Positions 1 through 64,000 of a DNA stretch of 64,000 nucleotides are shown here, in pieces. How positions within the stretch are numbered: the stretch's first letter is position 1; every line of letters starts with the position of its first letter. The translations under genes and the position numbers were made by a program. The stretch is from an uncultured Spirochaetaceae bacterium (GTDB lineage Bacteria; Spirochaetota; Spirochaetia; Sphaerochaetales; Sphaerochaetaceae), in assembly GCA_944389075.1 (NCBI GenBank), contig CALXLA010000028.1, positions 1 to 64,000 on the forward strand. Direction: 5' to 3'. Below the pieces are notes generated by a model. It made no database searches, had not been told where the DNA came from, and saw only the letters and a program-made list of their open reading frames with translations.

Positions 1-620
1 TCTATAATCCCCTCCTCATCGTTCTTGTAATAGCTCACCTTTTCCCTGAGCTCATTGTAATATATGTCTTCCGGATCTGTACATAAAAGGTCATGCACAA
101 GATGCCCAAGGGCCGTATCCTCATCTGCATTCACTGCGCATACATGGATTATATGCGTGCCATCGCCATATTCCTTCCATGAGCCCTCAATACGCCGCTC
201 TATCTTGTATATGGCCTGTCCCTTCCTGAACATGTCCTTCCGCGTTATGAATATGACGTAAGACTCAGGAAGCCTGCCATAGCCATGTGCCTTCCTCAGC
301 GCTTTTGTATCTATCATGGCGCTGTAGTATCTTGCCCTCTTTCTCAGGGACCTGCCAGATGCCTTCTGCATCTCTATGTTGTACAGCTTCCCTTTGCTGT
401 CCTTTGCGGCTATGTCCAGCTTGACGGAGTGGTTCTCTATGTTCTGTATCCATCTCTGTGTCCTTGCCTCAGTGACATCAAGGTCATTCCTGCCGAGGAT
501 AATCCTGAGCATGAGGGATGAGCACTTCCTGTCGCCATCGAAGCACTTGGAGAAGAGGGCATCATCCATAAGGCACATCTCTTCCAGCGCTTTCCTTGTC
601 CTGCTGTTGGCTGAATCCAT
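1..620 (-). CDS. PD-(D/E)XK nuclease family (Rpn/transposase-like) protein, partial
   Basis: The reading frame is open from an ATG at 620 to the window edge (206 codons), so the C-terminus is missing. An AGGAGG box at 625-630 fixes the start. The N-terminus (DSANSRTRKALEEMCLMDDALF) is followed by LDIAAKDSKGKLYNIEMQ at about residues 68-85, the D-x(n)-E-x-Q-K core of the PD-(D/E)XK fold as found in the Rpn/PDDEXK_2 group, proteins often labelled transposases although they are recombination-promoting nucleases. The following RARYYSAMIDTKAL and SYVIFITRKD stretches fit that family. Such genes are often multicopy in gut bacteria and spirochaetes. Family assignment is from motif recognition; catalytic activity is not shown. 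Confidence 0.8.
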   Translation of the reverse strand, partial: MDSANSRTRKALEEMCLMDDALFSKCFDGDRKCSSLMLRIILGRNDLDVTEARTQRWIQNIENHSVKLDIAAKDSKGKLYNIEMQKASGRSLRKRARYYSAMIDTKALRKAHGYGRLPESYVIFITRKDMFRKGQAIYKIERRIEGSWKEYGDGTHIIHVCAVNADEDTALGHLVHDLLCTDPEDIYYNELREKVSYYKNDEEGII

Positions 621-821
621 ATAGCCTCCTTAGGGGTCTTCTGATGACTCCTATAAGATATACGCGCTGAAGTGCATTTTCTGACAGCTGATTGCATTAG
701 AAAGATGAATGATTCAACAAATAAACCAAAATTAATATGGATACTAATTACAGTTAGTGAATAAAAATCCTCAGTATTACGGTAAAAACTTTCTCATTAT
801 TTTCTGTTCCTCTATTGCGTA

Positions 822-2003
822 CTACTCTTTTGATGTTTTCTCTATTAAAAGCAAACCAAGCAGAAGGATAAAAGGAAAGATCAAGGCTATCATGAAGCCG
901 ACCCTTAAATTGTTATTAAAATGGCTTGAAACAAAACCTACAATAGAGGGGCCTACGGAACATCCAAGATCCCCCGCAAGAGCAAACAATGCAAACATCA
1001 ATGTACCACCGCTTTTGATTACAGCAGAAGCTCTACTGAAAGAACCAGGCCAAAGTATACCTACAGAAAATCCACATATAGCACATCCTAATATACATAT
1101 GTAAGGAGAAGGAACAAAAGCTAAACAACAGTATGAGGCAATGCACAATATGCAACTGAATTTCATAAAATAAGAAAGATTAAGTCTGTCTCCGAACTTT
1201 CCATACATTGTCCTTGATGTCCCCATGAAAATTGCAAAAGCCATCGGTCCTACAAGATCACCGAACGACTTATCTATATTGAGTTCTTGTTCTACAAAAG
1301 TAGAAGCCCACTGACTTACTGAATGTTCACAAGCTCCGGCACACATAATCACCAAAATAAAAATCCAGAATATTTTATTTGAGCATAAAGCATCAAAGGA
1401 AAGTCCTTTTTCTCCTTCTGCATAAAGAGAAAAAACAGGAACTTTTGTAAGAAATAGTATGTTCATAGCTGGCAAAATCGACCAAAGAATAGAAAGAATT
1501 CTCCAGTTGCTTATACCAAATAAAGCAAAAAATATTGTAGAAAAGAGAATTACCAGCATTTGTCCCCAACAGTAGAAAGAATGGAGAAGACTCATTGCCT
1601 TCTCCTTATTATCTGTAGGACATGCTTCTATCATCGGGCTGACAAGGACTTCTATCAGACCTCCACCTGTGGCATAAATCAATACTGATATAAAAAGACC
1701 TATAAATGGTCTAGTAAATGCATAAGGAAGAATAGCTAGGGAAATCAAACCAATCAGAGAGCATAAATGTGCAATAATCATCGAGGCTCTATATCCTATT
1801 TTGTCTATAAAACCTGCTGACAGCAAATCAACTAGAAGCTGTACCATAAAATTTAATGTTATTAGAGATGTTATGCTTGATAGAGGTAACTGAAAGCTAT
1901 CCTGAAAAGTCATAAACAGAAGAGGTACAAAATTAATAGGTATTGCCTGGACGATGTAAGCAATAAAACAAGAATACATCGTACTTTTGTAACTAAATTT
2001 CAT
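822..2003 (-). CDS. MFS transporter
   Basis: A 393-residue hydrophobic protein with about 12 predicted membrane segments, the size and layout of a major facilitator superfamily permease; the loop near residues 65-75 (DKIGYRASMI) resembles the conserved loop 2-3 region. It lies 13 bases after the ROK regulator gene and is the last member of the minus-strand run that begins at 9009, so it may move a substrate or product of that pathway. No good Shine-Dalgarno is visible, consistent with translation coupled to the upstream gene. The substrate cannot be read from the sequence. The region is visibly more AT-rich than most of the window. Confidence 0.85.
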   Translation of the reverse strand: MKFSYKSTMYSCFIAYIVQAIPINFVPLLFMTFQDSFQLPLSSITSLITLNFMVQLLVDLLSAGFIDKIGYRASMIIAHLCSLIGLISLAILPYAFTRPFIGLFISVLIYATGGGLIEVLVSPMIEACPTDNKEKAMSLLHSFYCWGQMLVILFSTIFFALFGISNWRILSILWSILPAMNILFLTKVPVFSLYAEGEKGLSFDALCSNKIFWIFILVIMCAGACEHSVSQWASTFVEQELNIDKSFGDLVGPMAFAIFMGTSRTMYGKFGDRLNLSYFMKFSCILCIASYCCLAFVPSPYICILGCAICGFSVGILWPGSFSRASAVIKSGGTLMFALFALAGDLGCSVGPSIVGFVSSHFNNNLRVGFMIALIFPFILLLGLLLIEKTSKE

Positions 2004-2016
2004 AAATTTAACAGAT

Positions 2017-3180
2017 TCACAAAGAACTTATACAGAGCTTTTCGTAAATAATTTCTGAAAGTCCTTCATTTATGGTTTTTTCACTCTGGAAATCATAACC
2101 TATCGAAATATCCCTTTTCCCATATAGATGACATTTCCTGTTAATTACAGAAAGGACATGCTCATTTATATATGTGCTTATCTGAGAGATTTCTCCTCCG
2201 ATTATAACACGCTCTGTATCGAATATATTTATCAATATGGCACAGAGTTCTCCAATTAAACATCCAACATTAGTGCTTATTGACGTAGCATCACTATCGC
2301 CTGATTTTAAAGCTTTAACAAATTCTTGCCAGAATTTCAGTTTATCTCCATAAGGGGTAGCTGATTTTCTGAATTCAGAAATTATGCCAATAATCGATAT
2401 ATCATTCTCAATGCAACCATATGAATCGCTCTTGGAGCAGTATTTTGCTGGATTACCTATTGGAATATATGCAACCTCGCCACCATAGCCATGAGCTCCG
2501 CGAAGAAGATTACTCTGACATATTATTCCAACGCCAAGTCCTTCTGATATATGTATATATACCAAATCATTGCAATCCGATATTCGTCGATGCATGCCTA
2601 TAGCACACAAATTCGATTCATTATCAACATAAGAGGGCAAAAGGAACTCACTCTCAACAATTTCCTTTATACGACACCCTTCATACATACGTACTGCGCA
2701 GTTCACCAGAGTTTCGGAAAAAATATCGAATATACCTGATACCGCGACCCCTACACCTATAAGTTGAGATCCTATACAAAACTGAGAAAAATCTTCGTCA
2801 AACCTTTTCTTAGCTTCATTCAGCACTGCTTCAGGGGAAAGCAAGTCATTCACATTATATGTCTTGTAACTGATTACTTCATTTCTAAGATTGAGTAATC
2901 CAATACCAAGGACAGCCTGCATCTGCACATTGATGCAGACTGTTCTGTACTTATTATAGTTGAGGCATAGGGAATATGGACTACGGCCAACTGCTATTTC
3001 GGACTTCTTAGCAGCCAGCAACAGACCGGCATCAAGCATCTCATTACATAGATTTGATACTGTAGCAAAACTCAGATGCGTACTATCCGAAATCTCCTTT
3101 TTTGTCAGTCCGGAATCTGCAAATCTAAGGACATCGGCTATTATCCTTTTGTTATTTTCCTTAATGCCTATCACATCCAC
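2017..3180 (-). CDS. ROK family transcriptional regulator
   Basis: A 387-residue protein. Residues about 10-60 form a winged helix-turn-helix (LTKKEISDSTHLSFATVSNL as recognition region), followed by a ROK (repressor, ORF, kinase) sugar-kinase-like domain with GVGVAVSGIFD near residue 140, YVDNESNLCAIG near 180, HISEGLGVGII near 210 and GGEVAYIPIG near 230. NagC/Mlc/XylR-type ROK proteins repress sugar uptake operons and respond to a sugar ligand. It sits after the ABC transporter genes, so it probably controls this same operon; the inverted repeat at 9041-9055 is a candidate target. The C-x-C zinc cluster of many ROK proteins is not obvious: CSKSDSYGCIEN is present in a modified form. Confidence 0.88.
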   Translation of the reverse strand: MDVIGIKENNKRIIADVLRFADSGLTKKEISDSTHLSFATVSNLCNEMLDAGLLLAAKKSEIAVGRSPYSLCLNYNKYRTVCINVQMQAVLGIGLLNLRNEVISYKTYNVNDLLSPEAVLNEAKKRFDEDFSQFCIGSQLIGVGVAVSGIFDIFSETLVNCAVRMYEGCRIKEIVESEFLLPSYVDNESNLCAIGMHRRISDCNDLVYIHISEGLGVGIICQSNLLRGAHGYGGEVAYIPIGNPAKYCSKSDSYGCIENDISIIGIISEFRKSATPYGDKLKFWQEFVKALKSGDSDATSISTNVGCLIGELCAILINIFDTERVIIGGEISQISTYINEHVLSVINRKCHLYGKRDISIGYDFQSEKTINEGLSEIIYEKLCISSL

Positions 3181-3231
3181 GGTATTCCCCTACCACGTTT
3201 ATTCTAGATTATACAATCAACTGCGAAAACA

Positions 3232-4257
3232 TCAAACTGCAGGAGGATTCTGATACTTTGCAAGGACTGCAGGATCAGAAAGAATTTCTCCAGTAATCAC
3301 AGAACAACCTCCATAGATAATTGGTGGAACATGACCAAACGGAGGATTGGCCGATGGGACAGATGTTGGATGGGCAGCCTGATATGCGAGCATCATCGAT
3401 TCAAAGCCTATGAGATAAGGATCATCTACAACAGATCCTTCGATATCACCAGCAATGAGTAGCTCGATGACAGCTGAGCTGTAATCACTTCCGACAATGA
3501 CTACATCATCAAGAATACCAAGGGTCCTTGCAGCAGCTGCTGCTCCAGGTGCACCATATCCATGAGTACTGAATATACCCTTTATATTTGGATTTGCTTG
3601 GAAGAGAGCAGCACATACAGTTTCTGATTTCGCCACATCACCCTCATCATTAAGTTCAGATACCACACGAACATCAGGAGCATTCTCGCTAATCCAGTCC
3701 TTAAATCCAGCAGCACGCTCTTCCTGCGCTATATTTCCAGGAACTATTACAACAGCAACATCCCCAGAACCACCTATCTGATCAACAATGAACTGAGCGG
3801 CAGCTGCCCCAAAATCATAATTATTAGTACCAACATAGCTGAGTCTGCCGCTTTCTGGTGCATCACTATCAAATCCAATTACTGCAATATTCTGAGAAAG
3901 AGCCTTCCCAATTGATGAATTAAGGGTCGTCTCATCCGCAGCTGCAACGAGGATACCCTTCGGCTGCTTTACAATAACCTGTTCAAGTGTCCTTGCTTCA
4001 AGCGATGCATCCCATTCAGCAGGTCCCTGGAGTTCAGTCTTCACATGATCTCCTAGAATGGCTGCAGCATCCCGCATTCCTGCATAACACCAGTTGAAGT
4101 ATTCTGCTCCTTTTGTAAAGACGACCATTGAATAAAGCTCATCACCTTTTACTGTTGAACCACCATTCCCGGTCTGACTCTCTTCAGCTCCGCCAGCGAA
4201 TAACGGAACAGACAGGGCAATCAATACTGTAAGTATTATCCATAACTTCCTAATCAT
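3232..4257 (-). CDS. sugar-type ABC transporter substrate-binding protein
   Basis: A 341-residue periplasmic binding protein of the ribose/galactose type (peripl_BP_4). Residues 1-22 are a signal peptide ending in LFAGGAEE, a form common in spirochaete solute-binding proteins; no lipobox Cys is seen. The start is supported by AAAGGAGGAAATT directly upstream. Conserved features include the first strand YSMVVFTKGAEYFNWCYAGM, VKQPKGILVAAADE at the ligand hinge, GFDSDAPESGRLSYVGTNN, and GIFSTHGYGAPGAA. It follows the permease gene by 28 bases and supplies ligand to the RbsA/RbsC-type proteins encoded before it. The ligand is unknown; the family binds pentoses, hexoses, autoinducer-2 and polyols. 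Confidence 0.92.
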   Translation of the reverse strand: MIRKLWIILTVLIALSVPLFAGGAEESQTGNGGSTVKGDELYSMVVFTKGAEYFNWCYAGMRDAAAILGDHVKTELQGPAEWDASLEARTLEQVIVKQPKGILVAAADETTLNSSIGKALSQNIAVIGFDSDAPESGRLSYVGTNNYDFGAAAAQFIVDQIGGSGDVAVVIVPGNIAQEERAAGFKDWISENAPDVRVVSELNDEGDVAKSETVCAALFQANPNIKGIFSTHGYGAPGAAAAARTLGILDDVVIVGSDYSSAVIELLIAGDIEGSVVDDPYLIGFESMMLAYQAAHPTSVPSANPPFGHVPPIIYGGCSVITGEILSDPAVLAKYQNPPAV

Positions 4258-4285
4258 ATAATTTCCTCCTTTTGGAAAATATGCT

Positions 4286-5263
4286 TTATCTTGCTTTTTC
4301 CTTCAGGTATCTGAAGAATTCGCTAAGAAGAACCGCCGCTATAAGGAACACGCCCGTCATAACATCCTGATAATATGTTGAAAGCCCGCTCATGATGAAA
4401 GCATCATATATCACCGCCATGAAAAGAGTTCCCAGCATCGTTCCAACTATTGATCCACTACCTCCATGCGTAAGGCTTGTACCACCTATCGCAACTGTTG
4501 TAATAACTCTCATATCTGCATTAGTGCCATATGAATAACTTGCGCTACTATAAGTAATTGCTGTAAGAATTCCAGCAACAGCGGCAAGAGCTGCGGAAAT
4601 CATATAGACCATCATATAGACACGTTCTATCTTTATACCGCTAAGTTTTGCCGCTTCGGGATTTCCTCCAACAAAATATACTTTTATGAAGTTTCTGTTG
4701 AACTTCGTCATAATAATAAAGAATGCGGCAAGTACTATATAAACAGCCCAGCTGAGAGGCATCCCGAAGACAGTCATCGATGACATTGCTTTAAAACTAT
4801 CGGGGAAATCAGACATAGCTGAGCCGCCAGTAATCGTAAGATTCAATCCCTTCAGGATTGCAGCAATCGCCATCGTAACAACCATAGGATGGAGATTCAG
4901 CGTCTTACGAAGAAGGTTCGTAACAAAGCCGATCAAAGAACATCCAAGGACAACAATGATTGCAGCGGGGAAAAATGACATGCCACTCCCCATAAGCAGG
5001 GCGAGCATTATCGATGAAAAAGGCAGGATTCCCGTAACTGTAAGATCAATACCTCCAGATAATATGACAAGCGTCATTCCAAGAGCCATGATAGCTTCCA
5101 TTATGAACGTGTCGACCATCACTGCGAAATTCGCAGCTGAAAGGAAGTATGGGGCTCTCATACTCATTACAGCCACAAGAATTATCATAATCAGAAGCAA
5201 TGTGAGATAATTCAGATTTACCCGGCTTATAATTGCCGACATCCTGCTGTTGTTGATTTTCAT
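4286..5263 (-). CDS. ABC transporter permease, RbsC type
   Basis: A 325-residue membrane protein with 8-10 predicted segments, homologous to the ribose permease family (BPD_transp_2). Diagnostic stretches are MTLVILSGGIDLTVTGILPFSS near residues 60-80 and TTVAIGGTSLTHGGSGSIVGTMLG near 250-275, which match the family's conserved G-G-I-D-L and A-V-x-G-G motifs. Its start overlaps the end of the ATPase gene by four bases (ATGA), indicating translational coupling. It is one of two different permease genes in the operon, so the transporter probably uses a heterodimeric channel. Confidence 0.93.
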   Translation of the reverse strand: MKINNSRMSAIISRVNLNYLTLLLIMIILVAVMSMRAPYFLSAANFAVMVDTFIMEAIMALGMTLVILSGGIDLTVTGILPFSSIMLALLMGSGMSFFPAAIIVVLGCSLIGFVTNLLRKTLNLHPMVVTMAIAAILKGLNLTITGGSAMSDFPDSFKAMSSMTVFGMPLSWAVYIVLAAFFIIMTKFNRNFIKVYFVGGNPEAAKLSGIKIERVYMMVYMISAALAAVAGILTAITYSSASYSYGTNADMRVITTVAIGGTSLTHGGSGSIVGTMLGTLFMAVIYDAFIMSGLSTYYQDVMTGVFLIAAVLLSEFFRYLKEKAR

Positions 5264-6765
5264 CTCAAGCCTCCATCTGTATTGAAAACTGCATTCATGA
5301 CTGTTTCCTCCGTAAGCCCTTCCGCTTCGAAATCAGCTGTCTTCCGCCCTTCGCTCATAACCATCACTCGATCAGAAACACCAAGAATTTCTGGAAGTTC
5401 TGATGAAATCATCATTATTGCCATTCCCGATTCAGCAAGATTCCTGAGTATTGAGTGAATCATTGATTTTGCACCGACATCTACACCTCGTGTAGGTTCA
5501 TCAACTATGAGAACAGTCGGTTTAGCAGCAAGCCATTTAGCAAAAAGAATTTTCTGCTGATTTCCTCCTGAAAGATTCCTGATTCTGAATCTACTGCAGT
5601 TTGATGGATGTACATCCAATTCATTTATATAGTCCTGGGTTATCTTTCCGATTGCTCCCTGATTGAGGAAATCAGCTTTGTTGCATACAGTTTTAAGGCA
5701 TGCAGATACAACATTTTCCCGAACTTCCATATTGACAAACAGTCCGGCTACCTTTCTATCCTCAGAAAGATAGCAGACCCCATGGGATACCGCATCTGAA
5801 GGATTCTTGAATGAAACGCTTTTCCCATTAAGCAAAACCTTTCCCGAATCCAAATTGTCAGCTCCGAATACGGATAATGCAACCTCAGTCCGTCCTGCAC
5901 CAACAAGTCCGAAGACGCCGAGAATCTCGCCTTTCTTCAGGAAGAAGTCTATATTGCTGAACTTGTTTCTCAACGACAATCCTTTGCACTCAAGAACAAT
6001 TTCACCATCCCGAGAGGAAGCACGCGGAGGATATAGTCTACCAAGATCTCGTCCGACCATCATCTTGATTATGGTTGGCTCATTCATCTCATCTCTCAGT
6101 AACGTACCAGTCCTGATACCATCCCTGAGCACAGAGACCTTATCAGAAATCCTTATAATCTCATTCAGCTTATGGCTTATGAATATAATAGAGACTCCTT
6201 TTCTCCTAAGATCATCAAGAATCTGGAAAAGCCTATCGACTTCCTTGTCAGACAATGCGCTTGTTGGTTCATCAAGGATAAGGATCCTTACCTTCTTGGC
6301 TATAACTTTGGCAATTTCAACAATCTGCTGCATACCAACACTGAGATTTCCTGCTATTTCTTCTGGATCAATATCAGCTCCTACTTCAGCCAATGCAGCT
6401 TTTGCCTCACTATTCATTTTCTTCCAATTTATGAAACCAGCTTTATAGACAGGTTCGCAGTTTACGAATACGTTTTGGGCTACTGTCATATTACCGACAA
6501 TGCTGAGCTCTTGATGTACAATACCAATACCATGTTCATATGCCTCAATTGGAGAATGCATGACGACATCTTTTCCATCCAGAATCACTTCTCCAGAATC
6601 AGCACGATATATACCACCGATTATCTTCATCAGAGTGGATTTACCAGCCCCATTTTCACCGATGATAGAATGAATCTCACCTTCTTCGAATTTCATATTC
6701 ACATCAGTGAGAACTTTATTGGCACCAAAAGACTTGGTTATATTCCGTAGTTCAAGAACACTCAT
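5260..6765 (-). CDS. sugar ABC transporter ATP-binding protein, RbsA/MglA type
   Basis: A 501-residue protein with two fused ABC domains, the hallmark of the CUT2 carbohydrate importers. The N-terminal half has Walker A GENGAGKST at about residue 37, signature LSVGMQQIVE near 140 and Walker B ILILDEPTSAL near 165. The C-terminal half has the usual degenerate P-loop GLVGAGRTE near 290, signature LSGGNQQKILFAKWL near 400 and LIVDEPTRGVDVGAKSMIH. It overlaps both neighbouring permease genes by four bases. It drives the importer formed with the two permeases and the binding protein at 3232-4257. Confidence 0.95.
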   Translation of the reverse strand: MSVLELRNITKSFGANKVLTDVNMKFEEGEIHSIIGENGAGKSTLMKIIGGIYRADSGEVILDGKDVVMHSPIEAYEHGIGIVHQELSIVGNMTVAQNVFVNCEPVYKAGFINWKKMNSEAKAALAEVGADIDPEEIAGNLSVGMQQIVEIAKVIAKKVRILILDEPTSALSDKEVDRLFQILDDLRRKGVSIIFISHKLNEIIRISDKVSVLRDGIRTGTLLRDEMNEPTIIKMMVGRDLGRLYPPRASSRDGEIVLECKGLSLRNKFSNIDFFLKKGEILGVFGLVGAGRTEVALSVFGADNLDSGKVLLNGKSVSFKNPSDAVSHGVCYLSEDRKVAGLFVNMEVRENVVSACLKTVCNKADFLNQGAIGKITQDYINELDVHPSNCSRFRIRNLSGGNQQKILFAKWLAAKPTVLIVDEPTRGVDVGAKSMIHSILRNLAESGMAIMMISSELPEILGVSDRVMVMSEGRKTADFEAEGLTEETVMNAVFNTDGGLR

Positions 6766-7748
6766 GCTGTCCTCCTCTCTCTAATCTTGTTTCTGATCAT
6801 ATCGATAGCGACAGCTACTATAAGCATGATTCCACTGATTGCTCCTGACCAATTAGGAGATCCGTTGAACATTATGAAGACATTGTTGACAAGCGCGACA
6901 AGAATTACGCCAAGAGCCGTACCAAGAAAGCTTCCTTCGCCTCCTGCCATATTCGCACCACCGATTACAGCAGCGGATATTGCCTTCATTTCAAATGAAA
7001 GCCCATAACTTGCATGCCCCATCCCCAAGCTACCCGTCATAAGCACAGCCGCAATACCTGCCATTAGCCCACTTATTCCATAACCGATTATCTTTACCAA
7101 ATCTGAAGATATGCCGGAGAGAAATGCTGCTCGTCCATTTGCACCAACATAATACATGCTTTTCAAAGGACGAAAATTCACGGAAAGAACAGCAAGTACA
7201 ATCATTATGATGACAGATATGAGTATCTTATTCGGTACAGAAAAAAGGATTGAGCCTCTTGCAATATTAAGATAGGAAGTCGGCAAGTTTGCCACAAAAT
7301 ACCCACTTGTAAGAACATAGCACATTCCTCTGCAAATACTCATAGAACCAAGAGTAGCGACAAAAGGAGCAACATGAACCTTTGCGATGAGAATGCCATT
7401 GAGACATCCCACCGCAAGTCCGAATGCCAATGCAGCTAACACGGCTATAGCCGTTGGTATACCACTCTGGGCCATCAATGTTGCGATTATTCCAGAAAGT
7501 GCGAGAACTGCTCCAACAGAAAGATCTACACCTCCCAGGATAATCACAAAAGTCATTCCACAAGCCAGAAGCAGATCATATGAAAGGTTTGAGAATATGG
7601 CCTCGATATTACTCCGGGCATAAAAAAGCTCTCCCTTTGCAAAACACATGAACAAATAAATCAAAACTATTGTGATTATAAGGGTAAGCTCCCTATTGCC
7701 TATCTTAAACCTAAATCTGCCTGACTTCATATCAAATACCTTTTCCAA
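6762..7748 (-). CDS. ABC transporter permease, RbsC type (second)
   Basis: A 328-residue RbsC-family permease with a cytoplasmic start (RFRFKIGNRELTL) and 8-10 hydrophobic segments. GMTFVIILGGVDLSVGAVLALSG near residues 65-85 and AVIGGANMAGGEGSFLGTALG near 260-280 are the family motifs. It is clearly diverged from the other permease at 4286-5263. Its start lies within the last 17 bases of the M24-like gene and its stop overlaps the ATPase start by four bases, so the genes are tightly coupled. Confidence 0.93.
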   Translation of the reverse strand: MEKVFDMKSGRFRFKIGNRELTLIITIVLIYLFMCFAKGELFYARSNIEAIFSNLSYDLLLACGMTFVIILGGVDLSVGAVLALSGIIATLMAQSGIPTAIAVLAALAFGLAVGCLNGILIAKVHVAPFVATLGSMSICRGMCYVLTSGYFVANLPTSYLNIARGSILFSVPNKILISVIIMIVLAVLSVNFRPLKSMYYVGANGRAAFLSGISSDLVKIIGYGISGLMAGIAAVLMTGSLGMGHASYGLSFEMKAISAAVIGGANMAGGEGSFLGTALGVILVALVNNVFIMFNGSPNWSGAISGIMLIVAVAIDMIRNKIRERRTA

Positions 7749-9009
7749 CTAGTTCCTGTACATCGACAGGGAGATCTGTACAAGCAATAACCGTATTGCC
7801 CTTCTTCAGGAATGCATTCTCGACACAACCACCAGCAATCTGTTCATCAGGATATCCATAACAACCAAGATCAAGCATTATGCCAACATTCTTTCCATAC
7901 TTTTCTTCTTTCGTTGGAGTTATCACCATAGGTTCAAGGCATTCCGTAAGTCCGGTGCCATGACATGTGCTGTAAAAGTGATAAAGTTTCATATTCCTAC
8001 CATCGATATCGCTGGCAGCAAAATGATTCCTAGCAGCAAGATCTATGATATTTGATGGAAGATCTTTCTCGCATACCTCATAAAGAGCTTTTTCAGCAAG
8101 TCTGAAAGCCTCATTCATACAGTCAAAATATTCTTTCTGCAGAAGACTTCTTTCACCCATCACAAAAGCTCTACGACATACACCCTTGTATCCTTCGAAA
8201 CTAGGGCTTATGCCAACCTGCACGATTTCTCCTTCCTTTATTGTTTTGTTCGTTGCAGGACCAATTACCGTTCTGCAGCGCCACCCTGAGTTGACAATGG
8301 TTTCAAATCCAAAACCAACTGCTCCAAGGGACTTTGCAGTAAAATCACCAACAGCTGCGACTTCTGTTTCAGTAAGCCCTGGCCGAGCTATCGCAAGCAT
8401 TGCACGAACAGCTGCACATGCTATCGTATCAGCGGCCTGCATACATTTAAATTCATTATCGCTCTTCTCATATCTCAGATCTTCAAGAATTGCGGAACTA
8501 TCTACGACCTCTGCTGCAAAGCCATCCCTGAAGAAATCATAAAATTTGGCAGGAACAAGATCGTAAGCGGAAAGGATGCCTATCTTATTAATCGGATGTC
8601 CGATATAATCTGCGATTATCTTGTACAGATTACCACGCTCGACACCTTCATAATATTCATCTGGAATGCTGAACTCATTGACGAAGAAAGTAGGAAGATC
8701 AAGACCGACTTCAGAAGCAAGGATTCCGGATTCCGGGCCCGCAAGAATCATAGGTCGTTTTCCTGGCGCTATCACACCACTAGCACGTTCAATATTCGGA
8801 TTATATCCAGTAAGATATATACCATCTCCCGGCATTTCCCTATACCAGAAGAAGAATCCTATATCAAGATTTTCTTCTTCCATACGAGTCCAAACCTTTT
8901 TGTACCTTTCCTCATATTCTGAGAGAGGAATTTCAAAGTCCTTATCGATTTTTCCTGCATACGCAGAAATAATTTTTTCTACCTTTTCAAACTCAGCAGA
9001 AGTAAGCAT
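7732..9009 (-). CDS. M24 (creatinase/Xaa-Pro peptidase-like) protein lacking metal-binding Asp residues
   Basis: A 425-residue protein with the two-domain layout of aminopeptidase P, prolidase and creatinase: an N-terminal creatinase-N domain (residues about 20-165) and a C-terminal pita-bread domain. The segment GEIVQVGISPSFEGYKGVCRRAF near residues 250-272 aligns with the usual D-x-G...GY-x-x-D-I-T-R metal site, but both Asp are replaced. Creatinase has lost the same two residues. STCHGTGL near 345 keeps the conserved His; MLDLGCY has Asp where E-P-G-x-Y is usual; GGCVENAF keeps the last Glu. It is the first gene of the ABC transporter operon, so it probably acts on the imported compound. 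A metal-independent hydrolase or an inactive relative are both possible. Confidence 0.8.
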   Translation of the reverse strand: MLTSAEFEKVEKIISAYAGKIDKDFEIPLSEYEERYKKVWTRMEEENLDIGFFFWYREMPGDGIYLTGYNPNIERASGVIAPGKRPMILAGPESGILASEVGLDLPTFFVNEFSIPDEYYEGVERGNLYKIIADYIGHPINKIGILSAYDLVPAKFYDFFRDGFAAEVVDSSAILEDLRYEKSDNEFKCMQAADTIACAAVRAMLAIARPGLTETEVAAVGDFTAKSLGAVGFGFETIVNSGWRCRTVIGPATNKTIKEGEIVQVGISPSFEGYKGVCRRAFVMGERSLLQKEYFDCMNEAFRLAEKALYEVCEKDLPSNIIDLAARNHFAASDIDGRNMKLYHFYSTCHGTGLTECLEPMVITPTKEEKYGKNVGIMLDLGCYGYPDEQIAGGCVENAFLKKGNTVIACTDLPVDVQELVGKGI

Positions 9010-9040
9010 TCAATTCTCCTTGATTTAATAATAAGTATTT

Positions 9041-9055
9041 TTATAAGTCTTATAA
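9041..9055. promoter_or_regulatory. Candidate operator: perfect 15-bp inverted repeat
   Basis: TTATAAGTCTTATAA at 9041-9055 is a perfect inverted repeat with one central base, flanked by the longer imperfect arms AAGTATTT and ATAAATAC. It overlaps the -10 element of the operon promoter, which is where a repressor would block transcription. The ROK regulator encoded in the same operon is the obvious candidate to bind it; that link is inference. Confidence 0.5.
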
Positions 9056-9079
9056 TAAATACAAAAATATGGTTGTCAA
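9052..9079 (-). promoter_or_regulatory. Probable sigma-70 promoter of the M24-ABC-ROK operon
   Basis: On the minus strand TTGACA (top 9074-9079) and TATTAT (top 9052-9057) are separated by 16 bases, close to the consensus. The first gene starts at 9009 and is preceded by an AAGGAGAATTG-type ribosome-binding site, leaving a short untranslated leader. Confidence 0.6.
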
Positions 9080-9319
9080 CATAAAAATACAAATGATGCT
9101 AATCATCATAAAGGTACTCGTATTTTGTTCGAAAAGAATCCAAATATAAAAAGCAATAGCATTAAAGATATTTGAGAAAACCAAAATGATATAATCGTAA
9201 GATTATATATAATAAAGAAATATAAATTATATATTTATATAGCTGTCTTGCAAACATTTCTATAGATATAAGTACAGCATTGCAAATAGATACAACTTAT
9301 TATTGAATACATCTGGACT

Positions 9320-10672
9320 TCATCTGGGACCAGCCCTGAGGATTTTCTTATGGAGAAGCATGAATGCAGCAAAGCATGTGATAGCGGAAACGGAATCAGC
9401 AACAGACTCCGCAAGGAACACGCCTTTGATTCCAAGACTTGTAGCTGAAAGGATATAGACAAGAGGAATCAGGAGTATAAGCTTCCTGAGACATGCGAAG
9501 AAAAGCGATATCCTTGCCTGAGCAAGTCCCATGAACGTATTCTGAGATGCGCACTGCAGGCCAAAGATGGAAATTCCTGCGATATAGTACTTCATATATG
9601 GTGAGGCATAAGCTATAAGCTCCTCAGATGATGTGAAGAGCCCTATCACCTGCGGTGCGAAAAGATTGCAGACAAGCGAAAGCATGACTGTATATGCAGT
9701 CTCAGATATTGCCGCGAAGCGGTATATGCCGATCACACGCTCATCCTTCCCTGCCCCGAAGTTGTAGCTCACAAGAGGTGTGACAGCCTGATTCATCCCA
9801 TTGACAGGCATAAGCGAGAAATTCAGGACAGAGGAGAATATCGTCATGGTACCGACTGCCATATCGCCAGCAAGCATCTGAAGCCTCGATGTGAAAGCGA
9901 ATGTTATCGCCGCATCAGTAACGTTCATGACAAATGGGGAGACTCCGAGGGAGACAATCGGAAGGATTATCTTCCTATCTAACCTGATGTTCCTGGGCCT
10001 GAGCCTGATAATGGATTTTCTTCCGGAAAGGAATGTCACGACGAACAAAGCCGATGCAGCCTGGCTTATGACTGTCGCAATAGCCGCACCTGATGCACCC
10101 ATACCGAATACGAATATGAATATCGGGTCGAATATGATGTTCAGCGCAGCTCCTATAACGACTGTCATCATACTCATTGTTGTTTTTCCCTGTGCAGAGA
10201 TGAAAGGATTAAGGCCAAGCGTAAGGAGTACAAAAGGAGTACCTATAAGGTAGATATTCATGTATTCGCTTCCATATCTGTATGTCGCATCAGAGGCTCC
10301 GAAGAGATACAGAAGCGGTCTCTTTGCTGAATAAAAGAAAAACATGAGAACGGCAGAAAGGAGAAGAAGCGATGCAACAGAAGAGCCAAGAATGCGTTCG
10401 CTGTCCTCCCTGCGCCCCTGACCAAGACGCGTTGCAGCGATTGGACCGCCGCCATTGCCTATCAGAGCCGAGAAAGCGGTTATCAGGAGGATGATAGGAT
10501 ATGTCAGCCCTACGCCTGTAAGGATCTCCGGACCAGCCCCCTCGATATGTCCGAGATAGATCCTATCGACAATATTGTATAAACCATTTACAAGCTGTGC
10601 GATTATAAGAGGGAAAGCCATACGTGTGACAACAGAGGCAATCCTTCCCTCTCCCAATTCATTCTGTTTCAT
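9320..10672 (-). CDS. MATE family efflux transporter
   Basis: A 450-residue protein with about 12 membrane segments. The N-terminal sequence (RIASVVTRMAFPLIIAQLVNGLYNIVDRIYLGHI) and the central IFDPIFIFVFGMGASGAAIATVISQ are typical of the multidrug and toxic compound extrusion family, DinF/VmrA-like branch. It would export cationic drugs or metabolites using a sodium or proton gradient. It is transcribed divergently from the gene at 10738, with 65 bases between the two starts. No Shine-Dalgarno is evident; TAGAAC lies nine bases before the ATG. This is one of three MATE genes in the window. Confidence 0.92.
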   Translation of the reverse strand: MKQNELGEGRIASVVTRMAFPLIIAQLVNGLYNIVDRIYLGHIEGAGPEILTGVGLTYPIILLITAFSALIGNGGGPIAATRLGQGRREDSERILGSSVASLLLLSAVLMFFFYSAKRPLLYLFGASDATYRYGSEYMNIYLIGTPFVLLTLGLNPFISAQGKTTMSMMTVVIGAALNIIFDPIFIFVFGMGASGAAIATVISQAASALFVVTFLSGRKSIIRLRPRNIRLDRKIILPIVSLGVSPFVMNVTDAAITFAFTSRLQMLAGDMAVGTMTIFSSVLNFSLMPVNGMNQAVTPLVSYNFGAGKDERVIGIYRFAAISETAYTVMLSLVCNLFAPQVIGLFTSSEELIAYASPYMKYYIAGISIFGLQCASQNTFMGLAQARISLFFACLRKLILLIPLVYILSATSLGIKGVFLAESVADSVSAITCFAAFMLLHKKILRAGPR

Positions 10673-10737
10673 CGGAAATCAGTTCTATCACAATCTTAAG
10701 AGCTGGAATAGCTGGAAAGTTGGGATAGAATATCATC

Positions 10738-11295
10738 ATGATAGAAAAAAGAGGCTATACGATTGCAGATCTCCCGCAGACAGAAGCAACTGCGGAGATG
10801 ATCATACAGCACCTGCTGGATGATGAGATAAGAAACAGGATGATCGAGACCATAGAAGCTGAAGGCCCTATCATGCGGCCACTGTTATATAAAAGGGTGA
10901 TCACATCATTCTCGCTGAAGAAGGTAGGCTCCAGGATCGAACCTGTTTTTGATGAAATTGCATCATCGCTTCAATATCAGGTCACATCAGATGCGGGTGA
11001 GACCGTATACCACAATGGAAAGGATGAGAACTTCTTCAGGACAGCTCCTTTATCTGAGAGGTATTCTTATCAGATACCGACAGAAGAAGCAGCCATGTGC
11101 ATCAACTATATCCTTGAGAATGAGAACAGGATCATAACGAAATCAGAGTTGATGATTCTTTTCCGCAATGAGCTCGGATATGAGAGAATCGGTGCACAGG
11201 TCGACGCGCTGTTCCAGAGAGCATCAAGATCAGAATCTGTCATTAGGACGGGAAATGGCAGATTCAGGCCACAGGAGCTTTCCGCAAAAAGATAA
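10738..11295 (+). CDS. Standalone DUF3320-like domain protein
   Basis: A 185-residue soluble protein. EAEGPIMRPLLYKRVITSF near residues 40-58, KKVGSRIEPVFDEIASSL near 60-78, and the later block IPTEEAAMCINYILENEN with SELMILFRNELGYERIGAQV match the pattern of DUF3320, normally found at the C-terminus of large DUF4011-type helicases. Here it stands alone with no helicase beside it. The function of the domain is not established. TAGAAT at 10726-10731 lies six bases before the ATG and there is no clear Shine-Dalgarno, suggesting a leaderless mRNA. Family assignment is by eye and should be treated as likely rather than certain. Confidence 0.6.
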   Translation: MIEKRGYTIADLPQTEATAEMIIQHLLDDEIRNRMIETIEAEGPIMRPLLYKRVITSFSLKKVGSRIEPVFDEIASSLQYQVTSDAGETVYHNGKDENFFRTAPLSERYSYQIPTEEAAMCINYILENENRIITKSELMILFRNELGYERIGAQVDALFQRASRSESVIRTGNGRFRPQELSAKR

Positions 11296-11390
11296 GCTTC
11301 TATTGAGGTTTGGCGCAGTTTTAAATCAGTTTCATGAAAAAACTTTCAAATATATCGATACTGTCTTATACTCAGAGCCAGGAGACATAC

Positions 11391-12854
11391 ATGCTGATTA
11401 ATCTCAAGAAGAAACCACAGATCATCAAGAAGAATGCAGAACGCTGCAGAGAAAAGGGAATCAAGCTCCCTACCTTTGCCGAAATGAAGGATCCTTCACT
11501 GATTCCGCAGGATGTAAAAGATAAGCTCAGGAATGTAGGGCTTTGGGATGTGAATCCCCTGAATCTTTACAGGATCAACTGGCACAATGAGCCAAAGGAA
11601 ACAGGAGGTGGATTCGGTCCTGTGAACTTCATCGAGATACCTCGGGAGATAACAGGAACCAAGGCCAGGATAATCGCACTTGCTGGCAAATGGTTCCCTT
11701 GCGGAGTACATAAGGTAGGCGCAACATATGCATGCCTTGCCCCAGCACTTGTGACCGGGAACTTCGATGCAATAGAACAGCAGGCTGTATGGCCATCAAC
11801 AGGAAACTACTGCAGAGGAGGTGCGTACAACAGTGCACTCCTTGGATGTAAGTCAATCGCGATTCTCCCTGAGGATATGTCCCAGGAGCGCTTCAACTGG
11901 CTCAAGACAGTAGCTGGTGAAATCATTGCTACACCGGGATGCGAATCCAATGTAAAGGAAATCTTCGACAAGTGTCATGAGCTTGATGAGGAAAGAGGCG
12001 CACATATCGTCATCTTCAATCAGTTCGAGCAGTTCGAGAATTATCTCTGGCACTATGAAGTGACAGGTTCCGCAATACTTGAAGTGATAAAGTCCCTTGG
12101 GATCAAGGCGGACAGAGTCAGAGGCTATGCATCATCGACAGGTTCCGGCGGAACACTTGCTGCAGGTGATCATCTCAAGGACGTATTCCCGAATATCAAG
12201 ATCGGAGCCGGAGAGGCTCTTCAGTGTCCTACCCTGCTCAGAAACGGATTCGGAGCGCATCGCATTGAGGGTATCGGAGACAAGCATGTCCCATGGATCC
12301 ACAATGTGAAGAACACTGACATGGTTCTCTCAATCGATGACCAGGACTGCATGGATATCTACCGTCTCTTCAACGAGAAGGAAGGCCATGACTACCTGAG
12401 GTCTATCGGTGTGAAGGAAGAGGATATCGCGAATCTCCAGCTTTTCGGTATCTCAGGCATCGGCAACATGCTCTCCGCGATCAAGATGGCAAAGTACTAT
12501 GAGATGGAAGAAGATGATGTTGTCTTCACAATTCTCACTGACAGTTCTGTCATGTACACATCACGCCTTGCGGAGCTGACAGAGCAGCAGGGAGCATTCA
12601 GCGAAATCGAGGCCGCAAAGGTCCATGCCGCGGCGCTCATGCACCAGACAATCGAGAACGCGCTTGAGCTTGGATACTATGACAGGCTCCGCATCCATAA
12701 CCTGAAGTACTACACATGGGTTGAGCAGCAGGGCAAGACCTATGAAGAGCTGAACAGGCAGTGGTACGACAGAGATTACTGGAAAGAGCTTCCGAAGCTC
12801 ACCAAGAAGATCGACAAACTCATAACTGAGTTCAACTCGATGATCCAGAATTGA
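11391..12854 (+). CDS. PLP-dependent enzyme, fold type II (cysteine synthase-like), function unknown
   Basis: A 487-residue protein. The ATG at 11391 is preferred because AGGAG lies at 11380-11384; an in-frame ATG at 11334 has no such site. Fold-II markers are the PLP-lysine context CGVHKVGATY near residue 110, the substrate loop STGNYCRGGAYNSALLG near 140 and the phosphate loop STGSGGTLAAGD near 255. It is far longer than CysK (about 310) and has an N-terminal extension of about 85 residues and a C-terminal extension rich in Tyr and Lys. It is followed by a terminator and then threonine synthase. It probably catalyses a beta- or gamma-elimination or replacement on an amino acid, but the substrate is not known. 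Confidence 0.8.
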   Translation: MLINLKKKPQIIKKNAERCREKGIKLPTFAEMKDPSLIPQDVKDKLRNVGLWDVNPLNLYRINWHNEPKETGGGFGPVNFIEIPREITGTKARIIALAGKWFPCGVHKVGATYACLAPALVTGNFDAIEQQAVWPSTGNYCRGGAYNSALLGCKSIAILPEDMSQERFNWLKTVAGEIIATPGCESNVKEIFDKCHELDEERGAHIVIFNQFEQFENYLWHYEVTGSAILEVIKSLGIKADRVRGYASSTGSGGTLAAGDHLKDVFPNIKIGAGEALQCPTLLRNGFGAHRIEGIGDKHVPWIHNVKNTDMVLSIDDQDCMDIYRLFNEKEGHDYLRSIGVKEEDIANLQLFGISGIGNMLSAIKMAKYYEMEEDDVVFTILTDSSVMYTSRLAELTEQQGAFSEIEAAKVHAAALMHQTIENALELGYYDRLRIHNLKYYTWVEQQGKTYEELNRQWYDRDYWKELPKLTKKIDKLITEFNSMIQN

Positions 12855-12860
12855 TTCACA

Positions 12861-12880
12861 GCCGCCTGCGGGCGGCTTTT
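12861..12880 (+). terminator. Rho-independent terminator
   Basis: GCCGCC-TGCG-GGCGGC followed by TTTT lies just after the stop of the PLP enzyme. The six-pair GC stem is strong. Threonine synthase starts 20 bases further on, so either read-through serves it or the hairpin attenuates it. Confidence 0.75.
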
Positions 12881-12899
12881 CCAGCTTATAGGAGCATTT

Positions 12900-14120
12900 A
12901 TGAGATTCCATTATGTCTGCACAGATTGCGGCAGGGTATTCGAGACAGAGGACCTGATGTATCAGTGTCCTGACTGTTCAAAGAAGAATGACGGAAAGAC
13001 ATTCCCTTATGGGAACCTGAGAGTGGAGCTTTCGGAATCAGTGCTGAAAGCGGCAAGGGAAAAGGAGCATGTGACTGCAGATGATTTCTATCCCTATCCA
13101 TCGGAAGATCCCTCTCTCTATCCTATTTTCACAACACCTCTTATGAAGCCTGAGCGCATAATAGAGCGTCTGCAGCTTCCTAATCTCCGGTTCAAACTGG
13201 ATTCACAGCTGATTTCAGGTTCATTCAAGGACAGGGCAAGCTATGAGGTCGCATTGCAGGCTAAGGCCCTCGGGGAGAAGAAGATCGCGCTTGCATCCAC
13301 AGGCAACGCAGGTGCAGCGATGAGTGCTGTCGGTGCTGCGATGGGTCTTGATATAATACTGTTTGTACCAGAGACCGCTCCTGTAAACAAACTGATGCAG
13401 TCTGTCCTGTATGGAGCGAAGGTCGTTCCCGTAAAAGGAACATATGATGATGCGTTTGCTTTGTCCATTGCCTATACACAGCTCAAAGGGGGCATAAACA
13501 GGAATACAGCTTACAATCCGATGACCATCGAAGGAAAGAAGAGCGTCTCCATAGAGCTTTTCGAGCAGATGGGAAGGAAAGTGCCTGATGCGATCTATGT
13601 ACCTGTCGGCGATGGATGCATAATCGGCGGTGTCGCAAAAGGCTTCGATGACCTGAGGAAAGCGGGGCTCATAGAAAAGGTTCCACGCCTGATTGCATGC
13701 CAGTCCGATGCGTCTGCCGCCATTTCAAACGCAATAGAAAATGATGATTTCAGAGCAATAGAAGCATCAACGAGAGCTGATTCAATATCTGTTGATCTCC
13801 CTGCGAATGGAAGAGCAGCCGTGCGTGCCGTGAAAGCATCAGGAGGATGGGCTGTACGCGTAAGCGATAAGGAAATACTCTCATCGCAGCTTGTACTCAC
13901 AAAGGAAAGCGGAGTGCTTGCGGAACCTGCTGCGGCTGCGGCTTTCGCAGCATTGGAAAAGGACAGAGATCATCTCGTCTCTGTCCTTGGAAAGGAAGCC
14001 TCTATTACTGTCCTCCTGACCGGAACCGGCTTCAAGGACATGAAAGCATTTGACGGGGCAGTCAGCTTGCCAGAGAGCATCGAGAACTCAGTGGAAGCTG
14101 TAAAGGCACTGCCCTTCTGA
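12900..14120 (+). CDS. thrC: Threonine synthase
   Basis: A 406-residue PLP enzyme that converts O-phosphohomoserine to threonine. An N-terminal zinc-ribbon-like segment (C-x2-C at residues 7-10 and C-x2-C near 23-26) precedes the catalytic domain. The PLP lysine is in SGSFKDRAS near residue 103, the substrate loop is STGNAGAAMSAVGAAMG near 138, and VGDGCIIGGVAKGF near 240 is the phosphate-binding glycine loop. AGGAG at about 12890-12894 supports the start. The stop lies one base from the stop of the convergent gene at 14122. No other threonine genes are near. Confidence 0.92.
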   Translation: MRFHYVCTDCGRVFETEDLMYQCPDCSKKNDGKTFPYGNLRVELSESVLKAAREKEHVTADDFYPYPSEDPSLYPIFTTPLMKPERIIERLQLPNLRFKLDSQLISGSFKDRASYEVALQAKALGEKKIALASTGNAGAAMSAVGAAMGLDIILFVPETAPVNKLMQSVLYGAKVVPVKGTYDDAFALSIAYTQLKGGINRNTAYNPMTIEGKKSVSIELFEQMGRKVPDAIYVPVGDGCIIGGVAKGFDDLRKAGLIEKVPRLIACQSDASAAISNAIENDDFRAIEASTRADSISVDLPANGRAAVRAVKASGGWAVRVSDKEILSSQLVLTKESGVLAEPAAAAAFAALEKDRDHLVSVLGKEASITVLLTGTGFKDMKAFDGAVSLPESIENSVEAVKALPF

Positions 14121-14121
14121 A

Positions 14122-15288
14122 TCATTCTGCCTGGATCTGGAAACTCTGGGTCCAGGTATCGCCATCGCGGTCTGTGAATGTGAGCGTCATGTCATGAGTA
14201 CCCGGCTCTGTCACGACAACTCTCAGACCGGTTGCATAGATATCACGTCCAGCGGGAAGGGATGGAACTCTTCCATGGCCTTTCTGAATATCCACACCCT
14301 CTGAATCAGTTGTCAGATCAACGATGCTGTTCCTCATATTCTCAGTACCCGGGTTACTGATCGTGAAGCTGAGATCTATCTGTGTGTTGAGCGGAACTGA
14401 TCCGATATCATAAGGCGATGCCGAGATATCAGCAATCTCGACCTTCTTCCACAGGGCCTCGAAAGAAGCTCCGTTTCCTGAAAGCGTATACTCTGTCTCA
14501 TCTGCAGGGATATATTCGCCATTTGACTTATCGACCCAGCCTGCGAAGATGTACGAGTCATCAGGAGCTGTAAGGGAAGGAACGGTGACGACATCGCCGG
14601 CAGACGTGCCATCGATTACGGTCTCTTCGCCTGTAAGCTTATCGGAGAATACCACTCCTGTCTTCCAGATTGCATAATATGTCTGGCTTGTATAAGGAGC
14701 AGGAATCACCTCGCCTGGCTGATACATGACATCGGAACGTGTCACTCCCCATCCTTCAAGCACACCGGCAAGGGATGTATCTATTCCGATATCCGAAGAT
14801 GATGGGAATGTGATCTCATTACCCGGAGCCACAGATACGCTTCTTGCAAACCTGTAGCTGTAGTTATCCCCTTCCGTAGACCAGTCATATGTCACAGTCG
14901 GGCTATAATATGGACTGTTCGCATAAAGCCACTGAGCCATTTCCTTCTTCTGATCCTCATCCTCGATCTTCAGGATAAGTGATAGCAGGTTATCTGTATC
15001 TTCCTCAGTCATGGTATATGGGGATGCCTTCATTGCCTGAAGGTCCCTCATCACCTGACGTGCTTTTCCGAAATTACCGGCGTCAAGCGCCTTCTCATAG
15101 CTGCGTTCGGCATTCAAATAATCTTTCTGTGCTCTTTCCTGGAGATTATCATAGATATCTATAGCCTTTGACGCATCACCTGAAGCCAATGCATCAGCAA
15201 ACTGACTATACATGTCATCAACGCTTGCAGCAAAGACCATCGTTGCAGAAGCAATGAGAACGATAGCCATCGTCATAAGTTTTCTCAT
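14122..15288 (-). CDS. Secreted protein with InlB/Listeria-Bacteroides-type repeat
   Basis: A 388-residue exported protein. The ATG at 15288 is chosen because GGAGG lies nine bases before it; three codons upstream is a second ATG without proper spacing. A signal peptide (MRKLMTMAIVLIASATMVFAA) is followed by an alpha-helical region (residues about 25-120) with degenerate helical repeats such as SGDASKAIDIYDNL and AGNFGKARQVMRDL, reminiscent of TPR. Residues about 200-285 hold an InlB B-repeat (Flg_new) unit with the typical FAGWVDKSNGEYIPADETEYTLSG pattern. The C-terminal 100 residues look like an immunoglobulin-like beta domain (SFTISNPGTENMRNS). It may be a surface or periplasmic scaffold. 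Function unknown. Confidence 0.7.
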   Translation of the reverse strand: MRKLMTMAIVLIASATMVFAASVDDMYSQFADALASGDASKAIDIYDNLQERAQKDYLNAERSYEKALDAGNFGKARQVMRDLQAMKASPYTMTEEDTDNLLSLILKIEDEDQKKEMAQWLYANSPYYSPTVTYDWSTEGDNYSYRFARSVSVAPGNEITFPSSSDIGIDTSLAGVLEGWGVTRSDVMYQPGEVIPAPYTSQTYYAIWKTGVVFSDKLTGEETVIDGTSAGDVVTVPSLTAPDDSYIFAGWVDKSNGEYIPADETEYTLSGNGASFEALWKKVEIADISASPYDIGSVPLNTQIDLSFTISNPGTENMRNSIVDLTTDSEGVDIQKGHGRVPSLPAGRDIYATGLRVVVTEPGTHDMTLTFTDRDGDTWTQSFQIQAE

Positions 15289-15379
15289 ATCTTTCATCCT
15301 CCATGGCTATTAATTTAAAACAATAAGCATGAAGTGTGCTGGAAGATTTATGTAGAAAAAGTGTATATGAAACCGCAGA

Positions 15380-15754
15380 TCAGCGTATTTTACGATACAA
15401 TCCACCCACGGAGGAACCACCTGAACCGAAAGTGAAAAGAACCTCATTGGAAGAACCCTTTCCAAAGGTATAGGATGTGCTGCCATCTCCTATCGTTATC
15501 ATATAGACATCACCATTGGATTCCTCATGTATGAGATGATGACTATATCTTCCAATATCAAACCAATGTCCATCTGGAGTGTATCCGAATATGTTATATG
15601 GCGTGACTTCTATCCATGCTCTGCCATATCCCCATCTGCCTCTCAGCCAGGAAGGAGTCTCATCAAGGGCAGGATCTACAAACGGATAGAACCCTATATA
15701 GCATGATGAGATGATAAGGATAAATGCAATTGCAGATATGATACGTCTTGCCAT
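15380..15754 (-). CDS. Small putative lipoprotein
   Basis: A 124-residue protein starting MARRIISAIAFILIISSC, a lipoprotein signal with lipobox IISSC, cleaved before Cys18. The mature part is rich in Gly, Ser, Tyr and Trp, with repeated short beta-strand-like segments (TITIGDGSTSYTFG, EVLFTFGSGG). No family is recognised. TATAAT lies six bases before the ATG and there is no clear Shine-Dalgarno, pointing to a leaderless transcript. An in-frame upstream extension to 15991 exists but would read across the divergent gene and is not credible. It is divergent from the lipoprotein gene at 15810. Confidence 0.65.
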   Translation of the reverse strand: MARRIISAIAFILIISSCYIGFYPFVDPALDETPSWLRGRWGYGRAWIEVTPYNIFGYTPDGHWFDIGRYSHHLIHEESNGDVYMITIGDGSTSYTFGKGSSNEVLFTFGSGGSSVGGLYRKIR

Positions 15755-15809
15755 ATTCCCATTATAGTCTATCTTCCTCTGATGTATTCTGCTGTGCGAT
15801 AATCTGGAT

Positions 15810-16841
15810 ATGGACCTTTCAAAAGCAATGATCATCATCGGTTTTTCCCTTGTGGCTGCCTCATGTGCGACAACAGCTGCAGAAGACGGAATTGCATCCG
15901 GACATATAACAGGATACATCGATGGCAATGCCATCACAGATATCCCATATGATGAAGCTGTCGCAAGCGGCTTTGAATACGGAGACATCATAACACTCTC
16001 AGCAGGAGAGCTTTCGATTGCAATGCCTGTCTGCCATTCGGGGGAAGATGTGGACAGTGGAATGGATTATGCTTTGCTGACTGAAAACGGAATCACTCTT
16101 TCAGTCAATGGCGGAAGTTTTGAGGGAAAACACAACATCGGGGAAGACACGGAGATAACGCTATCGATTTCCGAAAAGGCAGGATATCTTGAGGAATACT
16201 GCCGCAGGAATCTGATCAGATTACCTGAAAGAAGCAGCTACAGCTCAGATGAGGCCTACGCGGACTTCCGCGCATCGATTCCAGGAAAACTCTACAGAAG
16301 CATAAGTCCGATAGAAGGGACTCTTCCGTCCCTCACTGCTGATTCGCTCATAGCCGAATACGGCATAGCCTCCGCAATAAACCTTTCGGATACTGAAGAT
16401 GAGATGGCTGTGAAAGCAGGAAACGGAGTCTCTTACAGCGAGATTGAGAATACAATTGCACTCGGGATGCATGACGATTTCCAACAGAAAGCGAAAGAGG
16501 CAGTAAGATTCATCAACGCACATCAGGCTCCATATCTTATCTTCAGCAATGATCCGGAAGAGACAGCAAGGATGATCGCATTCCTTGAGGCACTTGGCGG
16601 AATGAACATAAAGCTGATCGTACAGGACTATATGAGGACATATATGGACTCATGCGGAGTACAGCCAGGTTCTGAACAGTATCAGGAGATATCTGACGGG
16701 CTTCTGAACTTCTTCATATCAATAAATGGCCGTCCATTCCCATGGAACCAGCTTCAGCTTGCATGCAAAGTCTACGCGGAAACACAACTTGGACTTTCAG
16801 ATAGTGAAATCAGCAGATTCATATCAATCATGGCTTTATGA
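15810..16841 (+). CDS. Lipoprotein with inactive tyrosine-phosphatase-like domain
   Basis: A 343-residue protein with a short lipoprotein signal (MDLSKAMIIIGFSLVAASC). Residues about 30-130 form a beta-rich domain (GHITGYIDGNAITDIPYDEA, YGDIITLSAGE) that resembles a SAM-hydroxide adenosyltransferase-type module seen fused to phosphatases. Residues about 150-340 follow the dual-specificity/tyrosine phosphatase pattern: KLYRSISPIEGTLP, GIASAINLSDTEDE, and a final helix LIVQDYMRTYMD. But where H-C-x5-R is required the protein reads FSNDPEETAR, so the nucleophilic Cys is gone. It is probably a surface pseudo-phosphatase. GATAAT lies six bases before the ATG. Confidence 0.65.
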   Translation: MDLSKAMIIIGFSLVAASCATTAAEDGIASGHITGYIDGNAITDIPYDEAVASGFEYGDIITLSAGELSIAMPVCHSGEDVDSGMDYALLTENGITLSVNGGSFEGKHNIGEDTEITLSISEKAGYLEEYCRRNLIRLPERSSYSSDEAYADFRASIPGKLYRSISPIEGTLPSLTADSLIAEYGIASAINLSDTEDEMAVKAGNGVSYSEIENTIALGMHDDFQQKAKEAVRFINAHQAPYLIFSNDPEETARMIAFLEALGGMNIKLIVQDYMRTYMDSCGVQPGSEQYQEISDGLLNFFISINGRPFPWNQLQLACKVYAETQLGLSDSEISRFISIMAL

Positions 16842-16869
16842 CATACACATTTTCCTGTTTTTGTTATTA

Positions 16870-16898
16870 TTGACACTTATATTCTAAAGTGTTAATAA
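16870..16898 (+). promoter_or_regulatory. Promoter of the alcohol dehydrogenase gene, leaderless arrangement
   Basis: TTGACA at 16870-16875 and TAATAA at 16893-16898 are separated by exactly 17 bases. The ATG at 16905 follows the -10 by only six bases, so a transcript starting at the normal distance would begin at or very near the start codon. No Shine-Dalgarno is present. Confidence 0.65.
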
Positions 16899-16904
16899 AG
16901 AGCC

Positions 16905-18104
16905 ATGAATCCTGTTAAAATGATATATTGCAGGGCATTCCAGATTTCACTGCGCCTTGCCCTGCCATTGCTGCCATATAGAAATCCAGAGATCCTCTCA
17001 TCTCTTTCAGAGGTCGCGCCGCTTCTCAGGAAGAAGGGCATTGAAAGTGTGATGATCGTCACGGACAGGTCAATCAGAGGACTCGGGCTGACAAAGTGGC
17101 TTGAGGAAAGTCTTGCTGATGCTGGATTGAATGTCGCTGTCTTTGACTCAACTGTCGCAAACCCGACAACCGATAATGTCGAGGATGCGAGAGGAATGTA
17201 TATCAGGAACAAGTGTCAGGCCCTCATAGGATTCGGCGGAGGTTCATCGATTGATGCAGCGAAAGCCGTAGGTGCGCGCATTGCACATCCGAAGAAGCCT
17301 CTCTCCAAAATGGGAGGCATCCTCAAAGTATGGAAGCGTATCCCTCTGCTGATTGCTGTTCCAACAACAGCGGGTACAGGAAGCGAGACAACGCTCGCAT
17401 CTGTGATCGTCGACAGCGAGACAAGACACAAGTATCCTATAAACAGCTTCCCTCTCATCCCGCGGTATGCGGTTCTCGATCCGGAAGTCACGCTCTCCCT
17501 TCCGCCATCGATAACAGCAGCAACTGGAATCGACGCCCTTACTCATGCTGTCGAGGCATTCATCGGCCGTTCCACGACAAAGGAGACAAGGGCTGCAAGC
17601 ATTGAGGCAGTCAGACTGATATTCGAGAATCTTCCGAAAGCTGTCGAGAACGGTTCTGACATCAATGCAAGAAGGAACATGCTCAGGGCATCTTTCCTCG
17701 CTGGAAGCGCATTCACGAAGTCATATGTAGGCTATGTCCATGCAGTCGCGCATTCCCTTGGTGGGAAATATAACACTCCGCACGGACTTGCAAATGCCGT
17801 TCTCCTGCCACATGTGCTCAGAGCCTATGGAGCTTCTGCGGAAAAGAAGCTCTCCATCCTCGCTGAAGCCATCGGCATGAGAAAAAACGGAGAGGCATTC
17901 ATCAAAGCTGTAGAAGCTCTTGAAAAGGAAATCGGTATTCCAGGGTATATAAAAGGCATAGACGAGAAGGATATACATGAACTTGCAATCCTTGCTGAAA
18001 GAGAAGCAAATCCGCTCTACCCTGTCCCTAAGCTCATGACAGCCGAGGAACTCGAGCCTTTCTATAAAGCCGTAATTGAGAAGAAAGCCGCGATAACAGC
18101 CTGA
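16905..18104 (+). CDS. Iron-containing alcohol dehydrogenase
   Basis: A 399-residue member of the group III (FucO/AdhB/YqhD) alcohol dehydrogenases, which interconvert alcohols and aldehydes or ketones using NAD(P). The dinucleotide loop is GFGGGSSIDAAKAV near residue 108. The metal ligands are present: Asp and His in TGIDALTHAVEAF near 205, and two His in AVAHSLGGKYNTPHG near 277-292. The substrate is not evident. It is followed 35 bases later by the thioredoxin gene. An unusual basic N-terminal segment of about 25 residues precedes the domain. Confidence 0.92.
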   Translation: MNPVKMIYCRAFQISLRLALPLLPYRNPEILSSLSEVAPLLRKKGIESVMIVTDRSIRGLGLTKWLEESLADAGLNVAVFDSTVANPTTDNVEDARGMYIRNKCQALIGFGGGSSIDAAKAVGARIAHPKKPLSKMGGILKVWKRIPLLIAVPTTAGTGSETTLASVIVDSETRHKYPINSFPLIPRYAVLDPEVTLSLPPSITAATGIDALTHAVEAFIGRSTTKETRAASIEAVRLIFENLPKAVENGSDINARRNMLRASFLAGSAFTKSYVGYVHAVAHSLGGKYNTPHGLANAVLLPHVLRAYGASAEKKLSILAEAIGMRKNGEAFIKAVEALEKEIGIPGYIKGIDEKDIHELAILAEREANPLYPVPKLMTAEELEPFYKAVIEKKAAITA

Positions 18105-18139
18105 CGCAGGACAATTCAGATGATAGAATGGTTGCGACT

Positions 18140-18673
18140 ATGGAAAAGAAATACATCCGTCTTATAGCTATAGCCGTAATCATTGTTCTTGTTGCATGTG
18201 TGTACATCGCGAAAAATAGCAGCGAGCTCGGTATCTTCCAGGACACTGTATCAGAGAATGCAGGAAATCTTCAGGAAAAGAAGGAGCCGCTTGAAGTATC
18301 ATTCGATGCGAAAATGATACAGGAGAATGAGCTCCCTCTGATCCTTGTACTCGGTTCCGATACCTGCGGACCATGCATGAGAATGCTGCCTGATCTTGAG
18401 ATGCTGAAGGATCTCTATGATGGCAGAGCCGATGTCGCCTATATTGATATCGGGAAGAATCCCGAAGTAATGCAGTATATCCCCGTGAGGGTCACACCGA
18501 CTATCGCAGTCTATGAAAAGGATGGCAAGCCATTCGAGCCGGGCGATGAGCCATCTTTCAGATTCATACTCTACTCAGACAGGAATACAGGCGAGCATAT
18601 GGTGACAGTCACTGAAGGCGCACTGCCGCTTGAGTCACTCAGGAAACTTGCAGAGGAGCTTATCGTTGATTGA
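18140..18673 (+). CDS. Membrane-anchored thioredoxin-like protein
   Basis: A 177-residue protein with an N-terminal membrane anchor (YIRLIAIAVIIVLVACVYIA) and a thioredoxin fold. The active site is SDTCGPCMRMLP near residue 80 and the cis-proline loop is VRVTPTIAVYEKDG. It faces outside the cytoplasm and should exchange disulfides there. The next gene encodes a CcdA-type electron carrier that could keep it reduced. The ATG at 18140 is chosen; another in-frame ATG at 18128 overlaps a -10-like TAGAAT (18124-18129). TSS placement is inferred. No partner substrate is visible. Confidence 0.85.
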   Translation: MEKKYIRLIAIAVIIVLVACVYIAKNSSELGIFQDTVSENAGNLQEKKEPLEVSFDAKMIQENELPLILVLGSDTCGPCMRMLPDLEMLKDLYDGRADVAYIDIGKNPEVMQYIPVRVTPTIAVYEKDGKPFEPGDEPSFRFILYSDRNTGEHMVTVTEGALPLESLRKLAEELIVD

Positions 18674-19352
18674 TTCCGTTCTCTCATTCCTCGGTTCAGT
18701 AATATCAGAAGGCGGATGGACAGCACCGCTTGTCGCATTCATCGCAGGGCTCGTGACGTCCGTAACTCCCTGCTCTCTTTCCCAGCTGCCTCTGGTTCTT
18801 GCATATGTCGGAGGCGAAACCGCACCTAAGAAGGCCCTGTCACTTTCTGCTGTATATGCTCTGGGCTCTGTACTAACGTTCACGCTCCTGGGAATAGCGG
18901 CGGCACTTCTCGGGCATCTTCTTGGCTCATCATCATCGATCTGGTTCGGAATCCTCGGAGTCCTCATGCTCCTGATGGCTCTCCAGATCTGGGACATATT
19001 CCAGTTCATACCATCATCATTCCTGGTAGGCAGGAATAAACGGAGAGGTTACATAGGCGCATTCACGGCAGGAATCCTTGCAGGGATCTTCTCATCACCA
19101 TGCTCGACCCCTGTTCTTGTTGTGCTTCTTACAATAGCGGCAGCAGATGGCGAGGCCATCTGGGGAGGATTGCTGATGTTCGCATATGCAGCCGGTGTAT
19201 CCATGCTTTCGATCATCTTCGGCACATCGCCTTCGCTTATAAGGAAGCTCGCAGCTGATGAGAGGATGTACAGAGCATCGAAGGTGCTCAATGCGATTCT
19301 TGGAGCCCTTGTGCTCGCAGCAGGGCTATATCTTCTCTATCTAGCCTTCTGA
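18666..19352 (+). CDS. CcdA/DsbD-type transmembrane electron transfer protein
   Basis: A 228-residue polytopic protein with six predicted segments. The two redox prolyl-cysteines are in TSVTPCSLSQLPLVLAYVGG (segment 1) and GIFSSPCSTPVLVVLL (segment 4), the positions used by CcdA and DsbD-beta to pass electrons from cytoplasmic thioredoxin across the membrane. The preferred start is TTG at 18666, seven bases after GAGGAG (18653-18658) and overlapping the thioredoxin gene; an ATG at 18630 is the alternative and would add 12 residues. It is probably the electron source for the anchored thioredoxin. Its last 12 bases overlap the convergent gene at 19341. Confidence 0.88.
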   Translation: MIDSVLSFLGSVISEGGWTAPLVAFIAGLVTSVTPCSLSQLPLVLAYVGGETAPKKALSLSAVYALGSVLTFTLLGIAAALLGHLLGSSSSIWFGILGVLMLLMALQIWDIFQFIPSSFLVGRNKRRGYIGAFTAGILAGIFSSPCSTPVLVVLLTIAAADGEAIWGGLLMFAYAAGVSMLSIIFGTSPSLIRKLAADERMYRASKVLNAILGALVLAAGLYLLYLAF

Positions 19353-19799
19353 AGGCTCAAAGTCAGCACCTGCATCAAAGCTGTCATCCACGATAGAGAG
19401 AAGGAAACTGAATACAGAATCGTCATCATCGCTTCCAAGGTATTCGCCGAGGCTTTCCTTCATATCGTTGCCGTAAAGGATGATCCTCGGTTCTCCGAGG
19501 AAGCCCTTCACGCCATAATCAGCCTGAAGTTCCTTGAGGGACATTCCGAGAAGCGGTGCCATCTGTCTGAGGTCTTCCCTCTCTATTGCGGCTGCGAATA
19601 TCATGCGGTCCCTGTAATAGACTGAAACGGCATGTGTGAGCACTACTACCGAAGAATCAGATACGGTAACAGGATTCCTGTGTGCGATGACTTCCATATC
19701 GGAATATCTGTATCTGGCTCTGATGCCAGAATCGGAAACAGGCAATGTCTGGAAATCTGCATTCATCAGATCCGGTGCGTTTTTCTTATCGATTATCAT
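19341..19799 (-). CDS. Hypothetical acidic protein
   Basis: A 152-residue soluble protein with no recognised family. A central segment SVVVLTHAVSVYYRDRMIFAAAIEREDLRQMAPLLGMSLKEL looks like an alternating strand-helix fold, and the C-terminus is strongly acidic (GSDDDDSVFSF, DDSFDAGADFEPSEG). No signal peptide or membrane segment. It starts four bases inside the end of the YihY-type gene and overlaps it, so both are probably translated from one mRNA. The 3' end overlaps the convergent CcdA gene by 12 bases. Confidence 0.6.
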   Translation of the reverse strand: MIIDKKNAPDLMNADFQTLPVSDSGIRARYRYSDMEVIAHRNPVTVSDSSVVVLTHAVSVYYRDRMIFAAAIEREDLRQMAPLLGMSLKELQADYGVKGFLGEPRIILYGNDMKESLGEYLGSDDDDSVFSFLLSIVDDSFDAGADFEPSEG

Positions 19800-21025
19800 A
19801 CTTTCTCCAGAAGATCATTCATCGTCATATCGCCAAGTCCCGAGACGCCATAGCCCAGGAACTTCTCAGCAATAGCCTCACCCAGAGTCTCATCGCATGT
19901 AATGCCATAAACAGCTTTGATTACATCGGATACCCTGACTTCAGTCATCGGACGATATGGCACATATGCATTCCTGCGGCTGTCAACAGAAAGTATAATG
20001 CCCCCATTCTCCAGATCTGACAAGTATGAGGATATGACCGAAGACGGAACGCGGAGATGCTTCATCAGCTCATTTATCGTTGATGCTCCTTCTCCTCTCC
20101 TATGCTTATATGCGATAAGCAGTACGACAGTAAGGGCCTCAGCAATCTGCTGGAAAGGTGGATGGATATGCCCGGATATCATCTCGCGCTCAGGCTTGAA
20201 CTGGTAGATATAAACCATTTCAGCACAATAGAATATTATATACCAGCATATATATATGAATAACAATGATATGAAAAGCGATGCCATGGAGCCATAGATT
20301 ATCGACTGCGACACCATAAGATATGTGAGCCTCTGGAATATATTGGTTGCGATTATGAGAGCCACAGTTCCCGTGATTGCTCCGACGCATGCAGAACCTG
20401 GCCTTATCTTCGCAGAAGGCACCACATAGTAAAGGAACATCAGGAAAAGCCATATGACAGCTATCGTCCTCAGGCTTTCAGGAACCCCGGATACTGTAAT
20501 CTTCCCGACCGTTATGCTTGCTATGAAGCTTGTCACCGCGGAATGGAATGATAGGAAAATCGCGATGATGAGGGCGAAGATTATGATGAAAGTAAGGAAT
20601 ACGGAGAAACGCCTCATCGCGCTTGATGTAGGACGGATTCTGTATATGTGATTGATTGACGTATATATCTTATCGACGAGGAATATACCTGTGATGATGA
20701 ATGACAGCAGTCCGACAATCCCAAGGCTCATTGCATTGCTTGAGAACTGCCGGATATATCCCATTATCTCATTGCCTGTCGCGGTGCCGAACACATCCTC
20801 GAACAACAGGGAGATCAATGACAGGAAAGGCTCAAGCAAGCCAAAGAGGGAAAGGAAAGCCACAAGGAACGTGATGCAGGGAATCATAGCGACAAGCGAT
20901 GAATACACCATTCCGGAAGCAACCATCCTGACATTATCGCTATCCATCGCCTTGAATGCATATGCAGCTATCTTTCCATATTGCTTCCACCAGTTCCCGA
21001 ACCGGGACATTATGCTATTCATCAA
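19796..21025 (-). CDS. YihY/BrkB family membrane protein with C-terminal winged helix
   Basis: A 409-residue protein. Residues about 20-290 are the YihY/BrkB (UPF0761, formerly mis-called RNase BN) membrane domain with six segments; DNVRMVASGMVYSSLVAMIPCITF is its typical N-terminal motif. Residues about 300-409 form a soluble tail with a winged helix pattern (STINELMKHLRVPSSVISSYLSDLENGGIILSV), as in MarR/Rrf2-like DNA-binding domains. A YihY-wHTH fusion is known in some lineages. It overlaps the lipase gene by 11 bases and the gene at 19341 by four. Function is not established for the family. Confidence 0.85.
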   Translation of the reverse strand: MMNSIMSRFGNWWKQYGKIAAYAFKAMDSDNVRMVASGMVYSSLVAMIPCITFLVAFLSLFGLLEPFLSLISLLFEDVFGTATGNEIMGYIRQFSSNAMSLGIVGLLSFIITGIFLVDKIYTSINHIYRIRPTSSAMRRFSVFLTFIIIFALIIAIFLSFHSAVTSFIASITVGKITVSGVPESLRTIAVIWLFLMFLYYVVPSAKIRPGSACVGAITGTVALIIATNIFQRLTYLMVSQSIIYGSMASLFISLLFIYICWYIIFYCAEMVYIYQFKPEREMISGHIHPPFQQIAEALTVVLLIAYKHRRGEGASTINELMKHLRVPSSVISSYLSDLENGGIILSVDSRRNAYVPYRPMTEVRVSDVIKAVYGITCDETLGEAIAEKFLGYGVSGLGDMTMNDLLEKV

Positions 21026-21938
21026 GCTTGTCCATCACATCCAGGCAGAATCTGCCGATCTCTTTCATCACATCATCTTTGTCTGTCTCGTTGAGTATCT
21101 CATGCCTGTCACTCTTGAAAAGACGGAGAAGGACATTCTCAAGCCCAAGGTCCCTGTACATGTTGAATACTTTGCGGACACCCTTGCCATAGTTGCCTAC
21201 AGGATCCTCTTCACCTGAGATTATGAGCATTGGAAGATCCTTCCGGATCTGGGCATTCAGCTTTCTATCATTTGCGATTTCTATGCCTGTCAGCAGATCT
21301 ATATAGAATGATGATGAGCAGGTGAAGCCGCAGAGGATATCATTTTCATACTTTTCCTGAGCGGACTTATCCTTGGTAAGCCATGCCCATCTCCCCTCAC
21401 CGGGAAAGTGCCTGCCATATGATGAGAATGAAAGCTTCTCCATAAGCTTATCTGGCATGCGTCCGCCATACTTCTTCGCATTATGTATGGCAATGAGCTT
21501 GCCGGCCTTCGCCGCAATTCCCATAGAAGCACCTGTGCCGCATATTATGGCCGCAGCATACGACTGCGAATGCGTCTGCAGAAGAGTACGGACAAGGAAC
21601 GAACCCATGGAATGTCCGAATATGAAATGCGGAACATGAGGGAACTCCTGGCTTATGAGCTTATCAAGTTCCCAGGAATCTTCCGCGATAAGAGCCCAGC
21701 CATCCCTATCTGCGAACCATCCTTTCTCATCCTCTGCTTTCGTAAAGCCATGGCCTCTATGATCCTGCGCATACACAGTTATGCCAAGTCCTGCAAGATA
21801 TTCTGCAAACTCATCATAACGCTCACTATGCTCTGTCATACCATGGTTTATGTGCATGGTAGCCAGAGTCTCCGATGAATGCCATACACGGAAGAACATT
21901 GGATGTCCATCTCTTAGCTGGATAATTCTTTCGTCCAT
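21015..21938 (-). CDS. Alpha/beta hydrolase, monoacylglycerol lipase-like (serine aminopeptidase S33 family)
   Basis: A 307-residue cytoplasmic hydrolase. The ATG at 21938 is chosen for AGGAAGGAGATTC directly upstream. The oxyanion region is TMHINHGMTEHSERY near 35, then VYAQDHRGHGFT, and the nucleophile is in FIFGHSMGSFLVR near 115; the Asp is in ISGEEDPVGNYG near 245 and the His in FKSDRHEILNE near 280. These are the Hydrolase_4 (lysophospholipase) motifs. It heads the minus-strand run lipase-YihY-hypothetical. It probably cleaves a monoacyl lipid ester; substrate inferred from family. Confidence 0.88.
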   Translation of the reverse strand: MDERIIQLRDGHPMFFRVWHSSETLATMHINHGMTEHSERYDEFAEYLAGLGITVYAQDHRGHGFTKAEDEKGWFADRDGWALIAEDSWELDKLISQEFPHVPHFIFGHSMGSFLVRTLLQTHSQSYAAAIICGTGASMGIAAKAGKLIAIHNAKKYGGRMPDKLMEKLSFSSYGRHFPGEGRWAWLTKDKSAQEKYENDILCGFTCSSSFYIDLLTGIEIANDRKLNAQIRKDLPMLIISGEEDPVGNYGKGVRKVFNMYRDLGLENVLLRLFKSDRHEILNETDKDDVMKEIGRFCLDVMDKLDE

Positions 21939-22072
21939 GAATCTCCTTCCTGACCATGAGCCGCACACAAATTGACCTCATAGCCAGCTATTTCATCCAT
22001 CCCCATTATGATTCTATACAATTTTCCTTAAGTTGCCATGGGTAAATATGCAAAAAGCTGTACAATTGCTGT

Positions 22073-22570
22073 ATGCCGATACTTATAGTCTCAGATATAC
22101 ATGGAAGCCATGAGGGCATCAGGCTCGTGAAGGCCGCAGCAGAGCGGCTTAAGCCGGAGAGGATACTTTCCGCAGGCGATCAGTGCCCGGATCCATCAGA
22201 CAAGGCTTTCTTCCTATCACTTACGGCTGTAAGGGGAAACTGTGACAGATTCTATGAATACGATGATCTTCCGTTTCCCATGCAGAGCCTCAGCATCGAT
22301 GCATATGGCAGGACACTGGTCATGACTCATGGAGACAGGCTTTCTGCCGATGATTTCATGCTCTCGCAAGGAGATATATTCGTATCAGGACATACGCATA
22401 TCCCCCATCTTGAAGAAAGGAATGGAATCTATTTCTGCAATCCGGGATCACCATCCCGGCCAAGATCCTCTTCCGGACCTACCGCCGCCCTCCTGGATGA
22501 AAACGGGATTCTTCTTTTATCGCTCCTGAACTTCAGCACCATCTCCAGCCTGAGCTTCTCCGAGCGATAA
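22073..22570 (+). CDS. YfcE/MJ0936 family phosphodiesterase
   Basis: A 165-residue calcineurin-like metallophosphoesterase. The metal motifs are all present: SDIHGSHEG, AGDQCPDP, VRGNCDRFY, MTHGDRLS and VSGHTHIPH. The C-terminal NPGSPSRPRSSSGPTAA is typical of YfcE, a broad phosphodiesterase. TACAAT at 22061-22066 lies six bases before the ATG with no ribosome-binding site, suggesting leaderless initiation. The last 142 bases lie opposite the 3' end of the convergent AOR-like gene. It is slightly shorter than E. coli YfcE (184). Confidence 0.9.
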   Translation: MPILIVSDIHGSHEGIRLVKAAAERLKPERILSAGDQCPDPSDKAFFLSLTAVRGNCDRFYEYDDLPFPMQSLSIDAYGRTLVMTHGDRLSADDFMLSQGDIFVSGHTHIPHLEERNGIYFCNPGSPSRPRSSSGPTAALLDENGILLLSLLNFSTISSLSFSER

Positions 22571-24105
22571 GCCGAAAGGAGCCTTGTATAGGGTACTGTA
22601 CGTCCATCATCAGCAGCATCGAAAAGGAAGGAATCTGGTAATTGCCTTGCTTCTCCTTCCAGTTCATTGAGGATCCTGTAGCCTTCTGAAAGCATCGAAT
22701 AGCTATTCATGCCATAAATAGATGCTGACCAGGAAAGCAACCTGATTGCCATCGGAAACCTATACAGGACTTTGGGAAGATGGCTCCACAAGAGAACCGA
22801 TGCGGAGAATGGAGCATAGCCTTTTGAAAGAAGCGCATATGATATGACCTTCTCATACAGGAAGAATACTGCGGCTGAGCCATAGCCTAATGGCTTGGAT
22901 GGAAGCACTTTCGCGATGAGCGGCTCGTCAAGGCACAGCGATGAGGCCAGAGCCGAAGGATAATCAGCCCTCAGATCTGAAGTTATAGGACGATGATAAC
23001 CATCCTGTACTGCTTCTGGAAATGTACGCAGGCCCTTCGAAAGACTGTTGTATCCCTGTGCGATAATTCTTATAACCCTGATATGATCCTCAAGATTCCC
23101 CTTCTCAGGATGGGGAATCGTATAGTCTTCCTTGCCAGCTGAAAGATATGAGAGCAACGCTCCGAGATATGATGTATCCAGTCCCCAGCTTCTGGCTTCC
23201 CTGGATAGCGCCATAACACTTTCAGGAGAGAAGAAGCCAAGATTCGTTCCAAGCATTATACACTCTGAGTATCCAGGAAGAAGCTTGCCATCGTCTGCCA
23301 TCCTTCCGCATGAGAACAGACAGTCCTGACAGCTTTTCGGGAAGATACCGAACTTATCAGCCATAGCCTTGCCATCAAGGAAATATGCCCTTGGGTCGAA
23401 TCCTGATGAATAGCCATTGCATGGGATCCACCTGAGGCGCAGAGCATCATCAATAATCATCGAAGAACCCTCAAGTCTGGAATCCCTGACAATACGGGAC
23501 TTCTCCAGCTTCCGCATTGTCCTCAGAACAGCTTTGGAATCAGAATACGATTCGCTCCGCGTAAATGACTGTGCCGCTATTCCCTTCAGGTTCTTCTGGC
23601 CGAAAAGATAGCCCAGGCCATCCGATGGTATATCATGCTCAGCAGATTGCAGCGAGGAGAAGACAACTCCATGCTCCCCTGCGGGACCTATCGCGATATA
23701 AGGGTCAGAAGGTGATTTCATAATAGTCGCGGCCCATGCATCGGATGCAAGCTCTGGATTGGTTTCTGTCTCTGCTATGCCGCTTCCTGAGATGTACAGT
23801 CCCGTGAGATGCCGGAATCTGCCAGTGATGACAAGAGCTTCCACGCCAAGCCGCATCAGCGAGTATCCGAATGGAACATTGGAATAGGAAAATGCGATCC
23901 TATCGGTGACAGGAGACCTGTAGACAATGGAAAAGAATGCAGAACCACGATATGCAGCGGCTTCCGGAGAAGGAGATGCAATCACAATGGGATTCTCTTC
24001 CTCATATTCATGGTATAGCTTTATCGCAAGACTGAGAGCATATACGCCATCATTCCGCTCTATCTTCTCAGTCCTGCCACCTAGCTGGACAACAAATACC
24101 GACAC
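22429..24105 (-). CDS. Aldehyde ferredoxin oxidoreductase-like protein (divergent)
   Basis: A 558-residue protein of the tungsten/molybdenum aldehyde oxidoreductase family. The N-terminal domain has YRSPVTDRIAFSYSNVPFGYSLMRLGVEALVITG near residues 65-98 and IGPAGEHGVVF near 140. The [4Fe-4S] motif is SCQDCLFSCGRM (C-x2-C-x3-C) near 270. Family members usually carry R-x-G-R-G-G-x-G before the GSKNLK motif; here the region reads IPSDGLGYLFGQKNLKGIAA, so cofactor-binding residues have changed. The start codon is GTG at 24105 with GAGG one base before it. The last 47 residues are encoded opposite yfcE. It may be a relict or a specialised enzyme. Confidence in family is good, in activity low. Confidence 0.75.
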   Translation of the reverse strand: MSVFVVQLGGRTEKIERNDGVYALSLAIKLYHEYEEENPIVIASPSPEAAAYRGSAFFSIVYRSPVTDRIAFSYSNVPFGYSLMRLGVEALVITGRFRHLTGLYISGSGIAETETNPELASDAWAATIMKSPSDPYIAIGPAGEHGVVFSSLQSAEHDIPSDGLGYLFGQKNLKGIAAQSFTRSESYSDSKAVLRTMRKLEKSRIVRDSRLEGSSMIIDDALRLRWIPCNGYSSGFDPRAYFLDGKAMADKFGIFPKSCQDCLFSCGRMADDGKLLPGYSECIMLGTNLGFFSPESVMALSREARSWGLDTSYLGALLSYLSAGKEDYTIPHPEKGNLEDHIRVIRIIAQGYNSLSKGLRTFPEAVQDGYHRPITSDLRADYPSALASSLCLDEPLIAKVLPSKPLGYGSAAVFFLYEKVISYALLSKGYAPFSASVLLWSHLPKVLYRFPMAIRLLSWSASIYGMNSYSMLSEGYRILNELEGEARQLPDSFLFDAADDGRTVPYTRLLSAYRSEKLRLEMVLKFRSDKRRIPFSSRRAAVGPEEDLGRDGDPGLQK

Positions 24106-24141
24106 GCCTCAAGTATAACCAAAATCAGATTGAACTGAAAG

Positions 24142-24171
24142 GTGACAGATGCCATGTGCATTCTGTATAAT
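24142..24171 (+). promoter_or_regulatory. Promoter of the AI-2E-type gene, leaderless arrangement
   Basis: GTGACA (24142-24147) and TATAAT (24166-24171) are 18 bases apart. The chosen ATG at 24179 follows after seven bases. An upstream in-frame ATG at 24149 lies inside this promoter, so the sequence AAGGTGACAG there is probably the -35, not a ribosome-binding site. Confidence 0.6.
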
Positions 24172-24178
24172 TATCTGG

Positions 24179-25285
24179 ATGAAACGGAAAGACCTGGCAA
24201 GCTATCTTATCCTTGCCATACTCATATTCATTGCCTTCACATTCTTGTGGAACTACCAGACGACACTTCCATGGCTGAAAGGAATTCTCATGCCTGTAGC
24301 CATACCGATGCTTCTCGGAATCTGCATAGGCTTTGTGCTGAACATGCCGGCGAGCGCCATAGAGAAGCGCATCAACGGCATCAGGCATTGCAGGGGCATA
24401 TCAATCGCAGTCTCCATAATCCTTCTGGCCCTTGCAGCTGTATTGTTCCTTGCCATAGTCGTTCCTGAGCTTGTCAATGCAATATCTCTTCTGATCGACG
24501 CATTGCGGGATCTCGCGAACAATCAGGCTCTATGGGATACAAGACTTGCGGAAATACCGCTGATAGGAAGCTTCCTTGAAGAAGCGGATACACAGATCCT
24601 CACGATCGCAGACAAAATCGAAAGCTATATCAGCAGCATATCGCCGACGATAATCTCCTTTGCGATATCAAAGGTCGGCGAATTCATAAGCTTCTGGATC
24701 ACACTCTTCATCTCATTTATATTCGCAGTCTACTTCCTCGCGAATAAGGAAATGCTCAAGAAGCACATCAAGGCACTGCTTTCGCTTGTCATGGATAAAA
24801 AGACTCTCTCATATCTCAGCCATACAGCTGCAGTATCATCGGAAGCCTTCTCTCGTTTCATAACAGCTCAGGTGACGGAAGCACTGATCATCGGAGTACT
24901 CTGCTTCATAGGGATGCTGATTCTACGCCTGCCCTATGCCCCGGTGATAAGCACTCTCACAGGGGTCATGGCATTGATTCCTATATATGGCGCAGTGATC
25001 GGCGCTCTGGCAGGAGCTGTGATGATTGCCGTGATAAATCCATGGCAGGCACTGTTCTTCCTGATATTCATATTCGTGCTTCAGCAGCTTGAAGGCGACC
25101 TTATATATCCGAGAGTCGTCGGCTCGACAACAGGAGTGCCATCAGTTTATGTATTCGCTTCCGTAACAATCGGAGGAACTCTGTTCGGGCTTGCAGGAAT
25201 GCTATTCGCCGTTCCTGTCTTCTCCATCGTGTTCACTCTGCTCAAGGAAGTCTACGAAAGAAGGCAGAAAGCAGGTGCGGAATAA
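24179..25285 (+). CDS. AI-2E family transporter (TqsA/PerM-like)
   Basis: A 368-residue membrane protein with eight predicted segments. The N-terminus (KDLASYLILAILIFIAFTFLW) is hydrophobic; a helical extracellular region (residues about 105-175) precedes TM segments ending in GVMALIPIYGAVIGALAGAVMIAVINPWQALFFLIFIFVLQQLEGDLIYPRVVGSTTGVP, the family signature (PIYG..IG and Q-x-x-E-G..I-x-P). Members export quorum signals or act as Na+/H+ antiporters, so the name gives little. The chosen start is based on the promoter just upstream; 24149 is the alternative. Its stop codon is directly adjacent to the convergent DUF47 gene (25286). Confidence 0.88.
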   Translation: MKRKDLASYLILAILIFIAFTFLWNYQTTLPWLKGILMPVAIPMLLGICIGFVLNMPASAIEKRINGIRHCRGISIAVSIILLALAAVLFLAIVVPELVNAISLLIDALRDLANNQALWDTRLAEIPLIGSFLEEADTQILTIADKIESYISSISPTIISFAISKVGEFISFWITLFISFIFAVYFLANKEMLKKHIKALLSLVMDKKTLSYLSHTAAVSSEAFSRFITAQVTEALIIGVLCFIGMLILRLPYAPVISTLTGVMALIPIYGAVIGALAGAVMIAVINPWQALFFLIFIFVLQQLEGDLIYPRVVGSTTGVPSVYVFASVTIGGTLFGLAGMLFAVPVFSIVFTLLKEVYERRQKAGAE

Positions 25286-25909
25286 TCAGGTATTGTTCAT
25301 AAGGACTCTTTCGCAGACATCTGCGACATGCTCACAGGCATCCGCACACTGCTCAAGATATCTGTAGATATCACGCCATATGATGATATCAAGCGGATCA
25401 TTGTCAGTCGTATGAAGAGTCCTCATATTCGAGATGAAGAGCTTATCGGCATCTTCCTCAAGGGTGTTGATTGCGATTATCCTCTCCTTGAGTGTCTTCG
25501 AATGACGGAAAGAGCTGAAATCCCTCATCATAATCTCCATCTCAGCACAGCATTTCTCAACGACATCGACGACTGAAACCATCTCAGGGCGTATCGTGCG
25601 CACATTATCGCAGTAAAGGCGGAGAACGACATCCTCCAGTTTGTCCACGACCTCGTCAAGGCACTGGCTCATCAATATGATATCGTCGCGCTCAATCGGC
25701 GTTATGAAAGCCTTCGCAAGCACATTCATCATCTCATGCTTCTTCATATCAGCATCATGCTCAACCTTGTGGATCTCGTCGACAATGCCGGAAAGCCTAT
25801 CAGGATCATAATCCGTAATGCACCTGCGAAGGATCTTCGATGCCTCCACTGCATCGGAAGCACATGCGGTGAATGTATCAAAATAGAATGAGTCCTGCTT
25901 CTTTGCCAT
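25286..25909 (-). CDS. DUF47 (PhoU-like) family protein, Pit-associated
   Basis: A 207-residue all-helical protein of the DUF47/Pit accessory family, which resembles PhoU. KVEHDADMKKHEMMNVLAKAFITPIERDDIILMSQCLDEVVDKLEDV near residues 48-95 is the diagnostic block (E-x-x-D..H..l..F-I-T-P-x-x-R-e-D). It starts ten bases after the stop of the phosphate permease gene and should modulate its activity or regulate phosphate flux; pairing of these two genes is very common. Confidence 0.93.
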   Translation of the reverse strand: MAKKQDSFYFDTFTACASDAVEASKILRRCITDYDPDRLSGIVDEIHKVEHDADMKKHEMMNVLAKAFITPIERDDIILMSQCLDEVVDKLEDVVLRLYCDNVRTIRPEMVSVVDVVEKCCAEMEIMMRDFSSFRHSKTLKERIIAINTLEEDADKLFISNMRTLHTTDNDPLDIIIWRDIYRYLEQCADACEHVADVCERVLMNNT

Positions 25910-25919
25910 TTCGTTCCTC

Positions 25920-26972
25920 CTAGAACAGCATCATGAAAAGCTTTGCCATCAGAAAGCTTATCAAGCCACAGCCGGGGAATGTGAATATCCAGGTAAGCAT
26001 CATATCCCTGACTACCGAGAAATTGATTGCGCTGAGCCGCCTTGATGCGCCGACTCCCATAATCGCGCTTGTCTTCGTATGCGTCGTGGAGACAGGAATT
26101 CCGGTAAGAGATGAGAGAAGCAGGCACAGAGATGCCGCGATATCCGCGCTGAATCCCTGATACTTCTCGAGTTTCACCATATCCATTCCCACTGATTTTA
26201 TTATGCTTTCCCCACCGACGCTCGTGCCTATGCCCATGACAGCTGAACACATAATCATAAGCCAGACAGGGATCATCACTCCATGTACGCTTGTCTCGCC
26301 ATGCGCGAAAGCGATTCCAAGGAAGAGAACCCCTATGAACTTCTGCCCATCCTGTGCGCCATGCATGAAGCTCATCGATGCAGCTCCGGCTATCTGCGCA
26401 TATGAGAAGAAGCCATTTGCTTTGCGTCTATCGATATTCCTGCAGATGAAGGCAACCGCCTTGCAGACAATATATCCTGCACAGAATCCAAGGATGAGAG
26501 AAAGGAACAATCCATAGATGACCTTGATCCATTCAGCACCATTGACAGCCCCGAGGCCCTGCTCTGTCGCGATGGCTGCTCCTGTAAGTCCTGCAATGAG
26601 ACTATGGCTTTCAGATGTTGGTATGCCGAAATGAGATGCCGCCGTACTGTAGACGACTATCGAGAAAAGCGCTGCCGAAAGCGCAATCAGAGCTGTATGC
26701 GTATCAGTTCCGAAATCAACCATATTGCTGATTGTGGAAGCAACTGATGCATTTATTTTCGTCATTATCAGGACACCGAGGAAATTGAATCCAGCGCTCA
26801 TCAGGATCGCGGGACGAGGACGAAGGCATCTCGTGGTGATGCAGGTCGCTATGGCATTAGGAGCGTCAGTCCATCCATTGACGAATATTACGCTAAGCGT
26901 CAGAAGCGATGTTACCAGCAGAGCAGGCGATGAAGCCAGCTGCCGGAAGAAATCAGCAAATGATACGTCCAT
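25920..26972 (-). CDS. pitA: Inorganic phosphate transporter, Pit family
   Basis: A 350-residue permease with about 10 segments for low-affinity phosphate (metal-phosphate) uptake. FVNGWTDAPNAIATCI near residue 30 and GIPVSTTHTKTSAIMGVG near 310 are the two conserved repeats of the family (GANDVANA and P-x-S-T-T-H types). The start at 26972 is chosen because GGGGAAGAACTC precedes it; the in-frame ATG at 27017 has no ribosome-binding site and would add 15 residues. It heads the operon with the DUF47 gene. Confidence 0.9.
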   Translation of the reverse strand: MDVSFADFFRQLASSPALLVTSLLTLSVIFVNGWTDAPNAIATCITTRCLRPRPAILMSAGFNFLGVLIMTKINASVASTISNMVDFGTDTHTALIALSAALFSIVVYSTAASHFGIPTSESHSLIAGLTGAAIATEQGLGAVNGAEWIKVIYGLFLSLILGFCAGYIVCKAVAFICRNIDRRKANGFFSYAQIAGAASMSFMHGAQDGQKFIGVLFLGIAFAHGETSVHGVMIPVWLMIMCSAVMGIGTSVGGESIIKSVGMDMVKLEKYQGFSADIAASLCLLLSSLTGIPVSTTHTKTSAIMGVGASRRLSAINFSVVRDMMLTWIFTFPGCGLISFLMAKLFMMLF

Positions 26973-27084
26973 CAGAGTTCTTCCCCTACTAAACTGTAAA
27001 TTAGTTATTAAATCCATGTAAACAGCCTATTAAGCGGAAACTGTTAGGATTGTGTTAATTCGTCAGGGGATATCTCAGCAAAGA

Positions 27085-27105
27085 ACCCCTGAATACATCA
27101 GGGGT
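27085..27105 (-). terminator. Terminator of the TTT transporter-dehydrogenase operon
   Basis: ACCCCTGA-ATACA-TCAGGGGT is a perfect eight-pair stem with a five-base loop, eight bases after the stop of the last oxidoreductase gene (27113). On the minus strand it is followed by TCTTTG, a weak T-run. Confidence 0.65.
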
Positions 27106-27112
27106 CCAAGCA

Positions 27113-28162
27113 TCAGAACTTTATGGTCCTGTCTTCTTTAGAACTTCTATAGATTGCTTCGATAAGCTCTACAGCCTTCCGCGCTTCCCTTCCGGAGATT
27201 TCAGGAGATCTTCCCGTATCCAGAGCATTCATCACATCTGCGAAAACGCTTGCATGACCATGGAATCCAATCTTCTTCGGATCGCTTGCGCCTCCGCCTG
27301 TCGATGTGAAATCAGCATACTTCTCACGTATTTCAGCATCCTCCGGACGCTCTTCCCTGAACTGCCAGAATTTAAGGCTTTCCTCTTCGATTATCGCAGA
27401 GCCATCTGTGCCGCAGATCTCAATACGCTTCAGGAAACCTGGATACGCGGCTGTCGAACCTTCGATTATGCCTATGGCACCATTGGTAAATGTAAGAACA
27501 GCACCAGCTGTATCCTCGACCTCAATCCTCTCATGTCCAAGCGTAGCAGTCCTAGATGAGACATCGGAGACATCGCCGCCGAACCATCTGAGAAGATCGA
27601 TTGCATGGATACCCTGATTCATCAGAGCGCCGCCGCCATCCATCTTCCATGTTCCATGCCATGCGATATCATCATAATAAGACTGTGTACGGAACCACTT
27701 TATCTGTGCATCGATAAGTGTGATACGTCCGAACCTGCCTTCATCTATGGCTTTCCTCACAAGACGCGGAGCATCATGGAAGCGCGACTGGAACACGCAC
27801 GAAAGCATCACGCCATTCTCTTCTGCTGCATTTATCAGCATATCGCAGCGCTCTGTGGTTATCTCGATAGGCTTTTCGATGATTACCGCTTTCTTCCTTG
27901 CCTTGATCGCAGCCAGAGCAGGTTCAAGATGTGCACCGGAAGGTGTCGTTATCGTAACGATATCGACATCAGTGTCTGCAAGAAACTGACCGATATCATG
28001 ATAGCTCCTGATATTATGGCGCGAAGCGAAATCATCGCTCCTCGTTCCATTTATATCATAGCAGGCTACAAGCTTTGCATTGCCAAGAGATTCTGCAGCC
28101 ATTGCATGAACCTCAGCTATCGTACCGGTCCCTATTATTCCGAATCCATATGTTCCTGCCAT
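27113..28162 (-). CDS. Gfo/Idh/MocA family oxidoreductase
   Basis: A 349-residue NAD(P)-dependent sugar or sugar-acid dehydrogenase. The Rossmann motif GFGIIGTGTIAEVHA near residue 5-20, the EKPIEITTERCD segment (catalytic Lys in E-K-P) near 97 and GGALMNQGIHAIDLLRWF near 178 are characteristic. The ATG at 28162 has AGGAGG seven bases upstream and overlaps the TGA of the preceding dehydrogenase gene by one base. With its partner at 28162-29250 it probably oxidises or isomerises the compound imported by the TctCBA system. Substrate unknown. Confidence 0.9.
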   Translation of the reverse strand: MAGTYGFGIIGTGTIAEVHAMAAESLGNAKLVACYDINGTRSDDFASRHNIRSYHDIGQFLADTDVDIVTITTPSGAHLEPALAAIKARKKAVIIEKPIEITTERCDMLINAAEENGVMLSCVFQSRFHDAPRLVRKAIDEGRFGRITLIDAQIKWFRTQSYYDDIAWHGTWKMDGGGALMNQGIHAIDLLRWFGGDVSDVSSRTATLGHERIEVEDTAGAVLTFTNGAIGIIEGSTAAYPGFLKRIEICGTDGSAIIEEESLKFWQFREERPEDAEIREKYADFTSTGGGASDPKKIGFHGHASVFADVMNALDTGRSPEISGREARKAVELIEAIYRSSKEDRTIKF

Positions 28163-29250
28163 CACTTTCCTCCTACTATCTCTGCCATGCTATCAGCTTC
28201 GATAGCAAGTCTCATGCTCTCAAGGACATGATCTTCGTCCATGGCATTGTCAGTGCCATGGATGCAGTCAAGAATGAACTCTCCGAAAAACGGGAATCCG
28301 ACCTTTCCTGTCACCTGCTCATGATGTTCGCCATCACCATCTACAATGAAGACATGGTCCCCGGAATCATCGGTCGCGACATTGATGTACTTTCTGATCT
28401 CTATCGTGCCTTTTGTACCGATTATGAATACTCTGCCATCTCCCCATGCTCCAAGGCCATCAGGAGTGAACCAGTCAAGACGCACGAAACAGGATGCTCC
28501 GCTTTCCGTCTCAATGACAGCTTCTCCGAAATCCTGGAACTCAGGATGGGCATCGGTCGCGACATTGCCTTTTGCGCTGTAACGCACCGTTGCAGTCTTC
28601 GAATCCGTATATTGCAGAAGCTGCTCGAACTGATGGCAGCCGATGTCGCCAAGGATGCCTCCGTTCGTCTCAGGCCTGAAGAACCAGTCCGGACGCGAAG
28701 AAGGATTCAGACGATGCGGTGCCATTATGTTTATCGCAATGACCCTGCCGATTCTGCCTCCCTTTATGAGCCTGTCCGCATAGATCGCCCCTTCCACATG
28801 GATGCGTTCGCCGAAATAGATCATATATTTCTTACCGGTACGCTTATATGCAGAACGGACATCCTCGAGCTCTTTTCTTGTCAGCATCCCCGGTTTATCA
28901 CAGAAGTAATGCTTTCCGTTTTCCATCACCTCAAGACCAAGAGATGCGCGTCTGTCAGGCCTGATCGCACTTACGATGAGCTGCACAGAGTCATCATCAA
29001 TGATTTCTTTCCGGCCCATGATCCTGCAGCCAGGATAACGTCTCGCGAAATCCTGGGCCTTGCCGATGTCATCATCATAGACACCGACAATCTCCGCGCC
29101 TGCCTCCAGAAGACCATTCGTCATAGCGAATATATGGCCATGATCAAGACCGATTACGGAGAACCGGAACTCCCCCGGTCCCACGACTTTTTCCATGGTA
29201 CCGGAGAAGACAGGCGCATAATTCATTCCATCCATCTTATCAGTCTGCAA
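28162..29250 (-). CDS. Gfo/Idh/MocA family oxidoreductase (second)
   Basis: A 362-residue dehydrogenase. The Rossmann region is FSVIGLDHGHIFAMTNGLLEAGAE, whose G-L-D-H-G-H differs from the usual G-x-G-x-x-A, followed by YFCDKPGMLTRKELEDV (D-K-P where E-K-P is common) near 115 and GGILGDIGCHQFEQLLQYT near 190. The likely start is TTG at 29250 with GGGGAAGAG upstream, overlapping the TctA gene by 11 bases; the ATGs at 29235 and 29226 are alternatives. The unusual nucleotide loop suggests specialised cofactor use. It acts with the following dehydrogenase. Confidence 0.85.
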   Translation of the reverse strand: MQTDKMDGMNYAPVFSGTMEKVVGPGEFRFSVIGLDHGHIFAMTNGLLEAGAEIVGVYDDDIGKAQDFARRYPGCRIMGRKEIIDDDSVQLIVSAIRPDRRASLGLEVMENGKHYFCDKPGMLTRKELEDVRSAYKRTGKKYMIYFGERIHVEGAIYADRLIKGGRIGRVIAINIMAPHRLNPSSRPDWFFRPETNGGILGDIGCHQFEQLLQYTDSKTATVRYSAKGNVATDAHPEFQDFGEAVIETESGASCFVRLDWFTPDGLGAWGDGRVFIIGTKGTIEIRKYINVATDDSGDHVFIVDGDGEHHEQVTGKVGFPFFGEFILDCIHGTDNAMDEDHVLESMRLAIEADSMAEIVGGK

Positions 29251-30748
29251 TTCTCTTCCCCTTTAAGAACTTGAATACTCCAAGCTGCGCAAGGATCATG
29301 AATACAATCAGTATAAGGAAGAATATACAGATTGGCCGAGTGAAGAGAGGGGCAAAGGAGCCATTCGAAAGCTTGAGAGCCCTTCTGAGGTTCGAGTCAA
29401 GCATCGGTCCGAGAATGACACCAAGGAGGAACGGAGCTGGTGGGAACTTCATAGAAGTGAGGACCACACCAAGAAGACCGAACACGAACATCACCTTGAC
29501 ATCGAAGAGGTTGTAATTGATCAGATACGAACCAATCACGCAGAGAACATACACAATCGGCATAAGATACTTCTTGTTCACTCCAAGGATGCGGACAGTC
29601 GCCTTCGAAAGGAGAAGTGCGATGAGCCACATCGAGAATGATGCGAGAGCAAGATAGATACAGACATTGTACAGGAATTCAGGTGACTCCGTCATGAGAA
29701 GCGGACCTGGCCTGTAGCCATGCATCAGGAATGCAGCAAGAAGAACAGCAGCAGGAGCAGATCCCGGAACCGCAAGCGAGAGAACAGGAATTATAGCTCC
29801 GCCAATACATGCATTGTTTCCGGTCTCAACAGCAATGACTCCATGAGGATTGCCTTTGCCGAATGTATCCTTCTCTTCCTTAGGAGCAAGGCTCTTTGTC
29901 GACCAGTAGGAAAGCCAGCCAGCGGTATCCTCTCCTACGCCTGGAATGATACCTACGCCTACACCGATACATGCGCTGCGGATAACTGTTCCGATTCTCT
30001 TTCCGATAAGACTGAAGCCTTTTTTGACTTCGAACTTGGAAGCCTTCGTGATTTCCTCATCAAGATTCCTCTTGAAGACTCTGACTATCTCTGGGAATCC
30101 GAAGAGGCCAATCATGACAGGAATGAGCTGTATTCCGGACATCAGATTGACATTACCGTAGCTGAAACGGGCAATCGTATCGACAGTATCGAGACCGACC
30201 ATAGCCACGATGAGGCCGAGGATGCCGCTTATCCATCCCTTGATCGGTTCTGCCTGCGCTGTGATCGTACCGCAGATGAGGATGCCGAATATCGAGAGGA
30301 GGAAGAATTCCCAGCTCGTGAACTTCAGTGCAAGTGATGTGAGGAGCGGAGTCAGTGTCATAACGAATACAACACTCAGAAGCGTTCCTATGCAGCTGCA
30401 TGTCGTCGCAAGGAATATCGCAAGACCACCTTTTCCCTGTATTGCCATCGGATGGCCATCAAGGGCAGTGGCTGCTGATGCAGGAGTGCCAGGGATATTC
30501 AGGAGAATTGCCGACTGACACCCTCCCGAGATAGAACCGACATAAATTGCCAGAAGAGAGATTATGGCTGTCTGTGTCGGGAAATTATATGTGAGACCTG
30601 TCAGCAATGCTATTGCCATCGTTGCTGAAAGCCCTGGTAAGACTCCCATGACAAGACCGACAAGCGTTGACAGGAACATGACAAGTAGATTGAATGGCTG
30701 CAATGCCGTCATGAATGCAGTGCCAATATATTCAAATGCCATCGTCAT
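29240..30748 (-). CDS. tctA: Tripartite tricarboxylate transporter, large permease (TctA)
   Basis: A 502-residue protein with about 12 segments. GLVMGVLPGLSATMAIALLTGLTY near residue 35 and GVGVGIIPGVGEDTAGWLSYWSTKSLAPKEE near 260 are the paired conserved motifs of the TctA family (G-x-x-P-G-x-x). It forms the membrane part of a solute:cation symporter with TctB and uses the binding protein TctC. Related systems take up citrate, aromatic acids and sugar acids. Confidence 0.95.
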   Translation of the reverse strand: MTMAFEYIGTAFMTALQPFNLLVMFLSTLVGLVMGVLPGLSATMAIALLTGLTYNFPTQTAIISLLAIYVGSISGGCQSAILLNIPGTPASAATALDGHPMAIQGKGGLAIFLATTCSCIGTLLSVVFVMTLTPLLTSLALKFTSWEFFLLSIFGILICGTITAQAEPIKGWISGILGLIVAMVGLDTVDTIARFSYGNVNLMSGIQLIPVMIGLFGFPEIVRVFKRNLDEEITKASKFEVKKGFSLIGKRIGTVIRSACIGVGVGIIPGVGEDTAGWLSYWSTKSLAPKEEKDTFGKGNPHGVIAVETGNNACIGGAIIPVLSLAVPGSAPAAVLLAAFLMHGYRPGPLLMTESPEFLYNVCIYLALASFSMWLIALLLSKATVRILGVNKKYLMPIVYVLCVIGSYLINYNLFDVKVMFVFGLLGVVLTSMKFPPAPFLLGVILGPMLDSNLRRALKLSNGSFAPLFTRPICIFFLILIVFMILAQLGVFKFLKGKRIAD

Positions 30749-30757
30749 TCCTCCTTA

Positions 30758-31270
30758 TTATGGCAGAGCGGCGTTGAAGCAGTACTGGAAGACAATGACT
30801 ATGGCAATAACTCCAACGACTGCGACTATGAGATTCTTCCACCACTTGCCGGAACGGAGGTAGAAAAACAGTGCTGCAAGGAAGATCATCGATGCTGCCC
30901 AGAATGACAGGACCTCCATAAGCACGAATGTATAGATGCCCATGATGATCACGGCACCGATTGTGAATGCGATATCCTTATTCCTCGAATTCGCCTTCAT
31001 CCATGCTGCGAACTCACTCCAGCGCATCTTCAGGACTTCGCCCCTGCTCTTGCCCTCTGCCTTGAGGCACGAAAAGAGGTAAAGCACGCTGAACAGCAGA
31101 AGTGCGATGCCCAGGATCACGGGAATGAATCCTGGTGATACTGAGAAATCAGTAATGAAATATGGTGCGCTGGCGGCTCTCAGGTAAATGCGGTAGCCTT
31201 CTATGGCAACATAGATACCTGTGATTATCAGCGCAAATGAGAATACCATCTCTTTTGTCTTGCTTTCCAT
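30758..31270 (-). CDS. tctB: Tripartite tricarboxylate transporter, small permease (TctB)
   Basis: A 170-residue protein with four predicted membrane segments, matching the size and topology of TctB. IALLLFSVLYLFSCL near residue 55 and the C-terminal FYLRSGKWWKNLIVAVVGVIAIVIVFQYCFNAALP are typical. It lies between tctC and tctA as usual for the family. Start after a hairpin (31288-31310). Confidence 0.88.
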   Translation of the reverse strand: MESKTKEMVFSFALIITGIYVAIEGYRIYLRAASAPYFITDFSVSPGFIPVILGIALLLFSVLYLFSCLKAEGKSRGEVLKMRWSEFAAWMKANSRNKDIAFTIGAVIIMGIYTFVLMEVLSFWAASMIFLAALFFYLRSGKWWKNLIVAVVGVIAIVIVFQYCFNAALP

Positions 31271-31287
31271 AAATTGAACCTTATCAT

Positions 31288-31310
31288 GGAGTCCTCAGGA
31301 CGAGGACTCC
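31288..31310 (-). promoter_or_regulatory. Intercistronic hairpin between tctC and tctB
   Basis: GGAGTCCTC-AGGAC-GAGGACTCC forms a nine-pair perfect stem with a five-base loop, 10-33 bases after the tctC stop. There is no T-run after it on the minus strand. Such hairpins stabilise the mRNA of the abundant binding protein or attenuate the permease genes; here the effect is inferred. Confidence 0.6.
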
Positions 31311-31320
31311 GAGTATATTA

Positions 31321-32334
31321 CTAAAGTCTTTCGATGCCGAACTGTGCTGGATCGATAGGAGCTGCGCCTGCATCATAGAGAATGTAGCAGACCTTTGATG
31401 CGAACTCTTCGAGATATGCCTGGCTGTCAGCTCTGCCGACAGGTGTGACCTCGAAGCTCCTGGATTCGCAGAACTCAAGGAATGCAGGATCCTGAATAGC
31501 GACTTCGAATGCATGGTCGAGCTTCTGGAGAGATGCCTCATCAAGTCCCTTAGGAAGAAGGATACCTGTGACCTCGCCCATCGGGAGAAGCGGAGCAACC
31601 TCTGGGTAGAACTCTGCGATTGAAGGAATAGTGATTCCCTCTGCGATTGTGATCGGCTTATCGGAAAGTGTGCAGAGAGCCTTTACATCGCCGGAAATGA
31701 TAGCATCCTTGTACTCAGCAAGAAGCTGTGGGCAGAAATCTACTTCACCGGAAAGAGTTGCCGTGAAAGCCGGACCACCACCTGCATATGTGATGTGCTT
31801 GTAATCAACACCAGCGACCTGCTTGATGATCTCAGCACCGAAGTGTCCGCCGGAACCAATACCAGCTGTTCCAGCCGTGATCTGGCCAGGATTTGCCCTC
31901 ATAGCCTCGATAAGATCCTGGATTGTGTTGTATGGGGAATTCTTCGGAACTACGATTACATTCGGTGCATATGTTGCGATCCATACATCCCAGTCACGGA
32001 ATGTCTTATCTGTGTATCCATTGATAGGCATTGTGACGAATGCGAGCATACCGTTAGCAAGAAGGGAATAGCCATCGACTCTGGCGTTCTGTACATTGAG
32101 TGTTCCAGCGCTTCCGCCAGCACCTGCTGTATTGACGATATTGATCGTTACGCCAAGATCCTTGCCCATGGCATTTGCAAGAGCTCTTGCTGTGAGGTCA
32201 GTTGTGCCACCAGCTCCATATGGAACGGTCATGTTGATGTTCTTGTTCGGATAGTTGCTTTCCTGCTGTCCCTGTGCGAAAACAGAAGTGCAAACGAGAG
32301 CGAGAACAAGCAGAACAGATAATGCTTTCTTCAT
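31321..32334 (-). CDS. tctC: Tripartite tricarboxylate transporter substrate-binding protein (TctC)
   Basis: A 337-residue exported protein: signal peptide ending TSVFAQGQQES, then the Bug/TctC fold. YPNKNINMTVPYGAGGTTDLTARALANAMGKDLG is the family's first block and AGTAGIGSGGHFGAEIIKQVAGVDYKHITYAGGGPAFTATLSGEVDF its second. These bind carboxylates such as citrate or gluconate-like acids. The ATG shares its A with the TAA of the lacI-type gene (TAATG). Ligand unknown; no carboxylate-specific signature can be read by eye. Confidence 0.93.
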   Translation of the reverse strand: MKKALSVLLVLALVCTSVFAQGQQESNYPNKNINMTVPYGAGGTTDLTARALANAMGKDLGVTINIVNTAGAGGSAGTLNVQNARVDGYSLLANGMLAFVTMPINGYTDKTFRDWDVWIATYAPNVIVVPKNSPYNTIQDLIEAMRANPGQITAGTAGIGSGGHFGAEIIKQVAGVDYKHITYAGGGPAFTATLSGEVDFCPQLLAEYKDAIISGDVKALCTLSDKPITIAEGITIPSIAEFYPEVAPLLPMGEVTGILLPKGLDEASLQKLDHAFEVAIQDPAFLEFCESRSFEVTPVGRADSQAYLEEFASKVCYILYDAGAAPIDPAQFGIERL

Positions 32335-33353
32335 TATCTTTCCTCCTTTTTTATTTTCCTGACTGATGAGCCTTCGATAAGGACACAGTCCTGGATTACG
32401 CGGTTAGGCTCGGCTGAGCCATTCATTATGAGATCGAGAAGAAGCCTTGCGGCCTTACGGCCGAGATCAAGTTCCTCCATATCGAGATGCGCGAAGTCAT
32501 TGTTGCCTGTATAGGCCCATTCAGGAGAGCCTATGAGTATCACGGAGATATCCTCTCCTATCCTCAGACCACGCTTTCGGAATACATTCACGCCGCCCTT
32601 TGCCTGGATATTGAAGCCGAAGAAGACAGCAGTCGCATCAGGATGCTCCTCGATGGCCTTGTCCGTGATATCAAAACCAGCCTCTGGCGAGAAATCCGCA
32701 TAATATGAATAGATCTCAGCATCAGGCGCCGATGCATTCCTGAGGCCTGTCTCTCTTGAATCGAGATCTGCTATCCCGGATTTCCATCCGATATAGACGA
32801 TTTTCCTGTGTCCGCATTCCCGGAGGTAGGCACCTCCTTCATATCCACATCCATAATTATCGGTAGTAACCCAATGATATGCCTCAAGCCCTTCCAGAGG
32901 TCTGTCAACGACAACCATGTTCATTCCGACATCGCGGATAAGCTGGGTATTCTCTGCACCTTTTGCGGTAGGTGTGATGATTATTCCATCGACACGCTGA
33001 GAGATAAGCCTGCGGATTATGGCATTCTCCCTTTCAGGATCATCGAATGTATCACAGATGATGAGGTCATATCCATGCTTGACAAACACTTCCTCCGCAG
33101 CAAGGCAGATGCGCGTGAAGAACTGGTTCTCGAACTGAGGTATGAGTATACCTATGAGTTTCCGGTTCATACCCTTCAGCGAAGATGCCCCATTGCACTT
33201 GATATAGTTAAGCTCGGAAGCCGCATCGAGAACCCTCCTGCGGAGTTCATCGCTTATATAACGCCCTTTCTTGTCATTGAGGACATAGCTTACAGTGCCG
33301 ACAGTAGTACCGGCCTTCTCTGCTACATCCTTCAGCGTCACAAAGCGCGACAT
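32334..33353 (-). CDS. LacI family transcriptional regulator
   Basis: A 339-residue regulator: HTH residues 5-25 (TLKDVAEKAGTTVGTVSYVLN) then a periplasmic-binding-protein-like sensor domain (LIGILIPQFENQFFTRICL, DGIIITPTAKG). The ATG at 33353 has GGGAGG upstream; an in-frame ATG at 33422 would add a 23-residue tail before the HTH and is unlikely. It is the first gene of the operon with tctCBA and two dehydrogenases. Two AAACGTTT-centred sites upstream (33373 and 33416) are probably its operators, so it represses itself and the operon until a metabolite binds. Confidence 0.93.
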   Translation of the reverse strand: MSRFVTLKDVAEKAGTTVGTVSYVLNDKKGRYISDELRRRVLDAASELNYIKCNGASSLKGMNRKLIGILIPQFENQFFTRICLAAEEVFVKHGYDLIICDTFDDPERENAIIRRLISQRVDGIIITPTAKGAENTQLIRDVGMNMVVVDRPLEGLEAYHWVTTDNYGCGYEGGAYLRECGHRKIVYIGWKSGIADLDSRETGLRNASAPDAEIYSYYADFSPEAGFDITDKAIEEHPDATAVFFGFNIQAKGGVNVFRKRGLRIGEDISVILIGSPEWAYTGNNDFAHLDMEELDLGRKAARLLLDLIMNGSAEPNRVIQDCVLIEGSSVRKIKKEER

Positions 33354-33372
33354 CAGAACCTCCCACCCAACA

Positions 33373-33390
33373 TAGGCAAACGTTTGCCTA
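33373..33390. promoter_or_regulatory. LacI-type operator O1, perfect palindrome
   Basis: TAGGCAAACGTTTGCCTA is a perfect 18-bp palindrome centred on CG, the classic shape of a LacI/PurR-family operator. It lies 20 bases upstream of the regulator's start codon, within the untranslated leader. Confidence 0.8.
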
Positions 33391-33415
33391 TTCCTGTAAA
33401 AAGAAATAAGGACGA

Positions 33416-33434
33416 TGTGCAAACGTTTAGCACA
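33416..33434. promoter_or_regulatory. LacI-type operator O2, near-palindrome
   Basis: TGTGCAAACGTTTAGCACA has the same AAACGTTT core as O1 with TGTGC/GCACA arms, offset by one base. Its core is 43 bp from that of O1, about four helical turns, so a tetramer or two dimers could act together. It falls just downstream of the predicted promoter. Confidence 0.75.
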
Positions 33435-33449
33435 TTCCTTACACTATTT

Positions 33450-33478
33450 ATAAAACCATGAGAATTTCACGATGTCAA
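33450..33478 (-). promoter_or_regulatory. Promoter of the lacI-tctCBA operon
   Basis: On the minus strand TTGACA (top 33473-33478) and TTTTAT (top 33450-33455) are separated by 17 bases; the expected start near 33442 puts both operators in the transcribed leader, so bound repressor would block initiation or elongation. Confidence 0.5.
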
Positions 33479-33638
33479 CAAAAATATTTCAAGAATTCGA
33501 TAGCCTATTACCATTCAAAAGTCAGAATATTGTATTTTCAGTGCTGATACAGGCCTTCAATCACTGATTTATGGCAAAAGCCCCCAGAATTATGGAAAAA
33601 CAATCCTGCATATTCCAGAAAATCGCATCATTCAGCAT

Positions 33639-34103
33639 CTACGACAAGGAAGGGGAAGAATCGTCACAAAGTTCCATATATAGCAGAGGATATGGATTGC
33701 CATGTCCATCGTATTCTGTCCGCTTATATGCACGGAAACCCATATGCTCATAGAATCCAAGGGCATCAGGATTCTGTTCATTGACGGAAAGCCTTCGGAC
33801 AAAATACTCATTGATCCCTTTCAGGATCAGCTGTCTTCCAAGTCCCTTGCCTCTCTCTTCAGGTGCGATGAACAGCATCTCAAGAAAGCCATCCTGAATT
33901 CCCATGAATGCAACAGGATGTCCATCGTCTTCTGCAATAATCAGATGAGCCACTCCGGATAATGCCTCAGGCACATACTTCCTTATTCCAGCAATCTCTG
34001 CATCTGAGAGAAACAGATGAGTTGCACGCACCGAAGCTTCCCATACATCCAGAAGATTATCTATCAGTTCCTGAGGCCTTTCCATTGCTTCATAGATTCT
34101 CAT
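33639..34103 (-). CDS. GNAT family N-acetyltransferase
   Basis: A 154-residue GCN5-related acetyltransferase. The acetyl-CoA pantothenate loop is APEERGKGLGRQLILKGI near residue 80 and NPDALGFYEHMGFRAYKRTE near 112 is the C-terminal block. The N-terminal sequence (IDNLLDVWEASVRATHLFLSDAEI) and end YPLLYMEL match the YjaB-type small subfamily. The acceptor is unknown. The gene stands alone with about 285 bases on one side and the helicase gene 60 bases away on the other. It ends in a Ser/Asp-rich tail. Confidence 0.88.
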   Translation of the reverse strand: MRIYEAMERPQELIDNLLDVWEASVRATHLFLSDAEIAGIRKYVPEALSGVAHLIIAEDDGHPVAFMGIQDGFLEMLFIAPEERGKGLGRQLILKGINEYFVRRLSVNEQNPDALGFYEHMGFRAYKRTEYDGHGNPYPLLYMELCDDSSPSLS

Positions 34104-34162
34104 TCACTATGCCCCCGATGAATGTTGATTGCCGGATAATGATAACAGACTAAATGGCATAT

Positions 34163-36880
34163 TCAAGTAGAGATGTATTGATTCAGGAATTCCTGGATTC
34201 TCCCGCATTCACCGCTGCCGTCTGTCCTGAATCTAAGCAAAGGAAATCCATATTTAGAGAATATCGAATCCTTGAGAAGATCCCTCTCATGCTGCCGGCT
34301 CCCCTCCTTATGGTATTGAAAGCCATCCACCTCAATGGCAACAACAGGTTCCTTACCGATTGCCCTGTAAATAAGGAAGTCCACATGAGTACCTGTCCTT
34401 GATAAGTACAGCCTCTCATCTTCAGAGAGAACCGAGGTATCTCTGAAAAGATATCTTACAGGGTAATGGCAGACAACCTTGAATGAATATCTGCTGAGGG
34501 CTGGAGAGCCTATGATGTCCTCTATGGCAGAAAACATCAGGTTTTCAGAATCATAGGATGAGATCTTTCGATGGTTCGCAAGGAACTCCATGCGTGCTTT
34601 TGTCGATTGTTCATACAGCATGTCAAACACGGAAACTATACCAGACTTCATTGACTTGAAGCTGCTATATGATATGTACGAAATCAGATCATGGATGTTG
34701 CTTGCACTGGGCTGCGGATCTGATGAGGCGACAAGGATGAACCGATGCTTTGCGCGCGAAACCGCAACATTGATAAGCATCGGAGAGTCCGAGAACTCAG
34801 TTATGATATCGTCTGATGTGGAGAATATTATCGTATCCATCTCCCTGCCCTGGAAGCTGTGTATGGTATCCACCTTGATATCATCACGTCCGATTACGCT
34901 TCTGATAAGCCTGACATTGTTCTGATAAGGAGTGATGATGCCTATGCTTCCGGCATCTTCCGGTAGAGATGGCAGAACTTCCTTTGCTATCACTTCAGCC
35001 TGACGGAGATTCGCATGCTCCCTGCTATGATGTCCTGGGGCAGTCAGAAAGAGCTCAATCTCATCTTTTCTCTTCTCATCATCTGTCATGATGATAAGCT
35101 CATTGCCATAGAACTTCTCATTGCAGAATCCGATTATCCTGGGCTGGCATCTGTAATGCTCACGGAGCATGACAGATGGAATATCCGGAAATAATGCACA
35201 GACAGAAGCAAGAAATGATTCCGATGAGTATTTATATGGTTCCGGCAGGTCATATTTCATGAAAACTGATTCTGCATATTTCCTATCCGCTTCTGTCACC
35301 ACGTTCTGCAGCTGTCTGATATCACCTACGGTGACCGCATTCTTCGCAGAAAGAAGGGAAAGCGCACCTGTGGCGATATCGCACTGGGAAGCCTCATCGA
35401 TAATCACATAATCATACATGCGGGATCTAAGTGATGAAGATGATGAGAATGATGTGCTTGTTATTATCGGATACTCAGCAAGAACGCTATCCGGCGAATA
35501 CCATAAATCATCCTCAGTGAACACTTGCCGTGATGTCTTCTCGCCAAACCGATTGTACAGAAAAGCTTTCAGGATCCGGAGTGACATATCCGACAGCTCT
35601 TTCTGCTTCCCTCCCATATCAAAACCAGAAATCATGCCATCAAGTGAATCAATCTCATCCTGCAGTTCCTTCCTGCGGATGCGATAGAACTCCGTCTGAA
35701 GTCCTGTAAGTATATCCTGACCAGAGCTGGAAGACTTCTTCCATGTCAGTACCTTGCGGAAGAATACAGCAGCAATCCGTTTCGCTATCGACAGACGTTC
35801 ATGGCTCTGGAAATAAATACTGTATCTCTGCAGCAGGGAAATCAGCTTCTGGCTTGGCATGGTGCATCTGCCGGAATTATCCAATCCTGTGGAAAACGAT
35901 GAGAAATGGGCGCTTTCAGCATCAATCTGAGAAAGTTCCGCAATCTTATTCTGACGGCTTTCCTGTATCTCATAATACTTATCAAGAGACTCGCTCAGTT
36001 TCCTGATCCTGGATATTCCATCCCGTATTTTCTCTGCAGTCATCTTCCAGTCTGAGATATCAGGATATGTTCCTGTCTGTGAAGTCAGAAACAGTTTCTT
36101 ATTGTCAGAACTTCCCAGTGAAGCCACAAGAAACGAAAGACCATATCCTTCGAGCTTCTCCCTGACATTATCAACTGCGGAATTGTTGTTCGATACAAGT
36201 TCTGCTGTCTTATTCTGGACAAGCAGATTCGCGATAATCGTGAGTATGGTCTGAGTCTTACCTGTCCCCGGAGGCCCCTGCACTACGCTGAGCTTGTTGG
36301 ACAAAGCATTCTCCACAGCCTTTTTCTGGCTCTTGTTGCATCCAAATGGATAGATGATGAATGAAGGCTTTTCCGATACTGATTCATCATTTTTCCCGGA
36401 AAGGTAACGTGCAAGTGCTGATTCCTCATCCACGAAATCAATCTGCCTGTATCGCTTCGCAAGGAGACGGTTCCCTTCCTCATCTGCTATCGGATTCACG
36501 AAAGAGACTTCTTTCAGATATAAAAGAACATCAGAGGCTCTGCTATCTTCCAGCACAGAGCGCGATACCGACAGATTCTCGCTCTTTAGCAGATAATGGT
36601 CTTCTCCCCTTTCAAGATACCAGTAGCCGGCTTCCGCATATTTGTAAATACCAGTCAATCCGGAGAACTGCTTACCCTTATATGTCACATAGCAGAAATC
36701 AGGGTTGAGAATCTCTGGCTTGCAAATCTGCACATCGCTCTGTTTATAGTTGTATTCTTTCCCATCATTGTCAGAGAAACGCACATGATAAAGACCTGCC
36801 TTTCTGTCCAATGACAGCGACAAGATATTCTCAGTACGTTCCTGGCCTTTAAGGAATACAAGACATTCAGCTCTATCCAT
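34163..36880 (-). CDS. SF1 helicase with C-terminal PD-(D/E)XK nuclease-like domain
   Basis: A 905-residue protein of the DNA2/NAM7 (SF1B) class. Walker A is VQGPPGTGKTQTILTIIA near residue 205, motif II YVIIDEASQCDIATGALSL near 495, motif III AVTVGDIRQLQN, motif V KVDTIHSFQGREMDTIIFS near 690, and motif VI INVAVSRAKHRFILVASSD. Residues about 820-890 read THVDFLIYRAIGKEPVVAIEVDGFQYHKE, a D-x(n)-E-x-D-G-x-x-H nuclease pattern like DUF2726/Vsr-type endonucleases. The N-terminal 190 residues are a separate beta-rich region. Such single-gene helicase-nucleases are often found in antiphage islands; no other defence gene is adjacent, so that role is inference. TTGTGG-N17-GATAAT lies eight bases before the ATG. 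Confidence 0.85.
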   Translation of the reverse strand: MDRAECLVFLKGQERTENILSLSLDRKAGLYHVRFSDNDGKEYNYKQSDVQICKPEILNPDFCYVTYKGKQFSGLTGIYKYAEAGYWYLERGEDHYLLKSENLSVSRSVLEDSRASDVLLYLKEVSFVNPIADEEGNRLLAKRYRQIDFVDEESALARYLSGKNDESVSEKPSFIIYPFGCNKSQKKAVENALSNKLSVVQGPPGTGKTQTILTIIANLLVQNKTAELVSNNNSAVDNVREKLEGYGLSFLVASLGSSDNKKLFLTSQTGTYPDISDWKMTAEKIRDGISRIRKLSESLDKYYEIQESRQNKIAELSQIDAESAHFSSFSTGLDNSGRCTMPSQKLISLLQRYSIYFQSHERLSIAKRIAAVFFRKVLTWKKSSSSGQDILTGLQTEFYRIRRKELQDEIDSLDGMISGFDMGGKQKELSDMSLRILKAFLYNRFGEKTSRQVFTEDDLWYSPDSVLAEYPIITSTSFSSSSSLRSRMYDYVIIDEASQCDIATGALSLLSAKNAVTVGDIRQLQNVVTEADRKYAESVFMKYDLPEPYKYSSESFLASVCALFPDIPSVMLREHYRCQPRIIGFCNEKFYGNELIIMTDDEKRKDEIELFLTAPGHHSREHANLRQAEVIAKEVLPSLPEDAGSIGIITPYQNNVRLIRSVIGRDDIKVDTIHSFQGREMDTIIFSTSDDIITEFSDSPMLINVAVSRAKHRFILVASSDPQPSASNIHDLISYISYSSFKSMKSGIVSVFDMLYEQSTKARMEFLANHRKISSYDSENLMFSAIEDIIGSPALSRYSFKVVCHYPVRYLFRDTSVLSEDERLYLSRTGTHVDFLIYRAIGKEPVVAIEVDGFQYHKEGSRQHERDLLKDSIFSKYGFPLLRFRTDGSGECGRIQEFLNQYIST

Positions 36881-36888
36881 CTATGATG

Positions 36889-36917
36889 ATTATCAGGTCT
36901 GGAGGCATTATCCACAA
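36889..36917 (-). promoter_or_regulatory. Promoter of the helicase-nuclease gene, near-leaderless
   Basis: TTGTGG (top 36912-36917), spacer 17, GATAAT (top 36889-36894); ATG at 36880 follows eight bases after the -10 with no ribosome-binding site. Confidence 0.45.
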
Positions 36918-37103
36918 GGCCGAAGGAATGGATGCTTCCCTAATCATAAGATCTCCGATACGCCTCACATACCGCGAAGATGTTGCATATTCCCCAGAAT
37001 GAATCTGATTGCCCATTGATACGGGACATATTCATTATTTTCATATTGATATTGATATAAATAATGATATCCAAACAATTTGGAAAACAGCGAGGAGGTA
37101 AGG

Positions 37104-37958
37104 ATGAAGAAAAAAATCGTACCGGTTCTATTGATTGCATATCTTGCGCTACCTGGAATCTTAATGGGTCAGGCAGAATATAAAGAACCACTGAAGAGCT
37201 ATACAAGGACAGAGCTTCATATCGATAATCAGGGAGAAGACCTGTATGGGGAATTATATCTCCCTGAGACAGTAGATGAGAAGGTTCCACTTGTAATCCT
37301 GACCAATGGTTTGGGTGGTACCTGCGCCGGCGGTGAACGATATGCCACACGTTTTGCGGACATGGGAATCGCAACCTACTGCTATGACCTGCGTTTCGCA
37401 TCTCCGAACAGCCGCAGCAATAATGACACGACAAAGCTATCACCTCTTACCGTGCAATCTGATCTGCAGGCCATAATCAATGCTTCTAAAACATGGGATT
37501 TCGTAGATACATCAAATGTCTTCCTGATGGGATACAGTCTTGGCGGACTGACATCGGCCATTACATCTCCAGAGAATATGGACTACATCAAAGCGGAAAT
37601 CCTTTTCTATCCAGCATTTGTGATACAGGATGCTGTGGCAGAACTCTATGCAATGGGAGATGATATGCCAGAGACATTCGAGATCACAGGCGTAACCCTC
37701 GGCAGGAATCTGGTTGAAGCTACGGTAAACTATGACTTATATGCGCAGGCTGAGAAGTTCACAAAGGATGTGCTACTGATTCATGGCGATGCAGATCCGA
37801 TTGTGCCTATTCAATATTCAGAGCACCTGAGAGATGAACTTGCTTCCGTCGAGTATCATGTAATCAAAGATGGAGTGCATAGTTTCCAGGGCGAGCATTT
37901 TGAGCAGGCAATGGGATATGTAGAGGATTTCCTGCTCAGGGAAATCAATACGATATAA
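37104..37958 (+). CDS. Secreted alpha/beta hydrolase (dienelactone hydrolase/BAAT-like)
   Basis: A 284-residue exported hydrolase. The ATG at 37104 has GAGGAGGTAAGG in front; an in-frame start at 37080 would add eight residues. A signal peptide (KKKIVPVLLIAYLALPGILMGQAEY) is followed by LVILTNGLGGTCAGGERYATRFADMG and a nucleophile elbow VFLMGYSLGGLTSAI near residue 150. An acid is in LLIHGDADPIVPIQYSEHL near 230 and His in VIKDGVHSFQGE near 260. It probably cleaves esters in the periplasm. Substrate unknown. It has a small YczE-like membrane gene after it. Confidence 0.85.
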   Translation: MKKKIVPVLLIAYLALPGILMGQAEYKEPLKSYTRTELHIDNQGEDLYGELYLPETVDEKVPLVILTNGLGGTCAGGERYATRFADMGIATYCYDLRFASPNSRSNNDTTKLSPLTVQSDLQAIINASKTWDFVDTSNVFLMGYSLGGLTSAITSPENMDYIKAEILFYPAFVIQDAVAELYAMGDDMPETFEITGVTLGRNLVEATVNYDLYAQAEKFTKDVLLIHGDADPIVPIQYSEHLRDELASVEYHVIKDGVHSFQGEHFEQAMGYVEDFLLREINTI

Positions 37959-37970
37959 ATAAAGTTAATT

Positions 37971-38006
37971 GCGGAATCCGGGCCGTCTGAGGCGGTCCGC
38001 ACAATT
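37971..38006 (+). terminator. Weak dyad after the hydrolase gene
   Basis: TTGCGGA and TCCGC..CAA flank a GC-rich centre (GGGCCGTC and GGCGG), giving an imperfect hairpin followed by AATTGTTT. It could terminate the hydrolase transcript; the pairing is interrupted, so this is tentative. Confidence 0.3.
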
Positions 38007-38039
38007 GTTTAAAAAGCTTTGGTTGCGGTACAAAAAAGC

Positions 38040-38741
38040 ATGCAACGCAATATTATTGTAAGAATAATGATATACCTCGCCGGACTGGTAATACTGGCAC
38101 TGGGAATAACCCTCAATGTCAAAACAGGTCTTGGCGTTTCACCTATAATCTCTGTTGCCCATGTCTTCGCAGTGATTTTCTCCCTTCCTATCGGGGATGC
38201 CGCATTTGTCCTGTACACTGTTTTCGTAATTGCGGAGATATGCATTCATATTCATCTGCATAGAACCGACAACGCTCTTCCGATAAAATCCATTATCATA
38301 AAAGATATTCTGCAGTTGCCGCTTTCTCTGGTCTTCACTAGGGTGATGAATACTTTCGAGTACATGATACCTCAGCTTGACCAGTTGCCAGATACAGCGT
38401 TTTTCGGAACATTCGGCGGCCGTATTCTCGCACTTCTATTCGCTATTGCTGCAACAGGGATTGGTGCAGCAGCTTCTCTGGATATGAGGATTGTTCCGAA
38501 TCCCGGAGATGGAATTGTCCAGGCGATTTCAGACTTATCTGGAAAAGAGACCGGCCTTGTGAAGAACATATTCGATGGATTCAATGTTGCGCTATCGATC
38601 ATGCTAGGCCTTTTATTCGCAAAAGGGATTGTTGGCATAGGAATCGGAACGATAATCGCATTCCTGGTAGTGGGCAGATTTGTTGCCATTTTCAACAGGT
38701 TCTGCTTCCCTTTCATCAGGTCAGTAGTTGCGGATTCCTGA
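38040..38741 (+). CDS. YczE/YitT-like membrane protein
   Basis: A 233-residue protein with five to six predicted segments. YLAGLVILALGITLNVKTGLGVSPIISVAHVFA near residue 13-44 and MRIVPNPGDGIVQAISDLSGKETGLVKNIFDG near 150-180 match the YczE/YyaS family of integral membrane proteins, whose biochemical role is unknown. Two starts are possible: ATG at 38040, five bases after TACAAA of a TTGTTT-N18-TACAAA promoter-like pair (38005-38034), or TTG at 38019 in that promoter. The first is used. It is the last plus-strand gene before the tRNA. Confidence 0.75.
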   Translation: MQRNIIVRIMIYLAGLVILALGITLNVKTGLGVSPIISVAHVFAVIFSLPIGDAAFVLYTVFVIAEICIHIHLHRTDNALPIKSIIIKDILQLPLSLVFTRVMNTFEYMIPQLDQLPDTAFFGTFGGRILALLFAIAATGIGAAASLDMRIVPNPGDGIVQAISDLSGKETGLVKNIFDGFNVALSIMLGLLFAKGIVGIGIGTIIAFLVVGRFVAIFNRFCFPFIRSVVADS

Positions 38742-38999
38742 AATGATATGTTCAAGGCTCTGAACTCAACAGTTCTGATACTGATGCGAAATCAATAAGC
38801 CATCTCCTCTGTCCTTCACATCAATGATTCAGGGATAACATCTGTATTTTCTTCTTGCTTTAACAATACAGTTTCTATGATTTCCAGCTGTCCGTTCATT
38901 TTTTTCAAATAATCTTGAATTATATTTTCAGTAGAAAAAATTGGAAATTAAAAAAAAGTATTTACATGTGTTTTCAAATATGCTAATTTATTTGAGCTT
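38742..38999. other. AT-rich intergenic with tRNA promoter
   Basis: No coding signal is apparent. The right end contains the tRNA promoter: TTTACA (38961-38966), 17-base spacer, TAATTT (38984-38989), ten bases before the tRNA. Confidence 0.5.
38961..38989 (+). promoter_or_regulatory. Promoter of tRNA-Val
   Basis: TTTACA and TAATTT spaced by 17 bases, with the transcript start expected about 38996, four bases before the tRNA 5' end. Confidence 0.55.
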
Positions 39000-39071
39000 G
39001 GGCGGTTAACTCAGCGGGAGAGTGTCACGTTGACATCGTGGAAGTCGCCAGTTCAATCCTGGCATCGCCCA
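39000..39071 (+). tRNA. tRNA-Val (anticodon GAC)
   Basis: A complete cloverleaf can be drawn. The acceptor arm GGGCGGT pairs with ATCGCCC (one G-T), the anticodon stem TCACG/CGTGG surrounds the loop TTGACAT with anticodon GAC, and the T-arm is GCCAG-TTCAATC-CTGGC. The discriminator is A at 39071. CCA is not encoded. The T-loop reads TTCAATC, and GAC decodes GUC (and GUU) valine codons. Confidence 0.93.
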
Positions 39072-39073
39072 CT

Positions 39074-39117
39074 AAGGCTTATTCTATTCCAGATAAGGAA
39101 TTGGATAAGCTTTTTTT
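39074..39117 (+). terminator. tRNA transcript terminator
   Basis: AAGGCTTATTCTATTCC (39074-39090) pairs with GGAATTGGATAAGCTTT (39097-39113) over 17 positions with two wobble pairs and one mismatch, then a run of T (39111-39117). Confidence 0.75.
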
Positions 39118-39120
39118 CTT

Positions 39121-39225
39121 TGTCCGATACCATTAAAAACAGAGATGGGCACTAAACTGGGCACTAAAGATTCTGAAATTTCTTCTCAGGAATGTATTGA
39201 AGGTCATTTTCTGTACAATCCATAA
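39121..39225 (+). pseudogene. Possible integrase C-terminal scar next to tRNA-Val
   Basis: The frame 39121-39225 reads CPIPLKTEMGTKLGTKDSEI...NP and stops at TAA. The MGTKLGTK repeat resembles the extreme C-terminus of many phage tyrosine recombinases. It starts 50 bases after the tRNA 3' end, where such integrases usually sit after insertion. There is no recombinase catalytic domain, so at most a 3' remnant survives. The evidence is a short motif plus location and is weak. Confidence 0.3.
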
Positions 39226-39313
39226 GCTTTTGATAATTTATCGTAAATTTACCAAATAATTATTTGATAGAAATATGACAAAGTTTATAACAACTTATCT
39301 AGAAGGAAAGAAA

Positions 39314-39583
39314 ATGAACTTCAACCACGAGAGAAATGATTTTTTTGGAATTTCCGATCTTGTCAGACTGAAGAAAGATACGGAATGCTATGACTTTGCC
39401 AATGATGATGAGAAAATCACTCTAAAAGCCGGAATCGAAATGTATGTAGTTGACATCCTTCGTGATGATGTTGTCACCATAGAACTATACGATGGCGAAC
39501 ATAACTATATGGCAGATGTCAGGAATGAGGATATAGAACTTGCAAAAAGAGGATGCACCTATTTCCCGGACTTCAAGGAATGA
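39314..39583 (+). CDS. Small hypothetical protein, possibly SH3-like
   Basis: An 89-residue protein. The ATG at 39314 has AAGGA eight bases before it; an upstream ATG at 39275 lacks one and would add 13 residues. DLVRLKKDTECYDFANDDEKITLKAGIEMYVVDILRDDVVTIELYDGEHNYMADVRNEDIEL resembles the small beta-barrel of DUF4926-type proteins, which have this alternation of hydrophobic and turn residues. No function can be assigned. It is isolated, between the tRNA and the SMS operon. Confidence 0.6.
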   Translation: MNFNHERNDFFGISDLVRLKKDTECYDFANDDEKITLKAGIEMYVVDILRDDVVTIELYDGEHNYMADVRNEDIELAKRGCTYFPDFKE

Positions 39584-39903
39584 ACATATTATGTCCACAA
39601 ACATGAGATATTTTATCTATCCTGATTCTTATGCTGTACATTAAATATACAGCATATCCAAAAGCTTATTATATTCAGCAGACAATTGAATCCAAAGCAG
39701 AAAGAATAATAAGGACTGATAACTAATAACAACTATAAAGATTAATTATTTATAATGTATTGAATTACAAAACAAGTTCTGGTTTATGGTCTTCTGCTTT
39801 ATCTTTTATTTTGTAAACTCGCGAATGAATTTGTTTGACTTCCGTACTAATATGACTGACGGCGAAAGAATGGCCACCAGTTTTTTCTGATGGCCGATAT
39901 ATA
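39584..39903. other. Intergenic region, AT-rich
   Basis: About 320 bases with no convincing ORF or RNA. The right end holds the terminator of the SmsB gene. The sequence from 39600 to 39780 is strongly AT-rich with scattered short direct repeats (TAATAACAACTATAAAG, TATTATATTC) but no clear regulatory motif. Confidence 0.55.
39872..39895 (-). terminator. Terminator of the SMS Fe-S operon
   Basis: GGCCATCAG-AAAAAA-CTGGTGGCC (minus strand) gives a nine-pair stem with one G-T wobble, followed by ATTCTTTC, 9 bases after the SmsB stop. Confidence 0.7.
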
Positions 39904-40821
39904 TTATTTCAGGAAGCCTCTTATTATCCTTTCCTCTGCCTGTTCTTCTGTCAGGCCGAAAGTCTTCAGCTTGAGGATCTGTTCTCCTGCAATCTTACCG
40001 ATAGCAGCTTCATGGATAAGGGCTGCATCGATATCATTCGCATCGAGCTGAGGAGATGCGCTTACCTTTCCGTTGCCTGTTATGATTGCATCGCATTCGC
40101 TGTGTCCTGAACATGGCGCATTGCCCCTGATCACCGAATGGAAGGCCTGATAGGAATCATCCTTTGCGACAGATCTTGAGATAAGATCGACTGAGCTGTC
40201 TTTTCCATCCATATCCACTGCGAACTCAGTTGAAGCCCTCTGCTCCTTCTCTGTAAGCAGGCGCTCGTGAACGACAAGTCTGCCACCATCAGCAACAGAA
40301 GCGCGCGTAACCCGCTTTGAATCAGTCACACCGCCTATCTGGGAAGTATCCATCTCCATTGAGGCGTTCTTGCCGATCTCTATCACTGTCACAGGATCTA
40401 TCGTCTTGCGGCCTATGCCCTTTCCAAGACCTATATGCTTCTCTTCATAAAGGACATGGGAACCTTCACCGATCACGAACCTGTGTATTCCATTATGACG
40501 GGCTGGCTCACCTGTATCATTGTGCACACCGCAGCCTGCTATTATCTTTATATCGCAATCCTTTCCGATGAAGAAATCATTATAGACAACATCATCAAGT
40601 CCGGGGACTGTCACACAGGCAGGAATCGCAAGAGTCTCTCCCTTAGTGCCATCATCAACGTGGATATCAAGGCCAGGCTTGTCCTTCTTGGGCTCGATAT
40701 GGATATGCTCTGAGCTCATCCTGGAAATAGACTGCCCGTTCTCTCTGATTGAATATGCACCGCAGAATGATCCTTTCCAGTCCGAAACTATCTTCAGTAT
40801 CTCTTCTGTATTCTGATTCAT
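39904..40821 (-). CDS. SufB/SufD family Fe-S assembly protein (SmsB type)
   Basis: A 305-residue protein, half the length of SufB/SufD from E. coli (about 420-495), with the SufBD beta-helix core: ADGGRLVVHERLLTEKEQRASTEFAVDMDGKDSSVDLISRSVAKDDSYQAFHSVIRGNAPCSGHSECDAIITGNG near residues 175-250 and GKIAGEQILKLKTFGLTEEQAEERIIRGFL at the C-terminus. The Cys and the HEAAIGKIAGEQ motif are expected of a scaffold. The ATG at 40821 with GGGAGGCGAGGC in front overlaps the ATPase stop (ATGA). With the preceding ABC ATPase it matches the minimal SMS (SmsC-SmsB) Fe-S assembly system of anaerobes. Confidence 0.88.
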   Translation of the reverse strand: MNQNTEEILKIVSDWKGSFCGAYSIRENGQSISRMSSEHIHIEPKKDKPGLDIHVDDGTKGETLAIPACVTVPGLDDVVYNDFFIGKDCDIKIIAGCGVHNDTGEPARHNGIHRFVIGEGSHVLYEEKHIGLGKGIGRKTIDPVTVIEIGKNASMEMDTSQIGGVTDSKRVTRASVADGGRLVVHERLLTEKEQRASTEFAVDMDGKDSSVDLISRSVAKDDSYQAFHSVIRGNAPCSGHSECDAIITGNGKVSASPQLDANDIDAALIHEAAIGKIAGEQILKLKTFGLTEEQAEERIIRGFLK

Positions 40822-41543
40822 GCCTCGCCTCCCATGCCATGAGCCGGACACCTAGGACATTTCGCATCGGAAAGAAGAGACGGAAGTATATCCACGGCAC
40901 TGCCTTCCTCGCGTATCCTGCCCTTCTCTATCACGGCAATCCTGTCAGCTACACGCAGGATCCTCTCCTGATGGGAGATTATCACCTGAGCCATGTTCTC
41001 TCCCTTCATATCCTCGAATGCATCGATAAGTCCCGCAAAGGACCAGAGATCAATTCCAGCCTCCGGTTCATCGAAAATAGCAATCTTCGAATGTCTGGCA
41101 AGAACAGATGCGATCTCTATTCTCTTTATCTCGCCGCCAGAGAGAGATGCATTCACTTCCCTGTCCTCATAATCCCTTGCGCAGAGTCCGACCTTCGAAA
41201 GAAGGAGACAGAGATGCTCCTCATCCAGAGTATCGCCGGAAGCAATCTCCAGAAGGTCTTTTACGCTGATTCCCTTGAATCTCACAGGTTGCTGGAATGC
41301 ATAGCTGATTCCTTTTCTCGCACGCTCTGTGACATCCAGATCCGTTATATCTTCACCATCAAGGAAGATCCTTCCCTGAGATGGCTTCTCAATTCCGGCG
41401 ATTATCTTCGCCAGAGTTGTCTTGCCGCCGCCATTAGGTCCTGTGATTGCCATGAGCCCCTTATCAGGAATGACAAGGTTGACAGACTCAAGCACATCAC
41501 GGCCATCTGGCGCGTTCCATGATAGGTTCCTTAGTTCAAGCAT
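40818..41543 (-). CDS. SufC-like ATPase (SmsC type)
   Basis: A 241-residue ABC ATPase. Walker A is TGPNGGGKTTLAKIIAG near residue 35, the SufC-style Q-loop is YAFQQPVRFKGISV, signature SLSGGEIKRIEIAS near 133 and Walker B AIFDEPEAGID near 156, followed by the family-typical QVIISHQERILRVADRIAVIEKG. It drives Fe-S cluster assembly with SmsB. It has an extra C-terminal tail with KCPRCPAHG, a C-x2-C pair absent from canonical SufC. No Shine-Dalgarno; TATTAT lies 11 bases before the ATG. Confidence 0.9.
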   Translation of the reverse strand: MLELRNLSWNAPDGRDVLESVNLVIPDKGLMAITGPNGGGKTTLAKIIAGIEKPSQGRIFLDGEDITDLDVTERARKGISYAFQQPVRFKGISVKDLLEIASGDTLDEEHLCLLLSKVGLCARDYEDREVNASLSGGEIKRIEIASVLARHSKIAIFDEPEAGIDLWSFAGLIDAFEDMKGENMAQVIISHQERILRVADRIAVIEKGRIREEGSAVDILPSLLSDAKCPRCPAHGMGGEA

Positions 41544-41639
41544 ACATCAGGAAGATAATACAAAGCCGATTCCAAGAAAAGGACAATTATGAATTACAAT
41601 TATCATATAATTATTCATTCCGATTAAGGAATTATTATA

Positions 41640-42552
41640 TCATCTAATATTTTCTTTAATGAACTTCACTCTCTTACCGATCATTTTGTCAGACAATGAA
41701 TTGCGGAAAAGCTGGTCAAATCCATGGCAGCTTCCTTTCACAAAATGGTAATCCACAGGAACGCCGGCAGTATTGAGACGTTCAGCATACTCTGAACCTT
41801 CATCGCGAAGACTGTCATATTCCTCAACCTCGATATATGTCCTTGGGAGAGATGAGAGATCATTACATTCAGAGGGGCTGGTATCTGCATCGAGAATTGA
41901 CCACATCTTTTCAGAAAGCTTTGCATTCCATATTGGACTATCCCGGAATGTCTTCATCGATTCTGTCGAAAGCCTGCGGTCAAGGACAGGATACACAAGC
42001 ATCTGGAACTTCAGGCTGAACCCATTATCCCTTGCCCAAATCGCAAGAGATGCGGCAAGGCATCCTCCTGCGCTGTCTCCGCCTACGGCAATGGATGTGA
42101 AGCCCATATTCCCAGCTGCATACAAAAACGCCTTTACTGCATCCTCTTCCTGTGCAGGATATGGATATCTGTCACTTGTCCGGTATCGAGGGACCATGAC
42201 CGCGCACCCTGCTTCCGCTGCATATCTCGCGCAGATGCGGAAAAGTCCGTGGGCTTGCCTCGAAGAAGAAACCTCCGCCATGAAGATAAAACAGCAATGG
42301 CAGGTCATCCTTGCCTTCAGGCCTGAAAAGCACAAATGGCACACCCGAAGCAATGCCATTCTCTACAGAAAGGCCATCTGGCAGCTTCGGGAACGGAAGA
42401 TGAGTCAGGAATGAATTCGAAAGATGAAGGAAGGGCTTTGAAAGCGCAAATGATGGAAGAAGCAATGGAGACAAAATGCGGAGCATCCCTGCAAGAGGAT
42501 ACTTCCGCATTCTATATATGCACCATAAAAAGAGCAGTACAGCTATGATCAT
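41640..42552 (-). pseudogene. Alpha/beta hydrolase (HSL/esterase type) with a frameshift
   Basis: One hydrolase gene is split into two frames. The upstream frame (from 42552) encodes a signal/anchor region and the oxyanion motif YLHGGGFFF near residue 90 before running on into SPRTFPHLR. The other frame (down to 41640) carries the rest: SRQAHGLFRICARYAAEAG, then VGGDSAGGCLAASL (nucleophile), and ends in DYHFVKGSCHGFDQLFRN (catalytic His). Reading one base less near 42260 (a CCC run) gives a continuous HGGGFFFEASHGLFRI. It is a lesion or a sequencing error; the bacterial hormone-sensitive-lipase family is clear. It directly follows the DUF4867 gene (nine bases). Confidence 0.75.
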
Positions 42553-42561
42553 CGAAGGTGA

Positions 42562-43188
42562 TTACAGATTCTCTGCTATATCGATATTCTCTCCCATAAT
42601 GCCTACATAAGCTCCCTGTGCCGCCTCCGATGAGTCAGGATGGGCGAAAAGCCACTTATTCCTTGCCCAGAGATACTTGTCCTCAGGAATCACAGGATCG
42701 ATTGCGGGCTTCTCGGTATTCGTCTTCTCAGGAAGACCTACTATGACCCTGAAGTTCTTGCCACAAGGTGCGTAATGGAGAGTCGTTTCATATACAAGCA
42801 CCGGAACACCTTCCGGAACCCGGAAAGCCTTCACGGATGATGAGTCGATCTTTCCGCCGGCTATGTCATCAATTTTAGCGAGAAGAAGCACGAAGGCCGA
42901 TGAAGATACATTGAATTCCGCACCTCTGTGCCACTCAAGGCAATTAAGCTTGCTGTTCGTTCCATTACAGTAACCAATCTGTATAGGCATTCCACCATAA
43001 AGGTGATCGGAAAGAACCTGATGGATCTTGAGGGCATCAAGATCAGCATCATCTGCTACATAAATCGTCCCATCATCAGGACTCTCTGTCTTCGTATCAA
43101 GCAGGGAAAGCATCTCTGCAGTATCGAGGCCTTCGATAACCTCGCCATAGCGTCTGAATTCATCATCGAATACACTTAGGATCTCCAT
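42562..43188 (-). CDS. DUF4867 family protein
   Basis: A 208-residue protein. The ATG at 43188 is preferred because AAGGAGATATCC precedes it; the ATG at 43251 would add 21 residues. RRYGEVIEGLDTAEML, MPIQIGYCNGTNSKLNCLEWHRGAEFNVSSSAFVLLLAKIDDI near residue 95-140 and VPVLVYETTLHYAPCGKNFRVIVGLPEKTN are the family signature. The fold is cupin-like. DUF4867 proteins occur with sugar metabolism genes, but their function is not settled. It begins a minus-strand unit with the frameshifted esterase. Confidence 0.8.
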   Translation of the reverse strand: MEILSVFDDEFRRYGEVIEGLDTAEMLSLLDTKTESPDDGTIYVADDADLDALKIHQVLSDHLYGGMPIQIGYCNGTNSKLNCLEWHRGAEFNVSSSAFVLLLAKIDDIAGGKIDSSSVKAFRVPEGVPVLVYETTLHYAPCGKNFRVIVGLPEKTNTEKPAIDPVIPEDKYLWARNKWLFAHPDSSEAAQGAYVGIMGENIDIAENL

Positions 43189-43354
43189 GGATATCTCCTT
43201 TTCGGCATTGCCGTCAGTGAAAACTCTAAGCTCTCTTTGCTCATCGGTCAACCAGCTTATTCATCGCATATAACGTGCGTTTCATCGGATCTGGTTTATA
43301 CTGATAATTAGAATTGGCTGAAAATCCGAAAAAAGAGAGCTTTGGAGAAGGATT

Positions 43355-44089
43355 ATGTTCAATATTGCAATATGCGATGACCAGACAACCCAGCTGAGAG
43401 CAACTGCAAAGGCACTTGATTCATACATTGCGCTCCATCCTGGCATGGAAGCGACAACAAAGCTGTTCGACAATCCAAAGGATCTCCTGATGTCGCTCGA
43501 CGACAACAGATGGAGTGTGATTATACTGGATGTCTGCATGACAGGAATGCTGGGGACGGATGCAGCGAAGGAAATCAGAAGCAGAAGCGGCAACGTGCCT
43601 ATAATATTCATCTCGATTTCAGGCGAGTATGCCGTGGAGGCTTTTGCGCTCAATGCAGTGCATTACCTTCTGAAACCATTCCTGCAGGAGGATTTCAATG
43701 AGGCAATGGACCGGGCCCTGGGACCTTTCCCAAGCAAAGGCGCCGACAAGATAATGCTCAAGCTGAAAAACGGAATTCTCCATGCAGTCGATGTCGATTC
43801 GATAATGTTCATTGAGAGCATTGGCTATAGCAGGCTGATACATACGAAAGACAGAATATATGAGGAAACAAGGAAAACGCTGGGAACTTTCATGGAAGAA
43901 CTTGAAAAGATGCGTCCGGGGCTATTCATTCAGCCCTATAGAGGATATATAGTCAATATGGAAGCAATAAAGACTATAGAGCCTCGCAGGATGCTGCTGA
44001 AATCCGGCGATACGATACTGATCAAGCGTGGTGATTTCCGGAAGATCCGTGACACATACTTCAGCTGGTCATTTTCCGAAAAGCAGTGA
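43355..44089 (+). CDS. LytTR family response regulator
   Basis: A 244-residue regulator. The receiver domain (residues 1-120) has IAICDDQ with the acidic pair, the phosphoryl-acceptor Asp in VIILDVCMTGMLG near 57 and a conserved Lys in HYLLKPF. The LytTR DNA-binding domain (about 135-240) shows MLKLKNGILHAVDVDSIMFIESIGYSRLIHT and FIQPYRGYIVNMEAIKTIEPRRMLLKSGDTILIKRG. GGAGAAGGATT lies before the ATG. It pairs with the sensor kinase that follows. Targets unknown; no peptide-pheromone gene is nearby. Confidence 0.93.
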   Translation: MFNIAICDDQTTQLRATAKALDSYIALHPGMEATTKLFDNPKDLLMSLDDNRWSVIILDVCMTGMLGTDAAKEIRSRSGNVPIIFISISGEYAVEAFALNAVHYLLKPFLQEDFNEAMDRALGPFPSKGADKIMLKLKNGILHAVDVDSIMFIESIGYSRLIHTKDRIYEETRKTLGTFMEELEKMRPGLFIQPYRGYIVNMEAIKTIEPRRMLLKSGDTILIKRGDFRKIRDTYFSWSFSEKQ

Positions 44090-45351
44090 ATACTATGCCA
44101 CTTATGATCATAAGGGGGCTTCTTGTATACCTCTGCCATTTGCTTTGCCTCTACTATCTCTCCGTTCCGAAGGTAAGCAAGGAAGCAAGCCGCAGGATAT
44201 GGACATCAACATTCGCCGTGATGTCGGTGTTCGTATCCATCTTAGCGGTATCTATGGGATACAGCTCAAGATCAGTAGCCATTCTCTATTTCCTATCGAT
44301 AATCTATTGCCTTGCAGTCTTCCTGATCACATCAGCAGGCCCTATACAGAAGAATATATTCATCTTCACATCATATTCGGCATTCTTCATGATGGCTGTC
44401 GCGATATCTCAGTATACCGGGGATATCTTCTTCGATTCGGACCAGATAGCCATTGCAATTATGCGCAATGCCATCCATATTGCTGGACTCATGGTAATCA
44501 GGCTTCATGCTGGAAAAGCCATAATAAACGTAACGAATGAAATCAGGACCGGATGGAACAGCCTTGCGCTTTTCTCGATAATATCATGCATGCTTCTCTC
44601 TATACTCGCAATCGAGATGATGTTCCAGGATGAGAAGCAGGTATATGATCTTGTCAAGATAATCGCCGTATCTCTTCTTGACGGCTCAGCCTACATCATA
44701 GTATTCAGGATGATCGACACCATGGCAAAGCAGACTGCAGCTGAGAAAATGGAAACCCTGCTCAAGAATGAGCTTGAATACGAAAAGGAGTACATAGAAC
44801 ATGCAAGAAGGATCCGGCATGATGCACGGCATCACTCAAGGATTCTGGCAGAATACCTGCAAGACGGGGACATGGAAAGCGCAAAGGCGTATATAGCGGA
44901 ATACGGGACATCGTTTGATTCCGAAAAGGTCCCATACTGGTGTGAGAACAAAGCCGCAAATGCACTGATAAGGATGGCTGAACGTCATTCGGAGGCATCC
45001 GGAATCTCATTTGATGCAAAAGCAGCAATTCCGGAGAAACTTCCCCTGACTGATCCGGAACTCGCGATTGTCCTTGGCAATGTACTTGAAAACGCAATCA
45101 ATGCATGTTCATCAGTCAGAAACCCCACAATATCGATGAAGGCAGTATGCAGGGATGATTCACTGCTCATAGAAATATGCAACAGCATAGCGAAACCTGT
45201 CCAATTTGAGGATGGCCTGCCGAAAAGCAGCCGGAGCGATGGCGGAATCGGGATGAAGAGCGTCGTATCCGTACTCTCAGATCATGGTGCGATGATAAAT
45301 TTCAGACAGAGCAACACGATATTCACGACTCAGCTGATCATTCCTCTTTGA
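44086..45351 (+). CDS. Sensor histidine kinase, GHKL/AgrC type
   Basis: A 421-residue kinase. Residues 1-205 hold about six membrane segments. The His box is YIEHARRIRHDARHHSRILAEYLQDG near residue 240 and the GHKL ATP-binding domain has VLGNVLENAINACSSV (N-box) and GGIGMKSVVSVLSDHGAMINFRQS. It begins with GTG overlapping the regulator's TGA. Orphan two-component pairs of this class often sense peptides, but none is encoded here. Its last 14 bases overlap the convergent thioesterase gene. Confidence 0.92.
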   Translation: MNTMPLMIIRGLLVYLCHLLCLYYLSVPKVSKEASRRIWTSTFAVMSVFVSILAVSMGYSSRSVAILYFLSIIYCLAVFLITSAGPIQKNIFIFTSYSAFFMMAVAISQYTGDIFFDSDQIAIAIMRNAIHIAGLMVIRLHAGKAIINVTNEIRTGWNSLALFSIISCMLLSILAIEMMFQDEKQVYDLVKIIAVSLLDGSAYIIVFRMIDTMAKQTAAEKMETLLKNELEYEKEYIEHARRIRHDARHHSRILAEYLQDGDMESAKAYIAEYGTSFDSEKVPYWCENKAANALIRMAERHSEASGISFDAKAAIPEKLPLTDPELAIVLGNVLENAINACSSVRNPTISMKAVCRDDSLLIEICNSIAKPVQFEDGLPKSSRSDGGIGMKSVVSVLSDHGAMINFRQSNTIFTTQLIIPL

Positions 45352-45751
45352 ATCGTCTGAGGGCTTCAGCCACCTTCTCAGGACATGGAACAGGCCGCAT
45401 CGTCTTAGGACTGACAAATGCGATCTTGGTCACAATCTCAGCGAGGACAACGCCATCCTTCTCGACTAACTGCTCGAATATGCAGTAGACGGTCTTCAGC
45501 TCCCTGAGCCTGGTCCTGACAGTTATGATATCACTCAGATGCCCTGGGCGCTTATAATCCAGAGAGATGGATTTTAGGACGAAAATCGCTCCTTCTTCAG
45601 CAATCTTGTCATAGCTTAGCCCATTCATCCTATCACGGAGCATCTCAGTACGTGCATGTTCCGCGATATCGACATATGCGGCATGATATATGATTCCTTC
45701 CGCGTCCGTATCTGAATAATAAATCCTCTTATTCCACAGATGCTCACTCAT
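45338..45751 (-). CDS. YbgC/FadM family acyl-CoA thioesterase (first)
   Basis: A 137-residue hot-dog fold thioesterase. NKRIYYSDTDAEGIIYHAAYVDIAEHARTEML matches the 4HBT/YbgC motif (Y-x-D-T-D-x-x-G-x-x-Y-H), with the active-site Asp in it. Members hydrolyse short or branched acyl-CoA. It lies as a tandem with a diverged copy at 45748-46149 (four-base overlap). Both follow lysA in the lysine operon. Confidence 0.9.
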   Translation of the reverse strand: MSEHLWNKRIYYSDTDAEGIIYHAAYVDIAEHARTEMLRDRMNGLSYDKIAEEGAIFVLKSISLDYKRPGHLSDIITVRTRLRELKTVYCIFEQLVEKDGVVLAEIVTKIAFVSPKTMRPVPCPEKVAEALRRFKEE

Positions 45752-46149
45752 ACGGATTCCCCCTTAAGCGCAGCGAGAAAACGATCAGGTATCAGTTCAG
45801 GCCTCATTGTCTGGGAATTGATGAAAGCGAATTTCACATCAAGTGACGCAAGGAGGCTGTCACCTGAAAAAATTTCCTGCTTCACACATGCAGAGAATCG
45901 CTTCGTTTCCGCAGCCTCGCTTCTCACTACAATCTCATCATCAAGATGGGCTGGATTATAATAGCTGATCTCTATATGAGTGATGACCGGAACAACAGCA
46001 CCGCCCGTTTTCACTGTCTCAGGATTGTATCTCAGGAGGATCTCTGAGCGCGCATGCTCTGCCCAGTCGAAATAAGCTTTATGATATGCAATTCCCTCTG
46101 CATCCGTATCAGAGTAGTAGACCCGTTCCCTGTGCTCGAAAACCATCAT
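45748..46149 (-). CDS. YbgC/FadM family acyl-CoA thioesterase (second)
   Basis: A 133-residue homologue of the neighbouring thioesterase: HRERVYYSDTDAEGIAYHKAYFDWAEHARSEILLRY has the same D-T-D and Y-H positions. The two copies differ over most of the remaining length, so the duplication is old. Starts at a pair of ATGs (46149 or 46146), the first overlapping the end of lysA by four bases. It may clear acyl-CoA side products. Confidence 0.9.
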   Translation of the reverse strand: MMVFEHRERVYYSDTDAEGIAYHKAYFDWAEHARSEILLRYNPETVKTGGAVVPVITHIEISYYNPAHLDDEIVVRSEAAETKRFSACVKQEIFSGDSLLASLDVKFAFINSQTMRPELIPDRFLAALKGESV

Positions 46150-47402
46150 ACCTCCTGAGGAATGCTGAGCTGGGTCGAAAGATAGTCATCGATTGTCTCT
46201 GCACGCCTGATGCAGTACACCTTTCCATCATCCCCGATCAGATACTCAGCATGCCGCAGCTTCCCATTGTAATTAAAACCCATAGAATGTCCATGGGCGC
46301 CTGTGTCATGGATTGCAAGGACATCGCCAGGAGTGATTTCAGGAAGAGACCTGTCGATTGCGAACTTGTCATTGTTCTCGCAAAGGGAGCCTGTCACATC
46401 ATACAGGTGGCTTCCATCGTTATCCTTGCCGAGTACAGTTATGTGATGGTATGCTCCATAGAGCGCCGGACGCATGAGATCTGCCATGCATGCATCAAGC
46501 CCGACATAGTCCTTGTACTTATGGGCGACATGGCGGACAGTGGATATAAGCCAGCCGTAAGGTCCCGTGATCGCCCTGCCGCATTCAAAGGACAGCCTCA
46601 GAGGCGCAAATCCCCTCCTCTCGATCATCTCGTTATACAGTTCCCTGATATCCTCAGAGAGCTCATTGAATGATATCGCATCATCCTCAGGCCGGTATGG
46701 AATACCGATTCCGCCCCCGAGATCGATCTGCTCTATCTGTATGCCAAGCCTGTCCTTTATCTCGCCCACAAGCGAGAACAGCATCCTCGCAGTCTCTACG
46801 ATATAGCTTTCGTTGAGCTCATTCGACGCAACCATCGTATGGAGCATGAAATGCCTGACACCAAGCTTCTCGGCCTTGCTGAAGCATTCGAAGAGCTGTT
46901 CCCTGGTAACGCCATACTTCGCCTCGACAGGATTCCCTATGATTGCATTCCCGGTACGCTCAGGACCTGGGTTGAACCTGAATGATATCGTATCAGGAAG
47001 TGCCCCGCAGACCCTGACTACATCATCTATGTGGCTGATATCGTCAAGATTCAATATTGCACCCATCCTATATGCCTCAAGAAACTCATCATCGGGAGTA
47101 TCATTGGATGTGAACATGATGCGGGATGCAGGAATCCCCGCACTCTCGGCAATCCTCAGCTCCGGAAGCGAAGAGCAGTCAGCGCCGAAGCCGAGAGATC
47201 CAAGCATGCGGACGATATTCACATTGGGAAGTGCCTTCACTGCGAAATAATTCACGAAGCCCTGATTCCAGGAGAATGCTCTCATCATATCTTCCGCATT
47301 CTTTCTGATCCATGGTCCGTGATAGATATTGAAAGGCGTCCCTAGCTTTCTTGCAAGCGCTTCAAGCTCCTCAGAGGGAAGCGGAAGTCTCTTCTCAGTC
47401 AT
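46146..47402 (-). CDS. lysA: Diaminopimelate decarboxylase
   Basis: A 418-residue fold-III PLP decarboxylase, the last step of lysine synthesis. The PLP lysine is in VNYFAVKALPNVNIV near residue 55, QIDLGGGIGIPYRPEDD near 207 is the glycine phosphate loop, and the active-site Cys/Asp-His region includes GSLCENNDKFAIDR near 330 and HDTGAHGHSMGFNYNGKLR. It overlaps the DapL gene by eight bases and the following thioesterase by four. Confidence 0.92.
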   Translation of the reverse strand: MTEKRLPLPSEELEALARKLGTPFNIYHGPWIRKNAEDMMRAFSWNQGFVNYFAVKALPNVNIVRMLGSLGFGADCSSLPELRIAESAGIPASRIMFTSNDTPDDEFLEAYRMGAILNLDDISHIDDVVRVCGALPDTISFRFNPGPERTGNAIIGNPVEAKYGVTREQLFECFSKAEKLGVRHFMLHTMVASNELNESYIVETARMLFSLVGEIKDRLGIQIEQIDLGGGIGIPYRPEDDAISFNELSEDIRELYNEMIERRGFAPLRLSFECGRAITGPYGWLISTVRHVAHKYKDYVGLDACMADLMRPALYGAYHHITVLGKDNDGSHLYDVTGSLCENNDKFAIDRSLPEITPGDVLAIHDTGAHGHSMGFNYNGKLRHAEYLIGDDGKVYCIRRAETIDDYLSTQLSIPQEV

Positions 47403-48630
47403 TGATATGCTCCTTTATCGAGGCGACAGCTGCCTCGACATCCTCCCTATGCCCATATGCAGAGACACGGACATAGCCTTCGCCTGCGACCCCGAATCCA
47501 GAACCTGGTGTGACAACGACATGGGCTTTATCGAGAAGGAAGTCGAAGAACTCCCAGCTGGTCATTCCATTCCTGCATTCTGCCCAGATGTACGGGCTGT
47601 CAGTTCCGCCATAGCATCTGAGGCCTATACTTTCAAGGCCTTCCTTTATTATCCTGGCATTGCCTTTATAGTAGTCAACGAGCGAAAGACATGCCTGATG
47701 TCCCTCATCGCCAAGAGCCGCAAGGCCTCCGGCCTGCGCTATATTCGAAGCCCCATTGAAGAACGTGGTCTGTCTTCTGTTCCACAGGCGATGGATTGTC
47801 CCGGCAGGAGCGTTCTCCACCTCAAGTGTCTCGGGGACAATCGACCATCCAAGCCTCACGCCAGTGAATCCTGCGCTCTTTGAGAATGAGCTTATCTCGA
47901 TCGCGCAGCGCTCAGCGCCTTCGATCTCATAGATCGTATGTGGTATGCCCTCAGTCTCTATATACTCAGAGTATGCGGCATCGAAGATTATGACAGCCTT
48001 TTCCGCGATCGCATAATCTACAAAAGCCTTAAGCTGCTTTTTTGTCGCAACAGCACCTGTAGGATTGTTCGGGAAGCAGAGATATATCAGATCCACATGC
48101 CCAGAAGGAGGAACAGGGACAAATCCATTCTCGGCATTCCCTGCCATATATACTATGCCGGCATACCTTCCGCTGACATTGTCAAAGCAGCCGGAATGAC
48201 CTCCTGCTACATTTGAGTCGACATAGACAGGATATGCAGGATCCTGGACAGCTATGATGCTGTCTGCGCTGAAGATCTCCTGTATATTGGCAGCATCGCT
48301 TTTGGCTCCATCCGAAACGAAGAAATCCGAGACAGGGACTGAGACACCATAATGCTTCCGGTAATACTCAGACAATGCCTTCCTGAGCTCTGTATCTCCC
48401 TGCTCATCGCCATAGCCCGTGTATGTCTTCCTGTCCGAGAGAAGGTCAAGCTTATGTTTCATCGCATCGACAAGCACAGGAGGAAGAGCCTCTGTCGTAT
48501 TACCGATTCCTAGACGCATTATCTTCGCATCAGGATGCTTTTCCTGCCATATCTTTGTCCTTCTCGCGATCTCCGGGAAAAGATAACCGGAAGAAAGTCT
48601 CATGAAGCTTTCGTTTGCTCTTGCCATCAT
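47395..48630 (-). CDS. dapL: LL-diaminopimelate aminotransferase
   Basis: A 411-residue fold-I aminotransferase that makes LL-diaminopimelate directly from tetrahydrodipicolinate, bypassing acyl-blocked intermediates; this route is used by spirochaetes and chlamydiae. The N-terminus LSSGYLFPEIARRTKIWQEKHPDAKIMRLGIGNTTEALPP and the PLP lysine SSFSKSAGFTGVRLGW near residue 270 are typical. It starts at ATGATG (48630 or 48627); AGGAGG precedes it and the first ATG overlaps the DapA stop. Confidence 0.93.
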   Translation of the reverse strand: MMARANESFMRLSSGYLFPEIARRTKIWQEKHPDAKIMRLGIGNTTEALPPVLVDAMKHKLDLLSDRKTYTGYGDEQGDTELRKALSEYYRKHYGVSVPVSDFFVSDGAKSDAANIQEIFSADSIIAVQDPAYPVYVDSNVAGGHSGCFDNVSGRYAGIVYMAGNAENGFVPVPPSGHVDLIYLCFPNNPTGAVATKKQLKAFVDYAIAEKAVIIFDAAYSEYIETEGIPHTIYEIEGAERCAIEISSFSKSAGFTGVRLGWSIVPETLEVENAPAGTIHRLWNRRQTTFFNGASNIAQAGGLAALGDEGHQACLSLVDYYKGNARIIKEGLESIGLRCYGGTDSPYIWAECRNGMTSWEFFDFLLDKAHVVVTPGSGFGVAGEGYVRVSAYGHREDVEAAVASIKEHIND

Positions 48631-49535
48631 ATCCTCCTGTTTCTGCTGTCATCAGCCATCTGAGAGACTATCGAGAGAAGCTGTCTCCTGTGTTCTGCCG
48701 ATTCAAGCTGGCATAGAGGCAGGCGGAAGATTTCCCTGCACCATCCCTGATTCGCCATTGCTGTCTTTATGGGAATAGGATTTGTCTCGATAAAGCACAT
48801 CCTGAAGAACTCAGAGAACCAGCTATTGATTCTCTCAGCCTCACCCCAGTTCCCGTCAAAAGCTGAATGTATCATCCTGGACATTTCCGTAGGAAACAGA
48901 TTTGAAGCAACGGAAATGACTCCGTCACCGCCCGCATGTATCAGCTCAAGCGCAAGGTTGTCATCGCCAGAGAGAACCGTGAAGCCATCTCCTGCAGCTT
49001 TGATCACATCCTTCATCTGGTCCAGATTCCCGCTCGCTTCCTTCACAGCGATTATATTGGAGCAGTCATTCATCAGATGCTCCAGCGTCTCTGTCTCAAG
49101 ATTGACACCGGTCCTTCCCTTTATGTTGTACAGGATACATGGGATATTCACGGAATCCGCGATCGCCCTGAAATGGAGATACAGCCCTTTCTGAGTCGGC
49201 TTGTTGTAGTAAGGATTCACAAGAAGCACTGCATCAGCTCCCGCATCCTCCGCATGCTGGGAAAGCCTTATGGCCTCAGTAGTCGCATTGGAGCCTGTTC
49301 CCGCAATCACAGGGACCCTTCCCCTCGCAAGCTTTATGGTCTGCCTGATCACCCTGTCATGCTCTTCATGTGAAAGCGTCGGACTTTCTCCTGTAGTACC
49401 GCAAGGTACAAGCCCATCAATGCCTGACCTGATCTGGAAATCTATTATTTTCTCAAGTGCGATATAATCGACAGTCCCGATATCCGTAAAAGGTGTTATA
49501 AGCGCTGTATGGACGCCTCTGAATCTCTTATCCAT
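48627..49535 (-). CDS. dapA: 4-hydroxy-tetrahydrodipicolinate synthase
   Basis: A 302-residue TIM-barrel aldolase. DGLVPCGTTGESPTLSHEEH near residue 40 holds the two Thr, and the Schiff-base Lys is in IIAVKEASGNLDQM near 165. The Tyr motif usually written Y-N-V-P-x-R-T-G reads LYNIKGRTG, so its Pro is replaced. Its stop is shared with the DapL start; its start lies directly after the dapB stop with no gap. It condenses pyruvate with aspartate semialdehyde. Confidence 0.93.
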   Translation of the reverse strand: MDKRFRGVHTALITPFTDIGTVDYIALEKIIDFQIRSGIDGLVPCGTTGESPTLSHEEHDRVIRQTIKLARGRVPVIAGTGSNATTEAIRLSQHAEDAGADAVLLVNPYYNKPTQKGLYLHFRAIADSVNIPCILYNIKGRTGVNLETETLEHLMNDCSNIIAVKEASGNLDQMKDVIKAAGDGFTVLSGDDNLALELIHAGGDGVISVASNLFPTEMSRMIHSAFDGNWGEAERINSWFSEFFRMCFIETNPIPIKTAMANQGWCREIFRLPLCQLESAEHRRQLLSIVSQMADDSRNRRI

Positions 49536-50297
49536 CTATTCCCCCAGAAAATCCCCGATGAAATCATCCATCGTATAAAGCCCAGGCTCCCTGCCGATGA
49601 TCCACTCAGCGGCCCTGACAGCCCCTTTCGCAAAGCCTTCTCTTGAACGTGCTCTGTGCTCAAGAATGATGGCATCTTCCTTGCTGTCGATCATCACGGT
49701 ATGCGTACCAGGTTCATCACCGACTCTCAGGGATGAGAGATGAAGCGCATCCGGATCGATCTTTCCTTCAGGATTGCCTATGAGCATCCTGTTCTTCCTT
49801 GATACCGATGAAAGCACCTTCTCCCCAAGCATCAGAAGCGTTCCGGAGGGGGCATCAGCCTTGTTCCTGTGATGAATTTCGGAAAGCGCGATATCATAGG
49901 AATCAATCTTGTCGACAAGAGCCGCGGCCTTACTGACGATGCTCATGAACATCGCGATTCCAATGGAGAAATTCCCTGAATAAATGATTTTCGCATTCAG
50001 GACAGAAAGCGTATTCCTGATGGCATCGAGCTCATCATACCATCCAGTCGTGCCGATAACCGCTGGAAGCCCCATCTTCGCATAAAGAAGAGCATTGTCC
50101 CTGACACTGGCCGCAACAGAGAAATCGATCACGACATCAGCATCCTTCAGGGAATCCTCATCAGCATTGAGCGCAGTGACTTCCTTTCCTGGAGACCATG
50201 GATCGATCACAGCCACAACGCTCGCGCCTTTTGTTTCCTGAATAGCAGAATAGATCATATGTCCCATTCTTCCATATCCAACGATAGCTACCCTCAT
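49536..50297 (-). CDS. dapB: 4-hydroxy-tetrahydrodipicolinate reductase
   Basis: A 253-residue reductase. MRVAIVGYGRMGHMIYSAI is the NAD(P)-binding start, IGTTGWYDE near residue 90 and SEIHHRNKADAPSGTLLMLG near 140 is the E-[LI]-H-H-x-x-K-x-D-x-P-S-G-T motif with the catalytic His and Lys. The ATG at 50297 has GGAGGAATT in front; 50318 is an upstream in-frame start without one. It heads the lysine operon. Confidence 0.93.
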   Translation of the reverse strand: MRVAIVGYGRMGHMIYSAIQETKGASVVAVIDPWSPGKEVTALNADEDSLKDADVVIDFSVAASVRDNALLYAKMGLPAVIGTTGWYDELDAIRNTLSVLNAKIIYSGNFSIGIAMFMSIVSKAAALVDKIDSYDIALSEIHHRNKADAPSGTLLMLGEKVLSSVSRKNRMLIGNPEGKIDPDALHLSSLRVGDEPGTHTVMIDSKEDAIILEHRARSREGFAKGAVRAAEWIIGREPGLYTMDDFIGDFLGE

Positions 50298-50374
50298 AAT
50301 TCCTCCAACTATGAGCAAAATAGCAGAATTGAAACATATTGTCTATATTTTAACAGAATGTTTTTATAATAACA

Positions 50375-52597
50375 CTATCTCTTGTTCTTCTTATTCCTTT
50401 CCTGACTCATCCGGAAGAAATCCGCAATAGTACCTCCGCTGAAGTCAGAAGATGAGAAGCTGTTCTGCCTTGGCCTTCTCTCATCATCGGAGCGCCTGTC
50501 CCTCTTATATGCATGCTTCGACTCCCTGACGACAACTGTCTTTGTCTCATAGACAGCCTTCGGCATGCTCACCTTGCTCTTCTTGCTGATCACGACCTTG
50601 ACCTTGCCATCAGGTGAATTGGAAATCTTCTTGACGGAAGAAGCTCCTGTATCGATTCTCACCTTGACTTCCTTCTCCTCATACTGGCATGAGAGCTTCT
50701 GGCAGATATAATGGACCGTTCCATCTGCATCTATGGCCTTCATCATATCCGAATTGCAATACGGGCATTTCTTCGATTCCTTGAACTTAGGCGAGAACAC
50801 CTTGTTGCTTCTGCTGACTTCACTGACAAGGTCTCCTGCCATCTTCTTGATATCTTTGATGAAGAGATCAGGATCTTCCTTCCCCTTTCCGATCTTATCG
50901 AGTCTTCCTTCCCAGATACCCGTAAGCTCAGGAGAACGCAGTATCTCAGGTGCAAGACGCACGACTTCCCTTCCTTTTGCTGTAGGAATGAAGTATTTGC
51001 CTTCCCTCTCAATGTATCTGTTCTGGACCAGCTTCTCGATCATATCAGCGCGCGTCGCAGGTGTTCCGAGGCCATTCCCAAGATTTGCCTTAAGCGCGCT
51101 GTCCTCAACAAAGCGGCCTGCATGTTCCATAGCAGAGAGAAGCGTCGCATCAGTATAGCGCTCAGGAGGGTTCGTCACATTCTTCCTTACCCTGACAGAC
51201 GAAAGCGTGACTTCATCTCCTTCATGCATGCGCATCAGGGCGAAGTTGTTGTCAGCATCATCCGCAAAGAGAGCCGCGCTCTTTATCCCTGCGCTCTCGG
51301 CAACCGACCTGTATCCTTTCCTTACCGGAATCGTAAGTCTTGTCTTGAAGATCCTGCCATCAACATCGATCTCGGCTGTGGTTGTCTTGTAGATATAATC
51401 CTCGCCGATCACCTCAAGGAACCTCAGAGCGATAAGCTGCCAGAGTTTCGCCTCATCTGTCGAGAGCTTATCAAGCTTGACAGGCTCTTCCGTCGGTATG
51501 ATCGCATGATGGTCCGAAACAAGGGCATCATTAACGAGTCTCGGGTTGTCGCTCCTGAATCCAGAGAGGAGATATTCATCGCACTGCCGTGAGAATATCG
51601 TACCGGAAATTGCTTTTATCCTTTCGGGAAGCGTCGGTACTATATCCTGGGAAATATATCTGGAATCCGTTCTCGGGTATGTGACTATCTTATGTACCTC
51701 ATACAGGCGCTGAAGTGTGTCGAGAGTTTCCTTTGCGGAGAAACCGAGCATTATGTTCGCATCCCTCTGCAGCTCCGTAAGGTCATAAGCCTGAGGTACT
51801 GGGTCAGATTTCTCCTCAGCTGTGAATGTCTTCACTATGCCTTTCTTATCTTTCCATGATGAGAACTCCTCGGCAAGCTTGTCATCTGTGAATCTCACTG
51901 TATTCGCTTCAGGATAGTATGAAGCAGAGAAAAGAGAGAAATCGCCACGGGCGGAATAGTAGTACTTTCCTTCGAATGCCTCTATCTCATCCTCCCTTTC
52001 CGTCATCAGCGCGAGTGTCGGCGTCTGTACCCTTCCTGCAGAAAGCTTTGCATCATAATGGCAGGTCAGCGCGCGTGTGACGTTCATGCCGACATACCAG
52101 TCCGCGGCAGCCCTGCATTCAGCTGCATGATAGAGATTGTCATATTCCTCTGCAGGACGGAGGGAAGCGAAGCCTTCCTTTATGGCCTTCTCAGTCTGCG
52201 ATGAGATCCAGAGCCTCTCGCACTTGCCTTTATAACCTGCGAGCTTGAGTATCCAGCGCGCTACAAGCTCGCCTTCCCTTCCTGCATCCGTGGCAATCAC
52301 GACAGAATCAATATCATTCCTCCCGAGAAGCGATGAGATGATATCGAACTGCTCATGGCTTTCCTCGATGACACTCTGGTCAAGATGCTCGGGAAGCATC
52401 GGCAGTGACTGCATTGACCACCGCTTATAGCTTTCCGAGTAATGCTGTGGCTCTGCAAGCTCGACAAGATGTCCGAGCGCCCATGTTACTATATATTCAG
52501 GGCCATCGATGTAGCCCTTTTCCCTGATTACGCTTCCAAGTGTACGTGCGATTTCGCGACCGACAGATGGTTTTTCAGCAATGACAAGTTTCTTCAT
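50375..52597 (-). CDS. topB: Type IA DNA topoisomerase (topoisomerase III)
   Basis: A 740-residue type IA topoisomerase. The Toprim domain starts KKLVIAEKPSVGREIARTLGS and includes VVIATDAGREGELVARWIL near residue 110. The active Tyr is in KIVTYPRTDSRYIS near 305 and GRVQTPTLALMTERE near 190 is conserved. The C-terminal part has one zinc-finger-like cluster (CPYCNSDM...CQKLSCQYE) and a basic tail. It relaxes and decatenates DNA. It is divergent from the MATE gene at 52646, with 48 bases between the starts. Confidence 0.93.
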   Translation of the reverse strand: MKKLVIAEKPSVGREIARTLGSVIREKGYIDGPEYIVTWALGHLVELAEPQHYSESYKRWSMQSLPMLPEHLDQSVIEESHEQFDIISSLLGRNDIDSVVIATDAGREGELVARWILKLAGYKGKCERLWISSQTEKAIKEGFASLRPAEEYDNLYHAAECRAAADWYVGMNVTRALTCHYDAKLSAGRVQTPTLALMTEREDEIEAFEGKYYYSARGDFSLFSASYYPEANTVRFTDDKLAEEFSSWKDKKGIVKTFTAEEKSDPVPQAYDLTELQRDANIMLGFSAKETLDTLQRLYEVHKIVTYPRTDSRYISQDIVPTLPERIKAISGTIFSRQCDEYLLSGFRSDNPRLVNDALVSDHHAIIPTEEPVKLDKLSTDEAKLWQLIALRFLEVIGEDYIYKTTTAEIDVDGRIFKTRLTIPVRKGYRSVAESAGIKSAALFADDADNNFALMRMHEGDEVTLSSVRVRKNVTNPPERYTDATLLSAMEHAGRFVEDSALKANLGNGLGTPATRADMIEKLVQNRYIEREGKYFIPTAKGREVVRLAPEILRSPELTGIWEGRLDKIGKGKEDPDLFIKDIKKMAGDLVSEVSRSNKVFSPKFKESKKCPYCNSDMMKAIDADGTVHYICQKLSCQYEEKEVKVRIDTGASSVKKISNSPDGKVKVVISKKSKVSMPKAVYETKTVVVRESKHAYKRDRRSDDERRPRQNSFSSSDFSGGTIADFFRMSQERNKKNKR

Positions 52598-52645
52598 ATG
52601 CCTGCGATGATACCAGAAAGATCGAAAACAGACTATGCTGTCTAT

Positions 52646-53971
52646 ATGAAAAGAACAGACCTCACAACTGGCCCTATTGCATCATCGCTTATGTTCTTTG
52701 CCCTTCCCCTTATCTTCGGGAACATGCTGCAGACGCTGTACAATGCAGCTGATTCGATAATAGTCGGACGCTTCATCGGTCCGGATGCGCTGGCCTCCGT
52801 AGGCTCCGCATATTCCCTCATGACATTCCTGACATCGATCATGATAGGGCTTGCGATGGGCTCCGGGATATCATTCTCATACCTTTACGCTGGCAATAAA
52901 CTGAAAATGCTGAGAAGGGCGCTCGCGCTCTCTTTTGCGTTCATCGCAGCAGTCACTGTCTTGATAACGGTCATCCCAATCATTTTCATTGATTCCATAC
53001 TCCGCTTCCTCTCTGTCCCGGAAAGCCTCATTCCGATGATGAAGGATTACCTGAAATACATATTTCCAGGTCTCCCTGCCCTCTTCCTCTATAACTTCTT
53101 CTCATCTGCGGAAAGAGCGATAGGCGACTCAAAGGTTCCTCTCATCTTCATGGCACTTTCCGCTGTCATGAACATAGTCCTCGATCTTCTGTTCGTAGCT
53201 GTTTTCGATTATGGGGTCGCAGGAGCCGCAATAGCGACGCTTGTATCACAGATTGCGGCGGGTGCCGGCATCACTCTGTATACCCTACTGAAAACACCGA
53301 TCCTGCGATTCTCCGCAAAAGACCTGTATCCAGACAAGAACCTTGCGAAGGAAATTGGTTCCCTTTCAGTCCTCACGGCCATGCAGCAGTCGGTAATGAA
53401 CTTCGGCATACTGATGGTACAGGGAATAGTCAACTCATTCGGTCCGGCTGTAATGGCGGCATTCGCGGCTGGCGTGAAGATCGACAGCATCGCATATATG
53501 CCGCTCCAGGAATTCGGCAATGCATTCGGCACATTCGTAAGTCAGAATATGGCCACGGATAAGGAAAGAGTCAGGAAAGGAGTAAGGACAGCATTCCTGA
53601 TTGCAACAGCTTTTGCCATCGTAATCTCACTTGTCATATTCCTCTTGCCTGATTTATTCATGATGATCTTCGTGAATCCATCGGAAACCGGGATAATATC
53701 AATTGGAAGATCGTATCTGCGTATAGAAGGCGCATTCTACATACTCATCGGATATCTCTTCCTCTTCTATGCGATATTCAGGGGCCTCAAGATGCCTGCC
53801 ATCTCACTGTTGCTTACCATAATAAGCCTGGGGCTCAGAGTGCTTCTGGCATATTTCCTCTCAAAGGCAATCGGTCCTGCCGGAATCTGGATAAGCATCC
53901 CCATCGGCTGGCTCTTTGCGGATATCACAGGATGGATCCTATATAGAAGGGAAAAGAGAATGATGGCATAG
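52646..53971 (+). CDS. MATE family efflux transporter
   Basis: A 441-residue, 12-segment MATE protein. MKRTDLTTGPIASSLMFFALPLIFGNMLQTLYNAADSIIVGRFIG is the start and AVFDYGVAGAAIATLVSQIAAG the central repeat. The ATG at 52646 is preferred; a longer frame would run back to 52442 opposite topB. TATGCT lies six bases before it and no Shine-Dalgarno is present. Downstream it is followed by the ferredoxin gene after 130 bases. Confidence 0.9.
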   Translation: MKRTDLTTGPIASSLMFFALPLIFGNMLQTLYNAADSIIVGRFIGPDALASVGSAYSLMTFLTSIMIGLAMGSGISFSYLYAGNKLKMLRRALALSFAFIAAVTVLITVIPIIFIDSILRFLSVPESLIPMMKDYLKYIFPGLPALFLYNFFSSAERAIGDSKVPLIFMALSAVMNIVLDLLFVAVFDYGVAGAAIATLVSQIAAGAGITLYTLLKTPILRFSAKDLYPDKNLAKEIGSLSVLTAMQQSVMNFGILMVQGIVNSFGPAVMAAFAAGVKIDSIAYMPLQEFGNAFGTFVSQNMATDKERVRKGVRTAFLIATAFAIVISLVIFLLPDLFMMIFVNPSETGIISIGRSYLRIEGAFYILIGYLFLFYAIFRGLKMPAISLLLTIISLGLRVLLAYFLSKAIGPAGIWISIPIGWLFADITGWILYRREKRMMA

Positions 53972-54028
53972 TTACCATGTGCTAACCGATTCTTGTGCAA
54001 ACTTTCGCTCATTCGGACCTCAATCAGA

Positions 54029-54057
54029 TTGACTTAGGAATGGACTTGAGCTTAAAT
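54029..54057 (+). promoter_or_regulatory. Ferredoxin promoter
   Basis: TTGACT (54029-54034), 17-base spacer, TTAAAT (54052-54057); transcription should begin about 54064, giving a leader of about 40 bases before the ATG at 54103. Confidence 0.55.
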
Positions 54058-54102
54058 TAATTGTAGAAAATCAAAGCTGCTTCAGCGGCGAAGGAGTTAA
54101 CT

Positions 54103-54270
54103 ATGGCTTACAAGATTACTGATACATGCATCGCATGCGGAACATGTGCAGGTGAGTGCCCAGTCAGCGCAATCAGCGAGGGCGATATCTACTCAATCGA
54201 TCCTGATACATGCATCAGCTGCGGAACATGCGCAAGCGTTTGCCCACAGGGTGCAATCGTCGAGGAGTAA
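54103..54270 (+). CDS. 2[4Fe-4S] ferredoxin
   Basis: A 55-residue clostridial-type ferredoxin. Two C-x2-C-x2-C-x3-C-P motifs are visible: TCIACGTCAGECP and TCISCGTCASVCP, in a nearly symmetric repeat, with acidic ends. AAGGAG at 54091-54096 gives a well-spaced start. It is an electron carrier for anaerobic enzymes such as pyruvate:ferredoxin oxidoreductase and might serve the AOR-like protein. It is monocistronic, with its own promoter and terminator. Confidence 0.95.
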   Translation: MAYKITDTCIACGTCAGECPVSAISEGDIYSIDPDTCISCGTCASVCPQGAIVEE

Positions 54271-54289
54271 GATAGACTCTTCTCCACTG

Positions 54290-54320
54290 AGGCCGCAACC
54301 GGAAGCGGCCTTTCTTTATT
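54290..54320 (+). terminator. Ferredoxin terminator
   Basis: AGGCCGC (54290-54296) pairs with GCGGCCT (54305-54311) around an eight-base loop, followed by TTTCTTTATT. Confidence 0.85.
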
Positions 54321-54321
54321 T

Positions 54322-55007
54322 ATGACTGTTTTTGTCCGTGCCGATAAATCAGGCGTATTCGATCCAGTGCACAATGATTTCCTTATCTTTGCAGGATTGA
54401 TATTTCTTGATGCTCGGGAAATGGAGCTGACATCAAGACGATATCTTTCGATGGAAAAGAAACTAAGAAAGAAAAAAGGAAATATAAGACCTTGCCTGAA
54501 CTCAAGGCGACTTTGCTGGATCATGAGGATAGGAGAACGTTATTCAGAGTAACGGAATCATGTTCTCGCTTCTGTGTCATAGTAAAGCTGTCTCATCTCG
54601 ACAGCAAGTCTGTATTTGCTGACAAGAAAAGCAAGCAAAGATATCTGGACTATGCGTTCAAGAGAGGGCTGAAGCATGCAATCACCTGCATGGTTGAAAG
54701 AGGAAGCATCTTCTAAGAGGATCCTGCGCAGTTCAGCATTCTGCTTGACGAAAGAACGAGGACTGTATGACTTAGAGGAAAGCATATACTGGGAAATGAG
54801 AGGGGAAATCAGGAATATCCATTCAAGAGCCTTTCCTGCGGCTTTGCCGAACACTCAGAGAGTCATAATCAAATATGGCAATTCAGCAAGAGCCTCTTCT
54901 CAGATGTGCTGGCAAACAGAATACTGCATGAATGCAGGCATGTGAGCATGGAGAATATCAGGAATCCAAATCTATTCGTACTCAGATTGCCTGATACTTA
55001 TAGATGA
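54322..55007 (+). pseudogene. DUF3800 protein, degenerate
   Basis: Several frames of one former gene lie here. The first (from 54322) reads VFVRADKSGVFDPVHNDFLIFAGLIFLDAREMELTSRRYL, then a frameshift near 54480 leads to LPELKATLLDHEDRRTLFRVTESCSRFCVIV and KKSKQRYLDYAFKRGLKHAITCM, another lesion near 54715, then FSILLDERTRTV, a stop, and finally DVLANRILHECRH. This matches the DUF3800 layout, a family resembling an RNase H-like nuclease fold: an N-terminal D-x-S-G and a C-terminal D-x-x-A-N. At least two frameshifts and an in-frame TGA make it a pseudogene. Confidence 0.7.
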
Positions 55008-55072
55008 TGTGACGAATTAATAAAGCAAGGGAATTTCAATAAATCACGTTTCTGAATTCTCTCAAAGAAGCG

Positions 55073-55276
55073 CTACAGGAGATAATAGAGATTTTCAGGA
55101 TAGATCTTCCTGAGCTTCATACCCTGCATGATTCCGAGTCTGTCATGATTTCCAATTGAAATTGATGGGGATATCAGGATAGTTCCATCATCTTCAAATG
55201 AAATCAGATATCTGTCAAATAGCTTGCTGATTAACCCCAATACATCATAGTTTTCAGGAATAATCAGTTCTTGCCA
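55073..55276 (-). pseudogene. HNH endonuclease 3' remnant
   Basis: A minus-strand frame of about 67 codons, ending at TAG (55073-55075), reads NYDVLGLISKLFDRYLISFEDDGTILISPSISIGNHDRLGIMQGMKLRKI. This matches the C-terminal block of HNH restriction-type endonucleases (PF13391), whose typical text is L-F-D-x-x-L-I-S-F-x-D-D-G-x-I-L-I-S. It is preceded by a TAG and the HNH core is missing, so only the tail remains. Confidence 0.55.
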
Positions 55277-55326
55277 CTATGGCTTTTGGAGACATATGCA
55301 CTTAGAATTCTAAGCAGGAGGCTGCA

Positions 55327-55737
55327 ATGGTATTCTGGATATGGATTGCGTGTGCATTGGTTTTCGCGGCACTGGAGGTGTTCACACCCGGCTTCATAAT
55401 GTGCGCATTCTCTGCAGGATGCATCACTGCAGCTGTCGGAGCAGCTTTTTCGCTTCAGTTCATCTGGCAGCTTGTGTTTTTCGCTGCAGGGCTTGTTGCG
55501 GGCTTCTTCGTCATCAGGCCTCTTCTCCAGAGAAGAAAGGCCGGGACTCCTTCGAACACGGACAGACTCATAGGGATGAAGGCGTTTGTCGAGGAAGATA
55601 TCCCTGCAGGCGGGAAAGGCTATGTGAGAATAGATGGGGTGAAATGGCTCGCATCATCTCAGTCTCCTGTTGCTTCAGGGAAGACAATCATCGTCAAGGG
55701 AATAGATGGAACGACTCTCATAGTCGAGGAGGAATAG
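55327..55737 (+). CDS. NfeD family protein
   Basis: A 136-residue membrane protein: two or three hydrophobic segments (residues 1-65) and an OB-fold beta domain (about 70-136) with GMKAFVEEDIPAGGKGYVRIDGVKWLASS. This is the short NfeD1b/YbbK-partner form lacking the protease domain. AGGAGG lies six bases before the ATG. It is followed directly by the SPFH gene, the usual pair; together they form membrane microdomains. Confidence 0.92.
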   Translation: MVFWIWIACALVFAALEVFTPGFIMCAFSAGCITAAVGAAFSLQFIWQLVFFAAGLVAGFFVIRPLLQRRKAGTPSNTDRLIGMKAFVEEDIPAGGKGYVRIDGVKWLASSQSPVASGKTIIVKGIDGTTLIVEEE

Positions 55738-55738
55738 G

Positions 55739-56713
55739 ATGATTTACGCAACAGCTGTCATAATAATCGCAATCATAGTAATCGCATTCGTGCTTGCTAA
55801 AAGCATAAGGATAGTGCCTCAGGCAATGACAATGGTCATCGAGAGACTCGGCAAGTACCATAAGACACTCAGAAGCGGCATCAATTTCATACTTCCGTTC
55901 TTCGACAGGCCAAGAAGCGTCATCTGGGATTTTCCTGTAAGCGACAGCGAGAAGACAAAAAGAAAGTCTGTCTGGATAGATCTCAGGGAGCAGGTATATG
56001 ACTATCCTAAGCAGTCAGTGATCACAAAGGACAATGTCTCGATAGCAATCGATGCCCTGCTCTATTTCCAGATCACGGATCCGATGAAATCGGTATATGA
56101 GGTTGCGAACCTGACAAAGGCAATAGAGATGCTGACTCAGACTACTCTCCGCAATGTCGTCGGGAAGCTGACGCTCGATGAATGCCTTGTGTCCCGTGAT
56201 GATATCAATGCGGAGCTGTGCAGGATCCTTGATGAGGCTACGGATAAATGGGGTGTCAAGGTAAACAGAGTCGAAATCAAGGACATCGAGGTTCCTGAAT
56301 CGATAAGGATCCAGATGGAAAAGCAGATGACCGCAGAGCGTGAGAAGCGTGCGGCAATACTGACCGCAGAAGGCGAAAAGCAGTCAAAGATACTTGAGGC
56401 GGAGGGCTTTGAGGAATCAGAGGTGAAGAAGGCAACCGGAGAGAAGGATGCTGCCATCCTCAGGGCAGAAGGCATTGCAGAATCCACGAGGCTTAAAGCT
56501 GAAGCAGAGGCAAAGGCAATCGAGAGCATAAAGAATGCATTCGGAAATGACAGCAACTATGCGGAATACCTCAGGGCAATAAGATACATAGACACACTGA
56601 AAGATGTCTTTGCCGGCAAGGACACGAAGACGATCTTCATGCCATACGAGACGGAGAAAGCCATCGGGAGCATGGGAGTCCTTGCGGAGATCCTCAGGGA
56701 AAAGGGTGTTTGA
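55739..56713 (+). CDS. SPFH/Band 7 family protein (QmcA/paraslipin type)
   Basis: A 324-residue protein: one N-terminal membrane anchor (IYATAVIIIAIIVIAFVLAK), the SPFH domain with IVPQAMTMVIERLGKYHKTLRSGINFILPFFDRPR near residue 23-58, and a long coiled-coil tail rich in Ala, Glu and Lys (KQMTAEREKRAAILTAEGEKQSKILEAEGFEESE). The IRYIDTLKDVFAGKDTKTIFMP end is family-typical. It follows nfeD by one base and acts as its partner in membrane organisation. Confidence 0.93.
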   Translation: MIYATAVIIIAIIVIAFVLAKSIRIVPQAMTMVIERLGKYHKTLRSGINFILPFFDRPRSVIWDFPVSDSEKTKRKSVWIDLREQVYDYPKQSVITKDNVSIAIDALLYFQITDPMKSVYEVANLTKAIEMLTQTTLRNVVGKLTLDECLVSRDDINAELCRILDEATDKWGVKVNRVEIKDIEVPESIRIQMEKQMTAEREKRAAILTAEGEKQSKILEAEGFEESEVKKATGEKDAAILRAEGIAESTRLKAEAEAKAIESIKNAFGNDSNYAEYLRAIRYIDTLKDVFAGKDTKTIFMPYETEKAIGSMGVLAEILREKGV

Positions 56714-56744
56714 TTGAAGCCGTCTCTCTGCTACAATCACATGT

Positions 56745-58160
56745 ATGTATGAGCCGCCTTCAGTAATCGCACGCACGCTCACGGTAAGTGAGGCAAACAG
56801 GGTAATCCACGATATCGTATCGGAATTCTTCTGCGCGCTCTCGATCGAAGGCGAGATATCAGGCTACAGGCCTTCACAGTCAAAGCACTGGTACTTCACG
56901 CTCAAGGACTCAGCGGCGGCTATCGACTGCGCTGTTTTCAGAAGTATGCAGTACGGCATGGATGAGCCTAGGAATGGCGACCTTGTCATAGCAAAGGGAA
57001 CACTCTCCTATTATGAGAAGACAGGCAAGCTGTCATTCGTGATATCCTCGATGAGGAAAAAAGGCGATGGGGAGCTCCAGGCGCTCATAGAGAAAAGAAA
57101 GGATTACTACAGGAGCCTCGGCTGGTTCGATGAGGAGAACAAGAAGCCGATACCTGATGAGATATCAGTGCTTGGTGTCGTGACAAGCCGCACAGGTGCC
57201 GCTATCCGCGATATCCTGAACATAGTCAGAAGAAGAGCTCCAGGGCTTAAGGTCCTTCTCTTTCCCGCGACTGTACAGGGAGACGGGGCTGCCGAGGAAA
57301 TCGCAATGCGTATAAGACAGGCGAATGCCTTCTCGGCCTGTGATGTCCTCATAGTCGGAAGAGGCGGAGGAAGCGCGGAGGATCTCGCATGCTTCTCAGA
57401 GCCTGCGGTGATCGAAGCGATACATGAATCCGAAATACCTGTAATATCGGCAGTAGGACACGAGATCGATCATCCTATCTCCGACAATGTCGCGGACAGG
57501 CGCGCGCCTACCCCTTCAGCTGCTGCGGAGATTGTCACGGAAACGATCTTCACGAGAAGCACACGTCTGAAGAGCACGCTCTATGCCCTGAACACTGAAA
57601 TGGACAGGATAATCTCAGACAGGAGACGCAGGCTCGATGCCGCAATCCACGCATCGGAGAACTTCGAGAAACGTCTTCTCCGTGCAGCGAATTCAATACC
57701 GAAGATCGATGAATACGGAAGGATGCTCCTGCTGAGAATTGCGAATGCCGCTTCAAGGCTCGGCTATGCAGAAGACAGGATAGCTTCCTTCTTCAGCGCG
57801 AAAGCGGAGAATGCTGAGAAAAGGATAAGGGAAAGCCTCAGCGTATCATCTTCAAGCCTTGCCATGAATATCGGGAGGCGCTCAGAACGTATAGCGAAAG
57901 CCGTAAGTACTGTCAGTGCAGGATACAAGGCAAAAGAAGATAATGCATCCTACAGGCTCTCTGCTGCAATGAGGGAGATAGAGGCACTGTCGCCTCTTGC
58001 GATCCTGAAGCGCGGATACTCAATCACAGAGAAGGAAGATGGCACTATCATAAGGAAAGCAGGTGACATATCTCCTGGAGATAAACTGAAAACAAGACTG
58101 AATGACGGAGAGATCATCTCTGTCGCGGAGGATATCAATGAGCTTCGAAAGCGATCTTAA
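56745..58160 (+). CDS. xseA: Exodeoxyribonuclease VII large subunit
   Basis: A 471-residue nuclease subunit: OB-fold N-terminal domain with EGEISGYRPSQSKHWYFTLKDSAAAIDCAVFRS, the catalytic part with VVTSRTGAAIRDILNIVRRRAPGLKVLLFPATVQG, VGRGGGSAEDLACFSEPAVIEAI and SAVGHEIDHPISDNVADRRAPTPSAAAE, then a long coiled-coil domain (about 290-440). TACAAT lies seven bases before the ATG and there is no Shine-Dalgarno. It degrades single-stranded DNA with the small subunit that follows. Confidence 0.94.
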   Translation: MYEPPSVIARTLTVSEANRVIHDIVSEFFCALSIEGEISGYRPSQSKHWYFTLKDSAAAIDCAVFRSMQYGMDEPRNGDLVIAKGTLSYYEKTGKLSFVISSMRKKGDGELQALIEKRKDYYRSLGWFDEENKKPIPDEISVLGVVTSRTGAAIRDILNIVRRRAPGLKVLLFPATVQGDGAAEEIAMRIRQANAFSACDVLIVGRGGGSAEDLACFSEPAVIEAIHESEIPVISAVGHEIDHPISDNVADRRAPTPSAAAEIVTETIFTRSTRLKSTLYALNTEMDRIISDRRRRLDAAIHASENFEKRLLRAANSIPKIDEYGRMLLLRIANAASRLGYAEDRIASFFSAKAENAEKRIRESLSVSSSSLAMNIGRRSERIAKAVSTVSAGYKAKEDNASYRLSAAMREIEALSPLAILKRGYSITEKEDGTIIRKAGDISPGDKLKTRLNDGEIISVAEDINELRKRS

Positions 58161-58365
58161 GAGAATGGAGGAGATTGCGGATCTCCTGAAGAACGAGAAC
58201 ACAGGGCTTGAAAAGGCTATCAAGCTGTACCAGGAAGCGAATGAGCTTGGGAAGAAGCTTTCCAAGACTCTCAGCGATATCCAGAAGCAGGCTGAGGTCG
58301 TGATCTCATCAGATGAGAATGTCCTTGAGACAGAAGAGCTTGAGGAGGAGGACGACAAGGTATGA
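58138..58365 (+). CDS. xseB: Exodeoxyribonuclease VII small subunit
   Basis: A 75-residue helical protein. The start at 58138 is fixed by GGAGG just before it; an in-frame codon at 58102 lies well inside xseA. SFESDLKRMEEIADLLKNENTGLEKAIKLYQEANELGKKLSKTLSDIQKQAE is the family core, and the C-terminus is acidic (ETEELEEEDDKV). It overlaps xseA by 23 bases and its stop overlaps the purU start (ATGA). It assembles with XseA. Confidence 0.93.
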   Translation: MSFESDLKRMEEIADLLKNENTGLEKAIKLYQEANELGKKLSKTLSDIQKQAEVVISSDENVLETEELEEEDDKV

Positions 58366-59219
58366 TCAAGGCAATATTCCTGATGCAGGCTGATGACAGC
58401 AAGGGCCTCCTTGCATCTGCCGTCGACTTCTTCTATGGCAAAGGCTTCAACATTCTGCACTGCCAGCAGCATACAGACAGCTATGAGAAGCGGTTCTTCA
58501 TGCGCATAGAGCTGGATGCCGAGGATATGACAATGACACGCAAGGAACTTGAGGATGAATTCGGGACACTTGCGGACCGCCTCGGATTCGACTGGTCATG
58601 CCACTGGTCTGACTACAAGATGCGTGTCGCGATTCTCGTGTCCAAGACAAGTCACTGTCTCTATGACCTTATATCACGTCAGCTTGAGGGAGAGCTTAAC
58701 TGCGAGATTCCGCTTATAATCTCGAACCATCCTGACATGGAGCGCGTCGCAAACCAGTTCAGGATCCCCTACTACTACTTCCCTATCGGTGATGACAAGG
58801 CAAAGCAGGAAGGAAAGATCAGGGATCTGCTGAAGCGTTTCGATATCGACCTGGTGGTGCTCGCACGCTATATGCAGATACTCTCACCTGAGTTCACATC
58901 TGAATGGAAGGAAAGGATCATCAACATCCACCATGCATTCCTTCCGGCATTCCAGGGAGCCAATCCATATCTCAGGGCATATCAGAGAGGCGTGAAGATG
59001 ATCGGGGCGACTGCGCATTATGCATCCGAGGATCTGGATCAGGGACCAATCATCGAGCAGGATGTCGTGAGAGTCAATCATGAGCTAACACCGAATGGAC
59101 TCAAGGAAGTCGGCAAAGACTGCGAGCGCCGCGTTCTTGCCAATGCCGTTAAGGCACATCTGGAACATAGGATAATCGTCTATAAGAACAGGACAATAGT
59201 ATTCACGGTCGAACGCTAG
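58362..59219 (+). CDS. purU: Formyltetrahydrofolate deformylase
   Basis: A 285-residue enzyme: an N-terminal ACT domain (residues 1-85, MIKAIFLMQADDSKGLLASAVDFFYGKGFNILHCQQHTD) and a formyltransferase-like domain with RVAILVSKTSHCLYDLI, CEIPLIISNHPDMERVANQF and the catalytic block RIINIHHAFLPAFQGANPYLRAYQRGVKMIGATAHYASEDLDQGPIIEQDV, with His, Asn and Asp present. It releases formate from 10-formyl-THF for purine synthesis and one-carbon balance. ATGA overlap with xseB. Confidence 0.94.
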   Translation: MIKAIFLMQADDSKGLLASAVDFFYGKGFNILHCQQHTDSYEKRFFMRIELDAEDMTMTRKELEDEFGTLADRLGFDWSCHWSDYKMRVAILVSKTSHCLYDLISRQLEGELNCEIPLIISNHPDMERVANQFRIPYYYFPIGDDKAKQEGKIRDLLKRFDIDLVVLARYMQILSPEFTSEWKERIINIHHAFLPAFQGANPYLRAYQRGVKMIGATAHYASEDLDQGPIIEQDVVRVNHELTPNGLKEVGKDCERRVLANAVKAHLEHRIIVYKNRTIVFTVER

Positions 59220-59905
59220 ACTGTGATCGTGAGCTTACGGCCTGAGCATGGCTCTATGTAGCTTATCGAGATAGCCTCAAGGCCGAACTCACTGCATTCC
59301 TCTCCGCCATACTGCACATCGCCTGCTATCGGATGGCCTGCCCATGCGAGATGGCATCTTATCTGATGGCGGAAGCCTCTTGTGATCGTGCACATGAAGA
59401 CATCATCATCCTCAGGTATGACGCTTGTAGTATAAATCCTTCCGTTCTTTGGCATATTGTGCTGATTCTGCAGCACGGGACGTACGCTTTTCCCTTTTGG
59501 CCCGAATGAGCGGAAACATGATGTGATTGCAGAAGGCCCCTCCGTTATATCAAGAAGGGGGAAAGGCTCGAAACCATCATTGAAGGAGCGGCCAGAAGTC
59601 GTCCTGGCTCTGTATTCCTTGACGATCATATCCTTTGCCTGCTGATGGAGAAGCGCATTATAAGCGCGCTGATTCCTTGCAATGAGCACAAGGCCGGACG
59701 TGAGATTGTCCAGCCTGTGGATGACGCCGCCCTCCCATTCATTCTCGCCATGGCAGCAGACAATCTCATGATTATACGCTGCGGCTATCGAAAGAAGAGT
59801 GCGGCCATCGATTGTATTCCTGAGCGGCACCGTAGGGATACCGCTCTCCTTCCACCACACGAGGGTGTCAGGGCCTTCGAAGACAAGATAGGACTCAGTC
59901 GTCAC
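59216..59905 (-). CDS. RluA family pseudouridine synthase
   Basis: A 229-residue enzyme with GGVIHRLDNLTSGLVLIARNQRAYNALLHQQ near residue 58, which holds the catalytic Asp in H-R-L-D. It lacks an S4 RNA-binding domain, as in the shorter family members, and ITRGFRHQIRCHLAWAGHPIAGDVQYGG is the C-terminal conserved part. It begins with GTG, overlapping the end of the BI-1 gene by 11 bases. The target rRNA or tRNA site is unknown. The stop overlaps the purU stop by four bases. Confidence 0.9.
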   Translation of the reverse strand: MTTESYLVFEGPDTLVWWKESGIPTVPLRNTIDGRTLLSIAAAYNHEIVCCHGENEWEGGVIHRLDNLTSGLVLIARNQRAYNALLHQQAKDMIVKEYRARTTSGRSFNDGFEPFPLLDITEGPSAITSCFRSFGPKGKSVRPVLQNQHNMPKNGRIYTTSVIPEDDDVFMCTITRGFRHQIRCHLAWAGHPIAGDVQYGGEECSEFGLEAISISYIEPCSGRKLTITV

Positions 59906-60602
59906 TTCTTGCGAAAATCCTGAGGAGATAAAGGAAGATATTCAGGAAATCAAGATAGAGCTCAAGAGCACCGAGGATACCAACCTTCGTAAGTTCCTCA
60001 TTTGTCATCTGATTGCCATATGATGCATTTATATCCGCAACCTTCCTTGCATCCCATGCCGTAAGACCTGTAAAAAGCACTACACCGACAATCGAGATTA
60101 TGAAATCAAAGCCTGAGGAACGGAAGAATAGATTCAGTACGCTGACAGCGACAAGTCCGAAGAGAGCCATGAAGAGGTACTCTCCCCATCCCCTGATATC
60201 CTTCTTAGTGATGCTTCCCCAGACAGCTGCGCCAGCGAATGCGAAAGCCGCTGCAGCGAATGCCCTAGTGATAGTCACGCCAGTATAGGCGATGAAGATG
60301 GAAGACAGCGCAAGACCTGTCAGTGCGCTATAGCCGAGGAAGAGTCCTATGGCTGTACCTGTGCGCAGGCTTTCTATGCGCCCGGAGAGGACAAATACCA
60401 CAGCAAGCTCCGCAATCATGAGCACGATAGTGCCTACAGGATTGAGCGTTATATATCTGAGTACGACCTCTGATGTCGAGGCGACATATGAAACAACTGC
60501 AGTAAGCACAAGGCCTGCAAGCATCCAGAGATACACATTCCTGAGAAGGACGTTCTCTCTGGCTTTTACATCATGGAGTATAAGTTCTCTGTTATCTGAC
60601 AT
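59895..60602 (-). CDS. Bax inhibitor-1/YccA family membrane protein
   Basis: A 235-residue protein with seven predicted membrane segments. LRNVYLWMLAGLVLTAVVSYVAS and TGRIESLRTGTAIGLFLGYSALTGLALSSIFIAYTG, ending ALELYLDFLNIFLYLLRIFARSDD, match the family (YccA, YbhL, TMBIM). It may be a Ca2+ leak or proton-linked channel; the pH-sensing Asp pair DFLN..D near the C-terminus is present. The ATG at 60602 has AGGAGAACAT upstream. Confidence 0.92.
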   Translation of the reverse strand: MSDNRELILHDVKARENVLLRNVYLWMLAGLVLTAVVSYVASTSEVVLRYITLNPVGTIVLMIAELAVVFVLSGRIESLRTGTAIGLFLGYSALTGLALSSIFIAYTGVTITRAFAAAAFAFAGAAVWGSITKKDIRGWGEYLFMALFGLVAVSVLNLFFRSSGFDFIISIVGVVLFTGLTAWDARKVADINASYGNQMTNEELTKVGILGALELYLDFLNIFLYLLRIFARSDD

Positions 60603-60680
60603 ATGTTCTCCTATTGAAGAATATAACATAGACCATGGCCTGAGGAAACATATTCACTCAAAATGCACATTATCCTTCCA

Positions 60681-62036
60681 TCACGCCTTCTCACTCTCAT
60701 CCCTGACAATCTTCCTGTACCTGAGGAGTATGAACAGCGAGAGGATGAATACAGCAAGCGTCGTCAGCGGAAGATTCAGCCATATTCCCAGGATATCCAG
60801 CGATGAGAGAACCAGAAGGAATATCAGTGGAAACACAAATGCGCTGGATACGGAAATCAGTCCTGCATAGACAGGCTTACCGATTGCGGACATGAAGCAC
60901 TGAGTCGCTATCGGGAACCATCTGATGAAATAGACAAGCGAGAAGATCCTCACAGCAGGTATGCCCATCTCCATGATCACATCAGACTTTGTATCGACAA
61001 AGAGATTCACAGCAGTCTCCGGTGAAATGAACAGGAATATGCCAAGAGCGGCTGAAACCACAGCACCGGTTATATAGCAACATCTCTCAAGAGCGGCAAC
61101 CCGCTTGAAATGCCTTGCGCCCCAGTTATATCCGACAGATGGCTGCAGCGAATCGAATGTACCATAAAGAAGAGGAACAGCCACGCCATCGGCAGCCATG
61201 AGGATGCCATAGACAGTAACGGCAGATGCTCCTCCTAAGGAAAGAAGTATCACATTCATCGTGATTGAGATGATTCTCCCCGATACATTGGAAAGGAATG
61301 ATGGAAGGCCGCATGAGATGATTGTCTTCATCATGCTCATATGGAAATGAGGCTTCGTGAACCTGAGATTCATCCGTCCCCTAATGAATGGATAGAAACC
61401 GAATACGACAGCGCTTGTCATGCCTATGCACGTACCGAACGCCGCAAAGCCAACGCCGCCACCGAGAACCGCGACGAAAAGGAACTCAAAGACGACTGCT
61501 ACAGCCGCAAGCAGCATATTCATGATCAGGGAACGTCTGATCCTGCCGCAGATCCTCTGATAGTTATCGACAGCGTAGACGAACGTCGTGAATGGCGAGA
61601 AGATCGCGTACACCCTGAGATATGCCACCGCATGCGGAATAAGCTCTTCCTCTGCGCCCATGATCCGGAATATAGATGGCGCAGATGCATAAAGTGCGAT
61701 GCCCGCTGCGATTCCGGCTATGAAGATCATAAGGACAGAGCATGTGAAGATATTATCGGCTTCCTTCCTTTCTCCCCGACCGAGCATGATCGCAATCGGA
61801 ACGGATGAGCCTACACCTATCATGTCCGATATAGCGAAATTGATGATTACGAAAGGAAGTGCGAGATTGAAACCGGCAAAAGCCTCTGCCCCTGCTGCCC
61901 TGCCGATTATGATTCCCTCAAGAAGATAGTAAAGCGATGAGAAAAGCATTCCGGCAGCACCGGGAACAGCAGCCCTGAAGAAAAGATTAAGGGGCTTTGT
62001 CTCCACGAAAAGCCTTTCAGTATCCTTGTCTGTCAT
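60681..62036 (-). CDS. MATE family efflux transporter
   Basis: A 451-residue MATE protein with 12 segments: ETKPLNLFFRAAVPGAAGMLFSSLYYLLEGIIIGRAAGAEAFAGFNL is the start and AVLGGGVGFAAFGTCIGMTSAVVFGFYPFIRGRMNLRFTKPHF the central part. The ATG at 62036 is chosen for AGGAGGGGAA upstream. It has no obvious partner and lies downstream of the UPF0210 gene by 51 bases. Confidence 0.92.
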   Translation of the reverse strand: MTDKDTERLFVETKPLNLFFRAAVPGAAGMLFSSLYYLLEGIIIGRAAGAEAFAGFNLALPFVIINFAISDMIGVGSSVPIAIMLGRGERKEADNIFTCSVLMIFIAGIAAGIALYASAPSIFRIMGAEEELIPHAVAYLRVYAIFSPFTTFVYAVDNYQRICGRIRRSLIMNMLLAAVAVVFEFLFVAVLGGGVGFAAFGTCIGMTSAVVFGFYPFIRGRMNLRFTKPHFHMSMMKTIISCGLPSFLSNVSGRIISITMNVILLSLGGASAVTVYGILMAADGVAVPLLYGTFDSLQPSVGYNWGARHFKRVAALERCCYITGAVVSAALGIFLFISPETAVNLFVDTKSDVIMEMGIPAVRIFSLVYFIRWFPIATQCFMSAIGKPVYAGLISVSSAFVFPLIFLLVLSSLDILGIWLNLPLTTLAVFILSLFILLRYRKIVRDESEKA

Positions 62037-62087
62037 TTCCCCTCCTGGGACATTAGACACTATTGAGTATAGTCGATAGTCAACAAC

Positions 62088-63455
62088 TCAGTTCCTGAAG
62101 CTGTGGACAGGCGCAGGGATTCTTCCGCCTCTTCTTACGAATGCATCACAGGAGAAGCTGCTGACAGCCATCACAGGAGCATAGCCAAGAAGCCCTCCGA
62201 AGTATGCGGTATCGCCGACATCCTTTCCAGCTACAGGAATGATTCTCACCGCTGTCGTCTTCTGGTTTATCATGCCTATAGCCATCTCATCTGCGATTAT
62301 GCCTGAGATGGAAGATGGCGATGTATTGCCTGGAATCGCAATCATATCAAGACCGACAGAGCATATGCATGTCATTGCCTCAAGCTTCTCGATGGAAAGC
62401 GCACCTGCATTCACTGCATTTATCATTCCCTGATCTTCACTGACAGGGATGAATGCGCCTGAAAGGCCTCCGACATAGCTCGATGCCATTATACCGCCCT
62501 TCTTGACCTGATCATTGAGAAGCGCAAGCGCAAGCGTCGTCCCAGGAGCTCCTGTCCTTTCAAGGCCCATGCCCTCAAGTATATCTGATATCGAATCTCC
62601 GATTGCAGGAGTCGGTGCGAGGGAGAGGTCTACTATGCCGAAAGGTATTCCCATTCGCTCTGATGCTTCTTTTGCAACAAGCTGTCCGAGCCTTGTTATC
62701 TTGAATGCCGTCTTCTTGATAGTCTCGGCAAGGACCCCGAAATCCTTTCCCTCAACTCCCCTGATTGCATGCCTTATGACACCAGGTCCGCTTACGCCTA
62801 CATTGATGACGCTGTCGGCCTCAGTCACGCCATGAAAGGCGCCTGCCATGAATGGGTTGTCATCGGGAGCATTGCAGAACACTACAAGCTTGGCACATGC
62901 AGAGGAATCTGAAGATGCGGTAAGCTCGCTGGCCTTCCTGATGATCTCTCCCATCATCAGGACTGCATCCATATTGATGCCGACCTTCGTGGAGCCTACT
63001 GCGACAGATGAGCATACACGCTCTGTTGCGGAAAGCGCCTCAGGAATGGAAAGCATGAGATTTCTTTCTGCCTCCGTCATGCCTTTCACCGGAAGGGCGG
63101 AAAAGCCTCCGAGGAAATTGACGCCAGTCTCCTTTGCAGCCCTGTCGAGAGTCTGGGCGATCTTCACGAAATCCTCCGGACTCTTTGCACATGATGCGCC
63201 TACAATCGCAGCAGGCGTTATCGATATGCGCTTATTGACGATAGGAATCGCATAATCCCTCTCTATCTCCTCACCTGTCCTTACGAGGTCCTTGGCAACA
63301 GTCGTTATCCTGTCATATACCTTGCGGCAGGTTGTCTCCAGATTATCTGACATGCATTCAAGGAGGGAAATGCCAAGAGTTATGGTCCTGACATCAAGAT
63401 TCTCCTTCTCGATCATCGAATTGGTCTCTATTACTTCAGAAAGATTTATCATCAT
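62088..63455 (-). CDS. UPF0210 (DUF711) family protein
   Basis: A 455-residue soluble protein matching the UPF0210/DUF711 family in length. [48 protein letters not shown] opens it, and [55 protein letters not shown] and [40 protein letters not shown] are conserved. The function is not established. It lies after an ACT-domain gene (UPF0237) with a four-base overlap (ATGA), and this pairing is a conserved feature, so the two probably cooperate. Confidence 0.9.
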
Positions 63456-63724
63456 ATCCTCTGCATGCTGCTGAAAATCTCTTCCCTCTGGAGCTTGATG
63501 ATGCACGACATACCTTTGCCAAGCTCGGAAAGCTCTTCAGAAAGCAGCTTGAATTCCTTAGTGGAATCATCTGCATCCGCAATCATCATCATATTGAAGA
63601 AACCATCGACTATCGTCTGGCTTATATCCAGAATATTCACATTGTTATCAGCAAGGTATGTGCAGACTCTGGCAATTATACCTACCTGATCACGGCCAAC
63701 TACCGTTATGATTGATTTACTCAT
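63452..63724 (-). CDS. ACT domain protein, UPF0237 family
   Basis: A 90-residue ACT-domain protein. [54 protein letters not shown] has the ACT strand-helix-strand pattern and the Asp-Gly ligand position of amino-acid sensing domains. It overlaps the UPF0210 gene by four bases. A start six codons upstream (63742) is possible, but 63724 gives the standard family length. Confidence 0.9.
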
Positions 63725-63761
63725 AACTGAAAGATATAGCAAAAAGGCAATCTGTGCACAA

Positions 63762-64000
63762 TCACCTTAAATGCTTTTCGATGGTGCGCCTGTATACTGC
63801 CTCGACTGACTCTGCAAAATGCTGGATTGAGAAAATCCATCCAAGTCTGGAGGATTCCCGTCCCATCCTGCCACGCAGATCTGCATCGGCAATCACCTTG
63901 TCAGCATAATCCGTGAGTTCCCCGGACGTAGAGAATCTGTAACCATTCACGCCATTGTAGATGACACCATCAAGGACATCATCATCGCGGCAGATAAGGG
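63762..64000 (-). CDS. Glycosyltransferase (family 4-like), C-terminal part
   Basis: The frame is open at the window edge; the first visible codons read LICRDDDVLDGVIYNGVNGYRFSTSGELTDYADKVIADADLRGRMGRESSRLGWIFSIQHFAESVEAVYRRTIEKHLR and stop at 63762. The NG-Y-x-F and ad..lr..mg..sr pattern is that of GT-B glycosyltransferases of group 1. It is cut by the window end, so donor and acceptor cannot be judged. Confidence 0.6.
   Translation of the reverse strand, partial: LICRDDDVLDGVIYNGVNGYRFSTSGELTDYADKVIADADLRGRMGRESSRLGWIFSIQHFAESVEAVYRRTIEKHLR

Follow-up and report, generated by a model that had tools for sequence, protein, structure and literature searches.

A candidate MptpB-like pseudophosphatase lipoprotein in an uncultured Spirochaetaceae bacterium

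Described relatives and layout of the locus

Pseudophosphatases are well studied in animals. In STYX the catalytic Cys is replaced by Gly, and proteins of this type bind phosphorylated substrates, which requires that the loop Arg be kept so that phosphate still binds, while MTMR pseudophosphatases regulate live paralogs by forming mixed complexes. The SAM_HAT_C domain is known from SAM-cleaving enzymes, where it helps to bind the adenosyl or adenine group. Among bacterial enzymes, the closest described systems are the MptpB/LipA-like 'atypical lipid phosphatases' (ALPs; Y_phosphatase3; PDB 1ywf, 8dhi), which the available text of PMC3091653 defines by the P-loop HCXXGKDR[TA]G and describes as consisting of the phosphatase domain only. 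The same text attributes a role in catalysis or in substrate binding to the loop Cys, Lys, Asp and Arg of MptpB, and describes Lys and Asp of the loop as important for the relatives of MptpB, too. Seven bacterial MptpB-like sequences that lack the Cys or the Asp are listed there as probably inactive; they are set aside without study, and none of them is reported in that text as a spirochete lipoprotein or as a carrier of SAM_HAT_C.

The gene considered here, P0001, lies in the window, i.e., the whole stretch of 64,000 nucleotides that was analysed, and encodes a member of the same family that has likewise lost catalytic residues (Table 1). Its translation contains all four stretches quoted in the initial annotation: LYRSISPIEGTLP, GIASAINLSDTEDE, FSNDPEETAR and LIVQDYMRTYMD. 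The N-terminus (MDLSKAMIIIGFSLVAASC) shows, by eye, a lysine, then a hydrophobic stretch and V-A-A-S-C, which resembles a lipobox, and comparable arrangements were seen, again by eye, in several homologs, e.g., SSCATV, TSCLTL and SSCITV. These features suggest export and a lipobox only, and anchoring on the periplasmic side would be as likely as display on the cell surface.

Table 1. Positions in the window of P0001, its parts and its neighbours
Feature	Coordinates	Strand	Basis
P0001, gene of a 343-aa predicted pseudophosphatase lipoprotein	15810..16841	+	intact ORF; homologs known
Lipoprotein-type signal, residues 1-19, lipobox-like VAASC up to Cys19	15810..15866	+	read from translation
SAM_HAT_C-like beta domain (predicted), residues about 28-120	15891..16169	+	structure match 2zbv; Pfam in relatives
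Y_phosphatase3 / PtpB-like domain (predicted), residues about 146-342	16245..16835	+	structure match 1ywf; Pfam in relatives
Degenerate P-loop FSNDPEETAR, residues 245-254, replacing HCxEGKDR(A/T)G	16542..16571	+	alignments
124-aa lipoprotein gene, divergent, 55 bp from P0001 start	15380..15754	-	homologs at locus elsewhere
Exported protein, conserved locus neighbour, CARDB match below cut-off	14122..15297	-	locus comparison, Pfam
Two adjoining PLP-dependent enzyme genes (PALP), syntenic anchor	11334..14120	+	locus comparison, Pfam

The 124-aa lipoprotein encoded divergently from P0001 has no Pfam match. Homologs occupy the same place in the genomes G024, G032 and G025 (BLASTP E 2e-27, 9e-6 and 1e-5, respectively) and adjoin a phosphatase gene that lacks the catalytic residues in the first and a canonical one in the other two; a search with the protein minus its first three residues found it in 2 of the 48 genomes of the genus, to which the pairwise locus comparison adds G032 and G025. 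Promoter and terminator scans gave results at chance level only. Further along the window, positions 22429-24105 on the minus strand encode a divergent protein of the aldehyde ferredoxin oxidoreductase family (AFOR_N E 1e-20, AFOR_C E 3.4e-12).

Fold and catalytic loop

When P0001 is searched alone, Pfam returns sub-threshold matches only (SAM_HAT_C E 0.03, 15.1 bits vs. a cut-off of 25.5) and does not list PF13350 (Y_phosphatase3; gathering score 22.2 bits) even at E 10, NCBIfam gives no match, and the PDB gives no meaningful sequence match. Its relatives score well above the cut-offs. Indeed, L003, a canonical relative (here 'canonical' or 'live' is a label given by the Cys and Arg only), matches Y_phosphatase3 with E 1.1e-19 and 71.8 bits and SAM_HAT_C (PF20257) with E 3e-10 and 40.7 bits against 25.5, and L002, the sister protein from G024, passes the Y_phosphatase3 cut-off with 25.6 vs. 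22.2 bits. Since its own matches are sub-threshold, the assignment of P0001 rests on these relatives together with a structural model. The AlphaFold2 model (pLDDT 91.3, alignment of 53 sequences), which leans on canonical relatives because they make up most of that alignment, superposes with residues 28-119 of its N-terminal domain on 2zbv (VIA Z 16.2, rmsd 1.3, 92 residues aligned) and with residues 146-342 on M. tuberculosis PtpB 1ywf (VIA Z 14.9, rmsd 4.2, 177 aligned). A positional ortholog with a canonical loop, modelled as a control (pLDDT 92.8), gives comparable values (Z 16.1, rmsd 4.0 and 188 aligned residues vs. 1ywf; Z 17.2 vs. 2zbv).

P0001 is thus predicted, from the model and the relatives, to be a SAM_HAT_C-like beta domain followed by an MptpB/LipA-like phosphatase-family domain. 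It has the domain fold of the ALPs by structure and keeps their FR and YRS motifs and their NLxD and DYM stretches, but the P-loop that defines ALPs in the available text of PMC3091653 is absent, and the N-terminal SAM_HAT_C is an addition to what is described there. Conversely, with respect to the SAM hydroxide adenosyltransferases/fluorinases, whose C-terminal domain (PF20257; 2zbv, 1rqp) it resembles, P0001 is without the catalytic N-terminal SAM_HAT domain and has a phosphatase domain attached instead. The initial annotation, which had proposed a dual-specificity-type phosphatase scaffold behind an N-terminal beta domain and had named profile searches and a structural model as checks, is therefore borne out for the scaffold, as the model matches 1ywf rather than an unrelated fold and the relatives give Y_phosphatase3, and for the beta domain, which has the SAM_HAT_C fold (2zbv, rmsd 1.3). 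Its family label needs correcting, as the closest proteins are not classical dual-specificity phosphatases but the MptpB/LipA-like ALPs (HCXXGKDR in the available text of PMC3091653), and the profile search succeeded for the relatives, which exceed the Pfam cut-offs, while P0001 stayed below threshold.

Where most homologs from spirochetes and Firmicutes read HCxEGKDR(A/T)G, P0001 reads FSNDPEETA, so that the loop Cys, Lys, Asp and Arg are all lost and neither Cys nor His occurs there. Among 43 columns that are each kept in at least 90% of the 106 rows retaining the Cys and the Arg (8 in the loop, 35 elsewhere), P0001 keeps none of the 8 loop columns but 27 of the remaining 35 (Fisher p = 9e-5), so that the loss is no chance reading. 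The sister L002 keeps 2/8 and 28/35, respectively (p 0.006), and the canonical neighbour L003 keeps 8/8 and 33/35. The Cys column holds S in P0001 and D in L002, and the Arg column holds Glu in both. No basic residue is present within the loop of P0001; R254 follows it, in the helix. The alignment makes the loop one residue shorter. In the models, both of which lean on alignments dominated by canonical relatives, His263 is the last strand residue of the control and five loop residues (264-268) lead to a helix that starts at Asp269, whereas in P0001 the strand runs through Ser246, two residues (247-248) follow and the helix starts at Pro249.

These details bear on the proposal, also made in the initial annotation, that a phosphorylated ligand or an inositol phosphate is held in the old pocket in the manner of STYX. 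Loss of C-x5-R was read correctly there, with none of the eight conserved loop columns kept, and relatives that keep C-x5-R do exist, positional orthologs included, but binding in the old site is not supported. P0001 resembles STYX and MTMR13 in having a phosphatase fold without catalytic residues and differs in being bacterial, exported, of another family and devoid of the whole loop, Arg included. The STYX-like change of Cys to Gly is seen elsewhere in the family, in a clade (L144/L146/L168, from Treponema- or Spirochaetaceae-titled contigs) that keeps the loop Arg, and such losses of the Cys alone, along with the fold and the conserved charged residues R154, R163, D194 and D273 of the phosphatase domain, which P0001 still has, would suit a phospho-ligand. 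In P0001 and its sister, however, Glu replaces the Arg on which STYX-type binding depends, the Lys and Asp are gone as well, no basic residue remains in the loop and the loop itself is one residue shorter (two modelled residues vs. five). Because the Lys and Arg are gone and a Glu has been gained, it is unlikely that the old phosphate pocket still binds phosphate, and a STYX-like role for P0001 appears quite improbable.

A further idea is that P0001 is still an enzyme whose catalytic residues have migrated or whose fold supports a new chemistry. There is precedent for pseudoenzymes whose residues have moved or that have taken on another activity (as described in the available text of PMC10211241), and R254 lies near the loop; on the other hand, the loop contains neither Cys nor His, and no alternative nucleophile is conserved, given the S of P0001 and the D of its sister at the Cys column. 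We consider retained or new catalysis to be very unlikely. What was found is a homolog of active-type phosphatases that lacks the catalytic residues and is encoded by an intact gene, i.e., a probable pseudophosphatase.

Conversion at one locus and losses across the family

The usual form in the genus is a phosphatase that keeps the Cys and Arg and has an N-terminal SAM_HAT_C domain. Indeed, the 30 matching genomes of the genus yield 35 rows (short fragments such as G043:C54 not counted), of which 32 keep both residues, one is unscorable owing to a broken frame and two are without them, namely those of the window and of G024. The PLP-enzyme genes and the exported-protein neighbour that flank P0001 also flank Cys/Arg-keeping orthologs in G032, G018, G025 and G042, with two GKDR and two GQNR loops, and the same neighbours surround the Cys/Arg-less gene of G024, whose product is 54% identical to P0001. 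In a tree built without the loop columns, P0001 and the G024 protein are sisters (100/100 support), nested in a supported clade of seven rows that also holds loops of the GQNR/GMNR type. Since the two are sisters within that clade, a single loss in the common ancestor of the window species and G024 is the simplest history. Three of the 32 Cys/Arg-keeping rows, L004, L006 and L007, read GQNR or GMNR, without the Lys and Asp of the loop; they belong to the clade of P0001 and may, judging from their loops, be intermediates toward loss, and they may be weak or inactive because they miss the loop Asp, a residue important according to the available text of PMC3091653.

Homologs occur in 65 of the 197 genomes examined, the window's own included; matches were obtained for 30 of the 48 in the genus and 69 of the 139 in the family, and at least 524 relatives were confirmed among at least 597 pattern matches in named genomes of spirochetes and many Firmicutes (80 kept). 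No relative of P0001 was found in viral contigs, and a plasmid match under a TonB receptor was dismissed as a relative, being weak (E 0.8). After exclusion of ORFs above 600 or below 200 aa, 145 rows were reduced to 124 by removal of near-duplicates. For the column analysis four more were dropped, one because its frame is broken and three because they are second phosphatase genes on contigs titled Treponema; this gave the 106 rows that keep both Cys and Arg and 14 that do not. For the tree 101 of the 124 were used (87 with both residues and 14 lacking Cys or Arg), long, fragmentary and peripheral rows having been removed by hand.

On this tree the Cys/Arg label needs seven changes, six of which are forced by well-supported branches. 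Loss of the Cys/Arg thus recurs about six times, a count that is approximate because several Cys/Arg-less rows are long branches of unsure placement (L067, L092, the L070 group and the L088/L091 group, with an uncertain loop alignment in the L070 group). The losses include the Cys-to-Gly clade L144/L146/L168 and Cys-to-Ser changes in L030, L050 and L067. A second and very divergent Cys/Arg-less set (L070, L089, L090, L088 and L091) belongs to another genus of the family. In one further genome (G031), the homolog L076 is split into two overlapping ORFs, as a pseudogene or through an assembly error.

Coexistence of the two forms in one genome is what a regulatory role would call for, with P0001 acting on a live paralog through a mixed complex as MTMR proteins do. 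Canonical copies do accompany Cys/Arg-less members in the genomes of L070 (with L020, in G103), L089 and L090, and L030/L050 coexist with L068 in G088. In the window's own genome (95% complete), however, searches by protein, Pfam and profile gave no other family member, and G024 (84% complete) gives a single match. A complex with an active paralog is thus unlikely for P0001, to the point that we regard this role as the most remote of those considered.

In some relatives, SAM_HAT_C and Y_phosphatase3 are fused to LysM, S-layer homology (SLH), abhydrolase or 5'-nucleotidase domains, and some of these proteins contain two phosphatase modules in tandem (such fusions or modules were noted in L029, L064, L124, L130, L136, L158 and L172). 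These fusions fit an extracytoplasmic site.

Retention, decay and possible role

Both P0001 and L002 are intact, full-length ORFs with a conserved lipobox-like motif, and pN for the pair is 0.31 against a pS of 0.77; a pseudogene with an interrupted or unconstrained frame was accordingly rejected. Since pS is saturated, dN/dS (NG86) is only bracketed, at about 0.16-0.26 for the Cys/Arg-less pair (neighbour dS 1.49 to 2.48, finite for three of five genes) and about 0.14-0.18 for the canonical pair G032-G025 (neighbour dS 1.12 to 1.41, three of four genes). The Cys/Arg-less proteins are 54% identical, with neighbours at 76-94%, and the canonical ones 70%, with neighbours at 75-95%. At such similar neighbour divergence, the lower identity indicates that constraint is weaker than in canonical genes and that decay is possible.

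The main rival explanation is a gene in slow decay, in which catalysis became useless, the loop was the first part to go and the remainder is now eroding with no new function gained. The faster evolution relative to canonical pairs would agree with it, as would the fact that 18 of the 48 genomes in the genus, some of them incomplete, show no match at E <= 0.001, so that the gene looks dispensable. Against decay are the full length of both ORFs, the kept lipobox-like motif, a pN far below the saturated pS and the concentration of changes in the loop. We take slow decay to be a serious but minority possibility and read P0001 as a retained but faster-evolving protein, present in this form in two genomes only.

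Because the whole catalytic loop was lost while the fold was kept, P0001 has probably been retained for a purpose that does not involve catalysis. The best explanation, to which we give a probability of about 0.55, is that P0001 is a retained pseudophosphatase, exported and probably lipid-anchored, with a binding or structural role in place of a catalytic one. In this mechanism, the Cys, Lys, Asp and Arg would have been lost in the ancestor shared with G024, with the two-domain fold and constraint kept, and the protein would now act in a binding or structural capacity in the periplasm or at the outer membrane, where the SAM_HAT_C domain and the reshaped phosphatase surface may bind a ligand or another protein. 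For the latter, the 124-aa lipoprotein encoded divergently is a candidate, although this is a guess. By analogy with its relatives, the SAM_HAT_C domain would be the best candidate for any remaining binding of a small ligand, an idea weakened by the change of N to D in the 'GN' motif of the sister L002. A broader proposal is that exported, SAM_HAT_C-bearing MptpB-like phosphatases repeatedly and independently became non-catalytic binding lipoproteins in spirochetes, with SAM_HAT_C sensing or holding a nucleotide-like ligand outside the cytoplasm; we put it forward tentatively, with the odds well against it.

Inactivity within the family is not in itself a new observation, since the available text of PMC3091653 already listed seven probable ones. 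Among the papers listed, a limited literature search found no bacterial pseudophosphatase named as such, and neither the lipoprotein form with SAM_HAT_C nor conversion in place nor repeated loss was found in it. In closely related gut bacteria, Cys/Arg-keeping and Cys/Arg-less forms share one locus, together with intermediate loops, and thus offer a natural series for asking what role an exported phosphatase plays after catalysis is lost and what purpose SAM_HAT_C serves. If true, repeated conversion in spirochetes would represent a bacterial counterpart of the eukaryotic pseudophosphatases.
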